Positions 1-64,000 of a stretch of 64,000 nucleotides of DNA are shown one piece after another. Location of the stretch: positions 1,488,001 through 1,552,000 of the forward strand of contig NZ_CP093342.1 in NCBI RefSeq assembly GCF_022637555.1, given 5' to 3'. The notes under the pieces are model-generated. The model worked only from the letters and a program-made list of their open reading frames with translations. It had not been told where the DNA came from and searched no databases. Each line of letters begins with the position of its first letter. The stretch's first letter is position 1. A program made the position numbers and the translations under genes. The stretch comes from Microbacterium sp. H1-D42 (lineage in GTDB: Bacteria > Actinomycetota > Actinomycetes > Actinomycetales > Microbacteriaceae).

Positions 1-172
1 GAGTGGGTTCGGGAGCCGGGGGAGTGGGCGGCTTCTCCACCACATGCGGGGTGACGGTGACGACGGGGCCGAGGTCCGGAGCAGGCGGCACCAGCACTGC
101 ATCGGCGGCCCACCAAGCCCCTACCAGCAGTGCGGTACCCACGGGCACCGCGACGAAGGCCCAGCGTCTCAT
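1..172 (-). CDS. Small secreted or membrane-anchored protein, C-terminus cut by window edge
   Basis: The reading frame starts with ATG at 172 and runs leftward without a stop off the window edge, giving 57 residues. The visible N-terminus begins MRRW, has a hydrophobic stretch at about residues 5-28 rich in Val, Ala, Leu and Trp, and continues into a Pro/Val-rich segment typical of the exposed part of an actinobacterial secreted or single-pass membrane protein. An AAGACT box lies six bases before the ATG (179-184), a weak match to the leaderless promoters seen elsewhere in the window. The gene is divergent from the ArsR-like regulator at 304, so that regulator's operator array could affect it. 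No function can be assigned. Confidence 0.5.
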   Translation of the reverse strand, partial: MRRWAFVAVPVGTALLVGAWWAADAVLVPPAPDLGPVVTVTPHVVEKPPTPPAPEPT

Positions 173-250
173 GGCACCAGTCTTGCTGAGATCGCGCGCG
201 GATAACGCCAGATGAGAGGGTTCTCACCATCGGCGAGGCGTGCAGACAAA

Positions 251-301
251 CTTTTGCAAAGAATTGCTTGCAAAGAAGTCTTTGCAAGAGTATCTTTGCA
301 T
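251..301. promoter_or_regulatory. Four phased TTGCAA-type boxes, probable operator of the ArsR-like regulator
   Basis: Four copies of a TTTGCAA palindrome follow each other: CTTTTGCAAAG at 251-261, CTTGCAAAG at 267-275, CTTTGCAAG at 280-288 and CTTTGCAT at 294-301. Their central GC dinucleotides lie at 256, 270, 284 and 298, exactly 14 bp apart. A TATCTT -10-like box (291-296) sits seven bases before the ATG at 304, so the last box overlaps the likely leaderless start site. This layout suggests cooperative autoregulation by the adjacent winged-helix protein; that link is inferred. Confidence 0.6.
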
Positions 302-303
302 GC

Positions 304-912
304 ATGACGAACAACGAGCAGGGACGCACCCTCGACGCAGGCGCACTGAAGGCTCTCGCGCACCCGCTGCGGGTGCGCATCTACGACCTGCTCAGTGAGC
401 GGGGTGCCCAGACGGCCAGTTCGCTCGCGACGCTGATCGGCGAGACCTCCGGGTCGACCAGCTATCACCTGCGTGCCCTCGCCGCACACGATCTGATCCG
501 CGAGGTGCCGGGAAAGGGCACAGGGCGGGAGCGCTGGTGGGAACGTCCGAAGGGTCGCATCAACCTGCCGGGACCCGACGAGAGCATGTCGCCGGCGAAC
601 CGCTCAGCGGCCCAGATCGTCACCGCGGAGTTCTTCCGTCTGCGCCACCAGACGCTGATGGACTACCTCAACCGACCCGCCGACGAGCAGTCGGAGGAGT
701 GGAAGGACGCCGGGCTCGTCATGACGACGATGCTCGATCTCACCCCTGAGCAGATGACCGAGCTCAAGGACCAGCTCAGCGCGGTGGTGGATGCCGCGGT
801 CGAGCGCTACAGCGGCCAGGAGGGCCGCTCCGACACCAGGCGCGTCTCGCTGCGTGCCGAGATCTTCGATCTTCCCGCGGCGAGCAGCCGCGGCCTCGCA
901 CCCAAGGAGTGA
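304..912 (+). CDS. ArsR-like winged helix-turn-helix transcriptional regulator
   Basis: A 202-residue DNA-binding regulator. The ArsR/HTH_20-type winged helix occupies about residues 10-80, with the wing-helix region around SGSTSYHLRAL and a turn rich in Arg/Trp after it. The C-terminal half is helical and acidic and looks like a dimerisation or ligand-binding part. There are no clustered Cys residues, so classic metal sensing is unlikely. I prefer ATG 304 over ATG 268 because the extra 12 residues would be encoded by the TTGCAA box array itself. The next small gene begins 2 bp after its stop. The ligand is unknown. Confidence 0.8.
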   Translation: MTNNEQGRTLDAGALKALAHPLRVRIYDLLSERGAQTASSLATLIGETSGSTSYHLRALAAHDLIREVPGKGTGRERWWERPKGRINLPGPDESMSPANRSAAQIVTAEFFRLRHQTLMDYLNRPADEQSEEWKDAGLVMTTMLDLTPEQMTELKDQLSAVVDAAVERYSGQEGRSDTRRVSLRAEIFDLPAASSRGLAPKE

Positions 913-914
913 TC

Positions 915-1136
915 ATGACCGCTGCAACACTTCACCTCGTCGCCCCGACCCGCCTCGAGCGCGGCCTCCAGGGCATCGCCGCTTCGCTGAGCAGCTACGT
1001 GGATTCCCGCATCGCCGCTCGCGCCGAGCGTCGCGAGATCGCCCTGGACCTGCTGCGCGAGCAGCACGCCCGCAGGCACGACCCTCGGGCCCTCGACATC
1101 GCGCTGCTGTCGATCGGCTCGCGCCCGCGTCCCTGA
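915..1136 (+). CDS. Small Arg-rich hypothetical protein
   Basis: A 73-residue protein starting at ATG 915, preceded by AAGGAG at 904-909 inside the end of the regulator gene, so it is almost certainly co-transcribed and coupled. A GTG at 909 is a possible but less likely start. The sequence is helical with many Arg and Leu residues in the middle (about residues 30-60), no membrane segment and no motif I recognise. Its fixed place behind an ArsR-like regulator hints that it belongs to the same circuit, but no role can be inferred. Confidence 0.55.
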   Translation: MTAATLHLVAPTRLERGLQGIAASLSSYVDSRIAARAERREIALDLLREQHARRHDPRALDIALLSIGSRPRP

Positions 1137-1150
1137 CGCAGAGGCCGGGA

Positions 1151-1366
1151 TCAGTCCTGGAACGGACGTGCGATGACGTCGCCGGATGCTGTCAGCAGGA
1201 CTTCCCAGCCCGCATCGAGCTCGGCGATCGGACGGCCCTCCAGCCAGGTGAGCGTCCAGTACCCGGTCAGGCCCTGTGCCTCGACCTCTGCGATCGCGGG
1301 GCGCAGTTCAGCGGGCACGGATGCCGGCGGCTGTGTGCCCGTGGCCCAGCGCGTTCCGAGCTGCAT
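1151..1366 (-). CDS. Small hypothetical protein coupled to valS
   Basis: A 71-residue protein read leftward from ATG 1366. Its start overlaps the valS stop in a TGATG arrangement (1364-1368), so it is translated by coupling to valS. The sequence is mildly acidic and ends with a short beta-like stretch (WEVLLTASGD). There is no signal peptide or known motif. It is convergent with the small gene ending at 1136, leaving 14 bp between them. Function is unknown. Confidence 0.6.
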   Translation of the reverse strand: MQLGTRWATGTQPPASVPAELRPAIAEVEAQGLTGYWTLTWLEGRPIAELDAGWEVLLTASGDVIARPFQD

Positions 1367-3957
1367 CACGCCTCCACCGGGGCGAGCACGATGTCCGTGA
1401 CGGTCAGCTCATCAGCATCCGCGAACGACAGCTCGGCGATCCGACCCACGGCGCGCAGGTCGTCGGCGGCAGCCCGCAGCGCCGCCACCTTCGCGGCCGG
1501 GGCCGCGATCGTCGCGCTGGTCACCGGGGTCTTCTGCGAGGCCTTGGCCTCGGTCTTCGCTCGGCGGATGCCGATCAGCGCCTCGCTGGCGGCGGTGAGT
1601 ACCGCGGTGTCACCGTCGATACCAAGTGGCGCGGGCCAGGCAGCCGTGTGGATCGAGCCCTCCTCGAACCACGACCACGCCTCTTCGGTCGCGAACGACA
1701 CGATCGGGGCGAGCAGGCGCAGCAGCGTCGACAGCGCCAGGCGCAGCGCGAGGGCGGCGGATGCCTGGCCCACGTCGGTCTGGTCGTAGGCGCGTTCCTT
1801 GACGAGCTCGAGGTAGTCGTCGCAGAACGTCCAGAAGAACGCCTCGGTGATCTCCAGCGCCTTGGCCTGGTCGTAGTTCTCGTACGCCGAAGTCGCGTCG
1901 CGCACCACAGCATCCAGCGTCGTCAGCATCGATGCGTCCAGCGCGTGCGTGACCTGCGCCCCTTCGGGGACGGGGAAGGACAGCACGAACTTCGCCGCAT
2001 TGAGGATCTTGATCGCCAGACGGCGGCCGATCTTCACCTGTGTGGGGTTCTGCGGATCGAAGGCGGCGTCCATGCCGAGGCGGCTCGACGCCGACCAGTA
2101 CCGCACCGCGTCCGAGCCGTGCTTGTCGAGGATGTCGGCCGGGGTGACGACGTTGCCCTTCGACTTCGACATCTTCTTGCGGTCGGGGTCGACGATGAAG
2201 CCGCTGATCGCGGCGTTGCGCCACGGAGAGCGGTGATCCTCGAGAGTGGAGCGCAGCATGGTCGAGAACAGCCAGGTGCGGATGATGTCCTGACCCTGCG
2301 GGCGCAGGTCGAACGGCGCCACGGCGTTCCAGAGCTCTTCGTCGCGCTCCCAGCCGCCGGCGAGCTGCGGGGTCAGCGATGAGGTCGCCCACGTGTCGAA
2401 GATGTCGGCCTCGGCGTCGAATCCGCCCGGCACGCCGCGCTGATCGGCCGTGTAGCCGACCGGCACGTCGCTGGTCGGATCGATCGGCAGCAGGTCGTGT
2501 GCCGGAGTGATCACGCGGTCGTAATCGCGCTCGCCGTTCTCGTCGAGGCCGTACCAGATCGGGATCGGCACGCCGAAGAAGCGCTGGCGCGAGACCAGCC
2601 AGTCGCCGGTCAGGCCACCCACCCAGTTCTCGTAGCGCACGCGCATGAAGTCGGGGTGCCAGGCGAGCTGCTTGCCGTTCTCGATGAGGGTGTCGCGCAG
2701 CTCGGCGTCACGGGCGCCGTTGCGCACGTACCACTGGCGCGTCGACACGATCTCGAGCGGACGGTCGCCCTTCTCGAAGAACTTCACCGCGTGGCTGAAG
2801 GGCTTGCCCACGGCCGTCATGTCGCCGGTCTCCTGCAGCTTCTCGACGATGGCCTTGCGTGCACTGAACACAGTCTTCCCGCCGATGTTCTCGGCGTACC
2901 AGGCGCTCGCGTCGGCGTCGCCCACCGACGCCGGGGCATCCGGCAGGAAGCGGCCGTCGAGGCCGATCGTCGTCATGTTCGGCAGCGATTCGCCCGCGGT
3001 GGTGCGCAGCTCGCGCCACCACACGATGTCGGTCACGTCACCGAAGGTGCAGACCATCGCGGCTCCGGTGCCCTTGTCCGCCAGGGCGAGGTGGTGGCCG
3101 TGGATCTCGATCTCGGCATCGAAGAACGGCGTGCGCACCTTCGTGCCGATCAGGTGTTTGTGCGGACCCTCGGGGTGGGTCACGATCGCGATGCACGCCG
3201 GCAGCAGCTCGGGGCGCGTCGTGTCGACGGCGATCGAGCCCGAGCCGTCAGCGAAGGGGAATTCGATGGTGTGGTAAGCGGCCTGCTGCTCGCGGTCCTC
3301 GAGCTCGGCCTGCGCGATCGCCGAGCGGAAGTCGATGTCCCACAGCGTCGGCGCCAGGGACTGGTAGGCCTCGCCGCGCTCCAGGTTGCGCAGGAACGCG
3401 AGCTGGCTCTGCCGGATCGTGTCGTCCGAGATGGTGCGGTACGTCTGGGTCCAGTCGACACTCAGACCGAGCTGGCGAAACAGCGCCTCGAACTGCTTCT
3501 CGTCCTCGACGGTGAGCTTCTCGCACAGCTCGATGAAGTTGCGGCGGCTCACTGGCAGCTGGTCGGCCGCGCGGGAGGACTTGTTGTCGCCACCCTCGAA
3601 CGGGGGAGTGAAGTCGGGGTCGTAGGGCAGCGAGGGGTCGCAGCGCACGCCGTAGTAGTTCTGCACGCGACGCTCGGTGGGAAGGCCGTTGTCGTCCCAG
3701 CCCATCGGGTAGAACACGTTCTTGCCGCGCATGCGCTCGAAGCGCGCCTTGATGTCGGTGTGCGTGTATGAGAACACGTGGCCGATGTGCAGGCTGCCCG
3801 ACGCCGTCGGCGGGGGCGTGTCGATCGAGTAGACGCTGTCGCGGCCGGATGCGCTCGCGCCGGCGCGGTCGAAGCGGAACGTGCCCTGCTCGGACCAGTT
3901 CTCACCCCACTTCGCTTCGAGGCCTTCGAGTGCGGGCTTGTCGGGAATGCTGGACAT
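1366..3957 (-). CDS. valS: Valyl-tRNA synthetase
   Basis: Class Ia aminoacyl-tRNA synthetase that charges tRNA-Val with valine and edits mischarged threonine; cytoplasmic. The product has 863 residues. The HIGH signature is at residues 57-60 (GSLHIGHVFS) and the KMSKS loop at about 594-598; the editing (CP1) region lies between them and the helical anticodon-binding domain makes up the C-terminus. ATG 3957 is chosen because GAGGAG lies about seven bases upstream and the protein then begins MSSIPDKP. A TAGACT -10 box at 4027-4022 would give a leader of roughly 60 bases; there is no T-box here, unlike ileS. The gene is followed by an overlapping small gene. Confidence 0.97.
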   Translation of the reverse strand: MSSIPDKPALEGLEAKWGENWSEQGTFRFDRAGASASGRDSVYSIDTPPPTASGSLHIGHVFSYTHTDIKARFERMRGKNVFYPMGWDDNGLPTERRVQNYYGVRCDPSLPYDPDFTPPFEGGDNKSSRAADQLPVSRRNFIELCEKLTVEDEKQFEALFRQLGLSVDWTQTYRTISDDTIRQSQLAFLRNLERGEAYQSLAPTLWDIDFRSAIAQAELEDREQQAAYHTIEFPFADGSGSIAVDTTRPELLPACIAIVTHPEGPHKHLIGTKVRTPFFDAEIEIHGHHLALADKGTGAAMVCTFGDVTDIVWWRELRTTAGESLPNMTTIGLDGRFLPDAPASVGDADASAWYAENIGGKTVFSARKAIVEKLQETGDMTAVGKPFSHAVKFFEKGDRPLEIVSTRQWYVRNGARDAELRDTLIENGKQLAWHPDFMRVRYENWVGGLTGDWLVSRQRFFGVPIPIWYGLDENGERDYDRVITPAHDLLPIDPTSDVPVGYTADQRGVPGGFDAEADIFDTWATSSLTPQLAGGWERDEELWNAVAPFDLRPQGQDIIRTWLFSTMLRSTLEDHRSPWRNAAISGFIVDPDRKKMSKSKGNVVTPADILDKHGSDAVRYWSASSRLGMDAAFDPQNPTQVKIGRRLAIKILNAAKFVLSFPVPEGAQVTHALDASMLTTLDAVVRDATSAYENYDQAKALEITEAFFWTFCDDYLELVKERAYDQTDVGQASAALALRLALSTLLRLLAPIVSFATEEAWSWFEEGSIHTAAWPAPLGIDGDTAVLTAASEALIGIRRAKTEAKASQKTPVTSATIAAPAAKVAALRAAADDLRAVGRIAELSFADADELTVTDIVLAPVEA

Positions 3958-4021
3958 GGAGGTCTCCTCGAGCGATGTGTGCGGCACTGTGTGAGCGTGC
4001 CTGAGTGTGGGTTGTCCGCCC

Positions 4022-4027
4022 AGTCTA
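4022..4027 (-). promoter_or_regulatory. Putative valS -10 box
   Basis: TAGACT on the minus strand, matching the actinobacterial TAnnnT -10 consensus, 65 bp upstream of the valS ATG. It is the best promoter candidate in the 123 bp gap between valS and the pentapeptide-like gene. No convincing -35 box is visible. Confidence 0.4.
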
Positions 4028-4080
4028 CCGGGGTGCGTGCGAGCGGGGCGGATGCCGGGGCCGGGTGGAGTGCAGGCCGT

Positions 4081-4731
4081 TCAGTCGCGCAGTCGGATGC
4101 CGAGGCCGGCCGCCATGACCGGTGCGAGCAGCTGCACCTGGAACGGCGACATGGTCACCCCTCGCAGGCTGTTCACGTCGAGGAAGGCGTCTGCATCGAG
4201 GCCGCGCAGATCGACGTGCGCAGCGCGCATCCCGCGGGGGTCGACCTCGTCGGCGCGGCAGTTCTCGAAGCGCACCCTGGTGAGCTCCGCCTGCGGGACG
4301 TCGAGGCTGTGCAGCGTGCAGCCGGTGACGAGGATGTCCTCGCCGCGAGCGCCGCCGAGCGTGAGGTAGTCGACGCGGACATCTGTCAGCTCGAGTTCGG
4401 CGACGCGTGCACTGCTCAGATCGAGCGTTCCGATCCGGCCGCCGACGATCCGCAGACGACGCACGGTGGCATCCCGCATCGTGAGCGAGGCGATGCGCGG
4501 CGCGCTCATCTCGACATCGAGCAGCGTCGCGCCGGTCAGGTCGACGCCCTCCGCGTCGGCCGTGATCCGACACTGCTCGAGCGAGGAATGCGCCAGATCG
4601 ACGTCGCCGCGCAGGGGAACCTCTGCCGCGAGCAGATCGGCGGCACGTCTGGGAACAGCGGGGCTGAGGACGTCGGGCAGGTCGGGTGGGGAGACACGGG
4701 GAGCGATCAGCGAGTCAGTCGAGCGAGCCAT
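4081..4731 (-). CDS. Pentapeptide-repeat-like protein
   Basis: A 216-residue protein whose middle (about residues 40-185) is built from short repeating units with a Leu or Phe every five residues, for example VDLTG, LDVEM, LDLSS, LELTD, VDYLT, HVDLR. This is the pattern of a right-handed quadrilateral beta-helix. Such proteins often act as scaffolds or DNA mimics (the MfpA/Qnr group), but the repeats here are loose and nothing specific points to gyrase. There is no signal peptide. A TAGTCT box six bases before the ATG (4743-4738) indicates a leaderless transcript. The gene is divergent from cstA. Confidence 0.75.
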   Translation of the reverse strand: MARSTDSLIAPRVSPPDLPDVLSPAVPRRAADLLAAEVPLRGDVDLAHSSLEQCRITADAEGVDLTGATLLDVEMSAPRIASLTMRDATVRRLRIVGGRIGTLDLSSARVAELELTDVRVDYLTLGGARGEDILVTGCTLHSLDVPQAELTRVRFENCRADEVDPRGMRAAHVDLRGLDADAFLDVNSLRGVTMSPFQVQLLAPVMAAGLGIRLRD

Positions 4732-4737
4732 CCCGCG

Positions 4738-4743
4738 AGACTA
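4738..4743 (-). promoter_or_regulatory. Leaderless-type -10 box of the pentapeptide-like gene
   Basis: TAGTCT on the minus strand followed by six bases (CGCGGG) and the ATG at 4731. This spacing puts the transcription start at or next to the start codon. Confidence 0.5.
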
Positions 4744-4844
4744 TGCCCGGCCACCGACGCTCGAGTATCAGCATTCTCCCAGGCTTGCTACGTTGGAGGA
4801 GGCGGTTCACGACGACGTCACCGCTGGAAAGGAACAACACTCCT

Positions 4845-6572
4845 ATGTCCCCTGTCCTTCTGATGTTGATCGGGCTGGCCATCTTCGCCGCCGGATACGT
4901 CTTCTACTCCCGTTATCTGGGGAAGAGCATCTTCCGCCTGGACCGCGCGTTCAAGACCCCGGCGCATGAACTGAACGACGGCGTCGACTACGTGCCGACC
5001 AACAAGTTCATCCTGTGGGGTCACCACTTCACGTCCGTGGCCGGTGCGGCGCCCATCGTCGGGCCCGCGATCGCCGTGATCTGGGGATGGCTGCCAGCAT
5101 TCCTGTGGGTCACCATCGGGACGGTGTTCTTCGCCGGCATGCACGATCTCGGTGCCCTGTGGGCGTCCAACCGCAACAAGGGCCGCTCGATCGGCGCGCT
5201 GTCGGAGCGCTACATCGGCAAGCGCGGCGCGAGCCTGTTCCTTGTCGTCATCTTCCTGCTGCTGCTGATGGTCATCGCGGCGTTCGCCGTCGTGATCAAG
5301 AACCTGTTGATCAGCACTCCTACGGCAGTCATCCCCACGTGGGGTGCGATCGTCGTCGCGCTGCTGGTCGGCGTGGCGGTGTACCGCTTGCGCTGGAACC
5401 TGATTCCGGTCACCATCGTCGGCGTCGTCGCTCTCTACTCGCTGATCGTGCTCGGCGACAGGGTGCCGGTCGTCCTCCCCGATGACTTCCTCGGCATGGG
5501 GCCGGCGACCTTCTGGATTCTCGCCCTGTTCGTATACGGTGCGATTGCTTCGCTGCTGCCCGTGTGGGTGCTGCTGCAGCCGCGTGACTATATCAACGGC
5601 GTGCAGCTGTTCGTCGGCCTCATCCTGCTGTTCGGCTCGGTGCTCACAGCCACGCTGTTCTCGGCGGAAGGACTGCATATCGTGGCGCCGGCCATCAACA
5701 CGGCCGTGCCGGAGGGCACGCCCAGCATGGTGCCGCTGCTGTTCGTGACCATCGCGTGCGGTGCAATCTCGGGATTCCACGGCATGGTCTCGTCAGGAAC
5801 CAGCTCGAAGCAGCTCGACAAGGAGACGGATGCCCGCTTCGTCGGCTACTTCGGCGCCGTCGGCGAGGGCCTGCTCTCGCTGGGAACCATCCTCGCCGTC
5901 ATTGCCGGCTTCCGCACGGTCGCCGAGTGGAACGAGGTCTACAGTGCCTTCGGGGCTGGCGGTGTGACCGCGTTCGTCAACGGCGGTGGGGCGATCATGG
6001 AGGCCGGTCTCGGACTGCCGGCGTCGCTGAGCGCCACGGTGCTCGCCACGATGGCCGTGCTCTTCGCGGCGACCACGATGGACACCGGCATGCGTCTGCT
6101 GCGCTTCGTCGTGCAGGAGATCGGCGTGTCGATGAAGGTGCGCATCACCAAGGTGCCCGCGACGATCATCGTCGTCGTGGTGGGCCTCGGCCTGACGTTC
6201 TCGCAGGGGCTCGGCGGCGACGGCGGCCTGCGCATCTGGCCGCTGTTCGGCACGACGAATCAGTTGATGGCGGCTCTGACGCTGTCGATCATCGCCGTGA
6301 TGCTGATCCGCAAGCGGCGCAACCCGCTGCCGGCGCTGCTGCCGCTGGTGTTCGTCTTCGTGCTTTCGTTCTGGGCGGCCATCGAGCAGCTTGCGGCATT
6401 CGCCAACCCGGCGCAGCCGGACTGGCTGTTGCTGGTGCTCGACATCATCATCATCGCCTCCAGCGTGTGGGTGGCGATCGAGGCGGCGATTGCGATGCGC
6501 AAGGCGGCCAACGACCCGCCAGAGCTCGAGCATGAGGATGCTGAGCTGCAGGCGGTGCGCGAAGAGGTCTGA
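4845..6572 (+). CDS. cstA: CstA family carbon-starvation transporter
   Basis: A 575-residue inner-membrane transporter of the CstA/BtsT family, whose characterised members import pyruvate or peptides during carbon limitation. The N-terminal part carries the family sequence around the FILWGHHFTSVAGAAPIVGP stretch (about residues 58-77), and at least a dozen hydrophobic segments follow. The protein is shorter than the E. coli members (about 700), as is common in Gram-positives. ATG 4845 is chosen with GGAAAGGAAC upstream and a hydrophobic N-terminus MSPVLLMLIG; a longer frame upstream would overlap the divergent gene. A TACGTT box at 4789-4794 is a possible -10. The next gene begins at the very next base. 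Confidence 0.93.
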   Translation: MSPVLLMLIGLAIFAAGYVFYSRYLGKSIFRLDRAFKTPAHELNDGVDYVPTNKFILWGHHFTSVAGAAPIVGPAIAVIWGWLPAFLWVTIGTVFFAGMHDLGALWASNRNKGRSIGALSERYIGKRGASLFLVVIFLLLLMVIAAFAVVIKNLLISTPTAVIPTWGAIVVALLVGVAVYRLRWNLIPVTIVGVVALYSLIVLGDRVPVVLPDDFLGMGPATFWILALFVYGAIASLLPVWVLLQPRDYINGVQLFVGLILLFGSVLTATLFSAEGLHIVAPAINTAVPEGTPSMVPLLFVTIACGAISGFHGMVSSGTSSKQLDKETDARFVGYFGAVGEGLLSLGTILAVIAGFRTVAEWNEVYSAFGAGGVTAFVNGGGAIMEAGLGLPASLSATVLATMAVLFAATTMDTGMRLLRFVVQEIGVSMKVRITKVPATIIVVVVGLGLTFSQGLGGDGGLRIWPLFGTTNQLMAALTLSIIAVMLIRKRRNPLPALLPLVFVFVLSFWAAIEQLAAFANPAQPDWLLLVLDIIIIASSVWVAIEAAIAMRKAANDPPELEHEDAELQAVREEV

Positions 6573-6860
6573 GTGATTTTCGACCCTGAGGCGGTCCAGC
6601 GTCTAAGACGACGCTGGACCGCCATCCGGCAGGGGCTCGCGGAGTACTACGCGGGCCCCTACCGGCAGACCCTCGCGCGTGAGCGGCGCGATGAGGACGA
6701 CCTGTTCGCACTGATCGTCCTCGGCGAGGCGCTCGGCGTGCCCGATCCGGCTGCCTACTACAGCGCTGAGCTGATGCCGCTGCTGGCCACCGACTTTCAC
6801 GACTGGCATCGCCGCATGGGCATGCCTCGATCACCCCTGGACCACGTCTCATGCTGCTAG
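6573..6860 (+). CDS. Cory-CC-star family protein
   Basis: A 95-residue protein starting at GTG 6573, immediately after the cstA stop with no gap. It is Arg-rich and helical at the N-terminus, contains a PAAYYSAELMPLL stretch, and ends with SCC, i.e. the last two residues are Cys-Cys. This matches the cory-CC-star family, small actinobacterial proteins found next to cstA and an ArsA-like ATPase, whose name refers to the terminal Cys-Cys. The role is unknown. The paired terminal cysteines might bind a metal, take a lipid, or be presented to the ATPase; this is inference. Its 3' end overlaps the ATPase gene by 10 bp. Confidence 0.8.
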   Translation: MIFDPEAVQRLRRRWTAIRQGLAEYYAGPYRQTLARERRDEDDLFALIVLGEALGVPDPAAYYSAELMPLLATDFHDWHRRMGMPRSPLDHVSCC

Positions 6861-7819
6861 AGGACCTCGACCGTCGGATGCTGTTCATCGGCGGCAAAGG
6901 AGGGGTGGGCAAGACCTCACTGGCATCCGCTGTCGCTCTCGCCCGTGCCCGGGCTGGTGAGCGTGTGCTGGTCGTCTCGACCGACCCCGCCCACAACCTC
7001 GGTCACCTGTGGCAACGGCACGTCGGCGACCAGCCTGTGCGGCTCGCCACGTTCGACGACGGTGCACTCGATGGTGTCGAGATCGACCCGCAAGCCACGA
7101 TCGAGCGGCATCTGGCATCCGTCGAGCAGACCATGATGCGGCTGCTGCCCGAACAGCAGCACGGCGCCGCGCGGGCGCACCTTGAGCGTGCGCGCGAAGC
7201 CCCGGGCAGTCACGAATCGGCTGTGTTGGAGCGCATCGCCGAACTGGCGGAGCTCGGGCAGACGGACTACGACGCCGTGATCTTCGACACCGCGCCCTCA
7301 GGGCACACGCTGCGCCTGCTGGCCCTGCCTGGCCAGCTGGCGGGATGGACGGAGACGCTGCTGCGCAACCGCGACCGTTCCGAGCGATTCTCGGCGGCGA
7401 TGCGCGGCCTGACCGGACGGGATGACCCCGAGGGCACGAGTGAAGCCGAGCTGCGACGCACCCTGCAACGGCGACGCGATCGCTTCGACGCCCTGCAGAA
7501 GGCGATCGGCGATTCGCAGCGCACTGGTTTCGTCGTGGTGTTCACCGCCGAGGCGCTGCCCGTGGCCGAGACCCTCGATGTGGTCGACAGTCTGCGCGCG
7601 ATGCATGTCGAGGTGGCGGCGCTGATCGCGAACCGACGCTCGCCCGCAGATGCCGGCGAGCTGCTGCGCACTCGCCGAATGGGCGAGGACGCGCACCTCG
7701 CTCGCGTCCGTGAGCGGGTGCCGGACGTGATGATCCTCGAAGTGCCGCTGGTGCCGGGGGAGCTGACCGGCTCGGATGCCATCGCACACGTCGCCGATCT
7801 GCTCGAGGCGGCCGGCTGA
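6851..7819 (+). CDS. ArsA/Get3-like ATPase
   Basis: A 322-residue SIMIBI-class ATPase. The deviant Walker A motif GGKGGVGKT is at residues 14-22, a switch I-like STDPAHNLG at about 43-51, and a switch II-like FDTAPSGHTLRLL at about 145-157. These are hallmarks of ArsA/Get3, which power arsenite export or tail-anchored protein delivery. No arsB or arsenic regulator is nearby; the gene instead overlaps the cory-CC-star gene and follows cstA, so a role in handling the small Cys-Cys protein or the CstA transporter is more likely. ATG 6851 is used; ATG 6878 is a possible alternative start that keeps the P-loop. Confidence 0.85.
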   Translation: MLLEDLDRRMLFIGGKGGVGKTSLASAVALARARAGERVLVVSTDPAHNLGHLWQRHVGDQPVRLATFDDGALDGVEIDPQATIERHLASVEQTMMRLLPEQQHGAARAHLERAREAPGSHESAVLERIAELAELGQTDYDAVIFDTAPSGHTLRLLALPGQLAGWTETLLRNRDRSERFSAAMRGLTGRDDPEGTSEAELRRTLQRRRDRFDALQKAIGDSQRTGFVVVFTAEALPVAETLDVVDSLRAMHVEVAALIANRRSPADAGELLRTRRMGEDAHLARVRERVPDVMILEVPLVPGELTGSDAIAHVADLLEAAG

Positions 7820-7838
7820 CACCTCACGACTACGCTGA

Positions 7839-7844
7839 TAGATT
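7839..7844 (+). promoter_or_regulatory. Leaderless-type -10 box of the RHH-VOC pair
   Basis: TAGATT, then six bases (GCTAGC) and the ATG at 7851. TTGC (7843-7846) and GCAA (7853-7856) flank the start codon as an inverted repeat, a plausible autoregulatory site for the ribbon-helix-helix protein. Confidence 0.5.
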
Positions 7845-7850
7845 GCTAGC

Positions 7851-8000
7851 ATGCAAGACTCGCCGAAAGCGCAGTTCAACGTCTACCTGCCACAGGATCT
7901 CGTACGTGCGGTGAAGCACCGCGCGATCGACGAGGGCTCCAGCCTTTCCGCTCTGGTCGAACGCGCGCTGCGCGAGTACCTGGACGGAGTGGACTCGTGA
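7851..8000 (+). CDS. Ribbon-helix-helix (CopG/Arc-type) protein
   Basis: A 49-residue protein that starts with [17 protein letters not shown]. The N-terminal beta strand (about residues 8-13), followed by two helices with the turn [10 protein letters not shown] (about 27-36), is the ribbon-helix-helix fold used by small repressors and antitoxins. It overlaps the next gene by 4 bp (GTGA), so the two are coupled. The partner is a VOC-fold protein rather than a recognisable toxin, so this is more likely a local autoregulator than a classic toxin-antitoxin pair. The inverted repeat spanning its start codon supports autoregulation. Confidence 0.75.
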
Positions 8001-8701
8001 CAGTCACGGTGCAGCAGATCGTCTACGCACGCGACGAACCTCGCTGGTATGCGCTCGCCGCAGTCCTCGGGCTGGTGGCGCCGTTTCCGCCTGAGGCCGG
8101 CTGGGCGGAGTTCGACGGCGGGGGAGTGCTCGCCATCCACGCCGAGACGCCGGAGTACGCCGACGGCACGACCGACCTACACCTGCTGGTCGACGATCTC
8201 GACACCGCTCAGCGCGCTCTCGCCGGCCGCGACGCGCAGCGCACGCACCTGGACGGCGTCGGCGACATCCTGGTCGTCCGCGCGGCGTCCGGCGTGACGA
8301 TCAGTGCGTCGGCGGGAGCGCGTGCGACCAGTGGCGATGTGTCGGTGCAGCCGATCTGGTTCCAAGACCACATCGCCGAGGCCAGGGGAATCCTCGAGGC
8401 GTTCGGGCTGCAGGCCGATCTGGCCGCGGATCGCGGCGGCTGGGTCGAACTGCAGGCAGAAGGCGGCGGCGCGGTGGGCGTGCACTCGGCATCCGGCCGT
8501 GACACCGGAAGCGGCGCAGGCATCGGACTCAGCTTCCTCGCTCGAGGGGATCTCGACGCATTCGCCGAGCGGCTCTCGGATGCCGGCTTCTCAGCATCCG
8601 TCGTCGATGAGGCCTACGCGCGCACGATCCGCATCGACGACCCCGAGGTCTGGATCAACGGAGTTCAGGACGACCTGTACGGCTACCACCGCGCGGACTG
8701 A
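7997..8701 (+). CDS. VOC-fold (glyoxalase/bleomycin-resistance-like) protein
   Basis: A 234-residue cytoplasmic protein with two repeated units of vicinal-oxygen-chelate type, about residues 1-110 and 115-230. Each has the beta-alpha-beta-beta-beta pattern, and the second ends in [20 protein letters not shown] proteins include glyoxalase I, dioxygenases and antibiotic-binding proteins. The usual His/Glu metal ligands are not clearly placed here, so a binding role is as likely as catalysis. GTG 7997 overlaps the stop of the ribbon-helix-helix gene. Substrate unknown. Confidence 0.75.
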
Positions 8702-8712
8702 TCGCTCTGCCG

Positions 8713-8718
8713 TAGACT
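8713..8718 (+). promoter_or_regulatory. Putative ileS -10 box
   Basis: TAGACT, placed about 25 bases before the T-box stem I specifier region, so transcription would start near 8725 and cover the whole T-box leader. Confidence 0.5.
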
Positions 8719-8931
8719 GGCCCGACAAGCTTTGATCCGGCCATCACCGGGGAGCTCTCGGAAGAACGCTTCTGCGGAGGCAAGTAGAACCGAGCGGGGC
8801 AGGCCCGTCATGGCCGCAGTGAGAGAGGTTCCCGGTCAACAGGCCGAGAGCACGTGAGGTGGTACCGCGGTCCGCGCGTCAGCACGGGTCGTCCTCGCAG
8901 CAGCATCCGACACGATCACTGCGAGACGAAC
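8719..8931 (+). promoter_or_regulatory. T-box leader of ileS, isoleucine-specific, probably translational type
   Basis: The conserved T-box sequence AGGTGGTACCGCGG is at 8857-8870, with the TGGT bulge (8860-8863) that pairs with the uncharged tRNA acceptor end. Upstream, a compact stem I carries CCGG-CC-ATC-A-CCGG, so the specifier codon ATC (8743-8745) is isoleucine, matching the gene downstream. There is no U-run terminator between the T-box and the start codon. This fits the actinobacterial class in which tRNA-Ile binding opens the ribosome-binding region rather than preventing termination. The Shine-Dalgarno sequence itself (GCGAGA before ATG 8932) is weak. Confidence 0.9.
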
Positions 8932-11900
8932 ATGACCTACCCGCGCTCAGGCACCGCCTTCGGCCCCGCCGCCGTCACTCCGAGCCCTCGGTTCCCCGAG
9001 ATCGAGCAGGAAGTGCTCGAGTTCTGGAAGAACGACGACACGTTCCGCGCGTCGATCGCGCAGCGCGACGGCGCCGACGAATGGGTCTTCTACGACGGCC
9101 CGCCGTTCGCCAACGGCCTGCCGCACTACGGGCACCTGCTCACCGGCTACGCCAAGGACGTCTTCCCGCGGTTCCAGACCATGCTCGGCAAGAAGGTCGA
9201 CCGCGTGTTCGGATGGGACACGCACGGTCTGCCGGCAGAGCTCGAGGCCATGAAGCAGCTCGGCATCACCGAGAAGAGCGAGATCGAGGCCATGGGCATC
9301 GACGTGTTCAATGGCAAGGCGAAGAGCTCGGTGCTCGCGTACACCCGCGAGTGGGAGGACTACGTCACACGCCAGGCACGCTGGGTCGACTTCGAGCGCG
9401 GCTACAAGACGCTCGACCTCGGTTACATGGAGAGCGTGCTGTGGGCGTTCAAGACGCTCTACGACAAGGGTCTCGCCTACGAGGGCTACCGTGTGCTGCC
9501 GTACTGCTGGCGTGACGAGACCCCGCTCAGTGCCCACGAGCTGCGCATGGACGACGACGTCTACCAGGACCGTCAGGATCCATCGGTCACCGTCACGTTC
9601 CCGCTGACAGGTGCCAAGGCCGAAGCGCTCGGTCTCACGGCCGTGCGCGCCCTCGCCTGGACGACCACGCCGTGGACCCTGCCGACCAACCTCGCCCTCG
9701 TCGTCGGACCCGACATCGACTACGTCGTGCTTCCGGCAGGCCCGAACGGCGCCGCCGACATCGTCGCCGGCGATGATGTCGCCGAGAGCGCAGCGCACCG
9801 CTACCTGCTGGCTCGCGACCTGGTCGGCGGCTACGCCAAGGACCTCGGCTACGAGTCGGCGGATGACGCGCTCGCCGCCGTCGAGGCGACGCACCGCGGC
9901 GCGGCGCTCGAGGACGTCCACTACGACCGCCTGTTCGACTACTACGCCGACACCGAGACCTGGGGCACCGAGAGCGCCTGGCGCATCCTCGTTGACGACT
10001 ACGTCACCACCACCGACGGCACCGGCATCGTCCACCAGGCCCCGGCCTACGGTGAGGACGACCAGCGGGTCACAGGCGCCGCAGGCATCCCGACGATCAT
10101 CTCGCTCGATGACGGCGGACGCTTCCTCTCGGCCGTGTCGGACGTTGCCGGCGAGCTGTGGATGGATGCCAACACTCCGCTGATCCGGCTGCTGCGCGCC
10201 GCGGGTCGGATGCTGCGCGAGCAGAGCTACGTGCACTCGTACCCGCACTGCTGGCGCTGCCGCAACCCTCTGATCTACAAGGCCGTGTCGAGCTGGTTCA
10301 TCAGGGTCACCGACATCAAGGACGACATGCTCGCGAACAACGAGCAGATCACCTGGGTGCCCGAGAACGTCAAGCACGGCCAGTTCGGCAAGTGGCTCGA
10401 GGGCGCGCGCGACTGGTCGATCAGCCGCAACCGGTACTGGGGCTCGCCGATCCCGATCTGGAAGAGCGATGACCCCGAGTACCCGCGCGTCGATGCGTAC
10501 GGGTCACTCGAAGACCTCGAGCGCGACTTCGGCACGCTGCCGCGCAACCCCGAGGGTGAGGTCGATCTGCACCGCCCCTACATCGACGACCTGACGCGCC
10601 CGAACCCCGACGATCCCACCGGCAAGAGCATGATGCGCCGCATCGAGGACGTGTTCGACGTGTGGTTCGACTCCGGATCGATGCCGTACGCGCAGGTGCA
10701 CTACCCATTCGAGAACCACGACTGGTTCGACGCGCACGCGCCTGCGGACTTCATCGTGGAGTACATCGGGCAGACCCGCGGCTGGTTCTACGTGATGCAC
10801 GTGCTCTCGACCGCCCTGTTCGACCGCCCCGCCTTCACCGGCGTGAGCTGCCACGGCATCGTGCTCGGCTCAGACGGGTACAAGATGTCGAAGTCGCTGC
10901 GCAACTACCCGGACGTCAGCGAGGTGCTCGACCGCGACGGGTCGGATGCCATGCGCTGGTTCCTCATGTCGAGCTCGGTGCTCCGCGGCGGCAACCTCGC
11001 CGTGACAGAGGAGGGCATCCGCGCCGGCGTGCGGGAGTTCCTGCTGCCACTGTGGAGCTCGTGGTACTTCTTCGCGACCTACGCGAATGCCGCATCCGCC
11101 GATGGCTACGAGGCGACCTGGCGCACGGACTCGACCGATGTGCTCGACCGCTACATCCTGGCGCGTCTGGGCGACCTCGTCCGCGACGTGCGGGTCGACC
11201 TCGAGGGACTCGACTCCACGACGGCATCCGCGCGTCTGCGCGAGTTCGCCGAGGTGCTGACCAACTGGTACATCCGCCGCTCGCGCGACCGGTTCTGGGA
11301 GGGCAGCTCCACCGAGGCGTTCGACACGCTCTACACCGTGCTCGAGACGCTCACCCGGGTGGCCGCGCCCCTGGTGCCGCTGATCAGCGAGCGCATCTGG
11401 CAGGGCCTCACCGGCGGACGCAGCGTGCACCTGACCGACTGGCCCGATGCCGACGCATTCCCGACCGCCGACGATGTGCGCGACGCCATGGATGCTGTCC
11501 GCGAGCTCTCCAGCGTGGGCAACGCGCTGCGCAAGAAGGAGAAGCTGCGCGTGCGCCTGCCGCTGGCTCGGCTCACGGTGGTGTCGCCCCTCGCTGCGGA
11601 TCTCGCCCAGTTCGAGGGCATCCTTCGCGACGAGCTGAACGTCAAGGCTGTCGAGCTCGTGCAGCAGGGGGAGAGCACCGCCGTCGACTACGGCATCAGC
11701 CACCGTCTGAGCGTGAACGCCCGTGCTGCGGGCCCGCGTTTGGGCAAGGAGGTGCAGAAGGTCATCCGCGCCGCCAAGGAGGGCTTCTGGACCGAAGAGG
11801 CAGGCGTCGTGACGGCCGACGGCATCACCCTGGAGCCGCACGAGTACGAGCTGGTGCTTGAGACCTCTGGTCGCCCCGAGGGCGAGGCGCTGGCCATCGT

Positions 11901-12309
11901 GCCCTCAGGCGGATTCGTGCTGCTCGACACGGCGACCACGCCCGAGCTCGAGGCCGAGGGTCTGGCCCGCGACGTGATCCGCGCTGTGCAGGACACACGC
12001 AAGAAGGCCGGCTTCGACGTCAGCGACCGCATCCGGCTCGACCTGCTGTTCAGCTCGGCCGAGGACGCCGACGCAGTCGCGGCAGCCTTCGAGACGGCCG
12101 GCGTCGCCGAGGAGACACTCGCCACCGAGCACCGTCTGCAGGTGATCGGCCGCGAGGTGCAGCTGCCCGCTGACGCGCCTGGAGAGGTCTGGCATCCGAT
12201 CGCATTCGGGGTGGCACCCGAGCACGTCGAATTCGTCGCACCGGGCACCTACGCGAACGGCGGCGGCTTCTACGTCGCCGTCAGCCGTGACGAGAGGAAC
12301 GCAGCATGA
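8932..12309 (+). CDS. ileS: Isoleucyl-tRNA synthetase, long (IleS2-like) form
   Basis: Class Ia synthetase that charges tRNA-Ile and edits valine; cytoplasmic. At 1125 residues it is much longer than the E. coli enzyme (938) and resembles the eukaryote-like IleS2 branch, members of which are less sensitive to mupirocin. The HXGH motif reads HYGH at residues 65-68 and the KMSKS loop is at about 650-654. The canonical HXGH order is kept, unlike the altered GXHH motif of some resistant enzymes. ATG 8932 follows the T-box leader; a GTG at 8854 in the same frame lies inside the T-box and is rejected. It overlaps folC by ATGA. Confidence 0.97.
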
Positions 12310-13658
12310 ACGACACGCAGCGCGCTGACGCCGTCTACGAGAAGCTGATGGAGCGGGCGGGGGAGCGGTGGGTGCAGCCCCGCAAGGAGCGCGTCGCGCG
12401 CATCCTGACCCTGCTGGATGACCCGCAGCGCACCTACCGGGTCGTGCACATCACCGGCACGAACGGCAAGACGTCGACCGCCCGGATGATCGAGAGCCTG
12501 CTGCGGGCGCACGGCCTGCGCACCGGCCTGTTCACGAGTCCGCACCTGAAGCGCTTCACGGAGCGCATCATGATCGACGGCGAGCCGATCGCCGACGGCT
12601 CGATCGCCGACGCCTGGGACGAGATCGAGCCGTTCATCGGCATCGTCGACGCCGAACTCGAGGGCGCGGGGGACGCACCGCTCACCTTCTTCGAGCTGCT
12701 CACCGTGCTCGCCTTCGTGGCAGCATCCGATGCCCCCGTCGACGTCCTCGTGCTCGAGGTCGGCATGGGCGGGTCGTGGGACTCGACCAACACCGCCGAC
12801 GGTGACGTCGCGGTCTTCGCGCCGATCGACCTGGATCACGCCGACCGACTGGGAGAGACGATCGCCGAGATCGCCGAGGTCAAGGCCGGCATCATCAAGG
12901 ACGGTGCCGCGGTCGTCTCGGCTGAGCAGTCGGCCGAGGTCGCAGATGTGCTGCGTCGCGTCGCCGCTGAGCGGGGCGCGACCATCGCGTTCGAGGGCGA
13001 CAGTTTCGGCCTCGCCGCGCAGAAGCTTGCGGTCGGAGGGCAGCTGCTGACGATCAAGGGCCTTGCCGGCGACTACGCCGACGAGTACCTGCCGCTGTAC
13101 GGCGCGCACCAGGGGCACAACGCGGCGCTCGCCGTCGCTGCTGTCGAGTCGCTGATCGGCGGCGCCACCCAGCGCATCGCCGCAGACATCCTGACCGATG
13201 GTCTGCAGGGCGCCACCTCGCCGGGTCGCCTGCAGCTGGTCGGCATCGCGCCGACCGTGGTGGTGGATGCTGCGCACAACCCGCATGGCGCCGCCGCGCT
13301 CGCACGCTCGCTCGACGACAGCTTCGACTTCGACGAGTGGGGGCTCGTGCTCGGCGTCTTCGCCGACAAGGACGCCGCCGGCATCATCGATCAGCTGCTG
13401 CCGGCAGTGACGGAGGTCTTCGCGACCTCGCCCGACTCCGACCGGGCCAGTGACGCCGATGCGATCGCCGACCTCGTCGAAGAGCGCGATCGCCGCGCGA
13501 GCGTGCACCCGACGCTGGCTGAGGCCGCAGATGCCGCACGTGAATGGGCGGCATCCGGTGAACGCCGTGCCGTCGTCATCGCCGGATCCATCGTGCTCGC
13601 CGGTGAGGCGCTGCTGCTGTCAGAAGCCGACGACTGGAAGTCGGGGTGGCGCGCATGA
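12306..13658 (+). CDS. folC: Bifunctional folylpolyglutamate / dihydrofolate synthase
   Basis: A 450-residue Mur-ligase-family enzyme that adds L-glutamate to dihydropteroate and to reduced folates, using ATP. The ATP-binding loop [10 protein letters not shown] is at about residues 48-57, the folate-site sequence [13 protein letters not shown] at about 77-89, and the conserved VDAAHNPHG in the C-terminal glutamate ligase domain. Its length is normal for the family. The ATG overlaps the ileS stop (ATGA) and its own stop overlaps the next gene the same way, so it is part of the T-box-controlled operon. Confidence 0.95.
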
Positions 13659-14068
13659 GTGCCGACACGGCAGGACCTCGCCGACAGCGCGCACCGCGGA
13701 CACTCGCTCAGAAACTCGGCTCGATCGTGCTGGGCTCCGAGGCGCTGGTCGTGGTGCTCGCCGGTCTCACCGTGTTCGGCCTTCGGGCGCTGCCCGAGGG
13801 CATCGCCCCGTGGTGGGCGATCGTGGGCGGTCTCGTGCTGGCCGTCGCGTTCGTCGTGGTCGCAGGCTCCATCACGAAGCCCTGGGCGATCGCCGCAGGA
13901 TGGACGCTGCAGGGTGCGGTCGCCCTCGGCGCGTTCCTGGAACCCGCCATCCTGATCGTCGCCCTGATTTTCGGTGGCATGTGGGCGTATGCGACGATCG
14001 GTGGGGCCCGCATCGACCGACAAGGTCCGGCGGGGCCGCCGGCAGAACCTCACACAGAGAGCGAATGA
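13655..14068 (+). CDS. DUF4233 membrane protein
   Basis: A 137-residue protein with four hydrophobic segments (about residues 20-42, 47-68, 72-92 and 95-112) after a basic N-terminus, and a short polar tail. This matches DUF4233, actinobacterial membrane proteins found between folC and ndk. ATG 13655 overlaps the folC stop; an in-frame GTG at 13646 is less likely. Function is unknown; the fixed place between folate and nucleotide genes says nothing firm. Confidence 0.85.
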   Translation: MSADTAGPRRQRAPRTLAQKLGSIVLGSEALVVVLAGLTVFGLRALPEGIAPWWAIVGGLVLAVAFVVVAGSITKPWAIAAGWTLQGAVALGAFLEPAILIVALIFGGMWAYATIGGARIDRQGPAGPPAEPHTESE

Positions 14069-14069
14069 C

Positions 14070-14483
14070 ATGGCCACTGAAGAAACCCTGATCCTCGTCA
14101 AGCCCGACGGCGTCGCACGCGGTCTCACGGGCACGATCCTCGCCCGCATCGAGGCCAAGGGCTACGCGCTCGTCGACCTGCGTCTGGTCGAGCCCGACCG
14201 TGACCGCCTCGCGGCGCACTACGCCGAGCACGAGGGAAAGCCGTTCTACGAGCCGCTGCTCGAGTTCATGATGTCCGGCCCGTCTGTGGCGATCCGCGTC
14301 GCCGGCAACCGCGTCATCGAGGGCTTCCGCTCGCTCGCAGGCACGACCGACCCGACCTCGGCCGCCCCGGGCACGATCCGCGGCGACCTCGGCCGCGACT
14401 GGGGTCTGGCCGTGCAGCAGAACCTCGTGCACGGCTCCGACAGCCCGGAGTCCGCAGCGCGCGAGCTCAACATCTGGTTCTGA
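14070..14483 (+). CDS. ndk: Nucleoside diphosphate kinase
   Basis: A 137-residue enzyme that transfers the gamma phosphate between nucleoside tri- and diphosphates. The N-terminal ETLILVKPDGVARG and the active-site His in the NLVHGSDS motif (about residue 115) are intact, as is the C-terminal ELNIWF. Length is standard. It starts 1 bp after the DUF4233 stop, with AGAGAG upstream, and is the last gene of the ileS operon, followed by a strong hairpin. Confidence 0.97.
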   Translation: MATEETLILVKPDGVARGLTGTILARIEAKGYALVDLRLVEPDRDRLAAHYAEHEGKPFYEPLLEFMMSGPSVAIRVAGNRVIEGFRSLAGTTDPTSAAPGTIRGDLGRDWGLAVQQNLVHGSDSPESAARELNIWF

Positions 14484-14492
14484 CTGAACACA

Positions 14493-14530
14493 CGAAGAAG
14501 GGGACGTCCGGATGGACGTCCCCTTCTTCG
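14493..14530. terminator. Strong two-way terminator between ndk and VKOR
   Basis: A perfect 17 bp stem, 14493-14509 with 14514-14530, closes on a GGAT loop. The arms begin CGAAGAAGGGG and end CCCCTTCTTCG, so each strand gives a pyrimidine-rich tail including TTCTTCGTT. It lies between convergent genes and can serve both. Confidence 0.9.
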
Positions 14531-14555
14531 TTGCTTCAAGGGTTTCAGTGGTCGG

Positions 14556-15167
14556 TCAGAACACCATTCCGGCGACCTCGCCGAGCAGGTCGAGGCCCGC
14601 CAGCTGCGCCATCGCGACGATGATCGCGTAGGCGAGGATCGTCGCCAGGGGCACCCAGGCCATCATCCGGTCCGCGCGTGCGCGGGCGGTCGCCGAGGTC
14701 GTGAGAGTGCCGTTTCTCACCAGGTGCACCCCGGTGGCGAAGAACGTCGGGATCGTCACCGCCCATGTCGCCATGCACCAGGGGCACAGCACTGCGAGCA
14801 CGAAGATGCTCTGGAAGATCAACCAGCACACGAACGCGAAGGCGGCAGTCACCCCGAGCCCGAAGAGCGCCCAGAACCAGCGCGGGAACTTCACCGCGCC
14901 GACCACGGCGACACCGACGACCAGTACGGCCATCCATCCGGTGAGGCCGAGGATCGGGTTCGAGAAGCCGAACACCTCGCCCTGCCACGAGCCGAGGTTC
15001 TTGTCGCACTGCAGCATGACGCTGACGTAGCAGCTCGTCTGCGAACCGGGGTTCTCGAGCAGGAAGAACTTCTCGAGCGTGAGCTGGAAGGCGGCCCACC
15101 ACCCCAGAACGCTTGCGATGATGAGCCAGATTCCGTAGCCGAGATATCGGGGACGCTGCGTGGTCAT
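14556..15167 (-). CDS. Vitamin K epoxide reductase family protein
   Basis: A 203-residue membrane protein of the bacterial VKOR family, which reoxidises DsbA-like partners using quinone and so supports disulfide formation outside the membrane. The active-site CPWC is at residues 128-131 at the end of a membrane helix. The loop cysteines are C46 and C54 (SCYVSVMLQC), and the conserved Ser region GFSNPILGLTGW is at about 67-78. Five membrane segments are visible. No fused thioredoxin domain is present. ATG 15167 is chosen because GATAAT lies six bases upstream (leaderless type); a longer frame to 15422 has no support. Confidence 0.92.
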   Translation of the reverse strand: MTTQRPRYLGYGIWLIIASVLGWWAAFQLTLEKFFLLENPGSQTSCYVSVMLQCDKNLGSWQGEVFGFSNPILGLTGWMAVLVVGVAVVGAVKFPRWFWALFGLGVTAAFAFVCWLIFQSIFVLAVLCPWCMATWAVTIPTFFATGVHLVRNGTLTTSATARARADRMMAWVPLATILAYAIIVAMAQLAGLDLLGEVAGMVF

Positions 15168-15173
15168 GGCGTG

Positions 15174-15179
15174 ATTATC
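15174..15179 (-). promoter_or_regulatory. Leaderless-type -10 box of the VKOR gene
   Basis: GATAAT on the minus strand, followed by six bases and the ATG at 15167. Confidence 0.55.
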
Positions 15180-15276
15180 CCAGCGTCGCCTATGGGTGAG
15201 CGCCACATGGGCCCGCGCGCGGTCGTGTCGGAGCCTCTCGAAGAGGCCGGATGCCACGTGCGCGCCTGCGAGGTGC

Positions 15277-15282
15277 GATAAT
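15277..15282 (+). promoter_or_regulatory. Putative RNase E/G gene -10 box
   Basis: GATAAT, which would start a transcript near 15289 with a leader of about 164 bases. Near its start the leader has a perfect 8 bp hairpin: GGTCGCGA (15295-15302) with TCGCGACC (15307-15314), loop GCAG. Confidence 0.5.
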
Positions 15283-15452
15283 GGCTCAGGACGAGGTCGC
15301 GAGCAGTCGCGACCGAATCGACAAGACTTCGGGGTCAAATGCCCCACGCGGTCCGGCCACAGTGCGGATCGCAGCCGATTGAGTTCGCGGCGCAGTTCGC
15401 CGCACGAGTTTTCGCGGAGCACGCAATTGCCCGCGCAGGGAGCAAGCCAGAG

Positions 15453-17843
15453 ATGGCCGACGAGAATGATGACAAGACCACCCCTACCCTCGACACGACG
15501 CCGGCGCAGCCGGTAGTCGAGAGCGCCGCGGCGCTCGACGAGGTGGAATCGGATGCTGCCCCGCAGACCGCCGAGACCGTGACGTCGACGGAGCCAGAGG
15601 CTTCAGGGGAGCCTGAGGCACCTGACGAGCCCGTGCTCGCCACGGAGCCCGAGGTGCCCGTCGAACCCGAGGTCGCCCCGGCGGCCGAGGTCGTCGTGCC
15701 AGAGCCTGAGGTCCTTGCAGAGCCTGAGGCCGAGCCGCAGGCACTCACCGCCGTGAGTCTTGGCCTGCTGCCTGAGGTCTTCATCTCGAAGGTCTCCACG
15801 CAGCTGCACTTCCACGCACCGGTGCTCAGCGCACTGCCGGCCCGCCCGCAGCACGACGACGACGATGATGACGATGACGACGACCGCGGTTCCGCAGCGT
15901 CGCGTCGTGGTCGTGGTCGTCGGCGAGGGTCGGACGGCGATGATATGCAGGACGAGCCGCGCCACCGTCAGCGCGCAGTCGAGTACATCACCGAGCCGAA
16001 GGCGATCAAGGGCTCCACGCGCCTGGAGGCCAAGAAGCAGCGCCGTCGTGACGGCCGCGATGCCGGTCGCCGGCGTGCAGTCGTCACCGAGGCCGAGTTC
16101 CTCGCCCGTCGTGAGTCCGTCGATCGCATGATGGTCGTTCGGGCCAAGAACGGCCGCACCCAGATCGGTGTGCTCGAGGACAACGTGCTCGTCGAGCACT
16201 ACGTCGCCCGCAACCAGGACGCATCGCTGATCGGCAACGTCTACCTCGGCCGCGTGCAGAACGTGCTGCCGAGCATGGAGGCTGCCTTCGTCGACATCGG
16301 CCGCGGCCGCAACGCCGTGCTGTACTCCGGCGAGGTCGACTGGGAGGGCGTGACGACGGGAAACCAGCCGCGCCGCATCGAGCTCGCGCTCAAGCCAGGC
16401 GATCGCGTGCTCGTGCAGGTCACGAAGGACCCTGTGGGCCACAAGGGCGCCCGTCTGACCAGCCAGATCTCCCTCCCTGGTCGCTACCTGGTGTACGTGC
16501 CGGGTGGGTCGATGAACGGCATCTCCCGCAAGCTGCCCGACAACGAGCGCGCCCGCCTCAAGCGCATCCTCAAGGAGGTGCTTCCGGAGTCGTCCGGCGT
16601 CATCGTGCGCACCGCCGCCGAGGGCGCCACCGAAGAGCAGCTGACCCGCGACGTGCAGCGTCTCACCTCGCAGTGGGAGCACATCCAGAAGCAGGTCGCT
16701 TCGCAGCAGGCCCCCGCGCTGCTGCACGCTGAGCCCGACCTTCTGGTCAAGATCGTCCGCGATGTGTTCAACGAGGACTTCACCCGGATGACCATCCAGG
16801 GTGACGACGCGCAGCACACCATCCGCGCCTACCTCGAGAGCGTCGCCCCTGACCTGCTCGAGCGGGTCGAGACGTACACCGACGACGTCGACCCCTTCGA
16901 CGCCTACCGCATCACCGAGCAGATCGAGAAGGCTCTCGACCGCAAGGTGTGGCTGCCCTCCGGCGGTTCGCTCGTCATCGACCGCACTGAGGCGATGACC
17001 GTCGTCGACGTCAACACCGGAAAGTTCGTTGGCTCGGGGGGAAACCTCGAGGAGACCGTCACCAAGAACAACCTGGAAGCGGCTGAGGAGATCGTCCGCC
17101 AGCTTCGGCTGCGTGACATCGGCGGCATCATCGTCGTCGACTTCATCGACATGGTGCTCGAGTCCAACCGCGACCTCGTGCTGCGCCGGCTCGTCGAGTG
17201 CCTGAGCCGTGACCGCACGAAGCATCAGGTCGCCGAGGTCACATCGCTCGGCCTCGTGCAGATGACCCGCAAGAAGCTCGGCCTCGGTCTGCTCGAGACC
17301 TTCAGCGAGGCGTGCGAGGTATGTGCAGGGCGTGGCGTGATCGTGCACCACGACCCGGTCGTCAAGCACCGCAGCGGAAGCGCCAACACGACGCAGGGGC
17401 GCCGCTCGCGCGGCAGCTCATCGCAGTCACAGCAGCAGCAGGCGCCGTCGGCGCCAGCTCAGCAGGCCGGCGCGAACGGCGGCACGCACAGCATCACCGA
17501 AGGCGCGAAATCGGCCCTCGCTGCGATCGCGGCATCGACCATCGCCCCGGCGCCCGATGCCGTGACGGAGACGCCATCGGATGTCCCCGTGGTCCCGGCG
17601 GCATCCGATCGGCCGAAGAAGTCGCGCAAGAAGCGCGGCGGCGACCGCAAGGCGCCGCGGAGCGAGGCTGAGCAACTGCTCGACTCCGTGCTCGATGCTC
17701 TTCCAGAGCCCAAGGCACCCGGTCAGGGGCGCAACCGCCGTCGCGTCACCACAGCGATGCTGACCCCGAACGCGTCCGACCAGGCGAGTTCGGGCGGCTC
17801 AGCCCAGACCGCGCCGGTCTCTGGATCGGATTCGCAGGCCTGA
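15453..17843 (+). CDS. rne: RNase E/G family endoribonuclease
   Basis: A 796-residue single-strand-specific endoribonuclease for mRNA turnover and rRNA/tRNA maturation. Order of parts: an acidic Glu/Pro/Ala-rich N-terminal extension (about 1-125), a run of ten Asp (near residue 138) and an Arg/Gly patch, the S1 domain (about 262-340), the DNase I-like catalytic core with VVDVNTGKF (about 515-525) and VVDFIDM (about 560), the Zn-link CEVC (about 621-624), and a Gln/Ala/Pro-rich basic tail. ATG 15453 (MADENDDK) is preferred; ATG 15339 upstream encodes an unlikely N-terminus. Its last 45 bases overlap the convergent DUF4031 gene. Confidence 0.93.
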   Translation: MADENDDKTTPTLDTTPAQPVVESAAALDEVESDAAPQTAETVTSTEPEASGEPEAPDEPVLATEPEVPVEPEVAPAAEVVVPEPEVLAEPEAEPQALTAVSLGLLPEVFISKVSTQLHFHAPVLSALPARPQHDDDDDDDDDDRGSAASRRGRGRRRGSDGDDMQDEPRHRQRAVEYITEPKAIKGSTRLEAKKQRRRDGRDAGRRRAVVTEAEFLARRESVDRMMVVRAKNGRTQIGVLEDNVLVEHYVARNQDASLIGNVYLGRVQNVLPSMEAAFVDIGRGRNAVLYSGEVDWEGVTTGNQPRRIELALKPGDRVLVQVTKDPVGHKGARLTSQISLPGRYLVYVPGGSMNGISRKLPDNERARLKRILKEVLPESSGVIVRTAAEGATEEQLTRDVQRLTSQWEHIQKQVASQQAPALLHAEPDLLVKIVRDVFNEDFTRMTIQGDDAQHTIRAYLESVAPDLLERVETYTDDVDPFDAYRITEQIEKALDRKVWLPSGGSLVIDRTEAMTVVDVNTGKFVGSGGNLEETVTKNNLEAAEEIVRQLRLRDIGGIIVVDFIDMVLESNRDLVLRRLVECLSRDRTKHQVAEVTSLGLVQMTRKKLGLGLLETFSEACEVCAGRGVIVHHDPVVKHRSGSANTTQGRRSRGSSSQSQQQQAPSAPAQQAGANGGTHSITEGAKSALAAIAASTIAPAPDAVTETPSDVPVVPAASDRPKKSRKKRGGDRKAPRSEAEQLLDSVLDALPEPKAPGQGRNRRRVTTAMLTPNASDQASSGGSAQTAPVSGSDSQA

Positions 17844-18074
17844 TCCGATCAGCCGCCGTGTGAGCTCCTTGCCGCCGACCTTCTCGGCACCGGCGGCGAG
17901 GAGCCGCGGCACGGCGTCTGCCGGCACGTCGTAGTGGTCGAGGTCGAAGGCTCGCCTGGGGATGTCCTGTGCGGCGGCGAACGCGTGCAGCTCGTCCAGG
18001 CTCGCGTCGCTGACCAGGTGCGCCCAAAGGCGCCCGTGGGCCGGCCATAGTGGGTCATCGACGAGAATGGTCAT
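17799..18074 (-). CDS. DUF4031 protein
   Basis: A 91-residue protein beginning MTILVDDPLWPAHGRLWAHLVSD, the typical DUF4031 opening, with DLDHYDVP in the middle. The function of the family is unknown. It is cytoplasmic and has no membrane segment. TAGGCT six bases before the ATG (18086-18081) indicates a leaderless mRNA. The last 45 bases of the gene overlap the end of the convergent RNase E/G gene, so the two mRNAs share antisense 3' ends. Confidence 0.85.
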   Translation of the reverse strand: MTILVDDPLWPAHGRLWAHLVSDASLDELHAFAAAQDIPRRAFDLDHYDVPADAVPRLLAAGAEKVGGKELTRRLIGSGLRIRSRDRRGLG

Positions 18075-18080
18075 GTGGTG

Positions 18081-18086
18081 AGCCTA
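18081..18086 (-). promoter_or_regulatory. Leaderless-type -10 box of the DUF4031 gene
   Basis: TAGGCT on the minus strand, six bases before the ATG at 18074. Confidence 0.5.
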
Positions 18087-18113
18087 TGCTTCGGACACAC
18101 CTCGGCGCTGACT

Positions 18114-18142
18114 TTGCGGCATCGGCCAGCATCCGGTAAAGT
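18114..18142 (+). promoter_or_regulatory. rplU-rpmA promoter
   Basis: TTGCGG (18114-18119) and TAAAGT (18137-18142) are separated by 17 bases, a near-consensus sigma-70 pair and one of the best promoters in the window, as expected for ribosomal protein genes. The transcript would start near 18149. Confidence 0.7.
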
Positions 18143-18148
18143 TGTCCT

Positions 18149-18288
18149 TTGGTGCGAGACCCCTGTCGGCTTTTTACGGTTGCAGGATAAGTCTTGCGTC
18201 CGCACCCGTCGCCAGGGCGACGAACGCAAGCAACAGTCTTCCCGTGAGATTCCCGGAGCGATCCGCTCCCCAACGAAACAGGTATGAA
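18149..18288 (+). promoter_or_regulatory. Structured leader of rplU-rpmA
   Basis: About 140 bases precede the rplU start. CTTGCGT (18193-18199) pairs with ACGCAAG (18224-18230), enclosing CGTCGC (18207-18212) paired with GCGACG (18217-18222). A separate stem, GGAGCG (18255-18260) with CGCTCC (18264-18269), has a three-base loop 19 bases before the start codon. This could be the binding site for L21 autocontrol, by analogy with ribosomal protein leaders elsewhere; that role is inferred. Confidence 0.5.
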
Positions 18289-18597
18289 GTGGTTTACGCA
18301 GTAGTGCGCGCCGGTGGACGGCAGGAGAAGGTCGAGGTCGGCACGATCGTTCAGCTCGACCGTGTCAAGGCTGCCTCGGGCGCCAAGATCGAGCTGGCCG
18401 CTGTGCTGCTCGTCGACGGCGCTACGGTGACCACCGACGCCGACAAGCTGGCCAAGGTCAAGGTGACCGCTGAGGTCATCGGCAACCTCCGCGGCCCGAA
18501 GATCGTCATCCAGAAGTTCAAGAACAAGACCGGCTACAAGAAGCGCCAGGGCCACCGTCAGGACCTCACGCGCGTCAAGATCACCGGCATCAAGTAA
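18289..18597 (+). CDS. rplU: 50S ribosomal protein L21
   Basis: A 102-residue ribosomal protein that binds 23S rRNA in the large subunit. It begins (M)[17 protein letters not shown] and ends with [25 protein letters not shown] basic residues, full length for the family. The start is GTG 18289; an ATG four bases upstream (18285) is out of frame. It lies 20 bp before rpmA in the usual L21-L27-obgE order. Confidence 0.97.
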
Positions 18598-18617
18598 GCA
18601 CGGGAGAGGCTTAGGAC

Positions 18618-18872
18618 ATGGCACATAAGAAAGGCGCGAGCTCGACCCGTAACGGTCGTGACTCCAACGCACAGCGACTTGGTGTGAAGCGCTTCGGCGG
18701 TCAGACCGTCAACGCCGGCGAGATCATCGTCCGCCAGCGCGGCACCCACTTCCACCCCGGCGCGAACGTCGGCCGTGGGGGCGACGACACGCTGTTCGCT
18801 CTCGAAGCGGGCGCAGTGCAGTTCGGCACGAAGGGTGGCCGCAAGGTCGTCAACATCGTCGCTGCCGCGTAA
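18618..18872 (+). CDS. rpmA: 50S ribosomal protein L27
   Basis: An 84-residue protein starting [17 protein letters not shown], the N-terminal tail that reaches the peptidyl-transferase centre. There is no cleavable N-terminal extension of the type seen in Firmicutes. GGAGAGGCTTAGG upstream supplies a ribosome-binding site. Co-transcribed with rplU; a hairpin follows. Confidence 0.97.
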
Positions 18873-18893
18873 GCACAGCAGACTTCACGGACG

Positions 18894-18916
18894 GGGCGGG
18901 CTTCGGCTCGCCCTTT
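18894..18916 (+). terminator. Terminator between rpmA and obgE
   Basis: GGGCGGGC (18894-18901) pairs with GCTCGCCC (18906-18913), including one G-U pair, around a TTCG loop and is followed by TTT. It separates the abundant L21-L27 mRNA from obgE. A TATAAC box at 18922-18927 could restart transcription for obgE. Confidence 0.6.
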
Positions 18917-18958
18917 CCGCGTATAACCACGTTCGATTTCGACCGGAGGACGAGAGAC

Positions 18959-20458
18959 ATGGTCACGTTCGTAGACACCGTCACCCTGCATCTGCGGGCA
19001 GGTAAGGGCGGCAACGGCTGCGTCTCGGTCCGCCGCGAGAAGTTCAAGCCGCTCGGCGGCCCAGATGGCGGCAACGGCGGCGACGGTGGCGACATCGTCC
19101 TCGTCGGCGACCCTCAGGTCACCACGCTGCTGTCGTACCACCACTCGCCGCATCGCAACGGCGGCAACGGCGCATTCGGCGCCGGCGACCTGCGCTCCGG
19201 CGCCGCGGGCGAGACGCTCGAGCTGCCGGTGCCGCTCGGCACGGTGGTGAAGTCGGTCGAGGGCGAAGTCCTGCACGACATGGTCACGCCGGGCGAGCGC
19301 TTCGTTGTCGCTGCCGGAGGCCGTGGTGGCCTCGGCAACGCGGCACTGGCCTCTCCCAAGCGGAAGGCGCCGGGCTTCGCGCTCCTCGGAACGCCCGGTC
19401 ACGAGGGCTCCGTCATCCTCGAGCTCAAGACCGTCGCCGATGTGGCACTGGTCGGCTACCCGTCGGCAGGCAAGTCCAGCCTGATCGCCGCGATGTCGGC
19501 GGCTCGGCCGAAGATCGCCGACTACCCGTTCACCACGCTGCACCCCAACCTCGGCGTCGTTCAGGCGGGGGACAGCCGGTACACCGTCGCCGACGTGCCA
19601 GGGCTCATCGAGGGTGCCAGCGAGGGCAAGGGCCTCGGCCTCGAGTTCCTGCGGCACGTCGAGCGCTGCACGGCGCTGCTGCATGTGCTGGACTGCGCCA
19701 CGCTCGAGCCGGGACGCGACCCGCTGTCCGATCTCGATGTCATCCTCGCCGAGCTCGCGGCGTACGAGGTGCCCGAGGGACAGAAGCCCCTTCTGGAGCG
19801 CCCGCAGCTGATCGCGCTGAACAAGATCGACGTGCCAGAGGCCCGCGACCTCGCAGAGATGGTGCGCCCCGACCTCGAGGCACGCGGGTTCCGCGTCTTC
19901 GAGATCTCCACGGTTTCGCACGAAGGGCTCCGCCCGCTCAGCTTCGCGCTGGCCGAGATCGTCGACCAGCACCGTGCTGAGGCTGCCATCGAGGTTCCGG
20001 CCGAGCGCGTTGTCATCCGCCCCCGGGGATCTCGGGCCGAGTTCGAGATCAAGGTCGAGGGCGGCACGTACGGCAACCTCTACCGCGTGCTCGGCGAGAA
20101 GCCGGTGCGCTGGGTGCAGCAGACCGACTTCCAGAACGAAGAGGCCGTCGGCTACCTCGGCGACCGCCTCGAGGTACTCGGCGTCGAGCTCGCGCTGTTC
20201 AAGGCCGGTGCCACTCCCGGTTCCACCGTCGTCATCGGCACCGGTGACAACAGCGTGGTCTTCGACTGGGAGCCGTCCATCGCCTCCACCGCAGAGCTGA
20301 TGTCGGCGCCGCGAGGCACCGACCTGCGCATCGGCGGCAGTAGCCGTCGCACCACCAATGAGCGACGCGAGAAGTACCACGAGCGGATGGATGCCAAGGC
20401 GGCAGCCCGCGCAGAGCTGGAGACCCAGCGTCTGGCCTCCCGCGAGGGTGAGGAATGA
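18959..20458 (+). CDS. obgE: GTPase ObgE (CgtA)
   Basis: A 499-residue essential GTPase involved in 50S assembly and the stringent response. The glycine-rich Obg fold covers about residues 2-158 (repeated GGNGG and GGDGGD), the G domain follows with the P-loop GYPSAGKSS (about 165-173), the TLHPNLG switch and NKID, and a C-terminal OCT domain covers about 345-430 before a charged tail. GGAGGA lies nine bases before ATG 18959. The stop overlaps proB by ATGA. Confidence 0.97.
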
Positions 20459-21243
20459 CGGCGAAGACCCGTGCAGATCTCGCATCTGCCACGCGCATCG
20501 TCGTCAAGGTCGGATCCTCCTCGATCAGCGGAGAGGCCTCCTGGCGGATCCCGATGATCGTGCAGGCGCTGACCGCCGCGCACCGCCGCGGCGCCGAGGT
20601 CATCCTGGTCTCCTCCGGAGCCATCGCCACTGGCATCCCGTTCCTCGCCCTCGACGCGCGACCCACCGACCTGGCGACGCAGCAGGCGGCGGCAGCAGTG
20701 GGACAGAACGTGCTCGTCTTCCGCTACCAGGAGGCGCTGCGTCCGTTCGGCATCGTCGCAGGACAGGTGCTGCTGACCACCGGCGATCTCGAGAATCCGA
20801 CCTCGCGCAGCAACGCCAGGCGTGCCATGGACCGTCTGCTTTCTCTGCGCATCCTGCCGATCGTCAATGAGAACGACACCGTCGCGACGCAGGAGATCCG
20901 CTTCGGCGACAACGACCGCCTGGCCGCCCTTGTCGCGCAGCTCGTCAACGCCGATGCGCTCGTGCTGCTCAGTGACGTCGATTCGCTTTACACCAAGCCG
21001 CCGACCGACCCGGATGCCCGTCCGATCGACACCATCGCGGCCGACTCGGACCTCGCCGGTCTGGAATTCGGCGCCGCCGTCGTGAACAGCGTCGGCACCG
21101 GGGGAGCGGCAACCAAGGTCTCGGCCGCCCGCTTGGCCGCGGCCTCCGGGATCGGCGTGCTCGTCACGAGCGCCGACCTGGTCGGAAAGGCCCTCGAGGG
21201 CGCCCCGATCGGCACCTGGTTCGACCCGGCCATCGCCGGCTGA
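20455..21243 (+). CDS. proB: Glutamate 5-kinase without PUA domain
   Basis: A 262-residue amino-acid kinase that phosphorylates glutamate in the first step of proline synthesis. Conserved parts include [10 protein letters not shown] at the N-terminus, [24 protein letters not shown] and SDVDSLYT. The C-terminal PUA domain of the E. coli enzyme (367 residues) is absent, giving the short form. It is coupled to obgE by an ATGA overlap, while proA downstream has its own promoter. Feedback inhibition by proline is expected from the family but cannot be seen. Confidence 0.95.
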
Positions 21244-21295
21244 CCCCGCCGCAGCGGACCGCGGTCACACGGCCTCGACGCGCCCACGGCGTCGA

Positions 21296-21301
21296 TACAC
21301 T
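21296..21301 (+). promoter_or_regulatory. Leaderless-type -10 box of proA
   Basis: TACACT, six bases before the ATG at 21308, in the 64 bp gap after proB. It makes proA independent of the obgE-proB transcript. Confidence 0.55.
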
Positions 21302-21307
21302 GACCGA

Positions 21308-22594
21308 ATGAGCACTTCGACCGCCGCCGACCTCGTGGACCCCTCTGCGGATTCCGCCCAGAGCCGCCTAGCCCTGGCGAAGGACGCATCGCGATCGATC
21401 GCGCGTCTGACCAGCAGCGAGAAAGCACGGGCGCTCGAGTCGATCGCCAAGGCGATCGAGGCCGGTGCGGAGCGGATCATCGCGGCCAACGCGCTCGACA
21501 TCGACCACGGGCGTCAGAGCGGGATCGGCGATGCGCTCATCGATCGACTGCGCCTTGACGAGCAGCGGGTGGCGTGGCTGGCATCCGCCGTGCGTGACAT
21601 CGCCTCACTGCCCGACCCGATCGGGCAGGTCATCGGCGGACATCGGATGCCCAATGGCGTGGCGCTGCAGCAGGTGCGCGTGCCGTTCGGGGTGATCGGC
21701 GCCATCTACGAAGCCCGCCCGAACGTGACCGTCGACATCGCATCCCTCGCCCTACGGGCAGGTAACGCCGTCGTGCTGCGCGGGGGCAGCGCCGCTCGCG
21801 AGTCGAACACCGTGCTCGTCCAGACGATGCGCGCAGCGCTGGCGGCGGTGGGGATCGATCCAGAGGCCATCCAGACCGTCGACGACTTCGGACGTGATGG
21901 CGCGAAGGCGATGATGCACGGTCGTGGATACGTCGATGTGCTGGTGCCGCGCGGCAGCGCTGCCCTGATCGAGACGGTCGTCACCGAGTCGACTGTGCCT
22001 GTCATCGAGACCGGCGCCGGCGTCGTGCACATCGTGCTCGACGAGTCTGCGCCGATGGACTGGTCCCGCGACATCGTCGTGAACGCCAAGGTGCAGCGTC
22101 CGAGCGTGTGCAACGCCGTCGAGACGGTGCTGGTGCTTCGCCAGGCGGCTCCGCAGTTGATCCCAGTGGTCGCGAGCGCACTGCAGAGCGAGGGGGTGGC
22201 CATCCATGGCGATGACATGGTCGCCGGCCTCGTCTCCAACGTCATCCCTGCCACTGAAGAGGACTGGGCGACGGAGTATCTGGGGCTGGAAGTGGCGATC
22301 AAGGTCGTCGACACGCTGGATGACGCGCTGGCGCACATCCGCAGGTACAGCACTGGTCACACCGAATCGATCATCACCACGGATGCGCGCAACGCCGAGC
22401 GCTTCCTCGCCGAGGTGGACTCGGCAGTCGTGATGGTCAACGCCTCCACCCGCTTCACAGACGGCGCCGAGTTCGGCTTCGGCGCAGAGGTGGGCATCTC
22501 GACACAGAAGCTGCACGCCCGTGGGCCCATGGGACTCGCGGAGCTGACCAGCACGAAATGGCTGGCGCGCGGGTCGGGTCAGACGCGTGGCTGA
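21308..22594 (+). CDS. proA: Glutamate-5-semialdehyde dehydrogenase (gamma-glutamyl phosphate reductase)
   Basis: A 428-residue NADPH-dependent enzyme catalysing the second step of proline synthesis. The catalytic Cys is in QRPSVCNAVETVL (about residue 265). GVIGAIYEARPNVT and LRGGSAARESN form the nucleotide-binding part. Length is normal. The N-terminal 20 residues are an Ala/Ser/Asp-rich extension before the conserved helix. It follows proB on the same strand but with its own leaderless promoter. Confidence 0.96.
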   Translation: MSTSTAADLVDPSADSAQSRLALAKDASRSIARLTSSEKARALESIAKAIEAGAERIIAANALDIDHGRQSGIGDALIDRLRLDEQRVAWLASAVRDIASLPDPIGQVIGGHRMPNGVALQQVRVPFGVIGAIYEARPNVTVDIASLALRAGNAVVLRGGSAARESNTVLVQTMRAALAAVGIDPEAIQTVDDFGRDGAKAMMHGRGYVDVLVPRGSAALIETVVTESTVPVIETGAGVVHIVLDESAPMDWSRDIVVNAKVQRPSVCNAVETVLVLRQAAPQLIPVVASALQSEGVAIHGDDMVAGLVSNVIPATEEDWATEYLGLEVAIKVVDTLDDALAHIRRYSTGHTESIITTDARNAERFLAEVDSAVVMVNASTRFTDGAEFGFGAEVGISTQKLHARGPMGLAELTSTKWLARGSGQTRG

Positions 22595-22598
22595 GGAC

Positions 22599-22604
22599 TA
22601 GAAT
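22599..22604 (+). promoter_or_regulatory. Putative -10 box of the nadD operon
   Basis: TAGAAT lies 40 bases before the ATG at 22644 and directly after proA, so transcription would begin near 22611 and include the small membrane protein, nadD, the Ala/Pro-rich protein and rsfS. Confidence 0.5.
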
Positions 22605-22643
22605 GGACAGGCGTTTGCTTGTCAGGTCAGAAATGGAGTCAGG

Positions 22644-22856
22644 ATGAACCTCGTCGCTCAGATCGCGATGGCTGCAGCCGAGGCGGAGCATCACGGAAAC
22701 GTGCCCGCCGAAACCTTCATCTTCGGGGTGCTCGCGGCACTGGTCTTCGGAGCGATGGCTCTCGTGGCACTGTCGTACCGGCACGTGGCCAACCGCCATT
22801 CGGCCAAGGCCGAGGCGTACGCCGAAAAGCACGGCAAGGACGGCCACGGCCACTAG
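22644..22856 (+). CDS. Small single-pass membrane protein upstream of nadD
   Basis: A 70-residue protein with one clear membrane helix at about residues 25-45 ([20 protein letters not shown]) and a His/Lys-rich tail ending GKDGHGH. GGAGTCAGG precedes ATG 22644. It ends 5 bp before nadD, so it is the first gene of that operon. No function is known; the histidine-rich end could bind metal, which is only a guess. Confidence 0.75.
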
Positions 22857-22861
22857 GACCC

Positions 22862-23464
22862 ATGCACGACTCCACTGCTCGGGCACCGCGCATCGGCGTG
22901 ATGGGTGGCACTTTCGACCCCATCCATCACGGACACCTGGTGGCGGCGAGCGAAGTGGCGCACTCCTTCGACCTCGATGAAGTCGTGTTCGTGCCCACCG
23001 GTGAGCCTTGGCAGAAGCATGATGTGTCACCCAGCGAGCACCGCTATCTGATGACGGTGATCGCGACAGCATCCAACCCCAGCTTCACAGTGAGCCGCGT
23101 CGATGTCGATCGAAAAGGTCCCACCTACACGATCGACACGCTGCGTGATCTGAAGCGCGAACGGCCCGATGCAGAGCTGTTCTTCATCACCGGTGCAGAT
23201 GCCGTAGCGCAGATTCTCAGTTGGAGGGACCATGATGAACTGTGGGACCTCGCCCACTTCGTCGCGGTCTCCCGACCCGGACATGTGCTGAGCACTGATG
23301 GTTTGCCCACGGAAAACGTGAGTCAACTGGAGGTGCCGGCCCTGTCGATCTCGTCGACCGCGTGCCGTGAGCGAGTGGCCGACGGCCAACCCGTGTGGTA
23401 CCTGGTACCGGACGGAGTGGTCCAGTACATCGCGAAGCATCACCTGTATCGGAGTAGGACATGA
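22862..23464 (+). CDS. nadD: Nicotinate-nucleotide adenylyltransferase
   Basis: A 200-residue enzyme that joins nicotinate mononucleotide and ATP to make deamido-NAD in NAD synthesis. The nucleotidyltransferase motif [12 protein letters not shown] is at about residues 15-26, and the [10 protein letters not shown] motif (ISSTxxR) is near residue 165. ATG 22862 is five bases after the previous stop; longer readings upstream would overlap it. The stop overlaps the next gene (ATGA). Confidence 0.95.
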
Positions 23465-24684
23465 GCACATCGGACCAGGACGGACACGCACGGCTCACGC
23501 GCAAGCAGCTGCGCGAGATCCGTCTGACCGGTTCGACGCCGGTCATCACCGACGAAGAGGCCGCCAGGGCGGCCGCGACGCCGGCGCAGCCTGCCGTCGT
23601 TCCGACGCCGCCCGCACCGGAGCCGTCTGCACCAGTGGCGTCTGCACCAGTGGCGTCTGCGCCTGAGCCGTCCGCGCCTGAGCCGGAGTCGTCCGTGCCG
23701 CTGACTCGTCGCGAGATGCGCGAACAGGAGCGCGTCCGCACCGACTCGGTGCCTGTGCAGGAAGCCCCCGCCCCGCAGCCATCCGCTCCCGCAGTGCACC
23801 AGCCGGTCGTGGAAGCGGCACCCGCGATGGTCTCGGGTGTTCCCGCATTCGCACCGGCACGACCGCCGATGCCGGCGCCGCACCTGGAGACACCCCCGGT
23901 CGCCCTGCCTGATGCGCAGCCTGCGGTCGCCCCGAGCGACGAGCGACTGTCGCTGAAGGATCTCTTCGAATCGCGCGCCGCTGGTTCTGGGCTCACGGTG
24001 TCGGCGACCCCGGCCACCGGATCCGCGCCCCAGACGCCGACGACTCCCGCCAAGCCGGTCGTCCGCGAGGCGCCCGCCACCCCCACTCTCATCCCGGTCA
24101 CGCACTCGGCCCCTGCGGCCCCCGCCGTGCCTGTGGCTCCCATCATGCCGGAACCTGCCCCTGTCGCAGCTCCCGCCGCTGACACCGACCGGCCCATGGT
24201 CGGCGCCGCCTTCGGGCTCGGAGTGAAGAGCACCGAGCACGCCAAGCGCCCTGCCGCGTTCGACGACCTCATCGATGGCGACTCGACCGGTTCGCACAGG
24301 GCGCAGAGCGCCCTGATCTTCACGCCGTCTCCCGGCGTCGGATCGCTTTCGGGTCCGATCGCCTCCACAGGCGAGATGCTGATCACCGGCACGTACACGC
24401 TGCCGGAAGGGCTCGGATCGCAGGGACACGCTCTCGGCACCACAGACGGCAAGGAAGCTGACGCCGTGCTCATCGACGGTGAGCTCGCCCCGGCATCCTC
24501 TCCCACGCCGATCGCAGCCAGTTCTGCGGTCGCGACCTCAAAGCCCGCCGGCGAGGTAATCCGCCCGCCGGCACCTGATAAGAGCAACAAGCTCATGCTC
24601 ACTCTGGCGATCGTCGCCGGCGGACTCGCGCTCGCGCTGGCCGCCGCTCTGATCATCGCCGCCACCACTGGAGTCTTCGGTTGA
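23461..24684 (+). CDS. Ala/Pro-rich protein with one C-terminal membrane anchor
   Basis: A 407-residue low-complexity protein. Two short basic motifs, [10 protein letters not shown] (about 12-21) and [10 protein letters not shown] (about 81-90), lie in a long Pro/Ala/Val-rich chain, and one membrane helix sits at about residues 378-402 ([26 protein letters not shown]) with only three residues after it. The bulk therefore faces the cytoplasm if the tail anchors it, much like a tail-anchored protein. Between residues 56 and 75 it carries four five-residue repeats (SAPVA twice, SAPEP twice). It overlaps nadD and rsfS. Function unknown; similar proteins sit here in related genera. Confidence 0.75.
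23626..23685 (+). repeat. Four tandem 15-bp repeats inside the Ala/Pro-rich gene
   Basis: Two identical units TCTGCACCAGTGGCG (23626-23640, 23641-23655) are followed by TCTGCGCCTGAGCCG and TCCGCGCCTGAGCCG. They encode [20 protein letters not shown]. In-frame tandem units like these can change in number between strains. Confidence 0.8.
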
Positions 24685-25061
24685 TGCAAGCCCCACAATC
24701 CGCTGTCGAGATGCTACAGATCGCCGCCGACGCGGCGGTTTCCAAGGGCGGTGAGGATCTCGTCGCGCTCGATGTGTCCGGTCCGCTGCCGCTCGTCGAC
24801 ATCTTCCTGCTGGTCACCGGAAACAGCGAGCGCAACGTCGCCGCGATCGCCGATGAGATCGAGGACAAGCTCGTCGAGTCCGGCCACAAGCGCGTGCGCC
24901 GCGAAGGTCGCGCCGAGGCGCGCTGGGTGCTGCTCGACTTCGGCGACCTGATCGTGCACGTGTTCCACTCCGAGGAGCGCGTCTACTACGGTCTCGAGCG
25001 ACTCTGGAAGGACTGCCCGGCGGTCCCGATCGAGCTCGCACAGCCCGTCACGGGGGAGTAG
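24684..25061 (+). CDS. rsfS: Ribosome silencing factor RsfS
   Basis: A 125-residue protein that binds L14 on the 50S subunit and blocks subunit joining when nutrients are low. The family core is visible: DISGPLPLVDIFLLVTGNSERNV-type sequence (about residues 25-50), then RREGRAEARWVLLDFGDLIVHVFH and YYGLERLW near the end. ATG 24684 overlaps the preceding stop as TGATG. It follows nadD through one intervening gene, as in many actinobacteria, and closes the operon. Confidence 0.95.
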   Translation: MQAPQSAVEMLQIAADAAVSKGGEDLVALDVSGPLPLVDIFLLVTGNSERNVAAIADEIEDKLVESGHKRVRREGRAEARWVLLDFGDLIVHVFHSEERVYYGLERLWKDCPAVPIELAQPVTGE

Positions 25062-25068
25062 CGGGTTC

Positions 25069-25100
25069 CCGCCGCAGGCGACACTCCCGGCCTGCGGCGG
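25069..25100 (+). terminator. Hairpin terminator after rsfS
   Basis: An 11 bp perfect stem, CCGCCGCAGGC (25069-25079) with GCCTGCGGCGG (25090-25100), encloses a ten-base loop eight bases after the rsfS stop. There is no U-run, as is usual in high-GC actinobacteria. Confidence 0.6.
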
Positions 25101-25128
25101 CGATTCGCGAGCGATCCGTCGTCCGTAG

Positions 25129-25134
25129 TATGCT
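25129..25134 (+). promoter_or_regulatory. Putative tRNA-Ala -10 box
   Basis: TATGCT, 37 bases before the 5' end of the mature tRNA, so the precursor would have a leader of about 30 bases. Confidence 0.5.
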
Positions 25135-25170
25135 GATCTGGTTGCCGAGACTTCGGTCCCTGCAGCAGAT

Positions 25171-25246
25171 GGGCCTGTGGCGCAGCTGGTAGCGCACCTG
25201 CATGGCATGCAGGGGGTCAGGGGTTCGAGTCCCCTCAGGTCCACCA
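25171..25246 (+). tRNA. tRNA-Ala (anticodon GGC)
   Basis: A 76-base cloverleaf. The acceptor stem GGGCCTG pairs with CAGGTCC (one G-U), the anticodon stem CCTGC/GCAGG holds the loop ATGGCAT with anticodon GGC reading GCC, and the T arm is AGGGG-TTCGAGT-CCCCT. The CCA end is encoded (25244-25246). It is followed within ten bases by a terminator. Confidence 0.97.
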
Positions 25247-25251
25247 GATCA

Positions 25252-25283
25252 GAAATCCCGCGAGAGATCGCGGGATTTCTTCG
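25252..25283 (+). terminator. Terminator of tRNA-Ala
   Basis: GAAATCCCGCGA (25252-25263) pairs with TCGCGGGATTTC (25268-25279) around a GAGA loop and is followed by TTCG. The right arm is also the start of a direct repeat found again at 26728. Confidence 0.9.
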
Positions 25284-25317
25284 TTTCCGGTTGCGTATGG
25301 TCCCCGCGCTGGGTGCC
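25271..25317 (+). repeat. Direct repeat, copy 1, beside tRNA-Ala
   Basis: 47 bases beginning CGGGATTTCTTCG and including GCGTATGGTCCCCGCGC. They match the copy at 26728-26773 at about 42 of 47 positions with one single-base gap. The two copies bracket the padR-hydrolase pair in the same orientation. Confidence 0.8.
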
Positions 25318-25375
25318 CGCCTTCGGCTCGGTCGTGCCCCTGGGATTGGTGGGGAAGTCGGTGCATGATTCCTCG

Positions 25376-26119
25376 TCAGGGCGCCTTCGGCGGGAGCGGG
25401 AGCAGGGCGGGATGCGCGGTGCGCTCGTCGAGCCAGGTGCGGAGGATGCGGTTGAAGAGCGCTGGATCCTCTCCGTTCCACGCATGGTGCATGCCGGGAG
25501 CGAGCCCGATCGTCGCGTCCGGACGAACCGCACGGATCGCCTCGAGGCAGTCGTGGAAATACTGCATCTCCTGCTCGCCCGCGATCGCCATGAGCGGAGC
25601 GGCGATATCTTCCAACGATGTCACTCCACCGGGGTAGACCTCGCTCAACTGTTCAGCCAGCTTCGCACGGGAGATCGGCGGGCAGTTCGCCACGAACCGA
25701 TTCGCGTCCTCTCCCTCCAACCCGAACTGCTTCGCCATCCCCGCCCAGAAGAAGCGCCGGTTCCAGAGGACGAGCGGCAGCCAGTTCATCAGGCGCATCG
25801 ACTGCCGGTATGGAAGCACCGACGCTCCGGTGACGAACACACTCGCCACATGATGCGGATGGCGGGCGGCAAGGTGCAGAGCGGTGATCCCGCCGAGCGA
25901 CAGCCCGACGACGTCGACGGGCACTCCGGACTGCCCCTCGATGAAGGCCGCCAGGTGGTCGGTCACCGCATCGAAGTCGCCCCAGGGCTCGTCCCGTTGC
26001 GACAGATATCCGGGCAGGTCGGGAGCGAGGGTGAGCCGATCGTCGAATGCCGGCAACTGAGCGTCCCAGCTCCAGCCCCCGACGGTGCCGCCGTGAAGGA
26101 ACAGGACCGGGCGCGTCAC
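25376..26119 (-). CDS. Alpha/beta-fold hydrolase
   Basis: A 247-residue serine hydrolase of the alpha/beta fold. It begins (M)TRPVLFLHGGTVGGWSW, with the oxyanion-hole HGG at about residues 9-11. The nucleophile elbow GLSLGG is near residue 88, and a His in GMHHAW near residue 215 completes the likely triad. No signal peptide is visible. The start is GTG 26119, overlapping the padR stop (GTGA), so the two are coupled and the hydrolase is probably repressed by the PadR protein. Substrate unknown; an ester or lactone is usual in the family. Confidence 0.88.
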   Translation of the reverse strand: MTRPVLFLHGGTVGGWSWDAQLPAFDDRLTLAPDLPGYLSQRDEPWGDFDAVTDHLAAFIEGQSGVPVDVVGLSLGGITALHLAARHPHHVASVFVTGASVLPYRQSMRLMNWLPLVLWNRRFFWAGMAKQFGLEGEDANRFVANCPPISRAKLAEQLSEVYPGGVTSLEDIAAPLMAIAGEQEMQYFHDCLEAIRAVRPDATIGLAPGMHHAWNGEDPALFNRILRTWLDERTAHPALLPLPPKAP

Positions 26120-26661
26120 GAGCCCTTCTCCGCCCTGATGCCGGATCGGAGCGCATCGAGCCATTCGAGGTGATCGTCATGCTCGCGCAGGCCCTGGCTC
26201 AGAGTCATGGAACGCAACCACCCCGAGCGGTCGGAACCCGGGTCCGGATGCGGGGTCTCTGCACGGATGGCACTGAGCGCGGCCCGAGCGACCATGACCT
26301 CCGCCGCGCGAGAATCGATCAACGCGGACAGCTCGTCGTCATCCAGCTGTCCGGCGAAAAACAACCGGGCGATGAAGGCGTCGCGGGGTGCCTGCCGCTC
26401 CGGCGAGGCGACGAGCCACACCCGCAGCGCCTCTCGTCCCTGGTCGGTGATGTGGTGGACGATGCGGTCAGGGGCACTCGTTCCTGCCACGACCTCGATG
26501 CGGGCAAGGCCCTTCTCGACCAGTCTCGCGAGCGTCCGATAGATCTGCGCCTTGTCGGCATGCCAGAAGTATGCCGCTGACGTCCCGAAGGCGCGCATGA
26601 GGTCGTAACCGGTCATCGGCTGAACGGCGAGGAAGCCGAGGATGATGCGGGACAGTGTCAT
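26116..26661 (-). CDS. PadR family transcriptional regulator
   Basis: A 181-residue regulator with the PadR winged helix at about residues 1-85 (ILGFLAVQPMTGYDLMRAFG, then AQIYRTLARLVEKGLA) and a C-terminal helical dimer domain containing the AAEVMVARAALSAI helix. PadR proteins repress stress or detoxification genes and release on binding small aromatic ligands. The gene is leaderless, and its promoter holds palindromes between the -35 and -10 boxes, consistent with autorepression. It drives the overlapping hydrolase gene. The pair sits between direct repeats next to tRNA-Ala. Confidence 0.92.
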   Translation of the reverse strand: MTLSRIILGFLAVQPMTGYDLMRAFGTSAAYFWHADKAQIYRTLARLVEKGLARIEVVAGTSAPDRIVHHITDQGREALRVWLVASPERQAPRDAFIARLFFAGQLDDDELSALIDSRAAEVMVARAALSAIRAETPHPDPGSDRSGWLRSMTLSQGLREHDDHLEWLDALRSGIRAEKGS

Positions 26662-26667
26662 GACATC

Positions 26668-26708
26668 AGTGAAGCACCCCCTAGGGGACTAGTCAACTAG
26701 GGTGCTTC
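26668..26708 (-). promoter_or_regulatory. padR promoter and palindromic operator
   Basis: On the minus strand TTGACT (26696-26691) and TTCACT (26673-26668) are 17 bases apart, and the ATG follows after six more bases. The spacer contains the palindrome CCCCTAGGGG (26678-26687), next to GACTAGTC (26687-26694). A wider perfect inverted repeat, GAAGCACCC (26671-26679) with GGGTGCTTC (26700-26708), encloses the whole promoter. A PadR dimer bound here would block polymerase. Confidence 0.7.
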
Positions 26709-26727
26709 CGTATCCCCTGCGTGCTCC

Positions 26728-26773
26728 CGGGATTTCTTCGTTCCGAGTGCGTATGGTCCCCGCGCCGCGTGCC
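26728..26773 (+). repeat. Direct repeat, copy 2, upstream of the ABC operon
   Basis: 46 bases matching 25271-25317, again starting CGGGATTTCTTCG and ending in CGCGTGCC. Here the left arm of the tRNA terminator is missing, so this copy looks like a duplicated 3' portion of the tRNA locus. Confidence 0.8.
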
Positions 26774-26869
26774 AGTCGTCAGACCGAAGAGGGAGTTGCG
26801 ACCGCGCTCATACAGGGCAAAGATGTTCAACAGTGCGTGCGCCGAACGGCGGGCACCGGACGAGGACCA

Positions 26870-29221
26870 ATGACGTTTGCAGCGAGGCGCGCCGCCGACC
26901 ATGTCGGCAGGCTTTCGCTCCTCGCACTCGTCGTCACACTCGTCGTGGTCGGCATCGGCGGAATCGACGCTTTCGCCGATCGGATGCTGACAACCGGGGC
27001 CTCGCGCATTCTCACCGACGCCGAACCGTCCGCCCGCACTGCGCGCGTCGTGGCGGTCGAGGCGCCGGACGCCGCCGCCCAGGACACCGCGGTCCGTGAT
27101 GCCATCGACACGTCCTTCAGCGGCACCGACGTCACCGTGTCCCGCCAGGCGGAGGTCGAGACGGGGCTGCGTCTGCAGGCCGACCAGCCTCTCAGCATCC
27201 GACTGCTCGACGATGCCCGCGTGCCGACGCTCGCCGCACTCACCGACGGCGAGTGGCCGCACTCGCCGAATCAGATCGCGCTGCCCGATGCCGCGGCGGA
27301 GCGACTGAGTCTCGATATCGGCGACACCGTCACGCTCGAACGCGACGGCACCGTCCTCACGCTCGTCGGCATCTGGGCCGCTGACGATCCGATCGACCCG
27401 GCCTGGCACGGCGATCCGTCCGTCATCTCCGGCGAGAACAAGGGCGCGATCGGGCCCGCCGTCGTCGCCGAAGGCGCATTGCAGAACCTGCCAAGCACCC
27501 CGACCATCACCTGGGAGATCGCACCGGTCGTCACGCAGCTCGCCGACATCCCTGCGCTGCAGAACGCCCTGACGACGCTTCGCGGTCTGCGCGACGCCGT
27601 CGATCCGCAGCGGCAGCGCAACATCCGCATTCTCGGTGAGCTGGGTGACACGCTGCAGCGTCAGTCGGCCGCGGTCACCGCCACACAGGGACTGCTCGTC
27701 GCGCCGCAGGTCATCATCGGGCTCCTCGGTGCCCTCGTGCTCGGCATCGTGCTCGCCACGTTGACGATGGCTCGGGGTGAGGAACTCGCGCTGCTGCGGG
27801 CCCGCGGCGCGTCAGGACGGCGACTTGCCGGCGGAGCCGCCGTCGAGGCCGTCATCTTCACCGCGGCAGGCGGCCTGCTCGCGCTCGCGATCCTCGCGCT
27901 GGTCGTCGAGATCACGACAGCCGCACTGCTGACCGCCGCCGGGGCAATCGCGTTCGCCGCCGCGGCCGCCGTCACGCTCACCGTGCGCCGCGCGGTTCGG
28001 GCCGACATCGTGCGTTCGGAGGATCTGCGCAGCGACGCAGGGGTGCGCACGCTCCCGACGCTGCTCGTGCCAGCCGGAATCGCCGTGGGACTGGCTGCGC
28101 TGTCGACCTGGCAGCTGTTCGCGACCGGGACCGTCGTGCGCGAGGACGGCACGAGTGAACCGCTCGCCGCCGCCGCACCGGCGCTGCTGCTCGTCGCCGC
28201 CTGCGCGCTGGTGCCCGTGGTCGCCGGCCCCCTTGCCGCGCTCTTCGACCGACTTCTGCGCCGCGCTCGTGGCATCGCACCGATCCTGCCGCTCCGGCAG
28301 ATCAGCCGACGGATGGGCAGCGTGGCGATCGCGATCCTCGCCCTCGCCCTCGCATCCTCCTCCGTCGCGCTGGCCATCGCTGCGCCTGCGGCGGCAGACT
28401 CCGCAGAGCAGCACACGCGAACGGCACTGCTCGGCGGAGACGTCAGGATGGTCGCCGGCGACGGGCTGGATACGACCGGCGCCGTCGCTGCGACGTGGGA
28501 CGGCGTGTCCGAAGCCGACGAGATGCTCCGCACGCCGCTCAAAGTGGCATCCGACGCCGTCGTGCTGGTCGCGGGGCCCGCTGATGTGCTGCCGCTCCCC
28601 GACGCGGCCCCTGAGGACTCGGGCAGAGCAGTCCGCGCTGTCGTCACGCAGAGTTTCGCCGACCGCTTCGGCGCCGAGGAGGGCACCGTGTTCAGCACCA
28701 GCGTCCGCTCGGTGGCAGCGCCCGTGGCCTTCGAAGTGGCGGGAATCGTGGGCACGCTGCCCGGTGTCGGCGACGGCTTCGGGGTGGCAACGAGCCCCGA
28801 GGCACTGCATGCTGCCGGCGTGGACCTCGCGGCGAACGAACTGTGGCTGCGCACCAGCACGCCAGAGGCGACGGCCGCGCAGCTGCGCGCCGACGCGACG
28901 CATCCGGTCAGCATCCTCACCGCCGCGCAGGTGAGCGCCGCGCCCGTCACCTCCACGGCCCCCGTGCTGCTGTCCGCGGGGGCGCTCGTGGCCGCTGCAC
29001 TGGGCGTCATCGGATTCTTCGCCGCCCTCTCAGCCGCAGCACGCGCTCGGCGCAACGAGCCGCTGGTGCTGCGCGCGCTCGGTATGCGACCATCTCGTCA
29101 GCGCACGCTGCGAGCAGGAGAGACCGTGGGGGTCGCGATCTACGCCGTGCTTGCCGGAGCAGCTCTCGGCGTCGCGGTTGCGCTGGCTGTGCTGCCCATC
29201 ATCCTGGCGGTCGGGTCATGA
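26870..29221 (+). CDS. FtsX/MacB-like ABC transporter permease 1
   Basis: A 783-residue membrane protein. An N-terminal helix (about 15-35) is followed by a large external domain (to about 270), then groups of helices at about 273-300, 322-345, 348-370, 397-420, 430-458 and 480-508. A second external domain follows, with final helices near 700-725 and 753-782. This is the doubled FtsX arrangement of MacB/LolCE-type mechanotransmission transporters, which move lipoproteins, peptides or antibiotics rather than importing. ATG 26870 has GGACGAGG upstream; the frame to 26702 is not used. It overlaps the next permease by ATGA. Confidence 0.85.
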   Translation: MTFAARRAADHVGRLSLLALVVTLVVVGIGGIDAFADRMLTTGASRILTDAEPSARTARVVAVEAPDAAAQDTAVRDAIDTSFSGTDVTVSRQAEVETGLRLQADQPLSIRLLDDARVPTLAALTDGEWPHSPNQIALPDAAAERLSLDIGDTVTLERDGTVLTLVGIWAADDPIDPAWHGDPSVISGENKGAIGPAVVAEGALQNLPSTPTITWEIAPVVTQLADIPALQNALTTLRGLRDAVDPQRQRNIRILGELGDTLQRQSAAVTATQGLLVAPQVIIGLLGALVLGIVLATLTMARGEELALLRARGASGRRLAGGAAVEAVIFTAAGGLLALAILALVVEITTAALLTAAGAIAFAAAAAVTLTVRRAVRADIVRSEDLRSDAGVRTLPTLLVPAGIAVGLAALSTWQLFATGTVVREDGTSEPLAAAAPALLLVAACALVPVVAGPLAALFDRLLRRARGIAPILPLRQISRRMGSVAIAILALALASSSVALAIAAPAAADSAEQHTRTALLGGDVRMVAGDGLDTTGAVAATWDGVSEADEMLRTPLKVASDAVVLVAGPADVLPLPDAAPEDSGRAVRAVVTQSFADRFGAEEGTVFSTSVRSVAAPVAFEVAGIVGTLPGVGDGFGVATSPEALHAAGVDLAANELWLRTSTPEATAAQLRADATHPVSILTAAQVSAAPVTSTAPVLLSAGALVAAALGVIGFFAALSAAARARRNEPLVLRALGMRPSRQRTLRAGETVGVAIYAVLAGAALGVAVALAVLPIILAVGS

Positions 29222-31902
29222 GCGGTCGTCTCGCGCTGCTCACCCGGGGAGCGCTAACCTCGCCGACACTGTCGGCGTTCCTCATCATCGTGATCGCGGC
29301 GCTGTCGTATCTCGGCGTCGCAGCCCCCGCTCTGATCGCCGACGGACGCACGGCCACGATCCAGCGGGCAGTCGAATCCCTGCCGCCGCTTGCGCAATGG
29401 CCATCCGCGACGACGCCAGGCCTGCCGGCGTTCGGCAACTCGTCAGACGGCGAGCAGGGGGTGTGGGGCACGGCCCTGGATGCGCTGGAGCGGAAGCGGC
29501 AGGAGCAGCCAGAGCCGCTGCGCAGTCAGCTGAGCACACCGCGCCTGATGATGATGATCGATCCTGCTGCGACCATCGACAACGATCCCGACCGCACTGA
29601 GCCCGTGCCGAACAACAAGGTCGGGCTCGTGTCCACCCCAGGACTCCTCGAGCGCGCGGAGGTGGTCGCGGGCAGGCTGCCGCGGCTCACCGATCCCGCC
29701 GACGGCGTCGAGATCGTTCTCACCGAGGGTGTCGCCGCGCAGCTGGGCTGGCCGGTCGGCACGGAGCGCAGCTCGGGCACGCTGACGCTCACGCTCACGG
29801 GACTCGTCGATCCGCCGGCAGACGATGCCGGCGACTGGACGTTCGTCCCCGGCGCCGTCGATCCTCTCGTCGAGGTGCTGCCGAGCGGAGACCGCGTCCT
29901 CGTCGTCGCCGCCTTCATGCACGTCGACGAGGCGGCAGGGATGATCGATCAGCTGCCCGACTTCAAGACGACGGCGTGGATGCCGTTCGACAGCTCAGCC
30001 GTCGACGAGAGCACGGCCGAGCAGACGGCGGCCCAGCTGCGACTGTTCGCCGCCGATCCCGTGCGCATCCCGATGTACGCACCGGGCTTCAACGATCGCG
30101 GACTGCAGTTCAGCTCGTCCCTCCCTGCGACCATCGACGAAGGCGTCGTTCGAGGTGAGGCGATGACGGCCGTGGTCACCGTCGCCGCTGTCGGACCCGT
30201 CGCCGTCGCGCTGGTCGTGCTCGCGCTCGTGAGCCGTCTGATCGCGGTACGACGTGTGGCAACGAGCCGGGTATTGCGGGCGCGCGGCGCCTCCACGGCT
30301 CGTCTGATCGCGCTGCTGGGTGGCGAGGGCGCGGTGTTGGGAGTGCTCGGCGCATCGATCGGTGCCGGCATCGCCGCACTCGCACACGGGTGGTCGGGTT
30401 GGTGGGTGCTGCTCGTGCCAGGAGCGCTGGCCGCTGTGCCCGCCCTCGCACTGCCATGGGGCGCGCTGACAGAGGCAGAGCGTCGCGGACGCCACGACCT
30501 CGGCGAGAAATCTCGCGCAGGATCGATGTCGGGGATGCTGCAGATCCTCATCCTCGTGGTGACGGGGCTGTTCGCCGTTCTGGTCGTGGCGCGGGAGGGT
30601 GCAGGAGGCGTCGATCCGCTGCTGCTCGCCCTGCCGGTGCTGTTGGGAGCCGCCGGCAGCATCCTCACCCTGCGTCTGCTGCCGGTGCTGCTGCTGTTCG
30701 CCGAGCGCCGCGGTCGTCGTCGCACCTCGCTCTCGGCCCTGCTCGGCCCGGCGCGCGCGCGGCGGGGTGCTGTGGCGCGGACCGCACCGGTGCTGGCCGT
30801 CGTGATCGGAGTGGCCGTCACCGTGTTCTCGGTCGCGTTCGCGGCCACCGTCTCGGCAGGCATCGCCCGCTCTGCTGCGATGGTCGTCGGCGCGGATGTG
30901 CGGGTCGTGGCGGCCCACATCACGGATGAGGCAGCGCAGCGGGTCGCCGCGCTGGATGGCGTGGCGGCGTCGGCGGCGCTGCGCAGTGACGCTGCCGTGT
31001 CGGCATCCGTCGGCACGCAGACTGTGCGAACGCGCGTCTACACGATCGACCGTGACGACTTCACGGCCGTGCAGCGCGATTCCGTCACGGCGATTCCGCT
31101 CCCCGAAGCTCTGACCAGCACCTCAGACGGTGCCGTCCCAGTCGTCGCGTCTGAACGACTGCTCGACAGGCTCGGCATCGATGATCCGGATGACGCGCAG
31201 ATCGAGATCTCGGGACACCCCGTGCGCGTCGTCGCGACGACGTCGTCGCTGGTGCCGTTCGGCACTGCTGAGCAGTGGGTGATCGTCGACAGTGCGAACG
31301 CCGCGGCACTGGGCCAGCGCGGCTCCGGTGCGCCGCAGCTGTATCTTGCCGTGACCCCGGGATCGGACCCGGATGCTGTCGGTGCGGCCGCCGTCGAATC
31401 GCTGGGCGGCGATGCCACGTACGAGACTCCGGCTGGGGTCGCCGCGGTGCGCGCGGAGGATCCCGGCTTCGACGCGGTGCGGTCGGCTCTGCTGGCGGCA
31501 AGCGGCATCGTGGCGGTGCTGCTGGTCGTGGCGGTGATCGCGATGCTGCTGCTGAGCGCCCCATCGCGTGCGCGGATGCTCGCGATGCTGCGCACACTCG
31601 GCTACCGACATCGCGCCGGCCGGTTGGTGACCTGGGAGGTGGCGCCGGCGCTGCTGCTCGCGCTGCCCTTCGGAGTGGGGGCCGGGATCGGATTGGCCTG
31701 GCTGGTGATCCCGCAATTGGATCTGCGCGGCTTCGTCGGCGGGACGGCACAGCCGGCCGTGCAGCTCGGTGGTGTCTGGGTCGTCGCGATCGTGGTCGGT
31801 TTCGGGGTCGTGGTCTCCGTGGCCGTGGCCGCGGCGGCCGTGCTGGCGTCGCGACTCGGGGCAGCGGACGCGATCCGTGCTGACGACGAGCTGGGGCTGT
31901 GA
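29218..31902 (+). CDS. FtsX/MacB-like ABC transporter permease 2
   Basis: An 894-residue partner of the first permease with the same doubled design: an N-terminal helix at about 20-40, an external domain to about 310, a helix cluster at about 320-560, a second external domain from about 570 to 760, and closing helices to the end. The second FtsX core ends with the typical RMLAMLRTLGYRH coupling-helix region (about residue 784). Together the two proteins probably form a heterodimer. The start overlaps the first permease (ATGA) and the stop overlaps the ATPase gene (GTGA). Confidence 0.85.
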   Translation: MSGRLALLTRGALTSPTLSAFLIIVIAALSYLGVAAPALIADGRTATIQRAVESLPPLAQWPSATTPGLPAFGNSSDGEQGVWGTALDALERKRQEQPEPLRSQLSTPRLMMMIDPAATIDNDPDRTEPVPNNKVGLVSTPGLLERAEVVAGRLPRLTDPADGVEIVLTEGVAAQLGWPVGTERSSGTLTLTLTGLVDPPADDAGDWTFVPGAVDPLVEVLPSGDRVLVVAAFMHVDEAAGMIDQLPDFKTTAWMPFDSSAVDESTAEQTAAQLRLFAADPVRIPMYAPGFNDRGLQFSSSLPATIDEGVVRGEAMTAVVTVAAVGPVAVALVVLALVSRLIAVRRVATSRVLRARGASTARLIALLGGEGAVLGVLGASIGAGIAALAHGWSGWWVLLVPGALAAVPALALPWGALTEAERRGRHDLGEKSRAGSMSGMLQILILVVTGLFAVLVVAREGAGGVDPLLLALPVLLGAAGSILTLRLLPVLLLFAERRGRRRTSLSALLGPARARRGAVARTAPVLAVVIGVAVTVFSVAFAATVSAGIARSAAMVVGADVRVVAAHITDEAAQRVAALDGVAASAALRSDAAVSASVGTQTVRTRVYTIDRDDFTAVQRDSVTAIPLPEALTSTSDGAVPVVASERLLDRLGIDDPDDAQIEISGHPVRVVATTSSLVPFGTAEQWVIVDSANAAALGQRGSGAPQLYLAVTPGSDPDAVGAAAVESLGGDATYETPAGVAAVRAEDPGFDAVRSALLAASGIVAVLLVVAVIAMLLLSAPSRARMLAMLRTLGYRHRAGRLVTWEVAPALLLALPFGVGAGIGLAWLVIPQLDLRGFVGGTAQPAVQLGGVWVVAIVVGFGVVVSVAVAAAAVLASRLGAADAIRADDELGL

Positions 31903-32921
31903 CAGCAGTGGGATCAGAGAGGATGGGTGCTATGGCGGACGGGACGATCGTGTGCGAGGGGCTCGTGCGGATCTTCACCGCGCAGGGCGTCGAAGTGCAG
32001 GCGCTGCAGGGGCTGGACCTGCGGATGGCGACGGGAGAGATGGTCGCTCTGGTCGGGGCCTCAGGATCCGGCAAGAGCACGCTGCTCGGGATCCTCGCAG
32101 GACTCGATCAGCCCACCGCCGGGTCGGCCCGCGTCGCTGGGCACGATCTGGTGACGATGAAGGGCGCTGAACGGCTGGAGTACCGTCGCCACAGCGTCGG
32201 GTTCATCTGGCAGCAGTCCGCGCGCAACCTGCTCCCGTATCTCTCGGCCAGCGAGAACATCGCGATGGTGCACGAAGTCGCGGGCGTCGTCCCGCGCGCC
32301 GAGCGGTCGACGGTCTCCGCCGAGCTGCTGGGAGTGCTCGGTGTGGCCGAGGTCGCCGACCGGCGTCCGGCCGCGATGTCTGGCGGACAGCGGCAGCGTG
32401 TCGCGATCGCGGTCGCCCTCGCGAACCGACCGCGCGTCCTGCTCGCGGATGAGCCGACCGGAGAGCTCGACGAGCTGACCAGTGCCGAAGTGCTCGCCGC
32501 CATGGAGACCGTGAACCGCGAACGCGGCGTGACCACGCTCATCGTCACGCACGACGCCGGCGTCACCGAGCACGTCGAGCGCACCGTGCGCATTCGCGAC
32601 GGCCGCACGTCCACCGAGACCCTGCGCCGTGCCGGTACCGACCACGAGGGCCGAGCAGTGCGCACCGCCCAGGAATACGCCGTGCTCGATCGGGCGGGCC
32701 GCATGCAGCTGCCGGCCGACTTCGTCTCGGCTCTCGAACTGCGCGAACGCGTGCAGCTCTCGCTCGAACCCGACCATGTGCGGGTCGCGCCAGGGCAGAC
32801 GCGCAGGGCACAGCCTGGGGCCGGCGCCGAGCCGGAGCGGGAGCGCGCTGGCGCGTCGGATGCTGATGCCCCGCGCACCCCGCCTGACGATCCCGCTGAT
32901 TCGACGGAGGTGGCCCCGTGA
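31899..32921 (+). CDS. ABC transporter ATP-binding protein with AbrB-like tail
   Basis: A 340-residue ATPase of the MacB/LolD group. Walker A GASGSGKST is at about 53-61, signature MSGGQRQR at about 160, Walker B LLADEPTGELD shortly after, and the switch His in VTHDAG. The ATPase ends near residue 235. It is followed by LDRAGRMQLPADF and a strand-rich stretch to about residue 294 that resembles an AbrB/MazE swapped-hairpin unit, then a disordered acidic/Pro tail. The first possible start GTG 31899 overlaps the permease stop; ATG 31932 (MADGTIV) is an alternative. Confidence 0.88.
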   Translation: MTAVGSERMGAMADGTIVCEGLVRIFTAQGVEVQALQGLDLRMATGEMVALVGASGSGKSTLLGILAGLDQPTAGSARVAGHDLVTMKGAERLEYRRHSVGFIWQQSARNLLPYLSASENIAMVHEVAGVVPRAERSTVSAELLGVLGVAEVADRRPAAMSGGQRQRVAIAVALANRPRVLLADEPTGELDELTSAEVLAAMETVNRERGVTTLIVTHDAGVTEHVERTVRIRDGRTSTETLRRAGTDHEGRAVRTAQEYAVLDRAGRMQLPADFVSALELRERVQLSLEPDHVRVAPGQTRRAQPGAGAEPERERAGASDADAPRTPPDDPADSTEVAP

Positions 32922-33598
32922 GCGCTGTGCTGAGAGCTGAATCGCTGTCGCGGGTCTTCCCGAGCCCCACCGGCGATGTCGTCGCGGTGCGCGAGGCGGA
33001 GCTGACAGTGGAGGCCGGTGAGCTGGTCGTGGTGGCCGGACGGTCGGGGGCGGGCAAGTCCACGCTGCTGACGATGCTCGGGGGATTGGATCGTCCCACC
33101 GGCGGGAGGGTGCTCATCGACGGCACCGACCTCGCCGACCCGACGACCGACCTCTCCGCGCTGCTCGGATCGCGCGTCGCTTCGATCTTCCAGAATGCCG
33201 GTCTTATCCCGGTGCTCTCTGCGGCCGAGAATGTCGAGGTGCCGCTGCGCATCCGCCGCGTCGACCCCGACGAGCGCGACCGTCGCGTCGTCGAGGCGCT
33301 CACCGATGTAGGGCTGGAGGATGCGGCCAGGCAGCGGCCAGGCGAGCTTTCGGGCGGGCAGCAGCAGCGTGTCGGCATCGCCCGCGCACTCGTGATGGCG
33401 CCGGGGATCCTGCTCGCGGACGAGCCCACAGGACAGCTGGACAGCGAGACGGGGGCGCAGATCATGAACCTGATCGCGCGTCTCGTGCACGAGCGCGGCA
33501 CGGCGGCAGTCGTCGCGACACACGACCCCGCGATGCTCGAGCGCGCGGATCGCGTGTTCGACCTGCACGACGGAGTGCTGCGCCTGCGTCAGGGCTGA
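32918..33598 (+). CDS. ABC transporter ATP-binding protein, MacB/LolD type
   Basis: A 226-residue ATPase with Walker A GRSGAGKST (about 40-48), Q-loop near 95, signature LSGGQQQR (about 144-151), Walker B LLADEPTGQLD and the switch His in ATHDPAM. It is the standard length for this group, with no tail. It overlaps the preceding ATPase by GTGA. With two ATPases and two permeases, the operon has everything needed for a heteromeric transporter but no periplasmic adaptor, as expected for a monoderm cell. Confidence 0.9.
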   Translation: MSAVLRAESLSRVFPSPTGDVVAVREAELTVEAGELVVVAGRSGAGKSTLLTMLGGLDRPTGGRVLIDGTDLADPTTDLSALLGSRVASIFQNAGLIPVLSAAENVEVPLRIRRVDPDERDRRVVEALTDVGLEDAARQRPGELSGGQQQRVGIARALVMAPGILLADEPTGQLDSETGAQIMNLIARLVHERGTAAVVATHDPAMLERADRVFDLHDGVLRLRQG

Positions 33599-33672
33599 GC
33601 CACTCCGCACCATCGTCATGGCCCGCTGACTTCTCTCACCCACTCTTGCCCCGTGCGAATCCGTGCGCGCGC

Positions 33673-33701
33673 GTAGCGATAACATCGTTACGATTGATCG
33701 T
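33673..33701. promoter_or_regulatory. Palindromic operator upstream of the AMP-ligase operon
   Basis: GTAGCGAT (33673-33680) and ATCGTTAC (33684-33691) form an inverted repeat with one mismatch around AAC. It overlaps a second perfect palindrome, ACGAT-TG-ATCGT (33690-33701). Four ACGAT-type half sites are thus packed into 29 bp, 26 bp before ATG 33727. It is the likely binding site of the TetR-type protein encoded third in the operon; that link is inferred. Confidence 0.6.
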
Positions 33702-33726
33702 TTCTGGACGGCAGAGAGGCCGGAAA

Positions 33727-35307
33727 ATGAGTGAGCGCACCATGACGTGGCAGTCGACCTACCACTGGGCAGAGCAGAAGCCGGATGCGGAGGCGCTGGT
33801 GTCGGCGGAGCAACGCCTCACCTGGGCGCAGACGAAGCAGGCGGTCGACAGATTCGCTGCCTCCCTGTGGGCCCAAGGCGTGCGCAAGGGCGATCGGATC
33901 GCGATGATGTCGGCCGCACGGCCCGAGTTCCTGATCGCGATGATGGCCACGAACCGTGTCGGTGGGATCTGGCTGGGCATCAATCCGAAGATGACCGAGA
34001 GCGAGATCCAGTACCTGCTCGAAGACAGCACGCCATCTGTCCTGATCGCTGCGCGCATGTTCGCAGGCAGTGACCAGGCCGAGAAGATCCGCAGCATCCG
34101 AGGCATGAGCGCTTCGCTGAAGCACGTCTTCACCATCGGTGAGGCATTCGACGACGCGATCAGCTACGACGCCGCGACCTCCGACAGCGTCGACCCATCG
34201 GCGCTGGATGCCCTGCCACCCGTCTCTGAAGACGACGATGCTGTGATCCTGTACACCTCGGGATCGACGGGAAAGCCCAAGGGCGTAGTGCACACGCACA
34301 AGAGCCTTGTCACCAACGCTGCCATGGAGTGCGAACTCTTCCCCATCCAGGGGCACTCCCGACTGCTTCTGCATTTTCCGATCAATCATGTGGCTGCGGT
34401 CGTCGAGTTCGGACTCGCGGCGATCCATGGTGGAGCCTGCCTCGTCTTCATGGAGAGCTTTGATCCGGTCGCCTGCTTGAAGATGATCGAGACCGAGCGC
34501 ATCACGATGGTCGGCCAGATTCCGGCGATGTTCCTGCTTCAGTTCCGAACCGCGGAGTTCAGCCAGACAGACTTCAGCAGCGTCGAGCGCTTCATCTGGG
34601 CGGGGGCCGCTGCGCCGCGCCTGATGATCGACATCCTCGGCGAAATCGCGGCAAAGGTCGGCGCCCGCCTCGTCACCGGCTACGGCAGCACCGAGACCGC
34701 AGGCTTTGTCACCTACACCACGCAAGACGAGACGGTCGACCGGCTGGCTCGATCTGCCGGCAAGATGGCCCCGGGGTGGGAAATGCGCATCGATGCACCC
34801 GTCAGCGCACGCGGTGACTCGCCGATCGGCGAGGTGCTGGTACGCGGTGACTTCCTCTTCGACCGGTACTGGCAGAACGATGAGGCCACCCGTAACGCAA
34901 TCGACGCAGATGGCTGGTTCCACACCTCAGATGTCGGCTACCTCGACGAGCGCGGCTACCTGTACCTCACCGGGCGCAGCAGCGACATGTACAAGAGCGG
35001 GGGCGAGAACATCTTCCCGCGCGAGGTCGAGGAAGTACTCGAGACCGATGAAGGCGTGCTGATGTCGGCGGTCGTTCCGGTACCCGACGACATCTTCCAA
35101 GAGATCGGCTGGGCCTACGTCATGCCGAAGGGCGACCGTCAGTTGGTGGAAGCCGAACTGCGGGCGCACTGCGTCGCGCACCTGGCGAACTACAAGGTGC
35201 CGAAGCGCATCTTCGTGCTTCCGATGCTCCCGATGCTCCCCAACGGCAAGATCGACAAGAAGTCGTTGCAGGCCCAAGCCCTCGCGACACTCGAGGCTGC
35301 ACAATGA
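33727..35307 (+). CDS. AMP-dependent acyl-CoA synthetase/ligase
   Basis: A 526-residue adenylate-forming enzyme that activates a carboxylic acid to an acyl-AMP and then to an acyl-CoA. The phosphate-binding loop YTSGSTGKPKG is at about residue 175, GYGSTETAG at about 318, the hinge YLTGRSSDMYKSGGENI at about 412-428 and the catalytic Lys in NGKIDKKSL near 507. Length is normal for the family. ATG 33727 follows GAGAGGCCGG. The acid is unknown; with a MaoC-like protein beside it, a medium-chain or cyclic acid broken down by a beta-oxidation-like path is plausible. Confidence 0.9.
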   Translation: MSERTMTWQSTYHWAEQKPDAEALVSAEQRLTWAQTKQAVDRFAASLWAQGVRKGDRIAMMSAARPEFLIAMMATNRVGGIWLGINPKMTESEIQYLLEDSTPSVLIAARMFAGSDQAEKIRSIRGMSASLKHVFTIGEAFDDAISYDAATSDSVDPSALDALPPVSEDDDAVILYTSGSTGKPKGVVHTHKSLVTNAAMECELFPIQGHSRLLLHFPINHVAAVVEFGLAAIHGGACLVFMESFDPVACLKMIETERITMVGQIPAMFLLQFRTAEFSQTDFSSVERFIWAGAAAPRLMIDILGEIAAKVGARLVTGYGSTETAGFVTYTTQDETVDRLARSAGKMAPGWEMRIDAPVSARGDSPIGEVLVRGDFLFDRYWQNDEATRNAIDADGWFHTSDVGYLDERGYLYLTGRSSDMYKSGGENIFPREVEEVLETDEGVLMSAVVPVPDDIFQEIGWAYVMPKGDRQLVEAELRAHCVAHLANYKVPKRIFVLPMLPMLPNGKIDKKSLQAQALATLEAAQ

Positions 35308-36221
35308 ATGACATCAGCTTGGACTGGCTGGGCGTGCGCACGACGCCGTTCCAGCACCTGGTCGGCGAACGCCAGTTGATGAACTTCGCAGCGGCCGTGC
35401 AATCGACTCGACACGCGTTCTATGACGACCGTGCCGCCGACGGTCTGGCTGCATTCCCCACTTTCAGCTCGTACTATTCCTGGCGCGCGGTGGCTCAGCT
35501 CTGGGAGCAGCTGCGCGAGCTGGGTGCCAGTGACCGGGTGATGAACCAGCAGGTCCACTACCGCTCGGTGATCACCAACCATCGCGAGTTCGTGGCGGGC
35601 GAGACCGTGACCGTCGTCGCTGAGGTGACCGGACTTCGGCAGCACAAGGCTGGCACGCTGTTGGCCACGACAGTGGACATGAGGGCGGCGGACGGCACTC
35701 TGATCTGCCAGGAGCTCGCTGAGGGGATGCTCCGCGGCATCGAGTCTCCTGCCGGTGCGCACCAGTTCGCCCGCGCAGCAGCGCCGACGTTGGCAGGTCC
35801 AGCGAAGCGGAACCTGGATGTGCGCATCCAGGTCGGGCCGCTGCTCGCGCATCAGTACGATGCAGGCGCAGACATCCACTTTCCCATCCACACCTCGGCC
35901 CGGGCCGCTCACGACGCAGGCCTGCCCGGCATCATCGTTCAGGGCTCGGCGACACTGGGGATCTGCGTCGACAACGTTCTTGACTGGCTCCTGCCATCAG
36001 CAGACCGTGCATTCGTATCTCAGGTCGAAGGGTCGTTCGGCACCTTCCTGCGGCCGGGAACCGACGTCCAGCTGCGCGCAGAAGCGAGCGCGTGGAACGA
36101 TGGCATGGCAGAGGTGGTGTTCTCGCTGTTCTCGCAGGATGAAAAGGAGATCATCAGAAATGGGTACATCGCAGTCACTGCCGCCGGCGCTGGCAGATCG
36201 ATTGGTTCCGGCCGTTCTTGA
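35304..36221 (+). CDS. Tandem hot-dog (MaoC-like) dehydratase family protein
   Basis: A 305-residue protein with two hot-dog halves, about residues 10-140 and 165-290. The second half has the MaoC-like AHDAGLPGIIVQGSATLG stretch around the long helix. Family members hydrate enoyl-CoA or act as thioesterases. In the operon it would follow the acyl-CoA ligase. Its ATG overlaps the ligase stop (ATGA), and its last 62 bases overlap the TetR gene in another frame, a rather long overlap. The usual catalytic Asp/His pair of R-hydratases is not obvious, so activity is uncertain. Confidence 0.78.
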   Translation: MNDISLDWLGVRTTPFQHLVGERQLMNFAAAVQSTRHAFYDDRAADGLAAFPTFSSYYSWRAVAQLWEQLRELGASDRVMNQQVHYRSVITNHREFVAGETVTVVAEVTGLRQHKAGTLLATTVDMRAADGTLICQELAEGMLRGIESPAGAHQFARAAAPTLAGPAKRNLDVRIQVGPLLAHQYDAGADIHFPIHTSARAAHDAGLPGIIVQGSATLGICVDNVLDWLLPSADRAFVSQVEGSFGTFLRPGTDVQLRAEASAWNDGMAEVVFSLFSQDEKEIIRNGYIAVTAAGAGRSIGSGRS

Positions 36222-36765
36222 CCTGTTCTCCGCACAGGATTTTCATCTGGTCAACGTCCGAGAAATCTACAAAGAATCCGGTGTGAGTCCCAGCACCATC
36301 TACCGCTACTTCGACACCAAGGAAGACCTCGTCTTCTACGTTCTCAGCGAGAAGATGAAGGAGATCGCGGTTGAAGTCCGCGACCAGATTCAAGGCGTGG
36401 ACGACACTCGAGAGATGATGCGTCGCGTGTTCTGGGGGACGCTGGACTACTACGATCGCAATCCCGGCGTGGCAGTCACGGCGTTCATCACGATTCCGCT
36501 GCGCAGTTGGATGCGATCGACCTCCTACACCGAGACCGCCCGCGACGTGAACGACATCATCGGCCACGTGTACGCGCACGGCATGGCGCACGGTGACATC
36601 GACCCTGCGATCCGCGCAGACGACATCACCGATCAGTACTTCATGAACTGCTACCGGCAGATCCACACCTGGCACTTCCACGGAATGCAGAAGAGCTTGA
36701 CCTCTCAGGTGGATCGATTCTTCCCCCTCGTCTGGAAGGTCATGTCCCGCTGCGAACCGTCGTGA
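36160..36765 (+). CDS. TetR family transcriptional regulator
   Basis: A 201-residue repressor. The helix-turn-helix is at about residues 25-55 (NVREIYKESGVSPSTIYRYFDTKEDLV), and the remainder is a helical ligand-binding domain, consistent with binding an acyl-CoA. ATG 36160 is preceded by AAGGAG (36144-36149) inside the MaoC-like gene and lies 62 bp before its stop. As the last gene of the operon it probably represses the palindrome at 33673-33701. Confidence 0.92.
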   Translation: MGTSQSLPPALADRLVPAVLDLFSAQDFHLVNVREIYKESGVSPSTIYRYFDTKEDLVFYVLSEKMKEIAVEVRDQIQGVDDTREMMRRVFWGTLDYYDRNPGVAVTAFITIPLRSWMRSTSYTETARDVNDIIGHVYAHGMAHGDIDPAIRADDITDQYFMNCYRQIHTWHFHGMQKSLTSQVDRFFPLVWKVMSRCEPS

Positions 36766-36784
36766 GTCGAGCCTTCGGAACTCC

Positions 36785-37936
36785 CTATGCGAACACCGCG
36801 ATGCCGTAGATCACGAACAGCATCAGGTGCGCGGCGCCGTGCAGGGCGCTCACGCGCTTGCCGGCGAACGTCGCGAACGTCAGCAGCAGCGTCAGCGCCA
36901 GCAGCGTCAAGGACGTGGGACTCTCACCGAGGATGATCGGCTGGCCGGTCAGCATCCCGATCGTCAGCACGGCGGGGATCGTCAGGCCGACGGTCGAGAC
37001 CAGCGCGCCGTGACACAGGTTGCTCACGCGCTGCAGCTCACCCGTGTACGCGGCGCGGATCGTCGTGATCGTCTCGGGCAGGAAGACGATCATCGCGATG
37101 AGCACTCCAGACAGCGCCACGGGGGCGCCCATGCGCCCGAGGGCGTCGTCGAGAAGCGTGGCCATGTCGTGCGAGAGCAGCACGATCGGTGTGACCGTGG
37201 CGACCAGAAGTGCGGTGCGGGCGATGATCTCGGCGCGGTGCTGCACGAGCACCTGACGGACATCAGCGCGCGGTTCCGCTGCGGATGACGTGACGGGGAC
37301 GACCTCCTGGAAGTCCTCCCGCTGTGCCCCCATCTGTCGGATCAGGAAGAACACGTACAGCAGCACCGTCAACACGCTGATCGCGATCGCCTGGCCGGTC
37401 GTGTACGACCCTTCTACGCCGATCAGCGCGGGGAACGCGAATGCGGTCGCCAGCAGCACGACCAGCAGCGCCAGATACGTGAATACGCCGGTGGTGTTGG
37501 CGCGCAGCGCCCTGTGCCGCAGACTGCCGACGATCAGCGCCACGCCGATGACCAGATTCAGGATGATCATCGACACGGCCATCACTGAATCGCGCGCGAT
37601 CGTGGGATGCTCGCCGGGCCCCAGCAGCACCGCCGAGATGAGGATCACCTCGATCAGCACGATCGACAGCGTCAGCACCAGCGTGCCGTACGGGTCGCCA
37701 AGTCGTCGCGCCAGGTGCTCGGCCTCGGTGACCACGCCGAACGCGCTCACCGTGATGACGGCGACGATCGCCAGCAGCACGAGCCACAGCACTGGTGTCG
37801 ACAGGGGGCCTTCGAGCAGCGGTGCCAGCGCCATGAGAGCGGCGAACGAGCCCCAGCCGAGCACCAGACGGAAGATCGCCGTCGGCGTCAGCACGGTGCG
37901 AAGGAGAGAGGATGCGCGAAGCGCGGATGCAGGCAT
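36785..37936 (-). CDS. chaA: ChaA-like calcium/proton (sodium/proton) antiporter
   Basis: A 383-residue membrane protein of the CaCA superfamily, with about eleven helices in two repeats separated by a hydrophilic loop (about residues 205-235). The acidic ion-binding helices are visible as GDPYGTLVLTLSIVLIEVIL (about 80-99) and VFLPETITTIRAA (about 286-298). E. coli ChaA is 366 residues. It exports Ca2+, and in E. coli also Na+ or K+, against protons. It is convergent with the TetR gene. A TAGGCT box at 38017-38012 would start a leader of about 70 bases. Confidence 0.9.
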   Translation of the reverse strand: MPASALRASSLLRTVLTPTAIFRLVLGWGSFAALMALAPLLEGPLSTPVLWLVLLAIVAVITVSAFGVVTEAEHLARRLGDPYGTLVLTLSIVLIEVILISAVLLGPGEHPTIARDSVMAVSMIILNLVIGVALIVGSLRHRALRANTTGVFTYLALLVVLLATAFAFPALIGVEGSYTTGQAIAISVLTVLLYVFFLIRQMGAQREDFQEVVPVTSSAAEPRADVRQVLVQHRAEIIARTALLVATVTPIVLLSHDMATLLDDALGRMGAPVALSGVLIAMIVFLPETITTIRAAYTGELQRVSNLCHGALVSTVGLTIPAVLTIGMLTGQPIILGESPTSLTLLALTLLLTFATFAGKRVSALHGAAHLMLFVIYGIAVFA

Positions 37937-38046
37937 AAGGGGAACCGGTTCTGCGGGGTCGTCCCTGCTCGTGACTCACCCTCGGGTCGTCCCGCGGGCC
38001 ACTTTCACACCAGCCTAGCAACGCCTCACGAGGAACATCCTGGGCA

Positions 38047-39213
38047 GTGCCGACGTTCACACACACTGTGAGCATCCACTCCAGCATCGTGATCGGCGCC
38101 GGCCAAGCCGGACTCTCGGCCTCGTATCACCTCAGCCGTCTGGGCATCGATCATGTCGTTCTCGACGCCGATGAACGTCCCGGCGGTGCGTGGCAGCACC
38201 GCTGGGACGCCCTCACCATGAACGATGTGCACCGCGTTGCGGAGCTCCCGGGCGAGCAGGCACCCGCGCTGTCGACGGCGAGGGCCAACCAGATCGTGCC
38301 CGCCTACTTCGCCGACTACGAGCGGCGTCACGATCTGCCGGTGGTCCGTCCGGTCGCCGTGCGCACGGTTTCGAACAGCGGTGACGACGACAGCATCCTC
38401 GTCGTCCGCTCGGATGCCGGCGAATGGCGCACCCGCACACTGGTGAACGCGACCGGCACCTGGACCAAGCCGTTCCTGCCGCATTACCCCGGCATGGAGC
38501 TGTTCCTCGGTGAGCAGCTGCACACCGTCGACTACCCGGGTCCGGAGCACTTCCGCGGCAAGCGGGTGCTCATCGTCGGCGGAGGCGCCTCGGCGGTGCA
38601 GTTCCTCGGCGCACTCGCCACTATCACCGACACGATCTGGGTCACGCGCCGCCCGCCGGTCTGGCGCACCGATGACTTCACCCCAGAGGCTGGGGCCGCC
38701 TCCGTCGCCCTCGTCGAGCAGCGCGTAGCGCAGGGACTGCCGCCGGAGAGCGTCGTGAGCGTCACTGGCCTGATGCTGCGTCCCCAGGAGCGCGAGGCCG
38801 AGCGCCTCGGCGCCTATGCCTCGCGTCGAGAGATGTTCCAGAGCATCGAACCCGATGGTGTGCGCTGGGCGGACGGCAGCTTCGAGCCTGTCGATGTGAT
38901 CCTCTGGGCGACCGGCTTCCGCCCGGCGATCACGCACCTGTCTCCGCTGCACCTGCGCAGCCCGCAGGGCGGCATCCAGCTCGATCGCGGCGGACGCGGG
39001 ACGACAGCCGTCGCCGACCCGCGCATCCAGCTCGTCGGGTACGGACCTTCCGCCAGCACCATCGGCGCGAACCGCGCCGGTCGCACGGCGGCGACGGGCG
39101 TACAGCGGTACCTCACAGCGCGCGCCAGGACGGCGCGAGCGATGTCGGATGCTGCAGGGCGCGACGCCACGATGCGGGCAGCCGACATCGCACTGGTCGG
39201 CATTGCTCGCTGA
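38047..39213 (+). CDS. Flavin-containing monooxygenase-like NAD(P)-binding protein
   Basis: A 388-residue two-dinucleotide-binding-domain flavoprotein. The FAD motif GAGQAG is at about residues 17-22 and the NAD(P) motif GGGASA near 179. ATGF at about 297 is the end-of-domain ATG motif. The FMO fingerprint FxGxxxHxxxY is only partly matched (FLGEQLHTVDY), which fits the family. Start GTG 38047 has AGGA upstream; GTG 38068 (MSIHSSIVIG) is also possible. It is divergent from the antiporter and the substrate is unknown. Confidence 0.85.
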   Translation: MPTFTHTVSIHSSIVIGAGQAGLSASYHLSRLGIDHVVLDADERPGGAWQHRWDALTMNDVHRVAELPGEQAPALSTARANQIVPAYFADYERRHDLPVVRPVAVRTVSNSGDDDSILVVRSDAGEWRTRTLVNATGTWTKPFLPHYPGMELFLGEQLHTVDYPGPEHFRGKRVLIVGGGASAVQFLGALATITDTIWVTRRPPVWRTDDFTPEAGAASVALVEQRVAQGLPPESVVSVTGLMLRPQEREAERLGAYASRREMFQSIEPDGVRWADGSFEPVDVILWATGFRPAITHLSPLHLRSPQGGIQLDRGGRGTTAVADPRIQLVGYGPSASTIGANRAGRTAATGVQRYLTARARTARAMSDAAGRDATMRAADIALVGIAR

Positions 39214-39235
39214 GAGCGTGCGCATCTTCGCGGAG

Positions 39236-39241
39236 TAGCCT
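39236..39241 (+). promoter_or_regulatory. Leaderless-type -10 box of the GH3 lipoprotein gene
   Basis: TAGCCT, six bases (GGTGCC) before ATG 39248. Confidence 0.55.
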
Positions 39242-39247
39242 GGTGCC

Positions 39248-40405
39248 ATGAGTCGCCGAACCCTCCGGGCAGCGGCGACCGCACTTCTCGCAGCCGTCGC
39301 ACTGGTCGCATGCGCACCGCCGGCGACCTCGCCCCAGTCGTCACCTGCCGCGACCGCGAGCACCTCCACGCCGACGCCGACACCCACACCGGATCCGGTC
39401 GAGACGGCCGTCGATCGGATGAGCACCGCCGAGCAGGCAGCCAGCGTGGTGATGGGGCATGTGCCTGGCACCGATCCTGTCGTGCTGGCGCAGTACATGG
39501 CGTCGGGGCTCGGCGGCTTCATCCTGATGGGCGACAACATCATAGGAGGGCCAGAGAACGTGCGCGCCGTCACCGGCGCGCTGACGATCGACCCGAATCT
39601 GCCTCCGCTGATCGCCATCGATCAGGAGGGCGGGGTCGTATCGCGGCTGCCCTGGGATGATCTGCCGGCCGGACGCGGCCTGCAGAGTTCGGATGCCGCC
39701 GCAGTGCAGTCAGCGTTCCGCGCACGCGCTGATCTGGTCGCCGCGGTCGGCGCGAACGTGAACTTCGGCGTCATCGCCGACGTGCCCATGGGACCGTCGT
39801 CGTTCATCGCCTCGCGTGCGCTGGGCACCGACCCGGACTCAGCCGCGATGCGCGTGCGTGCGGCCGTGCAGGGTGAGAAGGGCATCGTCTTGTCGACGCT
39901 CAAGCACTTCCCCGATCACGGCGCCGCGGCGGGTGACTCGCATCACCTCATTCCGACCACCGACGTCTCACTGACCCAGTGGCGCTCAGCAGATGCCGTG
40001 CCGTTCATCGCCGGCATCGACGCCGGCGCAGAGGTGCTCATGTTCGGACACCTCGCATACACCGCCGTCGATGCGGCGCCCGCCTCGCTGTCCGCACGCT
40101 GGCACGAGATCGCCCGTGACGACCTGGGCTTCGACGGTCTGATGATCACCGACGACCTCGGCATGCTCAGCGCATCGGAGAACCCGGCATATGCCGACCC
40201 GGTGAAGAACGCGGTCGACGCGCTGGTCACCGGCAACGACATGGTGCTCATGATCGCCGGCGCCACATCGGCGACGGCACCGGCCATCGTCGCCGGGATC
40301 GTCACCGCCGTCGGTGACGGGCGACTCCCCGCCGCCAGGCTGAGGGATGCCGCCGAGCACGTGATGACGCTGCGCATGCAGCTCGCCGACGCGGCGAACG
40401 GATAG
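39248..40405 (+). CDS. Glycoside hydrolase family 3 lipoprotein (beta-N-acetylglucosaminidase type)
   Basis: A 385-residue exported enzyme. The signal peptide ends in the lipobox LVAC (Cys 22), followed by a Ser/Thr/Pro linker to about residue 48. The GH3 barrel contains IAIDQEGGVVSRL (about 120-132) and KHFPDHG (about 218-224), whose Asp-His pair is typical of NagZ-type enzymes. The nucleophile Asp is in TDDLGML (about 300). Such enzymes remove GlcNAc from muropeptides; being a lipoprotein it acts outside the membrane, unlike the cytoplasmic NagZ of E. coli. The gene is leaderless and convergent with the operon at 40423. Confidence 0.9.
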   Translation: MSRRTLRAAATALLAAVALVACAPPATSPQSSPAATASTSTPTPTPTPDPVETAVDRMSTAEQAASVVMGHVPGTDPVVLAQYMASGLGGFILMGDNIIGGPENVRAVTGALTIDPNLPPLIAIDQEGGVVSRLPWDDLPAGRGLQSSDAAAVQSAFRARADLVAAVGANVNFGVIADVPMGPSSFIASRALGTDPDSAAMRVRAAVQGEKGIVLSTLKHFPDHGAAAGDSHHLIPTTDVSLTQWRSADAVPFIAGIDAGAEVLMFGHLAYTAVDAAPASLSARWHEIARDDLGFDGLMITDDLGMLSASENPAYADPVKNAVDALVTGNDMVLMIAGATSATAPAIVAGIVTAVGDGRLPAARLRDAAEHVMTLRMQLADAANG

Positions 40406-40422
40406 CAGTCGACGATGTGCCG

Positions 40423-41322
40423 TCAGTAGTCGACGCGACGACCGAACTGACGAGGGCCGCGGGGCGGCCGCGAGCACACCGCGGCATCCCGCAGCCGGAC
40501 CAGCTCATGCGGCTGCACGCCCGCGGCGGTCGCGAAGGCGTCCAGCGAGGCGAACCCGCCCTGCGCGGTGCGCTGCTTCACCAGCTTGCGCGCCTGCCGG
40601 GCAGTGATCCCTGGCAGCCCGGCCAGAGCGTCAGCATCCGCTGTGTTCACATCCACTGGCTCTGCGGCCTCGTCCGTCGCCTGTGCGGGGGCATCGAAGA
40701 ACTCGGCGCTGGAGGCGCCGGCGCGCGCCGCCAGCTGATCGGCCTCGGTCGGACCCGTCTGCGCGGCGCGAGCCGTCTGTGCTTGCGCGGTGTCTGTCGT
40801 CGAACGATTCGATGAGCGGGCGCTGCGGGATCCACCGCGACGACCGGAAGCCTGGCGGCGCTCGTCCTGCTGGCGAGCGGTTTCGCGCGCTGTCGCCTCG
40901 GTGCGCGCCTCGTCGGCCGCAGTCCTGGCGTTCTGCCTGGCCTTCGCGCGCCGTGCGGCTCGCGTCTCACCCGACGACGCCGCGGATGACGACACGGCGG
41001 ACGTGCTGCCGCCTGCTCGGCGTTCCCACATCGCGCGCAGCCAGCCGGGGTTGGCCATCAGCGCCAGCACCATCCCGGCGATGTACACGAGTGCTGCCAG
41101 CAACGGCTGCCACTGGCCCCAGATCGGCAGGTGCACCAGGATCGCCAGCACACCGAGCACGACACCGGTGATCGTCCACCGCAGCATCCGCCCGACGATC
41201 CCGATGATCAGAAAACCCAGCCACGAGAGATACGAACCGGGGATGAACGCCGAGATCATCCAGGTGCTCATGCCGAGCATCCAGCCGATCGTGGGCCCCT
41301 CGGCGGTGCGCGCGGTGCTCAC
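40423..41322 (-). CDS. Membrane-anchored helix-hairpin-helix protein of the Ycf46/DUF1257 operon
   Basis: A 299-residue protein with two or three hydrophobic segments at about 14-35, 45-62 and 65-92, then a long charged Ala/Arg/Ser linker (about 100-215). A C-terminal helix-hairpin-helix domain begins VDVNTADADALAGLPGI (about 222-238), related to the ComEA-type nucleic-acid-binding unit. The last residues are GRRVDY, close to the GRTVDY end of the ATPase in the same operon. Start GTG 41322 overlaps the upstream stop (GTGA). It could hold the complex at the membrane or touch DNA; that is inferred. Confidence 0.8.
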   Translation of the reverse strand: MSTARTAEGPTIGWMLGMSTWMISAFIPGSYLSWLGFLIIGIVGRMLRWTITGVVLGVLAILVHLPIWGQWQPLLAALVYIAGMVLALMANPGWLRAMWERRAGGSTSAVSSSAASSGETRAARRAKARQNARTAADEARTEATARETARQQDERRQASGRRGGSRSARSSNRSTTDTAQAQTARAAQTGPTEADQLAARAGASSAEFFDAPAQATDEAAEPVDVNTADADALAGLPGITARQARKLVKQRTAQGGFASLDAFATAAGVQPHELVRLRDAAVCSRPPRGPRQFGRRVDY

Positions 41323-41864
41323 GAGCGACCGTCGCGCACGCTGAGCACCATGGTCACGCTGTCGTCCTCCTGACGCGACTCCGAGACCAGCTCGAATCCG
41401 GCGTCATCAGCGCGGGTGCGGATGCGGGCGGCGACCTCCTGCTGCACGCGGCGGGCGTAGGCGGTGTCGATCCGCGTCATGAGCGCGGTCGCGTCGCCGA
41501 CATCAGCGTCGCGTCCGTCGGCGCCGGCGACGTGCGCGGTCCAGATGCCGTCCGCATCGCGCGTCATCCGCAGCGACAGATCGTCCACCACGGCGGTGAG
41601 TTCGCCGTCGACGGTGCCGACCGAGGTCGCCCCGAGGTCGTGCAGGGCGGATGCCAGCAGGTCGGCGTTCTTCATGCGGGTCTGCACCTGCACCGGCGTG
41701 GCATGCTCATCTGCCGTTGCCGGCCGAGCAGGGGCGCCCTTGCCCGGCTTCGCGGCACGGGTGTTCTCAGCACCGGACTGCGACTGCACACCTGCTGCGC
41801 CGATGCCGCCGACGATGCCGGCGACAGCGAGGGCAGCGGGGATGAGGAGTAGAGAGACGCTCAT
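41319..41864 (-). CDS. DUF1257 (Ycf35-like) protein with N-terminal membrane anchor
   Basis: A 181-residue protein. A hydrophobic N-terminus (about residues 3-26) and an Ala/Lys/Pro linker precede the domain at about 55-180. The domain contains TRMKNADLLASALHDLG and the end IDTAYARRVQQEVAARI followed by GFELV. These match DUF1257, the family of the algal and cyanobacterial Ycf35 protein, where the same TxxYAxxxV pattern occurs. The function is not established. The membrane anchor is unlike the soluble Ycf35. It overlaps the genes on both sides by 4 bp. Confidence 0.72.
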   Translation of the reverse strand: MSVSLLLIPAALAVAGIVGGIGAAGVQSQSGAENTRAAKPGKGAPARPATADEHATPVQVQTRMKNADLLASALHDLGATSVGTVDGELTAVVDDLSLRMTRDADGIWTAHVAGADGRDADVGDATALMTRIDTAYARRVQQEVAARIRTRADDAGFELVSESRQEDDSVTMVLSVRDGRS

Positions 41865-42586
41865 GCGACACGCTCCTGGGGTCGGTCGGCGCGCACGCCG
41901 AGGTCGTCGAAAAGCGCGGAGAGCGCGGCATCGGATGCCCAGCCGTTGACACTCACGAGTCCGTCAGGGCCGATGCGCACCTCTAAGGTGTCCCGACGCC
42001 CATCGGACGCGATGCGCCGCACTTCGTCGGCATGCGCCGGGGTGAGGGCTCTGATGCCCTGGTTCGTGGAGCCGATCCACGGGCGTCGAGTGTCGGGATG
42101 CTCGCGCAGGTACGGGCCGTCGCACAGCAGATCGGTGGCGTCGAGCAGAGCGGCGATGTCGGCACGGTCGGCTGACCACCGCTCGAGGTCCGGCAGCGTG
42201 TGCCCGCTGAACGCCATCACCGTCATCCCCGCGTCACGGAATGCGTGAGCGATCGGTGCGAGGGCGGCAGCCTGCTCGAACGGCTCTCCACCGAGCAGCG
42301 TTATTCCGGTCGCACCTGCCGCGCGGGCGGTGTCGACCCACTCGGCTGCCACCGTGACCGGATCGGAGAGCACGCCACCGCGTGTCGCCCAGAGCTGGGG
42401 GTTGAAGCATTCGGGGCAGTGCACTCGGCAGCCCTGCACCCACAGCGCGGCGCGACGACCAGGGCCCTCCGCCTCGGTGGCAGGCAGGAACCGCGACCAG
42501 CGCAGCGGACCCGCCGCTGGCGCCGGTTCGACGGTGCCCAGCAGCGTGGGCACCTCGACACCGGGGGACTGCGCGTGCACGATCAT
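41861..42586 (-). CDS. Radical-SAM activase-like 4Fe-4S protein
   Basis: A 241-residue protein with CX3CX2C at Cys 53, 57 and 60 (GCRVHCPEC), the cluster motif of radical SAM enzymes, and GGEP at about 99-102, the SAM-binding motif. Size and layout resemble NrdG/PflA activases, but there is no ribonucleotide reductase or formate lyase gene nearby, so its target is probably a partner in this operon. ATG 42586 overlaps the DUF2997 stop (TGATG), with GAGGA upstream. The C-terminal 35 residues carry a VRIGPDGLVSVNG strand pair resembling the start of DUF2997. Confidence 0.85.
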   Translation of the reverse strand: MIVHAQSPGVEVPTLLGTVEPAPAAGPLRWSRFLPATEAEGPGRRAALWVQGCRVHCPECFNPQLWATRGGVLSDPVTVAAEWVDTARAAGATGITLLGGEPFEQAAALAPIAHAFRDAGMTVMAFSGHTLPDLERWSADRADIAALLDATDLLCDGPYLREHPDTRRPWIGSTNQGIRALTPAHADEVRRIASDGRRDTLEVRIGPDGLVSVNGWASDAALSALFDDLGVRADRPQERVA

Positions 42587-42792
42587 CCGGTGCGATCCTC
42601 GTCACGCAGATCATTGGCTGCGGTCGCGGCGACGCCGGCGTAGTCAGCCGTGTACGACGACGAGGTCGTGGTGGCGTCGAGCAGGTCCTCGAGTGCGGAG
42701 ATGTACGCGAGGCACTCGTCTCCGGTCATCCCCAGTGTCTCGGCGGCCACCGAGCCGTCCGGGCGAAGATTCACGATCAGCTGCTTCTGCAT
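42583..42792 (-). CDS. DUF2997 protein
   Basis: A 69-residue protein beginning MQKQLIVNLRPDGSVAAETLG, followed by the helix GDECLAYISALEDLL; this strand-strand-helix pattern is DUF2997. The tail from about residue 42 is Ser/Thr/Tyr and then Ala/Asp-rich. The single Cys 31 at the start of the helix is a position often conserved in the family as I recall it, and could be the site acted on by the radical SAM neighbour. AGGAG lies eight bases before ATG 42792. It is placed between the ATPase and the radical SAM gene. Confidence 0.8.
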   Translation of the reverse strand: MQKQLIVNLRPDGSVAAETLGMTGDECLAYISALEDLLDATTTSSSYTADYAGVAATAANDLRDEDRTG

Positions 42793-42820
42793 GCTCTGCT
42801 CCTGTGCGATCCGGAACGTG

Positions 42821-44443
42821 TCAGTAGTCCACCGTACGGCCGCCACGGCGCGCCGACAGCACACCGGCCGACTCTCGCGTGCCGGACTCGGTGGCGTCGA
42901 GGTCTTCGGTTCCGGTGGCGCGCACCGCGCGCTCGGCAGCCCACTCACGGATGCCGCTGACCTCCTCGGCCTGCGTGACGGCCAGCGGGATCGTCGAGTC
43001 GACCACCTGCTCGAGCATCGCGCGATCCACCGGACGCCCCGCACTGTACCCCTCGAAAAGGGCCGAGACGACGGCCTGCTCGATCTCTGCACCCGAATGG
43101 TTCTCGGTGCGCCGGACGAGGTCGTCGATCACAGCCTCGTCTGCGGCGAGCGCCGCGAGGCCGTTGGCATCGGATGCCTGTGCGCTCAGCTGCAGTCGCC
43201 AGATCACCTCGCGCTCAGCGGCCGTCGGCAGGTCGACGAAGAAGATCTCATCGAATCGTCCCTTGCGCAGGAACTCCGGTGGGAGGGCGTCGATGTTGTT
43301 CGCCGTGGCGACGACGAAGACCGGACGCTTCTTCTCCTGCATCCACGTCAGGAATGTGCCGAACACCCGCGCCGAGGTGCCGGAGTCGCCGCCTCCGGTG
43401 GTGTTCGAGAAGCCCTTCTCGATCTCATCCACCCAGAGGATGCACGGGGCGACGGCCTCGGCAGTGGCGATCGCGGTGCGCAGGTTCTGCTCGCTGGAGC
43501 CGACCAGACCCGAGAACACCCGTCCGATGTCGAGCCGCAGCAGCGGCAGACCCCACGATGCCGCGGTCGCCTTGGCGGTCAGCGACTTCCCACAGCCGGG
43601 AACGCCGGTGATCAGCACACCCTTCGGATCGGGCAGCCCGTACTGCTTGGCCCCGGCCATCCACGAGCCGTTGCGGCGCGAGAGCCAGCGCTTCATGTTG
43701 TTCAGGCCGCCGACGTCGTCGAGGTCGATGTCGGAGCTCATGAATTCGAGCAGCCCCGACTTGCGGACGATCTGCGCCTTCTCATCGAGCACCACCGGCA
43801 CGTCACCCGCGCCCAGCGTGCCGTCATTGACCATCGCGCGGGCGAACGCGTTCTCCGCCTCGGCCATCGACAGTCCGAGTGCGGCATGCACCAGCTGCTC
43901 GCGGGCCGCGTCGTCGGCGTCGACGCGAATGCGACCGGGGCCGGAGGAGTTGCGTTCGATCATGGTGTCCAGCAGCTCGCGGATCTCCTCCGTCGACGGC
44001 AGCGGGAACTCCAGCAGGTGCGTGAGCTCGTTCAGCTCTGCGGGGATCGTGCGCACTGGCGAGATCAGCACGAGCACTCGCGATGCGTCGCCATGCCGGA
44101 AGTCCAGTGCGGTCTCTCGGGCGGTGCGGACGACCAGTGGCTCGCCCTGACGGTGCTCCGAGCCGAAATACGCGTGCAGGTCGCAGAAGATGAACACCCC
44201 GGCATCCTGCAGACCGGCGATGTGCGACAGCGCCCTGGCCGGGTTGGCCGTGTTGGTGATGCTCTTGCCCTCGGGGTCAATCAGACCCAGGGCGCTGGTC
44301 CAGGTCCAGACCGGACGAGGATGCCGCTGCGCGGAGGCGGCCAGTGAGATCGCCTCGATGGCGCGCACCTCCTCGCCGGTCTCGAGGTACAGCAGCGGCA
44401 GACGGGCCTTGAAGGCCTCATCGAGCGTCTCAGCGAAAGTCAT
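42821..44443 (-). CDS. Ycf46-like AAA+ ATPase
   Basis: A 540-residue ATPase. The N-terminal domain (about 1-225) opens with LLYLETGEEVRAI, the non-ATPase part typical of Ycf46, and is followed by a complete AAA domain: Walker A GVPGCGKS (280-287), Walker B ILWVDEIEK (335-343), sensor 1 ATANN (379-383) and the Arg-finger region RKGRFDE (393-399), then a lid to about 475. The tail ends GRTVDY. Ycf46 is a conserved plastid/cyanobacterial protein of unclear role. ATG 44443 is chosen; the extra 36 residues of the longer frame come from the upstream gene. It is predicted to form a ring that remodels partner proteins. Confidence 0.85.
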   Translation of the reverse strand: MTFAETLDEAFKARLPLLYLETGEEVRAIEAISLAASAQRHPRPVWTWTSALGLIDPEGKSITNTANPARALSHIAGLQDAGVFIFCDLHAYFGSEHRQGEPLVVRTARETALDFRHGDASRVLVLISPVRTIPAELNELTHLLEFPLPSTEEIRELLDTMIERNSSGPGRIRVDADDAAREQLVHAALGLSMAEAENAFARAMVNDGTLGAGDVPVVLDEKAQIVRKSGLLEFMSSDIDLDDVGGLNNMKRWLSRRNGSWMAGAKQYGLPDPKGVLITGVPGCGKSLTAKATAASWGLPLLRLDIGRVFSGLVGSSEQNLRTAIATAEAVAPCILWVDEIEKGFSNTTGGGDSGTSARVFGTFLTWMQEKKRPVFVVATANNIDALPPEFLRKGRFDEIFFVDLPTAAEREVIWRLQLSAQASDANGLAALAADEAVIDDLVRRTENHSGAEIEQAVVSALFEGYSAGRPVDRAMLEQVVDSTIPLAVTQAEEVSGIREWAAERAVRATGTEDLDATESGTRESAGVLSARRGGRTVDY

Positions 44444-44453
44444 GCCATCTCTC

Positions 44454-45227
44454 TCATTCGTCCACGGTGACGGACCATTCGCCGCCGCTCGATTCGATCC
44501 GGAACAGCACGGTGCCTGGCACCGGCCAGGATGTGCGGGTGGTGAAGTCATCGACGTCGTTCACGTGCGGATCGCCCCGGTACTCGAACTCGGGGGAGAA
44601 CGCGGTGACCCGCAGGTACCCCGAGCCTGTGTGCGTGAACCGGGCGCTGAGGGCATCTCCTCGGTAGGAGAGCATCTCATCACCTGAGCCCTCGGCGGCA
44701 CCGTCGATCACGGGGGTGGAGCGCACCGGCTCGGCCAGCACCTGCCATTCGTTGTCAATGGCGGCGAACCACAGCCGACTGTCGGTCAGCGCCGGGGTCG
44801 CGTAGACGACGTCCTCGCTGTCCCACAGGGCCGACAGGGATGCGAGACCGTCACGCTCCGGGTACTCGCCCGCAGCCCCTGGCGTCTGGTAGACGCTGAT
44901 GTAGTCGTTGCCGTAGTGGTCCGTGGCGTCGTGGGATTCCGGGCGGCGCAGCAGGAGCGGATCGGAGTCCTTGTCGAAGGTCATCCAGCCGCCCTGTCGG
45001 TCGCCGGCGATGACGCCGTCTTCCAGCGTCAGCTCCAGCGGGTTGTCCTCGTAGTACGGGTTGACGCGCTCGCCGTAGCCGCCACCGCCGTCCCCGATCA
45101 GCACGCCGTCGCCCATCAGTGTGATGTTGGGCACGACGAAGAAGGCGGCGATCATGACGCCGACTGCGCCGAAGATCCAGGTGTAGCGCGAGAACGTGCG
45201 GATGCGGCCCACTGCCGGATCACTCAT
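44454..45227 (-). CDS. Single-pass membrane protein with ectodomain (second of a related pair)
   Basis: A 257-residue protein with one hydrophobic helix at about 16-36 and a long outside domain rich in Trp, Tyr, Asp and Gly that looks like beta sandwich. It shares the TPGAAGE motif, an LW pair and the closing SSG-x-WSV/WTI strand with the upstream gene product, so the two are probably diverged duplicates. It overlaps the upstream gene by 8 bp and ends 10 bp before the ATPase gene. No enzyme motif is visible. It may be the outside part of a membrane complex powered by the ATPase. Confidence 0.7.
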   Translation of the reverse strand: MSDPAVGRIRTFSRYTWIFGAVGVMIAAFFVVPNITLMGDGVLIGDGGGGYGERVNPYYEDNPLELTLEDGVIAGDRQGGWMTFDKDSDPLLLRRPESHDATDHYGNDYISVYQTPGAAGEYPERDGLASLSALWDSEDVVYATPALTDSRLWFAAIDNEWQVLAEPVRSTPVIDGAAEGSGDEMLSYRGDALSARFTHTGSGYLRVTAFSPEFEYRGDPHVNDVDDFTTRTSWPVPGTVLFRIESSGGEWSVTVDE

Positions 45228-46017
45228 CGGCGGCTCCAGTCGGAGTCGGAGTCGATGTCGGTGTGGCGCTCGACTGCGGCGCCGGCTCGTAGAACTCGAT
45301 CGTCCAGCTGGAGTCGCCCGAGGAGTCGACGGTGAAGACCGCGCTGTTGGTGTTGGGCCAGGCGATGCTCTGCGATCCGTCTTCGAACCAGGGGTAGTTG
45401 TCTTCGACGCCCTGCTCGGTGACGATGTCGATGGTGGTGTGGCCGCTGACGGTCACTCGGGCCGCCGTCGCGGGACCGGCGTAGAGGAAGGTGCGCGACG
45501 AGGTCCCCGACACCGTGCCGGAGACCGTCTCGATGCCTGCGGGCTTGATGCGCACGGTCCAAGGATCGTCGGTGCGCGTACGCGGCCACAGGGTCATCTC
45601 CGCCGCAGAGGGGATCAGATAGTCGCCCACATCGCTGTAGCTGTAGAACGACACCGCCTCTTCGCTCTCGCCAGCGGCCCCAGGGGTGAGGAAGTAGTCG
45701 GAGAACTCGGAATCGTCGAGGAACGCCAAGGCGAGCGGCGCGCCGGGAGTCAGTCCGGTCAGCGGGATGTACTGCTGCCCGCGGCCACTCCAGGTCTCGC
45801 CGTCAGCGGTGGCCGCGATCGGAGCGGGATTCTCCCACGGGTAGTAGTAATCGTCCGAGGTGGTGGTCCGGCCGGAATCCGGGGTGGCGCTGCCACCATT
45901 GGCGAAGGTGACGATGCCGATGATCAGGATGAGGATCAGGCCGAACACGGTCACGACGCCATTGAAACTGCGCAGGCGCATGCGGGCGTGCGCGCTCGCG
46001 TCTCCGGTCCGGCTCAC
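45220..46017 (-). CDS. Single-pass membrane protein with ectodomain (first of a related pair)
   Basis: A 265-residue protein, the first gene of the seven-gene operon. One membrane helix lies at about residues 20-40 (VVTVFGLILILIIGIVTFA). The outside domain contains TPGAAGE near residue 110, and the chain closes with VDSSGDSSWTIEFYE before a Ser/Thr/Pro tail. GTG 46017 has GAGGG about eight bases upstream. The pattern of aromatic and small residues suggests a beta-rich sensing or binding domain; the ligand is unknown. Confidence 0.7.
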   Translation of the reverse strand: MSRTGDASAHARMRLRSFNGVVTVFGLILILIIGIVTFANGGSATPDSGRTTTSDDYYYPWENPAPIAATADGETWSGRGQQYIPLTGLTPGAPLALAFLDDSEFSDYFLTPGAAGESEEAVSFYSYSDVGDYLIPSAAEMTLWPRTRTDDPWTVRIKPAGIETVSGTVSGTSSRTFLYAGPATAARVTVSGHTTIDIVTEQGVEDNYPWFEDGSQSIAWPNTNSAVFTVDSSGDSSWTIEFYEPAPQSSATPTSTPTPTGAADE

Positions 46018-46038
46018 TCGGGCATCCCTCCGCGTACC

Positions 46039-46044
46039 ACCCTA
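46039..46044 (-). promoter_or_regulatory. Putative -10 box of the seven-gene Ycf46/DUF1257 operon
   Basis: TAGGGT on the minus strand, 22 bases before GTG 46017 and within the 36 bp gap after the glycosylase-like gene. It would give a short leader with its own ribosome-binding site. Read-through from upstream genes is also possible. Confidence 0.35.
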
Positions 46045-46053
46045 GTGGGCGGA

Positions 46054-46926
46054 TCAGACGGCACTGGAAGAGCCCAGCCAGGCTTCCAACAGCGCTCGCC
46101 GCAGCAGTGCGCCGTGCTCGGCGAAGCCGCGCTGCCGGCGCACGTACTCGGCCTTGCCCTCTGCTGTCTCGATCGGCACCGGTTGCACGCCCCAGTCCGA
46201 AAGGTCGTAGGGGGCGGCTTCCATGTCGAGCACGCGGATGTCTCGCGCCAGTTCGAACGTGTCCAGCAGCAGCTCGCCGGGGATGAGCGGGCCGAGCTTG
46301 ACCGCCCACTTGTAGAGGTCCATGCCGGCATGCAGACAGCCGGGCTGTTCCAGATCGGGCTGTGACGCGCGGGTCAGCGCGAGCCGGTTGCGCGGCACGG
46401 CGTCATCGGCGAAGAAGCGGAACGCGTCGAAATGGGTGCAGCGCAGCTCGTTCGCCTCGACGACGGCGTCGGTGCCTGCCTGTCCGAGCCGCAGTGGAAT
46501 CGGATGCCGGTGCTCGTCCTCGCGGTAGACCATCGCCCACTCGTGCAGGCCGAAGCACCCGAACTGCGCCGGGCGTGATGCGGTGCGCCGCAGCATCTGC
46601 TCGACGAGGTCGGCGAGCTGGGGCTTCTCAGCGCGGAATGCGGTCGCGTCGGGCGTGACCTCGCCGGACTCGGCGCCGGGGGAGTACCAGCGCCATTCCG
46701 CGCGCTCACCGGCATCTCGCAGCGTCACGCCGGCCCCTGGGTGCCAGCGACGCAGCTGCGCCGGCTTGTAGGCGTAATAGGTGAACAGGAAGTCGTAGAC
46801 AGGATGCTTCTCGCCCCGTTGCGCGCGCTCGCGATGCGCGGCTGTGAGGGCATCCGCGCGTTCTGCATGTGCTCTCTCGCGGACGGTCCAGTCCGCGTGA
46901 TCGAGTCGCTCGCCGGTCAGGATCAC
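46054..46926 (-). CDS. 3-methyladenine DNA glycosylase-like protein
   Basis: A 290-residue actinobacterial protein of the group usually annotated as 3-methyladenine DNA glycosylase, recognised by HPVYDFLFTYYAYKPAQLRRWHPG (about residues 41-64) and FGCFGLHEWAMVY (about 122-134). I see no helix-hairpin-helix-GPD or AlkD repeat, so the enzyme activity rests on annotation by similarity only. The start is GTG 46926, seven bases after the App1 gene, and the two are likely one operon. Confidence 0.7.
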   Translation of the reverse strand: MILTGERLDHADWTVRERAHAERADALTAAHRERAQRGEKHPVYDFLFTYYAYKPAQLRRWHPGAGVTLRDAGERAEWRWYSPGAESGEVTPDATAFRAEKPQLADLVEQMLRRTASRPAQFGCFGLHEWAMVYREDEHRHPIPLRLGQAGTDAVVEANELRCTHFDAFRFFADDAVPRNRLALTRASQPDLEQPGCLHAGMDLYKWAVKLGPLIPGELLLDTFELARDIRVLDMEAAPYDLSDWGVQPVPIETAEGKAEYVRRQRGFAEHGALLRRALLEAWLGSSSAV

Positions 46927-46933
46927 CGTGAGC

Positions 46934-47965
46934 TCACTTCGGGTTGTCGAGCAGGCCGACCTCGCCGAGCTGTTCGCGCAGCCCTGCGCCGTCTTCGGCG
47001 CTCACCCAGGGGGCCTCGTCCGGCTGGTGCAGCACGGTCGCGGCACGGCCGCCCGCCAGCACCGCCTCGGCGGGCAGCAGACGACGGATGGCGACACCGG
47101 CCACCGAGTCGGGGTGCTCACGCTGGAACTGCGCGTAGATGCCCTCGTCGTGCTGTCCGTCATCGCCGATGAGCAGCCACTTCACTTCGGGGAACTCTGC
47201 CGCGAGGCGCCGCAGATTCGTGTCCTTGTGCTCGCGACCGCTGCGGAACCAGCGGTCGTGCGTCGGACCCCAGTCGGTGAGCAGCATCGCTCCGGCAGGG
47301 AACAGGTGGCGGCTGAGGAACCGACGCAGCGTGGGGGCGACGTTCCAAGCACCCGTGGACAGATAGATCACCGGGGCGCCGGGGTGATCGCGGCGCAGCT
47401 GTTCGAGCAGCACCGCCATGCCTGGCACGGGAGTGCGGGCGTGCTCGTTGACCACGAACGAGTTCCAGGCGGCGACGAAGGGCCGAGGAAGGGCGGTCAC
47501 CATCACGGTGTCGTCGACGTCGCAGATGACGCCGAAGCGGATGTCGTCGGCGACGACGAACACGGTCGCCTCCACCGGCTCCTGCCCCTCCACCGACATC
47601 GTGAACGTCTGCCAGCCGGGCTCGAGGTCGGCTTCGAGCACAGTGTCGATCACGCCGCCGCGATCAGCGATGACGTCGTGGCTGCGGCCGCCGATGTCGA
47701 CGCGCACTGATGCGAAGCTGACGGGGATGCTGGCGAACGAGCGCCAGCCGCGCACGCCGACCCCTTCACCGCGGGCGCGCCGGGGCACTGGCGGCACGAT
47801 GAGCACCCGGCCGACGACGCGAACCCAGCCGGATCCTCCATAGCCGGGGAACGGAACCGGGGTCGCCGAACGGCCACGCTTGCGAGCACGGCGTTCGCGC
47901 CAGACGTGGAGGCGGTGTTCGAGGCGGGCGAACCAATGGATCTTGGCCGCGGAGGCGGGTGACAT
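46934..47965 (-). CDS. App1-type (DUF2183) phosphatase
   Basis: A 343-residue protein with an N-terminal basic region and a small beta domain (about 45-140). The HAD-like catalytic domain starts at CDVDDTVMVT (about residue 148), the DxDxT motif of the yeast phosphatidate phosphatase App1. YLSTGAWN (about 200) and LLTDWGPTHDRW with GDDGQHD complete the HAD pattern. It probably dephosphorylates a lipid or inositol phosphate. No signal peptide or membrane helix is visible. Transcribed with the glycosylase-like gene downstream. Confidence 0.85.
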   Translation of the reverse strand: MSPASAAKIHWFARLEHRLHVWRERRARKRGRSATPVPFPGYGGSGWVRVVGRVLIVPPVPRRARGEGVGVRGWRSFASIPVSFASVRVDIGGRSHDVIADRGGVIDTVLEADLEPGWQTFTMSVEGQEPVEATVFVVADDIRFGVICDVDDTVMVTALPRPFVAAWNSFVVNEHARTPVPGMAVLLEQLRRDHPGAPVIYLSTGAWNVAPTLRRFLSRHLFPAGAMLLTDWGPTHDRWFRSGREHKDTNLRRLAAEFPEVKWLLIGDDGQHDEGIYAQFQREHPDSVAGVAIRRLLPAEAVLAGGRAATVLHQPDEAPWVSAEDGAGLREQLGEVGLLDNPK

Positions 47966-47999
47966 CGCCCCCTAGTCTTTCACGGTTCCGGGTCAGGGT

Positions 48000-48689
48000 T
48001 CACGGTTCTGTCGGCGGCTCGCTCGAAGAACCGCTGCCGTTGGCATCCACATCGCGGGCCATGTGCCGCGCCTCGACGCGCGACAGAACCTTCTTGCCGA
48101 TCACCACGGCGATCAGCAGTGCGATGATGATCGCGACGAAGATATATCCGGCATTGTGCACGCGGGACGCCAGCTCGTCGTAGTTTCCCGCCGCGGTCGC
48201 GGCGACGCCGACGTAGATCGACGTCCACAGCACGCAGGCCGGCAGCGTCCAGGCGATGAAGCGGCGATAGGCGTACCCGCTCATGCCGACCGTCAGCGGC
48301 ACCAGCGAGTGCAGCACCGGCAGGAAGCGCGAGAGGAAGATCGCGACGCCACCTCGCCGCAGCAGGTAGCGCTCGGCCCGCAGCCAGTGGTCCTCGCCGA
48401 TGCGCCTGCCCAGCCAGGAGTGCCGGATGTGCGGCCCCGCCCAGCGCCCGAGCCAGAACCCGATGGACTCGCCGATCAGCGCGCCGACGATCACCGTCAC
48501 GCCGAGGGCGATGCCCTCGACCCACGAGGTCACGCCAATCGATGCGACCAGCACGATCGTGTCGCCGGGCACGATGAGTCCGATCAGGATGCTCGTCTCG
48601 AGCATGACGGCGACGCCGGCCAGCACGGTGCGCAGCACAGGATCGACCGACTGCACCATCTCGATGGCCCACAGCACGAAGTCGTTCAC
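48000..48689 (-). CDS. DedA family membrane protein
   Basis: A 229-residue protein of the DedA/SNARE-associated family, thought to move undecaprenyl phosphate or other lipids across the membrane. Motifs include ETSILIGLIVPGDTIV (about 31-46) with the conserved Glu and Pro-Gly-Asp, and FLSRFLPVLHSLVPLTVGMS (about 118-137) with the conserved Arg. Five or six hydrophobic segments are present, plus a polar C-terminal tail. The start is GTG 48689 with TACGCT six bases upstream. It is divergent from pabB by 42 bp between the start codons. Confidence 0.92.
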   Translation of the reverse strand: MNDFVLWAIEMVQSVDPVLRTVLAGVAVMLETSILIGLIVPGDTIVLVASIGVTSWVEGIALGVTVIVGALIGESIGFWLGRWAGPHIRHSWLGRRIGEDHWLRAERYLLRRGGVAIFLSRFLPVLHSLVPLTVGMSGYAYRRFIAWTLPACVLWTSIYVGVAATAAGNYDELASRVHNAGYIFVAIIIALLIAVVIGKKVLSRVEARHMARDVDANGSGSSSEPPTEP

Positions 48690-48695
48690 CCCACG

Positions 48696-48725
48696 AGCGT
48701 AGAACGTGCAACAGCGCCATACGCT
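48696..48725. promoter_or_regulatory. Back-to-back leaderless promoters of the DedA gene and pabB
   Basis: TACGCT occurs on the minus strand at 48701-48696, six bases before the DedA GTG, and again on the plus strand at 48720-48725, six bases before the pabB GTG. The two -10 boxes are only 18 bp apart, so each -35 region must lie in or beyond the other's promoter. Firing from one should hinder the other. Confidence 0.6.
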
Positions 48726-48731
48726 GTGAAC

Positions 48732-50135
48732 GTGCCTCTACCGAATCCGCTGATCGCGAAGCAGCTGCCGTCGTCACTGCCCGGTGACGTCGAATCGCTG
48801 TTCGTGCGGCTGTTCGGCGACTCGGACGCGGCCTTCTGGCTGGATGCCGGCGCGGATGCCACTCGCGGCTGGAGCGTCCTCGGCACCGGCCGCATCGAGA
48901 ATGACCCTGCAGCAGTGCGGTCGGTGCGCCTGAGCGCGCCCACTGGGGACAGCGAGCCCAGTTCACACAGTGACGGCGGTGCGGCGTCGGAGTCTCTGGT
49001 GCCGTTCGATGGTGGCTGGGTGGGCTGGATGCCCTATGAGTCGGGTGCCGCCGCGTGCGGGGCGCCCGTGGCAGCATCCGATGAGGCACCCACCTGGATC
49101 GCGGTGACCCACGCCGTCGCGGTCGACCATGTCGGCGGTCGCATCGTCGCGCTCGCCGCGGCCGACGAGATCGACGACTGGGTGCGTGCGGTGCAGGAGA
49201 AGGTCTCGCAGGATGCTCTCGGCGCCGGCATCCAAGATCCGCCCGCGGCGACGTCGGATGCTGTCGCGAAGGTGACCGCCGATGCCCGCCACGGCGTCGC
49301 GGAGTACTCCGCGCTGATCGAGAAGTGCCGCGCGGCGATCGAGCGCGGCGACGCGTACCAGCTGTGCCTCACGACGCGATTCACCGCGCCGCGGCCCGCT
49401 GACCCGTTCGCCGTCTACCGCCGCCTGCGGGCGGCGACGCCGGCGCATCACGGCGGATATGTGCGAGTGGGGGAGCGGCACCTGCTCAGTGCGAGCCCCG
49501 AGCAGTTTCTCGCCGTCTCAGACGGCACGATCTCGACCAGCCCGATCAAGGGCACCCGGCCGCGTGGCGCGACCGAGGACGCCGACACGCAGCTTGCCGA
49601 AGAGCTGCAATCGGATGTCAAGGAGCGCGCCGAGAACGTCATGATCGTCGATCTGATGCGCAACGACCTGTCGCATGTCGGCGTGCCGGGCAGTGTGCGG
49701 GTGGAGCGGCTCTGGCAGGTCGAGACGTACCCGGCCGTGCACCAGCTGGTCAGCACCGTCAGCGCACAGCTGCGAGACGGCGTCACGTTCGGCGATCTCT
49801 GCGATGCCGCCTTCCCCGCCGGCAGTATGACCGGCGCGCCCAAGCTGTCGGCGATGACGATCCTGCACGAGCTGGAGCGCGGCCCAAGGGGCGTGTACGC
49901 CGGGTGCTTCGGGCACGTCGGGCTGGACGGTCGGGTGGATCTCGCGATGGTGATCCGCTCGATCGTCGTCACCGCGGATGCGGCGGTTGTGGGCGCAGGC
50001 GGCGGGATCACCTGGCTCTCACAGGCCGCAGCCGAGACGGCGGAGGTATCGACGAAGGCCCGCGCTCCGCTGGCGGCGCTGGGGGCGGAGCTGCCAGGCG
50101 AATGGGCTGAGCTTCTGGGCTGGCTGCTGGGCTGA
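48732..50135 (+). CDS. pabB: Aminodeoxychorismate synthase component I
   Basis: A 467-residue chorismate-using enzyme that makes 4-amino-4-deoxychorismate for folate synthesis with a PabA glutaminase. The key motif reads PIKGTRPRG (about residues 271-279); Lys in place of the Ala of anthranilate synthase (PIAGT) points to Pab[23 protein letters not shown] and the final GGGITW-type motif are intact. The start GTG 48732 is leaderless. With folC in the same window, two folate genes are present, but they are unlinked. No pabA or pabC is adjacent. Confidence 0.9.
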
Positions 50136-50165
50136 GGACTGGGCGGGGAGGTCGGCAAGACGCGA

Positions 50166-50171
50166 TAACCT
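50166..50171 (+). promoter_or_regulatory. Putative leuS -10 box
   Basis: TAACCT lies 94 bases before ATG 50266 and 49 before TTG 50221, in the 130 bp gap after pabB. No T-box or uORF with leucine codons is visible in the leader. Confidence 0.4.
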
Positions 50172-50265
50172 GGAAGAGCCTGATTTCCGGGCCGTCCCGC
50201 ATCGTCAGATTGGTCGTTCCTTGTCCGAGCATTCGTCCGAATCACACGCCGACTCCACTGAGGCG

Positions 50266-52758
50266 ATGTCTGCGCATGACATCCAGCAGAAGTGGCAGCA
50301 GTACTGGGCCGAGAACGAGACGTTCCTCGCCGGCGGCGCCGATGACGACCGCCCGCGCAAGTACATCCTCGGGATGTTCCCGTACCCGTCGGGCGATCTG
50401 CACATGGGACACGCGATCAACTATCTGTACCCCGACATCGTGGCCCGCTACTGGCGGCACCGCGGGCACAACGTGCTCAACCCGATCGGCTGGGACTCCT
50501 TCGGCCTGCCCGCCGAGAACGCGGCGATCAAGCGCGGCGCTGACCCGCGCGAGTGGACCTACAAGAACATCGAGCAGCACAAGGCCGGCTTCCGCGCGTA
50601 CGGCGCTTCGTACGACTGGTCGCGCGTGCTGCACACCTCCGACCCCGAGTACTACCGATGGAACCAGTGGCTGTTCCTGAAGCTGTACGAGCGCGGTCTG
50701 GCGTACCGCAAGAAGAGCGCCGTCAACTGGTGCCCGAACGACCAGACGGTGCTGGCGAACGAGCAGGTCGTCGACGGCCGATGCGAGCGCTGTGGCGCCG
50801 AGGTCGTGAAGAAGAAGCTCACGCAGTGGTACTTCAAGATCACCGACTACGCCGACCGTCTGCTCGATGACCTGGACGGCCTGGAGGGTCACTGGCCGCA
50901 CAAGGTGCTGCAGATGCAGCGCAACTGGATCGGCCGCTCCACCGGTGCCGACGTCGACTTCCACATCGAAGGGCGCGACGAGCCCGTCACGGTGTTCTCG
51001 ACCCGTCCCGACACGCTGCACGGTGCGACGTTCTTCGTGATGGCGCCCGACTCCGATCTGGCTGCCGAGTTGGCGGCCGGGGCATCAGCGGAGGTGCGCA
51101 CGCGCTTCCAGGACTACCTCGAGGCGGTGCAGAAGCAGACCGAGATCGAGCGGCAGTCCACCGACCGCCCGAAGACCGGTGTCTTCATGGAGCGCTACGC
51201 GATCAACCCCGTCAACGGCGAGCGGCTGCCCATCTGGGCTGCTGACTACGTGCTGGCGGACTACGGCCACGGAGCGGTGATGGCCGTGCCGGCGCACGAC
51301 CAGCGCGACCTCGACTTCGCCCGCGCGTTCGGCCTGCCGATCCGCATCGTCGTCGACACGACCGTGCCTGGTGGCGCCAACGAGGGCGGCGACCTTGCTG
51401 AGCTCGACCCCGCCGTCACCGGCACCGCGCTGGTGGGCAACGGCCGGATGACCGCATCCGGAGAACTGGACGGGCTCGAGAAGGTCGATGCGATCGCCCG
51501 CACGATCGAGAAGATGGTCGCCGAGGGCAACGGCCGGGCCGCGAAGAACTTCCGCCTGCGGGACTGGCTGATCTCGCGTCAGCGCTTCTGGGGCACGCCG
51601 ATCCCGATGCTGCACCTGCAGGACGGCGAGGTCGTCCCGGTGCCCGAGGACCGTCTGCCGGTGCGCCTGCCGAGTGTCGAGGGGCTGGATCTGCGTCCCA
51701 AGGGCGCGTCCCCGCTCGGGGCCGCCGAGTCGTGGGTGCGCACGGTCGATCCCGCCTCCGGCGAGCCGGCGCTGCGCGACCCCGACACGATGGACACCTT
51801 CGTCGACAGCTCGTGGTACTTCCTGCGCTTCCTGTCGCCGAACAGCGACCAGTTCGCCTTCGATCCCGCCGAGGCCAAGCGCTGGGCGCCGGTCGACGGC
51901 TACTTCGGCGGCGTCGAGCATGCGATCCTGCACCTGCTGTACGCGCGCTTCATCACCAAGGTGCTGTTCGACCTTGGTCTGATCGACTTCGAAGAGCCTT
52001 TCTCCAACCTGGTGAACCAGGGAATGGTGATCCTCGACGGCGCCAAGATGTCGAAGAGCAAGGGCAACCTGGTCGAGTTCTCCGACCAGCTCACGCAGTA
52101 CGGTGCAGACGCGCTGCGGCTGGGGCTGGCGTTCGCCGGTCCCGTCGAAGACGACAAGGAATGGTCCGGCGTATCGATGGGCGGTGCGCAGAAGTTCCTC
52201 TCCCGCGCGCTGCGCGTCGCGGATGAGGTCTCGTCGGCGGCCGGATCGGATGCTGCGGCCGGCGATGTCAGCCTGCGTCGGATCACCCACCACCTGCTCG
52301 CGGATGCCCCAGGGCTGGTCGAGCACACCAAGTTCAACGTGCTCGTCGCGCGCCTCATGGAGCTCGTCAACGGCATCCGGAAGGCGATCGACGGTGCCGC
52401 AAGTGCCGGCGACCCTGCCGTGCGCGAAGCGGCCGAGGTGCTGGCGATGCTGCTCGAGCCGATCGCCCCGCACACGGCCGAGGAGCTGTGGGCCAGGCTC
52501 GGCCACGAGCCCTCGGTCAGCGCCGCCCAGTGGCCGGACGCTGATCCGGCGCTGCTGGTCGAGGACACCGTGACGACCGCCGTGCAGGTGAACGGCAAGG
52601 TGCGCGCGACCATCGACGTGCCGGCCGACATCTCCGAGGCCGACCTCGAGGCGACGGCGCGTGCCGACGAGAAGGTGCAGCGTGCGCTGGAGGGCAAGGA
52701 GATCGTGCGCGTCATCGTGCGCGCTCCGAAGATCGTGAACTTCGCCGTCAAGGGCTGA
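50266..52758 (+). CDS. leuS: Leucyl-tRNA synthetase
   Basis: Class Ia synthetase charging tRNA-Leu; cytoplasmic. With ATG 50266 it has 830 residues. The HIGH motif reads HMGH (46-49), the editing domain lies at about 220-410, the KMSKS loop is at 594-598, and the anticodon-binding helices and the small C-terminal domain follow. A TTG at 50221 in the same frame would add 15 residues ([18 protein letters not shown]) and cannot be excluded; neither start has a strong ribosome-binding site. It stands alone, with its own promoter. Confidence 0.96.
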
Positions 52759-52766
52759 GAACCCGG

Positions 52767-52801
52767 CGTCGCTCGCTGTGCACATCCTGATGTGAGCGAC
52801 G
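52767..52801. terminator. Possible hairpin terminator after leuS
   Basis: CGTCGCTC (52767-52774) can pair with GAGCGACG (52794-52801), enclosing a smaller CACAT/ATGTG stem (52781-52785, 52790-52794); the two share one base, so not all pairs form at once. There is no U-run. It begins eight bases after the leuS stop. Confidence 0.4.
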
Positions 52802-52851
52802 TGTTGTCCACACCTTCCGGGATCCAGGCGCCTCGACGGTGGTCATCCGTC

Positions 52852-52857
52852 TAGCGT
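52852..52857 (+). promoter_or_regulatory. Leaderless-type -10 box of comEA-comEC
   Basis: TAGCGT, six bases (GACGGA) before GTG 52864. Confidence 0.55.
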
Positions 52858-52863
52858 GACGGA

Positions 52864-53496
52864 GTGCCACCTTCCGACCCGTCAGACCAGGATGCGCGGT
52901 CTCGTCCGCGCTTGAGGATGGGCATCGGGGTCGCAGTGACCCTCGGGCTGGTGGTGCTCTCGGCGGCCGTGGGCTGGGGCATCCTGCGTGGCCAGGCCGT
53001 GCCGCTGGAGAGCATCCCGGCAGGCGGGGCGACGTCGGCACCATCTGACGAGATGAGCGTCAGCGGCAGCACGGGCCTGTACGTACACGTTCTGGGCGAG
53101 GTGACCCACCCTGGGCTGTACATCCTCGACGCCGACGCCAGGCTCGTCGACGCGCTGGCTGCCGCTGGCGGCACGCTGCAGAATGCCGATCTGCAGGCCG
53201 TCAACCTCGCCCGTCCGCTCAGCGACGGCGAACAGATCATCGTGCCGGCCGTCGGGGCGGAGCCGTCAGGTGGCGCGGCCGCACCAGGTGGGCCCGGCGC
53301 CGACGGCAAGATCGACCTGAACACCGCTGATCAGGCCGCGCTTGAGACTCTGCCCAGGATCGGTCCAGCCCTCGCACAGCGCATTCTCGACTGGCGTGAG
53401 GAGAACGGCCGGTTCCGCTCGGTCGACGATCTGCTGGCCGTGCCAGGCATCGGCGACAAGCTGCTCGCCGGGGTGCGCGAGAAGGTGCGGGTATGA
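52864..53496 (+). CDS. comEA: ComEA-like DNA-binding protein
   Basis: A 210-residue membrane-anchored DNA receptor. One helix at about residues 19-41 is followed by an SLBB domain (about 72-126, LYVHVLGEVTHPGLYIL) and a Gly/Ala/Pro linker. Two helix-hairpin-helix motifs then follow from KIDLNTADQAALETLPRIG (about 146-164) to the end. This is the usual ComEA arrangement for binding incoming double-stranded DNA outside the membrane. The start is GTG 52864 and the stop overlaps comEC (ATGA). Confidence 0.9.
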   Translation: MPPSDPSDQDARSRPRLRMGIGVAVTLGLVVLSAAVGWGILRGQAVPLESIPAGGATSAPSDEMSVSGSTGLYVHVLGEVTHPGLYILDADARLVDALAAAGGTLQNADLQAVNLARPLSDGEQIIVPAVGAEPSGGAAAPGGPGADGKIDLNTADQAALETLPRIGPALAQRILDWREENGRFRSVDDLLAVPGIGDKLLAGVREKVRV

Positions 53497-55769
53497 GCGA
53501 CCTGCGCACCAGTCTGCTCGCGACCGTGCTGTGGGTGGCAGCGCTGGCGCTGGTCTTCCTGCCGCAATGGGCTCTGCCGGCGGCCGCCGCCTTCGCGGGG
53601 GCCGCGATCATCGCGACCGCGATGCTGATCGCACGGCGTCGCCGCGGTCTGGGCCTGATCGTGCTGATCCTGCTGTGCTGTGCCGGCGTGGCGGCGACGG
53701 TGGCCGGCGCGCAGCCGCAGCGGGACGTGCTCGCCCGCGATGACGGCCACGTCGTCGAGGCGCTGGTCGAAGTGTCCTCGTCAGCCTCGGTCGGCTCGGA
53801 CGGGCGACTGTGGTTCGACGCGCAGACGCTCGCGATCGGCCCGCCGGGGAACCTTCGGCAGGTTTCGGCCCCCGTGCGCGTCGGCGTTGAGCCGATGGAC
53901 GGAGTCGACCTCGGGGCGCGCGTGCGGGTGACGGGGCAGGCGAAGACGACGGATGCCGGAGAACGCGCGGCTCTGGTGCTGTTCGGATCCCGAGCAGAGG
54001 TCGCGCAGCCGGCCTCGGGGATCTTCGCGATCGCCGCCGGCACCCGTGCGGACTTCATCGCCCGCGCCACGCGCCTTCCCGAACCAGGGGCCGGACTGCT
54101 TCCCGGACTCGCCGTGGGCGACACCCGTGCGGTCTCACCCGAACTGAGCGCGGCGATGCTCGCATCAGGGCTCAGCCACCTGACCGCCGTCTCCGGGGCG
54201 AACTGCGCGATCGTGGTCGCGGCGGTGTTCTGGCTGGTCTCGCTGCTCGGCGGTGGCCGCGCACTGCGCGTGACCCTGTCGCTGCTCGCGCTCGGGGCGT
54301 TCGTCGTGCTGGTCACGCCAGAGCCCAGCGTGGTGCGCGCATCGGTGATGGCGGCGCTCGCGATGCTCACCGTGCTGCTCGGGCGGCCGAGCGCGGGCTT
54401 GGCGATGCTGTCGCTTGCCGTGTGCGGGCTGCTGGTGGGCGATCCGTGGCTCGCCGCGACGCCGGGCTTCGCCCTGTCAGCGGCCGCGACGGCGGCGCTG
54501 CTCGTGCTGTCGCGCCCGCTGCTCCGCGGTCTCGGAAGGTGGATGCCGGAGCCGCTCGCCCTGGCGCTGTCCGTACCGCTCGCCGCGCAGGTCGTGTGCG
54601 GCCCGATCGTGGCGCTGTTCTCCGACCAGCAGTCGATCGTGGGGGTGGTCGCGAATCTGCTCGCCGCGCCAGCAGCGCCCATCGCGACCGTCATCGGGCT
54701 CCTCGCGTGCCTCACAGCTCCGCTGCCGCTGCTGGCAGACCTGTTCGCCGCCGCCGCGTGGCTGCCGGCGGCGTGGATCGAGACCACGGCGACGGTGAGC
54801 GCTGGCCTGCCCGGCGCGACCGTGTTGGTGGTCGCCGGACCGCTCGCCGCCGTGGTCGTCGCCGGGCTGAGCGCAGCCGTGACCGTCCTGCTCGCTCGAC
54901 CGCGGTGGCCGAGGGTGCGGATGATCTCCGGGTTGGTCGTGGTCGTCGCGCTCGGCATCGCCGGCGGTCGGATGCTGCTCGCCGGCCCACTGGCGCCGAT
55001 GACCTCACCGGAGGGCTGGAGCATCGCCGCGTGCGATGTCGGCCAAGGTGACGCGGTGCTGGTCCGATCGGGAGACCGCACCGCACTCATCGACACCGGC
55101 CCCGAGCCGGACGCCCTGCAGGAATGCCTCGCGAAGACGGCGACCTCGCACATCGACCTGCTGGTGCTCACCCATTTCGATCTCGACCACGTCGGCGGCA
55201 CCGCCGCGGTGATGGGAAGGGTCGGCACGGTGCTGCACGGCCCGCCAGCAGAGCCGGACGATGAGCGGATGCTGCAGCAGCTGGCATCCGAGGGAGCCCG
55301 CCTGGTGCAGGGATCGGTCGGCGTGCACGGCATGCTCGGCGAGGCGGACTGGCAGGTGCTGTGGCCGCCGCCCGACTCCGCCGCGTTCCCCGCAGGAAAC
55401 GACGCCAGCGTCGTCATCGAGATCTCCGGCGGCGACGTGCCTCGGATGCTGATGCTCGGCGACCTGTCGGCCGCACCGCAGCGCCAGCTGCTCTCCAGAG
55501 GGCACCTTGGCCAGTACGACGTCGTCAAAGTCGCCCACCACGGCAGCCTTGACCAGGAGCCGGCGCTGTACGAGGCGGTGCGGGCCCGTGTCGGGCTGAT
55601 CGGCGTCGGCGCGGACAACGACTACGGGCATCCGCGCGCAGAGACGCTGCGCCTGTTGCAGACGACGGGAACTCGCGTGCTGCGCACGGATCTGCGCGGA
55701 CTCGTGCTGCTGGGGGAGCAGGGCGACCGCATCACCATCCGCACCGAGAGAGAAGGAGAACCGGGATGA
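53493..55769 (+). CDS. comEC: ComEC/Rec2 family competence protein
   Basis: A 758-residue membrane protein proposed to form the channel for single-stranded DNA uptake. N-terminal helices and a ComEC N-terminal (OB-like) domain (about 85-165) come first. The competence helix bundle follows, with GLSHLTAVSGANCAIV (about 226-241), and then a metallo-beta-lactamase-like domain from about residue 510. That domain has THFDLDHVGG (about 560-569), VAHHGS and a terminal GHPRAE-type motif, so the nuclease-like metal site appears intact. It is coupled to comEA and to the lipoprotein gene downstream. Confidence 0.92.
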   Translation: MSDLRTSLLATVLWVAALALVFLPQWALPAAAAFAGAAIIATAMLIARRRRGLGLIVLILLCCAGVAATVAGAQPQRDVLARDDGHVVEALVEVSSSASVGSDGRLWFDAQTLAIGPPGNLRQVSAPVRVGVEPMDGVDLGARVRVTGQAKTTDAGERAALVLFGSRAEVAQPASGIFAIAAGTRADFIARATRLPEPGAGLLPGLAVGDTRAVSPELSAAMLASGLSHLTAVSGANCAIVVAAVFWLVSLLGGGRALRVTLSLLALGAFVVLVTPEPSVVRASVMAALAMLTVLLGRPSAGLAMLSLAVCGLLVGDPWLAATPGFALSAAATAALLVLSRPLLRGLGRWMPEPLALALSVPLAAQVVCGPIVALFSDQQSIVGVVANLLAAPAAPIATVIGLLACLTAPLPLLADLFAAAAWLPAAWIETTATVSAGLPGATVLVVAGPLAAVVVAGLSAAVTVLLARPRWPRVRMISGLVVVVALGIAGGRMLLAGPLAPMTSPEGWSIAACDVGQGDAVLVRSGDRTALIDTGPEPDALQECLAKTATSHIDLLVLTHFDLDHVGGTAAVMGRVGTVLHGPPAEPDDERMLQQLASEGARLVQGSVGVHGMLGEADWQVLWPPPDSAAFPAGNDASVVIEISGGDVPRMLMLGDLSAAPQRQLLSRGHLGQYDVVKVAHHGSLDQEPALYEAVRARVGLIGVGADNDYGHPRAETLRLLQTTGTRVLRTDLRGLVLLGEQGDRITIRTEREGEPG

Positions 55770-56224
55770 AGAAGAATCTGATGGCGATGCTGTCGATCGC
55801 CGGGTTGATAGCGCTGCTGAGCGGGTGCACACCGGTGCAGAGACTCGACTCCGCCGAATCGCGCGTCGATGCGGTCTACGACGAAATGACCCTGATCGCG
55901 GAAGCGGTCTCGCTGCTCGACCCCACCGCGATCGAGCAGCTGCAATGCGCGGAGCCGCGGCTGATCGAGCTGCCGGAGCCGCCGGCTCCGGATACCCCGC
56001 CGCCGCTGATCGAAGTCGATGGGGTCGAGCCACTGGACCTCTCCGGCTCGAACTTCACCGATCCGGACCCTGGTGCGCAGTTCTATCTCGCTTCGCTGAG
56101 GGCGAGTGGCAGCGCATCCGAACGCGATCCGCTGCCCATGCCTGACGTCATCGTGCGCGTTGATGACAGCGAGGCATGTCTGTGGGCGATGGCGCCGCCG
56201 TTCGTCGTGCAGATGGGGCTGTGA
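55766..56224 (+). CDS. Small lipoprotein
   Basis: A 152-residue protein with a clear lipoprotein signal peptide, MKKNLMAMLSIAGLIALLSGC, where the Cys at residue 21 would be lipidated. The mature part is acidic, with a Pro-rich stretch (about 70-82) and two further Cys (about 61 and 143) that could form a disulfide. No known domain is visible. Its ATG overlaps the comEC stop (ATGA), so it shares the com operon and may sit beside the DNA uptake machinery, but similarity does not support any role. Confidence 0.7.
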   Translation: MKKNLMAMLSIAGLIALLSGCTPVQRLDSAESRVDAVYDEMTLIAEAVSLLDPTAIEQLQCAEPRLIELPEPPAPDTPPPLIEVDGVEPLDLSGSNFTDPDPGAQFYLASLRASGSASERDPLPMPDVIVRVDDSEACLWAMAPPFVVQMGL

Positions 56225-56261
56225 CTGGCCGGAATCCGTGTGATCCGTACGCCGGGCAGCA

Positions 56262-57365
56262 CTACGACGCGTGCGGAGGACCCGACGAATTGCGCACGAT
56301 CAACTCGGGCTGCGCGAGCACGCGTTCGATCGGCCTGGTTCGTTCAGCCAACCGGGCGAGCGCCATCTCTACCGCCAGCCTGCCGATATGCGGTTTCGGC
56401 GGGCGCAGCGCGGTCAAGGGGAGCTGCGCGCCGGCCGCCACCTCGTCATCGTACGAGATCAGCGCAAGCTCACCCGGAATGGCGATACCCGAATCGAGGC
56501 AGTGATTGGTCAGGTCGATCGCCTCTGGATCCGAGTGCACGATCAATGCTGTCGTGCCGTCTGACCGGCATCCGTCGACGATCTCGGCCAAGGGGTTCGC
56601 CTTCGACCCGCCATCTGTGGATTCCAGCGTGTACTCCCGCCCACCGGCCGGATCCAACCCCAGTTCGCGGATCGCGTTCTGCCAGCCGCTGCGCAGCGCG
56701 AGTCCGGTCGGCGACATCGGAGGAAGGACCAGACCGATGCGCTGGTGCCCCTGCGCATACAGATGGTGGACGGCGAGCATCGCTCCAAAGCTGTGATCGG
56801 TGGCAACCGACGACAGTCGGGTCAGCCCCAAGCTCATCGGTGCCGCACGCTCGGCGAGAACCACCGGCAGCGGAAGATCGTCGAGCCAGGTGAGGAGCCC
56901 GGCCCCTGCAGCTCCCTCTGTATCCGGGGCAACGATCAGAGCATCCACCGTGCCTGATCCCACCAGAGCGTCGAGCTGGCGGTGCTGCTCGGCGGCGTCG
57001 TAGGAGGCCCCGCGCAGCACCAGCTGAGTCTGCGCCGCCGCAGCAGCCGTCCGCGCTCCGGCGATGATCGCGGGCCAGTAATAGGCCAAGGTCGGAATGA
57101 CCATCCCGACGCGGAATCGCGGAGGAGCGTCAGGACCGCCCCGACTGGTGACTGTGCGGTCGAGATCACTGCGAACCGTCGCGCCGCCGTGCACCCGGGA
57201 GATCAGCCCCTGATGTGACAGCGCGCCCAGATCGCGTCGGATCGTGACATCGGTCACCTGGAACAGCGCCGCGAGTTCCAACACGGTCACCTGTCCGTTC
57301 GACCGGACGAGATCGAGGATCTGCTCCCTGCGACGGAGCGCGAAGTGCGTGGTTTGGGGGTCCAT
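56262..57365 (-). CDS. DeoR-type DNA-binding domain fused to LacI-type sugar-sensing domain
   Basis: A 367-residue regulator of mixed design. Residues 1-70 are a DeoR winged helix (RRREQILDLVRSNGQVTVLE and VTDVTIRRDLGALSHQGLI). Residues about 82-355 are a periplasmic-binding-protein fold of the LacI/GalR type (FRVGMVIPTLAYYWPAIIAG, then SVATDHSFGAMLAVHHLYAQGHQRIGLV). DeoR regulators normally carry a sugar-phosphate isomerase-like domain instead. ATG 57365 (MDPQTTHF) is chosen, since TATGAT lies seven bases before it; ATG 57401 would run through the operator. It is divergent from the fucosidase gene and probably represses it. Confidence 0.88.
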   Translation of the reverse strand: MDPQTTHFALRRREQILDLVRSNGQVTVLELAALFQVTDVTIRRDLGALSHQGLISRVHGGATVRSDLDRTVTSRGGPDAPPRFRVGMVIPTLAYYWPAIIAGARTAAAAAQTQLVLRGASYDAAEQHRQLDALVGSGTVDALIVAPDTEGAAGAGLLTWLDDLPLPVVLAERAAPMSLGLTRLSSVATDHSFGAMLAVHHLYAQGHQRIGLVLPPMSPTGLALRSGWQNAIRELGLDPAGGREYTLESTDGGSKANPLAEIVDGCRSDGTTALIVHSDPEAIDLTNHCLDSGIAIPGELALISYDDEVAAGAQLPLTALRPPKPHIGRLAVEMALARLAERTRPIERVLAQPELIVRNSSGPPHAS

Positions 57366-57372
57366 GCGGTAA

Positions 57373-57397
57373 ATCATACACATACGAACATGCTCGT
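57373..57397. promoter_or_regulatory. Promoter and operator between the hybrid regulator and the fucosidase operon
   Basis: TATGAT on the minus strand (57378-57373) is the leaderless -10 of the regulator. Next to it ACGAACATGCTCGT (57384-57397) is a near-perfect palindrome (12 of 14 positions), a good operator candidate for the fused regulator. A TAGGTT box at 57433-57438 could be the -10 for the fucosidase gene. Confidence 0.55.
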
Positions 57398-57464
57398 TCA
57401 TGATCAGTCGTGAATTGGTGCGAAACGGAAGTTAGGTTTGAAGCGTTCAAGGGAGAGAGTCGGG

Positions 57465-58790
57465 ATGCAGGACATGACGTCGGACGACGCAGCGGTGCTC
57501 GATGCTGGATGGTTCACGGAGGCGCGCTTCGGCATGTTCATCCACTTCGGGGCTTACGCGGTTCTGGGGCGCGACGCCTGGGTTCGCTCCCGTGAGCAGC
57601 TCACGATCGAGCAGTATCAGGCCGCCGTCGACGCATTCCAGCCGGAGAACTTCGACCCAGAGGCCTGGGCGGACGCCGCGGCGGCCGCTGGGGTGCGGTA
57701 CGCCGTCATGACGGCGAAGCACCACGACGGCTTCTGCCTTTTCGACACCGGAACAACCACCTATTCGACCTTGCACAACGGGTACGGTCGTGACCTGGTC
57801 GCGGAGTTCCTGGCGGCATTCCGCGCCCGCGGGATCAAGGTCGGGCTGTATTACTCGCTGCTGGACTGGCACCACCCCGATTACCCCTCCGTCCACGACG
57901 AGAACCACCCGCATCGTGGCGACGCTGTCAACGGAAACCCGGATGCCGTGCTCTCACGCTACGTCGCCTACATGCACGAGCAGGTCCGCGAACTCGTCAC
58001 TCGCTATGGGGTGCTGGACACGCTGTTCTTCGACTTCTCGTATCAGGACCTTGTCGGACAGGCCTGGGGTGGGGAGGAGCTGGTGGCGATGGTGCGGAGC
58101 CATCAGCCGCAGATCCTCATCAACAACCGATTGGATGCCGGGGCCGGTGGCTATGGCACCATCCTCGACGAGGAGCCGGCGCCGTGGGCCGGCGACTACG
58201 CCAGCCCCGAGTCACTGCTGCCCGCGGGCCCGGTGCACAACGCAGGAGGCATCGCCGTGCCCTGGGAAGCCGCGCTCCCGCACAACAACCACTGGGGCTG
58301 GTTCGAGGGTGACACGTCGTTCAAGTCGGCGCACTTGGTGATCCGCACGCTGGTGCAGGCCGTCAGCAAGGGCGGCAATGTCCTGCTCAACGTCGGTCCC
58401 CAGCCCGACGGCGCCTTCCCCGCCGAGGCGATCGAGATTTTCGCTCAGGTGGGGGACTGGCTGGAGCGCAACGGCGACTCCATCTACGGCGCTGCGCCCG
58501 CGACCCTTCCCAAGCCCGAATGGGGCTACTACACCCAGCGCGGCGATGTCGTGTTCGCGCACGTACTCGAAGCGCCTATCGGACCACTCGCCTTGAGCGG
58601 CATTCCCGCCCAGCGTGTCAGACGGATGTGGGATGTCTCGACGGGTGCGGAGAGGCCTCGACTGCTCACCTGGGTGACCGCGCCCTACCCCGACACAGTG
58701 TTCGTCGCCTTCGGCCCGGAGCACACGTACACCTACCCGCTTCCGGATGACGTCGACACCGTCATCGCCATCGAGCTCACTCCCGCCTGA
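57465..58790 (+). CDS. Alpha-L-fucosidase, glycoside hydrolase family 29
   Basis: A 441-residue enzyme that removes alpha-linked L-fucose. The N-terminal barrel has the GH29 hallmarks WFTEARFGMFIHFGAYA (about 16-32), TAKHHDGFCLFDT (about 85-97) and the nucleophile region LDTLFFDFSY with Asp near residue 191. VSKGGNVLLNVGPQPDG (about 295-311) marks the end of the barrel, and a small beta domain follows. No signal peptide is present, so it acts in the cytoplasm on imported fucosides. ATG 57465 is preceded by GGGAGAGAG. Confidence 0.93.
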   Translation: MQDMTSDDAAVLDAGWFTEARFGMFIHFGAYAVLGRDAWVRSREQLTIEQYQAAVDAFQPENFDPEAWADAAAAAGVRYAVMTAKHHDGFCLFDTGTTTYSTLHNGYGRDLVAEFLAAFRARGIKVGLYYSLLDWHHPDYPSVHDENHPHRGDAVNGNPDAVLSRYVAYMHEQVRELVTRYGVLDTLFFDFSYQDLVGQAWGGEELVAMVRSHQPQILINNRLDAGAGGYGTILDEEPAPWAGDYASPESLLPAGPVHNAGGIAVPWEAALPHNNHWGWFEGDTSFKSAHLVIRTLVQAVSKGGNVLLNVGPQPDGAFPAEAIEIFAQVGDWLERNGDSIYGAAPATLPKPEWGYYTQRGDVVFAHVLEAPIGPLALSGIPAQRVRRMWDVSTGAERPRLLTWVTAPYPDTVFVAFGPEHTYTYPLPDDVDTVIAIELTPA

Positions 58791-58873
58791 CCCAGCCCGC
58801 GACGCACATCGTCCGATGTGCCGTTCTCATGATCCGCGCATCGACCGATGTGCGACTACACAACGAGGTGAAC

Positions 58874-60883
58874 ATGACCAAGCTGCCCCCCATCGACCGT
58901 CGAACCCTGCTGCAACTCGGCGGCGTCGGGCTCGGAACCGCCCTCAGCGCCGGTGTCGGCCTGAACGCATCCGGCCTGCCTCTGCGCCCAGGCGCGCACG
59001 CACCACAGATCGACATCACTGACCTCGGCCCAGGAGTACGCGCGTACAGCCTCGCCGGCGCCGTGAACGTGGGGAACACGATTTATATCGCGTCCCGCAA
59101 CATCGAGCCGATGCAGGTGATCGGGTACAACCTCGACAGCCGGTCGGTGACCAGCGTCACGCCCTGTCAGAGCAAGGTGAGCCAGGCGCTCACCGCAAGC
59201 CTCGACGGTCGATACGTCTATGTGGGTGTCGATCCGAAGAGCACGGCAGGGGCCGCCAACCTGTTCCGTCTTGATGTGTCGCAGCCGGGCAGCCCTCGCG
59301 AGGACGTCGCGAGGATTGAGGGATTCAACCCGCTGCACATGACCACGGCACCCGACGGGGTGGTCTTCATGGTCGGGCAGGGTGACATGGGGGTGCACCA
59401 GTACGACCCGGCGGCCAACGAGGTCAGCGTCCTCGCGACTCCCGACCCAGGCGCACAATGGGGACGCACCGTCGCTGCGTCGGAATCGACCGTGTACATC
59501 GGATACCGCGGTCGAGGCGAAGGCGGAGTCGGCAGTGCAGCCAAGCTCTTCGCTGTCGACCGCGAGACAGGGCAGTCCACCTCGATCCTTCCCGCAGAGT
59601 TCCAAGCGGCGATCGAACTCCGTGATCTCGCCGTCATCGGCGAGACACTGGTCGCAGTCGGTGGAACGGCCGTCGGTGTCGGAATCGCCTTCATCGACCG
59701 AAACGATCCGACTCAGTACACGATCGCCCAGACCGAGGGCAGTCTCGCCAAGCTCCCACTGGAGCACGAGGGCAAGTTCTACTTCACGGGAGGCAAGAGC
59801 GTCCTCGAGTACGACCCCGCAGCCGACAGCTTCCGCCACATCACGCCGACCACAGGAGCGCTCGGCGAGATGTGGGATCTGTTCGTCCGGGACGGACGAC
59901 TTGTGATCACTTCGGGGTTCGGACTGGTCTTCGAGATCGACATCCGCACCGGCGAGACGATCACGCATGATCTGGTCGACGCCGGTGCGCCCGCCGATGC
60001 GCAGCTGGCGATGTCAGTTACCGCATCCTCACGTTTCGTCTACGTCGGTGGGAACAACGCGATCTCGCGTCACGATGTGCGAAGCGGGGAGGTCGTCACA
60101 CTGTACGCGCCCGGCGAGGCGAAGGACGCCGCCATCGTCGACGGCAAGCTGTTCACAGGGCAGTACAGCGGCGTCGGCATCCTCCGGTACGACCCGGACA
60201 CGGACGGGCAGTGGCCGGTGGTCGCTGCTCTGCTCCCGTCTGGTCAGAACCGTCCGCAGGACGTGCAATGGGACCGCCGTCATCGCCGCATGTTCGTCGG
60301 CAGCCAGTCGGACACGGCTCAGGGTGGCGCACTGATGTCGTTCGACCCGCGGACCGACAAGCTCGAGACCGAGGTGATGAACCCCTTCGGCGACCTGCAG
60401 TTCGTCCGACAGCTGTACATCGATGGCAACATCGCATACCTCGGCGGCCAGCTGCAGAGCGGCGACCCCGCTGGCACCATCATCGCCTGGGATCTGCGAA
60501 GCCGACGGGAGATGTGGCGCATCGCGCCGGAGTTCACCCAGCGCGGCGTCACTGGGCTGGCCGTACACGGCAGACACCTCTATGTGATGGCGTACGCCGG
60601 CAACTTCGGCGTCGTCGACCTGCGCACGCGCAAGACGGTGCACGCAGCCGCTCACAACAAGCACGTGCCCGGGTGGGGGACCTTCGTGAAGCACAGGGGT
60701 CAGGTGTACGGGGCATCCGCGACCACGTTCTACCGCTTCGACAAGCACTCCTTCGCTCTGGAGCCGCTCGTCGAGGACCTCGGCGGTGAGTGGTACGGCA
60801 TGCCGCGCGTCTCCGTTGACGAGCGCGGACGCTTCTACGCGATCCGGAAGCGCAACCTCATTCGCATCGACGTGCGCCACTAG
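58874..60883 (+). CDS. Tat-exported beta-propeller protein
   Basis: A 669-residue protein. The N-terminus MTKLPPIDRRTLLQLGGVGLGTALSAG has the twin-arginine motif RRTLLQ (about 9-14) and a hydrophobic stretch, so it should be exported folded. The rest is made of repeated four-strand blades with phrases such as YVYVGVDP, VYIGYRG, FVYVGGNN and MFVGSQS, like PQQ or SMP-30-type propellers. It could bind or cut a fucose-containing glycan outside the cell. Some polysaccharide lyases use such folds, but no catalytic signature is clear. ACGAGG precedes ATG 58874. It shares the fucosidase operon. Confidence 0.75.
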   Translation: MTKLPPIDRRTLLQLGGVGLGTALSAGVGLNASGLPLRPGAHAPQIDITDLGPGVRAYSLAGAVNVGNTIYIASRNIEPMQVIGYNLDSRSVTSVTPCQSKVSQALTASLDGRYVYVGVDPKSTAGAANLFRLDVSQPGSPREDVARIEGFNPLHMTTAPDGVVFMVGQGDMGVHQYDPAANEVSVLATPDPGAQWGRTVAASESTVYIGYRGRGEGGVGSAAKLFAVDRETGQSTSILPAEFQAAIELRDLAVIGETLVAVGGTAVGVGIAFIDRNDPTQYTIAQTEGSLAKLPLEHEGKFYFTGGKSVLEYDPAADSFRHITPTTGALGEMWDLFVRDGRLVITSGFGLVFEIDIRTGETITHDLVDAGAPADAQLAMSVTASSRFVYVGGNNAISRHDVRSGEVVTLYAPGEAKDAAIVDGKLFTGQYSGVGILRYDPDTDGQWPVVAALLPSGQNRPQDVQWDRRHRRMFVGSQSDTAQGGALMSFDPRTDKLETEVMNPFGDLQFVRQLYIDGNIAYLGGQLQSGDPAGTIIAWDLRSRREMWRIAPEFTQRGVTGLAVHGRHLYVMAYAGNFGVVDLRTRKTVHAAAHNKHVPGWGTFVKHRGQVYGASATTFYRFDKHSFALEPLVEDLGGEWYGMPRVSVDERGRFYAIRKRNLIRIDVRH

Positions 60884-60938
60884 GCGCCCACGCTCCACGA
60901 CCTTCGACGACCCCGACACGATTCAGGATGGATGTGCT

Positions 60939-61949
60939 GTGAAAGACAACCCGAGCACGCTGCTGGTGATGGCGCCCGCCACGTATCGCCAGCAGTTCGG
61001 CCGCACCGAGCTGGACAGGCTTGGCACCATGGCCACGCTCGGCGATCCGATCTGCGTCGAATCGCTTGCTGAGGTCTCCGCGGAGCGGCTCGCTCACACG
61101 GAGGTGCTCCTGACCTCTTGGGGCTGCCCGCGGGTGACGGGTGAGCACCTGGATCGGATGCCTCGGCTCGGTGCGATCATCCATGCGGCCGGCAGCACAC
61201 GCCACCTCGTGCCAGACACCGTCTACGACAGGGGCATCGTGGTGTCCTCCGCGGCCGCGGCGAATGCGGTCCCGGTCGCGGAGTACACCCTCGCTGCCAT
61301 CATCTTCGCCGGAAAACGGGCTCTGCCATTGGCCGCTGGGCGCCCGGCCGGACCGACCGCATGGACCACCACCAATGAAGGCAGCGCGCTGTCCAACCTC
61401 GGGCGGACCATCGGCATCGTCGGGTTCTCGCAGATCGGGCGCAAGGTGCTCGAACTGCTCAGCGTGCTCGATCATGGCCCGGTGCTGGTGGCCGACCCGT
61501 TCGCAGACGCGGACGCGGTGCGGTCAGCCGGCGGTCTGCTGGTGTCATTGGAGGAGGTGCTTCGACGCGCCGAGATCCTGTCGCTGCACGCACCGCTGCT
61601 TCCCACGACCGTCGGGATGATCGGCGCCGCACAGCTCGCCCTGCTGCCGGACGGTGCCACCCTGATCAACACAGCCAGGGGGGGAATCGTCGATCATGAC
61701 GCCCTCCTGGCGGAGTGCGGGAGTGGTCGGCTCGACGCCATCCTGGATGTCACTGAGCCCGAACCGCTGCCGCACGAGCATCCACTGCGTGCGCTTGCCA
61801 ACGTCACCATCACACCGCACCTGGCGGGCGCGCTCGGAACCGAGACGCGCAGACTGACGCATCACGCACTGGACGCGCTGTCCGCGTATGGCGCCGGTGC
61901 GGATCTCCCCGGTGCGATCGATGCGGCGCGGAGTCTGCTCATCGCCTGA
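60939..61949 (+). CDS. D-2-hydroxyacid dehydrogenase family protein
   Basis: A 336-residue NAD-dependent dehydrogenase. The nucleotide-binding motif is GRTIGIVGFSQIGRKVLE (about 151-168), with Ser in place of the usual second Gly neighbour. Catalytic residues are seen as Arg in NTARGGIV (about 247), Glu in TEPEPLPHEHPL and His in ITPHLAG (about 295). The substrate is a 2-hydroxy or 2-keto acid, not identifiable from sequence. In a sugar locus it may reduce a breakdown product. GTG 60939 follows AGGATGGA; an upstream frame would overlap the previous gene. Confidence 0.88.
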   Translation: MKDNPSTLLVMAPATYRQQFGRTELDRLGTMATLGDPICVESLAEVSAERLAHTEVLLTSWGCPRVTGEHLDRMPRLGAIIHAAGSTRHLVPDTVYDRGIVVSSAAAANAVPVAEYTLAAIIFAGKRALPLAAGRPAGPTAWTTTNEGSALSNLGRTIGIVGFSQIGRKVLELLSVLDHGPVLVADPFADADAVRSAGGLLVSLEEVLRRAEILSLHAPLLPTTVGMIGAAQLALLPDGATLINTARGGIVDHDALLAECGSGRLDAILDVTEPEPLPHEHPLRALANVTITPHLAGALGTETRRLTHHALDALSAYGAGADLPGAIDAARSLLIA

Positions 61950-62004
61950 ACCCACCAATACCAGCACGACAGAAACCCGGCAACGGGCCCCGAGAGGAAA
62001 CCAC

Positions 62005-63303
62005 ATGAGAAAGTCAACTATCACCGGCGCGGCTCTCATCGCTGCGAGCGCCATGGTGCTCAGCGCGTGCAGCGGCGGAACCACATCTGGCAGTGCGAAG
62101 GACGGCCCGGTCACGTTGACCGTCGCGGGCTGGAGCCTGGCGAGCTCCCCAGAGCTTCAGACTCTCGCCGACGCATTTCAGGCTGAGAACGAGGACATCA
62201 CCGTCGAACTCGTCGAATACGACGCCGCGAACTACGACACGCAGATCGTCGCCGATCTCGCTGCGGGAACGGCGCCGGATCTTTACCCGATCAAGACGAT
62301 CTCGCAGTTCCCCGTCTTCCAGAACGGCGGTCAGCTGCTGGATGTGAGCGACGTCGCTGCCGACGTCGATGAGGGCGTCGAGAGCATCGATGAGTTCACC
62401 GTCGACGGCGTCACCTACGCCGTTCCCTATCGCCAGGACGTCTTCTACTTGTACTACAACAAGGATCTGTTCGACGCGGCGGGCATCGACTACCCGAACG
62501 GCGAGTGGACGTGGGAGCAGTACGAGAAGACCGCCATCGATCTCACCGCGGCGCTCAAGGCGGACGGGAACAAGGCGAAAGGCACGTATCAGCACTCCTG
62601 GCAGTCCTTCCCGCAGGCCTTCGCGAACGCGCAGGCTCAGCCGGACGGTGCTTTCCTCGCAGGCGACTGGGAGTACCTGGTCGACTACTACGAGCGGGCC
62701 GTTCGACTGCAGGACGCCGGCGCGCAGGAGACCTACGGCACCGTCACCACCAACTCCCTCACCTATCAGGGACAGTTCGGCACGCAGCAGTCGGCGATGA
62801 TGCTGATGGGCTCCTGGTACGCCGCGACGCTGCTCACCCAGCGTGACTCCGGTGACGCCGAGGAATTCGAGTGGAGCTTCGCGCCCGCGCCACAGGTCGA
62901 TTCCACCACCGTCGACAAGCCCGTCACGACAGGGACCCCGACACCGATCGGGATCAATGCGGCAATCGACGAGGGCGAAGTCGAAGCTGCGAAGAAGTTC
63001 CTGACCTTCCTCGGCTCGGAAGAGGCCGCACTGGTTCTCGCCGACCTCGGCGCCAAGCCGTCGGTGAACACCGAGAAGGTCGCTGACGCTCTCTTCGCTC
63101 GGGAGGGAATGCCGCAGGACGAGCTCGCGCGGTTCGCAGCCACGAACTACGTGACCAGCATCGAGGCGCCGCTCTCGCAGAAGACCCCAGCGCTGCAGGC
63201 GATCCTGGCCGAGGCGCACTCGGCGATCATGTCCGGAAGCGTCACACCCGAGGACGGGATCGAGAAGGCGATGACCCGGGCCGCTGCGGAAGTCCTGAAC
63301 TGA
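62005..63303 (+). CDS. ABC sugar transporter substrate-binding lipoprotein
   Basis: A 432-residue extracytoplasmic binding protein of the family 1 type (MalE/UgpB group). The signal peptide ends at the lipobox LSAC (Cys 22). The mature part shows FQAENEDITVELVEYDAANYDTQIVADLAAGTAPDL-like sequence (about 55-95, not all quoted) and PYRQDVFYLYYNKDLFDAAG, typical of this family. It should capture an oligosaccharide, plausibly a fucoside given the fucosidase upstream. GAGAGGAAA precedes ATG 62005. Confidence 0.92.
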   Translation: MRKSTITGAALIAASAMVLSACSGGTTSGSAKDGPVTLTVAGWSLASSPELQTLADAFQAENEDITVELVEYDAANYDTQIVADLAAGTAPDLYPIKTISQFPVFQNGGQLLDVSDVAADVDEGVESIDEFTVDGVTYAVPYRQDVFYLYYNKDLFDAAGIDYPNGEWTWEQYEKTAIDLTAALKADGNKAKGTYQHSWQSFPQAFANAQAQPDGAFLAGDWEYLVDYYERAVRLQDAGAQETYGTVTTNSLTYQGQFGTQQSAMMLMGSWYAATLLTQRDSGDAEEFEWSFAPAPQVDSTTVDKPVTTGTPTPIGINAAIDEGEVEAAKKFLTFLGSEEAALVLADLGAKPSVNTEKVADALFAREGMPQDELARFAATNYVTSIEAPLSQKTPALQAILAEAHSAIMSGSVTPEDGIEKAMTRAAAEVLN

Positions 63304-63309
63304 TCCTGC

Positions 63310-63339
63310 ACCGGTCCGGCCCCCTTGGGCCGGACCGGT
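63310..63339 (+). terminator. Hairpin between binding-protein and permease genes
   Basis: A perfect 13 bp GC-rich stem, ACCGGTCCGGCCC (63310-63322) with GGGCCGGACCGGT (63327-63339), loop CCTT. It starts seven bases after the binding-protein stop and has no U-run, so it probably protects the upstream mRNA from 3' decay or ends part of the transcripts, giving more binding protein than permease. Confidence 0.7.
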
Positions 63340-63360
63340 CCGCTCCTTGAAAGGAAATCC

Positions 63361-64000
63361 GTGACCACTGAATCCAGCCTCGACACCCGTGAGAGGTCTG
63401 CGCGCCGGCGGGGGAGCCTCAGTCGACGCAACGCGCTGATCGGCTGGACCTTCGTCCTTCCGAACTTCCTGGGATTCGCGCTGATGACGCTCATCCCGGT
63501 TCTGGTCCTGTTCTATCTCGGCTTCAGCAGCTGGAACGCCTTCGGCACCCCCGAGTTCGTCGGCCTGGCGAACTTCGAGAAGCTGCTCCGAGACACCACA
63601 TTCCACACTGCGCTGTTCAACACGGGGTACTACGCGGCGTTCCATATTCCGCTCACGCTGGCGGTATCGCTGGGCCTCGCGCTGCTGTTGAACCGCAAGA
63701 TCCGCGGTGCTGCATTCTTCCGCACTGTGGCGTTCTTCCCCTACATCACGTCCATCGTCGCCATCGCGGTCGTCTGGAACATGCTGTTCTCGCCTGAAGC
63801 AGGACCGATCAACCAGTTGCTGAGCGCGCTGGGGGTGGCCGAACCTCCCGGCTGGACGAGCTCCACTGACTGGGCGATGCCCGCGGTGATCATCGTCGGC
63901 ACGTGGCGGGACATGGGGTACTACATGCTTCTGTTCCTCGCTGGGCTCCAGACTGTGCCGGGCGAACTCTACGAGGCGGCCCGCATGGATGGGACGAACG
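63361..64000 (+). CDS. ABC sugar transporter permease, cut by the window edge
   Basis: A partial protein of 213 visible residues starting at GTG 63361 after GAAAGGAAATCC. A polar Arg-rich N-terminus is followed by membrane helices at about 30-55, 90-110, 122-145 and 175-200. The chain reaches ELYEAARMDGTN at the edge, the EAA loop that docks on the ATPase. This is the MalF/UgpA-type permease of the importer begun by the binding protein; the second permease is expected to follow outside the window. Confidence 0.92.
   Translation, partial: MTTESSLDTRERSARRRGSLSRRNALIGWTFVLPNFLGFALMTLIPVLVLFYLGFSSWNAFGTPEFVGLANFEKLLRDTTFHTALFNTGYYAAFHIPLTLAVSLGLALLLNRKIRGAAFFRTVAFFPYITSIVAIAVVWNMLFSPEAGPINQLLSALGVAEPPGWTSSTDWAMPAVIIVGTWRDMGYYMLLFLAGLQTVPGELYEAARMDGTN

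Follow-up and report, generated by a model that had tools for sequence, protein, structure and literature searches.

The seven-gene operon at positions 46017-40423 of the window (the whole 64,000-nucleotide stretch of DNA analysed here) raises the question of what machine is formed by an AAA+ ATPase, two small proteins of the DUF2997 and DUF1257 families, a radical SAM protein and several membrane proteins, and of what couples these parts to one another. The ORF coordinates place all seven genes on the minus strand, where neighbouring genes either overlap by 4-8 bp or stand 10 and 28 bp apart, which confirms the compact arrangement on one strand (overlaps, or gaps under 30 bp) described in an earlier sequence-only reading of this DNA. 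In a genome of the same genus (G412, locus L203), the cassette is absent and the flanking convergent genes stand stop-to-stop, 3 bp apart; this clean empty site defines the cassette extent as 40406-46053. The four membrane-anchored parts claimed earlier are supported by hydropathy, with one TM-like segment in each of the two ectodomain proteins (ecto1 and ecto2), one in the DUF1257-like protein and three in the HhH protein. No description of such a system was found in the papers searched, in agreement with the earlier remark that the machine is undescribed.

The AAA protein (42821-44443, 540 aa from the ATG at 44443) matches PF00004 with 105.1 bits against a cut-off of 21.2 and contains the Walker A and B motifs. 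It comprises a first tier (residues ~1-225), for which the Pfam search gave no AAA match, a second AAA tier (~225-507), a flexible linker and a conserved C-terminal tail. The fold comparison indicates the two-tier D1-D2 architecture of p97, the alignment beginning at p97 residue 210. The protein is designated Cdc48/p97-type, and the Ycf46 label is a presumed one. In the AF2 model the linker block has a pLDDT of 48 and the tail block 77, and the tail Arg is assigned as a strand/bridge residue.

HMM searches placed the family names on unequal footing: AAA, DUF2997, Fer4_12 and HHH_3 all exceed their Pfam cut-offs, while DUF1257, which the window protein on its own does not match, is found at profile level. 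The DUF2997 protein (42583-42792, 69 aa) matches PF11211 with 51.1 bits against 24.1, and a Gly, a Cys and a Thr are invariant in 27 aligned sequences. The radical SAM protein (41861-42586, 241 aa), NrdG/PflA-like, matches Fer4_12 (PF13353) with 102.6 bits against 22; it carries the motifs CxxxCxxC, GGEP and GSxNQ, its cluster cysteines are invariant in 27 aligned rows, and its nearest solved structures are those of PFL-AE, 8fo0 (E 2e-19) and 3c8f (E 3e-19). The DUF1257 (Ycf35)-like protein (41319-41864, 181 aa, with a hydrophobic N-terminus) shows no PF06868 match up to E 1, and PF06868, the commonest Pfam match among its relatives, is found in only 6 of 57 (best E 3.5e-4); at the same time, hhalign against a cyanobacterial DUF1257 alignment gave 97.7% and E 2.3e-12 over 108 columns, the reference consisting of seven PF06868-matching sequences from cyanobacterial-phylum genomes and one actinobacterial sequence chosen by reading (n=8). 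Its AF2 model is confident, with pLDDT 93-98 in the blocks covering residues 61-160. We know of no biochemistry for either DUF1257 or DUF2997.

The HhH protein (40423-41322, 299 aa) is composed of three TM-like segments, a low-complexity linker, an HHH_3 domain (PF12836, 48 bits against a cut-off of 27) and a C-terminal tail; it scores 28.1 bits with the curated ComEA model, below the 152.35 required. Its relatives (n=92) were gathered with an iterative profile, and all 27 of the aligned relatives checked against Pfam match HHH_3. Ecto1 (45220-46017, 265 aa, an N-terminal TM-like segment followed by an ectodomain) matched nothing in Pfam up to E 1, and ecto2 (44454-45227, 257 aa, a single TM-like segment and an ectodomain) matched none over the cut-off; the two are paralogs (blastp, 25% identity, E 3e-8).

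The genome-neighbourhood count suggested with the sequence-only reading was made on 81 loci, the closest AAA relatives, comprising the window and the best 80 out of a total of at least 588 pattern matches; this choice biases the set towards close relatives. A five-gene core of AAA, DUF2997, radical SAM, DUF1257 and HhH proteins is complete in 66 of these 81 loci, from several phyla, and every core gene lies on the AAA strand in 65 of the 66 among the matches listed; the core genes thus co-occur, more often than chance would give. The HhH protein accordingly belongs to the system as had been supposed, and the ectodomain proteins proved to be lineage-specific additions outside the core, being present in 10 loci of the same 81, namely the window and nine from Microbacteriaceae and Arthrobacter. 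The genome-set searches used samples of 198, 249 and 146 genomes, and some loci of the last set, from the cyanobacterial phylum, come from the same genomes as the 80-locus set; some MAG labels are doubtful (e.g., L071, L064). Among the 249 family genomes, AAA was found in 11 and DUF2997 in the identical 11, and the cassette is patchy across very different bacteria, with Microbacterium oleivorans and Sutcliffiella horikoshii among its hosts. The core is also present on plasmids, including four actinobacterial plasmid loci, and two of the plasmids were typed as conjugative. Since the genomes of three system-like loci (L022, L071, L078) contain neither DUF2997 nor a system-scoring radical SAM protein in a genome-wide search for these two, and that of a fourth (L041) no system-scoring radical SAM protein, the full gene set is not obligatory, although no fewer than three of these four genomes are, judged by title or origin, MAGs in which genes may be missing.

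The strongest clue to the system, absent from the sequence-only reading, is that the AAA and HhH proteins end in a common C-terminal tail, R-x-[VILM]-[DE]-[aromatic/aliphatic]-COOH. In the window, the AAA gene ends in Gly-Arg-x-Val-Asp-Tyr and a stop (42821-42841, minus strand) and the HhH gene in Gly-Arg-Arg-Val-Asp-Tyr and a stop (40423-40443, minus strand); a stricter DNA pattern of this tail has exactly two matches in the whole 3.66 Mb genome, and these are the two gene ends, against one match for the backward control. Among the matches listed, the tail is found on 71 of 83 AAA ORFs and 88 of 92 HhH ORFs, compared with 2 of 5,926 other ORFs, a background that includes many spurious frames; both exceptional ORFs, unlabelled, adjoin core genes. 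All 66 five-gene loci carry the tail on AAA, HhH or both, and 59 of the 66 on both, again among the matches listed. The Ycf46-like AAAs outside the system lack it (0 of 18, from 13 cyanobacterial loci and five actinobacterial loci in genomes without DUF2997), and the idea that the tail is general to all Ycf46-type AAAs was rejected on the 13 cyanobacterial loci, none of which has it. Some cyanobacterial AAAs end in R-L/M-E-F, a loose similarity outside the motif. Outside the five-gene set, the tail also occurs on the AAAs of two Mycobacterium phages, of a Treponema plasmid and of one further locus (L090).

Smaller versions of the system help to separate its parts. Phages, a Rhizobium phage among them, carry an AAA-DUF1257-DUF2997 trio, and in four of the six that were read a related tail closes the gene that follows. 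The same three genes occur together, with no system radical SAM gene nearby, in cyanobacterial loci (L167, L187) as well as in phages, which argues for the trio as the machine and for the radical SAM protein as an add-on. In phage, satellite and plasmid loci, 10 out of 193 complete CDS are unrelated partner genes ending in R-x-h-x-Phi, and the background has 25 such endings in 5,926; the count covers 184 CDS plus nine complete ones (L184, L185, L186), the latter without a further match, and leaves out cut CDS and the four core-bearing actinobacterial plasmid loci. Three of the loci are close relatives, and Asp is absent from nine of the ten partner tails, which may thus be a looser and partly chance resemblance. 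Two of the partner loci have no DUF1257, DUF2997 or radical SAM match in the stretch; because such unrelated partners carry the ending there, the tail receptor is probably the AAA protein itself.

Taken together, these features suggest, somewhat short of an even chance, a membrane-tethered Cdc48/p97-type AAA+ remodelling machine in which the AAA and the membrane protein are coupled through their tails. The tail would serve as a docking handle for a single receptor, most likely the AAA, so that the HhH membrane protein could be coupled to the ring via the contact used by the ring's own C-termini, competing with them or relieving them; ATP-driven pulling would then remodel a client at the membrane. 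The ecto proteins, as a lineage-specific addition, could act as an outside sensor or be a client. In the weakest step, the radical SAM protein would set the state of the machine by modifying one of its components, for which the tail and DUF2997 are the best candidates. Since the tail is common to AAA and HhH, the tails are at least as good candidates for docking, modification or both as DUF2997 and DUF1257.

Perhaps the tails are themselves the substrate of the radical SAM protein, with Asp standing in the place of Gly in the R-x-x-G-Y spacing and being modified on each ring subunit and on the membrane partner; this is unlikely. NrdG/PflA-type activases act on glycyl radical enzymes at an R-x-x-G-Y loop, and the NrdD of the window's own genome carries R-V-M-G-Y, with a spacing equal to that of the tail R-x-h-D-Y/F. 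NrdD is present in only 2 of 11 system-bearing family genomes (3 of 13 over all searched). Among the matches listed, the -2 residue in radical SAM-bearing loci is D in 144 and E in 6 of the 150 tails fitting R-x-h-x-Phi, with no other residue, and K, L, T and V also appear where the radical SAM gene is missing from the locus. However, this association is confounded by ancestry, loci lacking the gene keep D or E in 9 of 11 tails fitting the same pattern, and pPPM1a of P. polymyxa has the radical SAM gene but H and R at -2. The idea that the tail strictly requires the radical SAM protein was rejected, intact Asp tails being found in the four genomes lacking a system-scoring one (L022, L071, L078, L041), and the glycines preceding the Arg in AAA tails are not conserved in HhH tails. 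A bolder version, which extends the same analogy and which we consider improbable, would make the tail the non-glycyl equivalent of the loop in glycyl radical enzymes: the NrdG-like protein would recognise it on every ring subunit and on the membrane partner and act on its penultimate Asp, switching the AAA+ machine or covalently coupling the ring to its anchor, and phages would carry stripped-down versions without it.

The proposal of the sequence-only reading, with DUF2997 or DUF1257 as the target of the radical SAM protein, is a conjecture of low probability. DUF2997 has one invariant Cys and an invariant Thr (27/27 aligned), and its gene adjoins and overlaps that of the radical SAM protein in the window; yet phages and cyanobacterial loci that have no system radical SAM gene nearby retain Gly-x-x-Cys, so the Cys need not be the modified site. 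A chaperone machine related to stress or to iron-sulfur metabolism, suggested by analogy, has a similarly small likelihood. A review of Synechocystis ferredoxins (PMC4284462) lists a cluster g of DUF2997, ycf35 and fed7; slr0374 (Ycf46) belongs to a stress-responsive operon and its loss lowers EcaB activity, as cited in PMC7496141; and a Pseudanabaena plasmid groups GrpE, Hsp70, DUF1257, DUF2997 and AAA genes. On the other hand, the window operon contains no ferredoxin, Hsp70 or GrpE gene, and the hosts seem to span aerobes to gut anaerobes.

An anti-phage defence cassette would fit the patchy occurrence (11 of 249 family genomes), the precise insertion between two convergent genes, the presence on plasmids and the resemblance of the AAA core to IetA (PADLOC E 5.5e-22); it is nevertheless very doubtful, since PADLOC matched only AAA cores and, weakly, pVip on the radical SAM protein, leaving five of the seven proteins without a match, no effector domain was recognised among the seven, and the trio is present in phages too. 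The reading of the radical SAM protein as an ordinary activase of anaerobic ribonucleotide reductase, placed incidentally in the operon, is hardly credible: NrdG is its best named model (81.3 bits) and the window's own genome has NrdD, but the score lies under the cut-off of 126.1, the own-genome NrdD is located elsewhere, beside a frame weakly similar to the radical SAM protein, and nine of the 11 family genomes with the system lack NrdD, which already disfavours this reading.

In plastids and cyanobacteria, Ycf46, Ycf35 and DUF2997 have long been puzzles, and the loci suggest that they are parts of one recurring AAA machine, also found on plasmids and in phages, which in many non-photosynthetic bacteria appears to be connected both to a membrane protein and to a radical SAM protein. 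The shared tail offers a direct handle on the role of this machine and makes the question of who binds whom testable; if the tail-coupled remodelling machine is real, it would define a family of p97-like bacterial machines that bear a recognition tag at the C-terminus.

Among the closest known systems is the Ycf46-type AAA of cyanobacteria and plastids (slr0374 of Synechocystis): 93 of 146 cyanobacterial-phylum genomes match the system AAA profile at 1e-30, tail-bearing ones included, and DUF1257 adjoins the AAA in four of six cyanobacterial AAA loci, one of these four also having DUF2997; the 13 cyanobacterial loci lack the tail, however, and HhH and radical SAM matches are absent from those six. 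Cluster g resembles the operon in that DUF2997 and DUF1257 adjoin an Fe-S protein gene, but this is a ferredoxin there and a radical SAM protein here, and the cluster as listed in the review has no AAA or HhH. NrdG and pyruvate formate-lyase activase share the CxxxCxxC radical SAM family, whereas the window operon has no glycyl radical enzyme gene and its protein scores below the NrdG cut-off. The IetAS defence system has a similar AAA core in IetA, but no IetS-type partner model was matched by any of the seven proteins, and the small partners, HhH and radical SAM proteins are unrelated to it. Cdc48/p97 (VCP) shares the two-tier fold of the AAA; unlike it, the protein described here has no p97-type N-domain, its first tier has no Pfam AAA match, and its partners and tail motif are unrelated.

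On the minus strand of the window, between 46017 and 40423, seven ORFs follow one another in the order ecto1, ecto2, AAA+ ATPase (AAA), DUF2997 protein, radical SAM protein, DUF1257-like protein and HhH protein, with junctions that are either overlaps of 4–8 bp or gaps of 10 and 28 bp; the compact one-strand arrangement described in the sequence-only reading (gaps under 30 bp) is thus borne out. HMM searches also agreed with four of its family assignments, all well over the Pfam cut-offs: AAA (105 bits), DUF2997 (51.1 bits), Fer4_12 for the radical SAM protein (102.6 bits) and HHH_3 for the HhH protein (48 bits). The fifth, DUF1257, was not assigned by Pfam when the single window protein was searched, but it stands in a profile-level comparison (97.7%, E 2.3e-12). 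Hydropathy indicates one TM-like segment apiece in ecto1, ecto2 and the DUF1257-like protein and three in the HhH protein, matching the four membrane-anchored parts that had been proposed. Ecto1 and ecto2 are paralogs of each other and gave nothing over any Pfam family cut-off; by reading, a T-P-G-A-A-G-E stretch is present in both (45220–46017 and 44454–45227).

AAA relatives were sought in 84,980 species genomes, and the set analysed, a biased top slice, consisted of the best 80 of at least 588 pattern matches plus the window. In 66 of these 81 top-slice loci all five core genes (AAA, radical SAM, DUF1257, DUF2997 and HhH) occur together, and in 65 of the 66 each has a copy on the AAA strand, so that the neighbourhood count upholds a conserved gene set; many of the 15 loci of the slice lacking the full core lie on short or cut contigs. 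Both ecto genes were found in only 10 of the 81, which argues against the ecto proteins as regular parts of the system. Genome-wide searches for the radical SAM and DUF2997 genes found neither for L022, L071 and L078; the radical SAM gene was not found for L041, and for L062 it is present elsewhere in the genome, away from the locus. Several HhH-type ORFs stand in series upstream of the radical SAM and AAA genes in L065. Hosts named among the loci listed are actinobacteria, Bacillota/Clostridia, Gastranaerophilales/Melainabacteria, one betaproteobacterium and one planctomycete. Among 249 genomes of the family, AAA (E ≤ 1e-60) and DUF2997 were each detected in 11, the identical 11 (hypergeometric 2e-19, ancestry ignored); among 198 genomes of the phylum, AAA was detected in seven and DUF2997 in two.

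The operon comes and goes as a cassette. Its flanks, a GH3 gene and a 290-aa gene at 46054, are convergent, and in a system-free genome of the same genus (G412, locus L203) they meet stop to stop with 3 bp between them, the gene order beyond them being intact up to leuS. Microbacterium locus L001 carries all seven genes at the same site as the window; the flanking genes were not found beside the operon in L002–L004, and in genome G198 some 12 kb separate the operon from the 290-aa gene. The five-gene core also resides on plasmids of Rhodococcus aetherivorans and Arthrobacter, both typed as conjugative, and on two Paenarthrobacter plasmids.

The AAA and HhH proteins share a C-terminal tail. After a variable stretch, the AAAs of the system mostly end, by reading, in R-G-G-R-x-[VLI]-D-[FYVLI], and the same R-x-h-D-Phi end (h, hydrophobic; Phi, aromatic or aliphatic) closes the HhH proteins, whose sequences otherwise diverge strongly (mean column identity 17%). 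A single expression, R-x-[VILM]-[DE]-[FYLIVWM]-end, fits 71 of 83 AAA ORFs, 88 of 92 HhH ORFs and two of 5,926 unlabelled ORFs among the matches listed, both of the latter adjoining core genes (L064 and L067). The tail is found on AAA or HhH in all 66 five-gene loci of the top slice and on both in 59, several of the misses having two extra residues or one altered end; it is likewise present on one DUF2997 protein (L073). In the 3.66-Mb own genome, the DNA pattern G-R-x-h-D-[FY]-stop has exactly two matches, the ends of the AAA and HhH genes; the backward control gave one. By reading, the tail and a hydrophobic N-terminus are both retained in some partners in which no HhH domain is visible (L037 at 6166 and L078 among them). 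The two unlabelled ORFs, L064 2769–3686 (305 aa, ending R-N-L-D-L) and L067 5038–5970 (310 aa, R-K-L-D-L), had no HhH-profile match. In L041 (5993–8605), HhH and AAA genes with intact tails are about 70 bp apart, and the radical SAM gene present in the relative L031 is absent between them.

The tail is absent from five AAA relatives of the same phylum in genomes without DUF2997 (L085–L089) and from all 13 cyanobacterial Ycf46-type loci read (L134–L146), some cyanobacterial AAAs ending in R-L/M-E-F, a loose likeness outside the motif. The 17 closest cyanobacterial-phylum loci (L117–L133) have it, some being genomes already among the best 80 of at least 588 matches. The motif is also fitted by the R-R-I-E-L end of L090, a short contig with AAA, DUF2997 and, by reading, a DUF1257-like gene, and by the AAAs that two Mycobacterium phages and one Treponema plasmid encode.

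The radical SAM protein has the motifs CxxxCxxC, GGEP and GSxNQ; its nearest solved structure is PFL activase and its nearest model NrdG, with a score under the NrdG cut-off. Activases of the NrdG/PflA type act on the R-x-x-G-Y loop of glycyl radical enzymes, and the radical SAM protein might likewise modify the tail, the penultimate Asp taking the place of Gly. The tail R-x-V-D-Y is spaced like the R-V-M-G-Y loop near the end of the own NrdD, which is followed by a frame weakly similar to the radical SAM protein; NrdD occurs in two of the 11 system-bearing family genomes. Among the matches listed, the −2 residue of 150 R-x-h-x-Phi tails at radical SAM loci is D in 144 and E in six, and at loci without radical SAM it is D in eight and E, T and V in one each; K and L also occur in phage and satellite loci. 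Against such a modification, Asp tails persist in genomes without a system-scoring radical SAM protein (G447, G449, G450 and G451; best scores of 109 and 100 bits in the last two vs. 263–287 for true ones), and H and R stand at −2 on a Paenibacillus plasmid that does have radical SAM.

AAA, DUF1257 and DUF2997 occur together in phages of Rhizobium (two), Aeromonas, Agrobacterium (weak DUF1257/DUF2997 E-values, 0.002–0.003), Rhodobacter and Pseudomonas (L178 5806–7239, L183, L181, L188, L189 and L190), and no radical SAM or HhH match was obtained in the stretches from these six phages. With its Ycf46-like AAA, this trio is a phage-borne counterpart of the plastid/cyanobacterial AAA, DUF1257 and DUF2997. 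The gene after AAA, unrelated to HhH, ends in R-x-h-x-Phi in a Rhizobium prophage-like plasmid as well as in four of the six phages; in the other two, a single extra residue spoils the fit (Agrobacterium) or no such end is present (Pseudomonas). When 18 loci from phages, satellites and plasmids are taken together, such ends are borne by 10 of the 193 non-AAA CDS that are complete, compared with 25 among the 5,926 ORFs of the background (binomial 1.4e-8), an excess that is suggestive only, since three of the loci are close relatives, the Comamonas +1 tail is probably a chance resemblance, just one of the ten tails has Asp, and the background includes spurious frames. The Streptococcus satellite Javan368 and a Comamonas plasmid also have AAAs with tail-bearing neighbours, and their stretches gave no match to DUF1257, DUF2997 or radical SAM; AAA, as the only component common to these loci, is favoured as the putative tail receptor.

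By reading, four proteins are shared by Javan368 and the Comamonas plasmid (L182, L184): AAA, one of about 575 aa and two small ones of unknown kind, some with R-x-h-x-Phi ends. Mycobacterium phages Krili and Firecracker (L180, L191) have an AAA ending in R-V-L-D-L and a nearby 266-aa protein with tail-like stretches close to its C-terminus. Genes for GrpE, an Hsp70-family protein, DUF1257, an ATP-binding protein, DUF2997 and AAA are clustered on Pseudanabaena plasmid pPg_01 (L187), to which L167 is similar by reading. Neither DUF1257 nor DUF2997 was matched in the stretch from Treponema succinifaciens plasmid pTRESU01 (L177), where radical SAM and AAA (ending R-K-L-E-M) adjoin a gene annotated as phage baseplate assembly protein V; on two Paenibacillus plasmids (L193, L194), a distant radical SAM, a hypothetical protein, AAA, DUF1257 and DUF2997 adjoin FAD-dependent thymidylate synthase.

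The best-supported reading, put forward tentatively, is a p97-type ring that would be held at the membrane, docking via the C-terminal tails common to AAA and HhH, with AAA as the favoured receptor and DUF1257 and DUF2997 as its possible recurring cofactors. No description of this gene set was found in the literature searched. PMC7496141 places slr0374 (Ycf46) in a stress-responsive operon and reports lower EcaB activity upon its loss, and PMC4284462 describes DUF2997-ycf35-fed7 as a cyanobacterial gene cluster.
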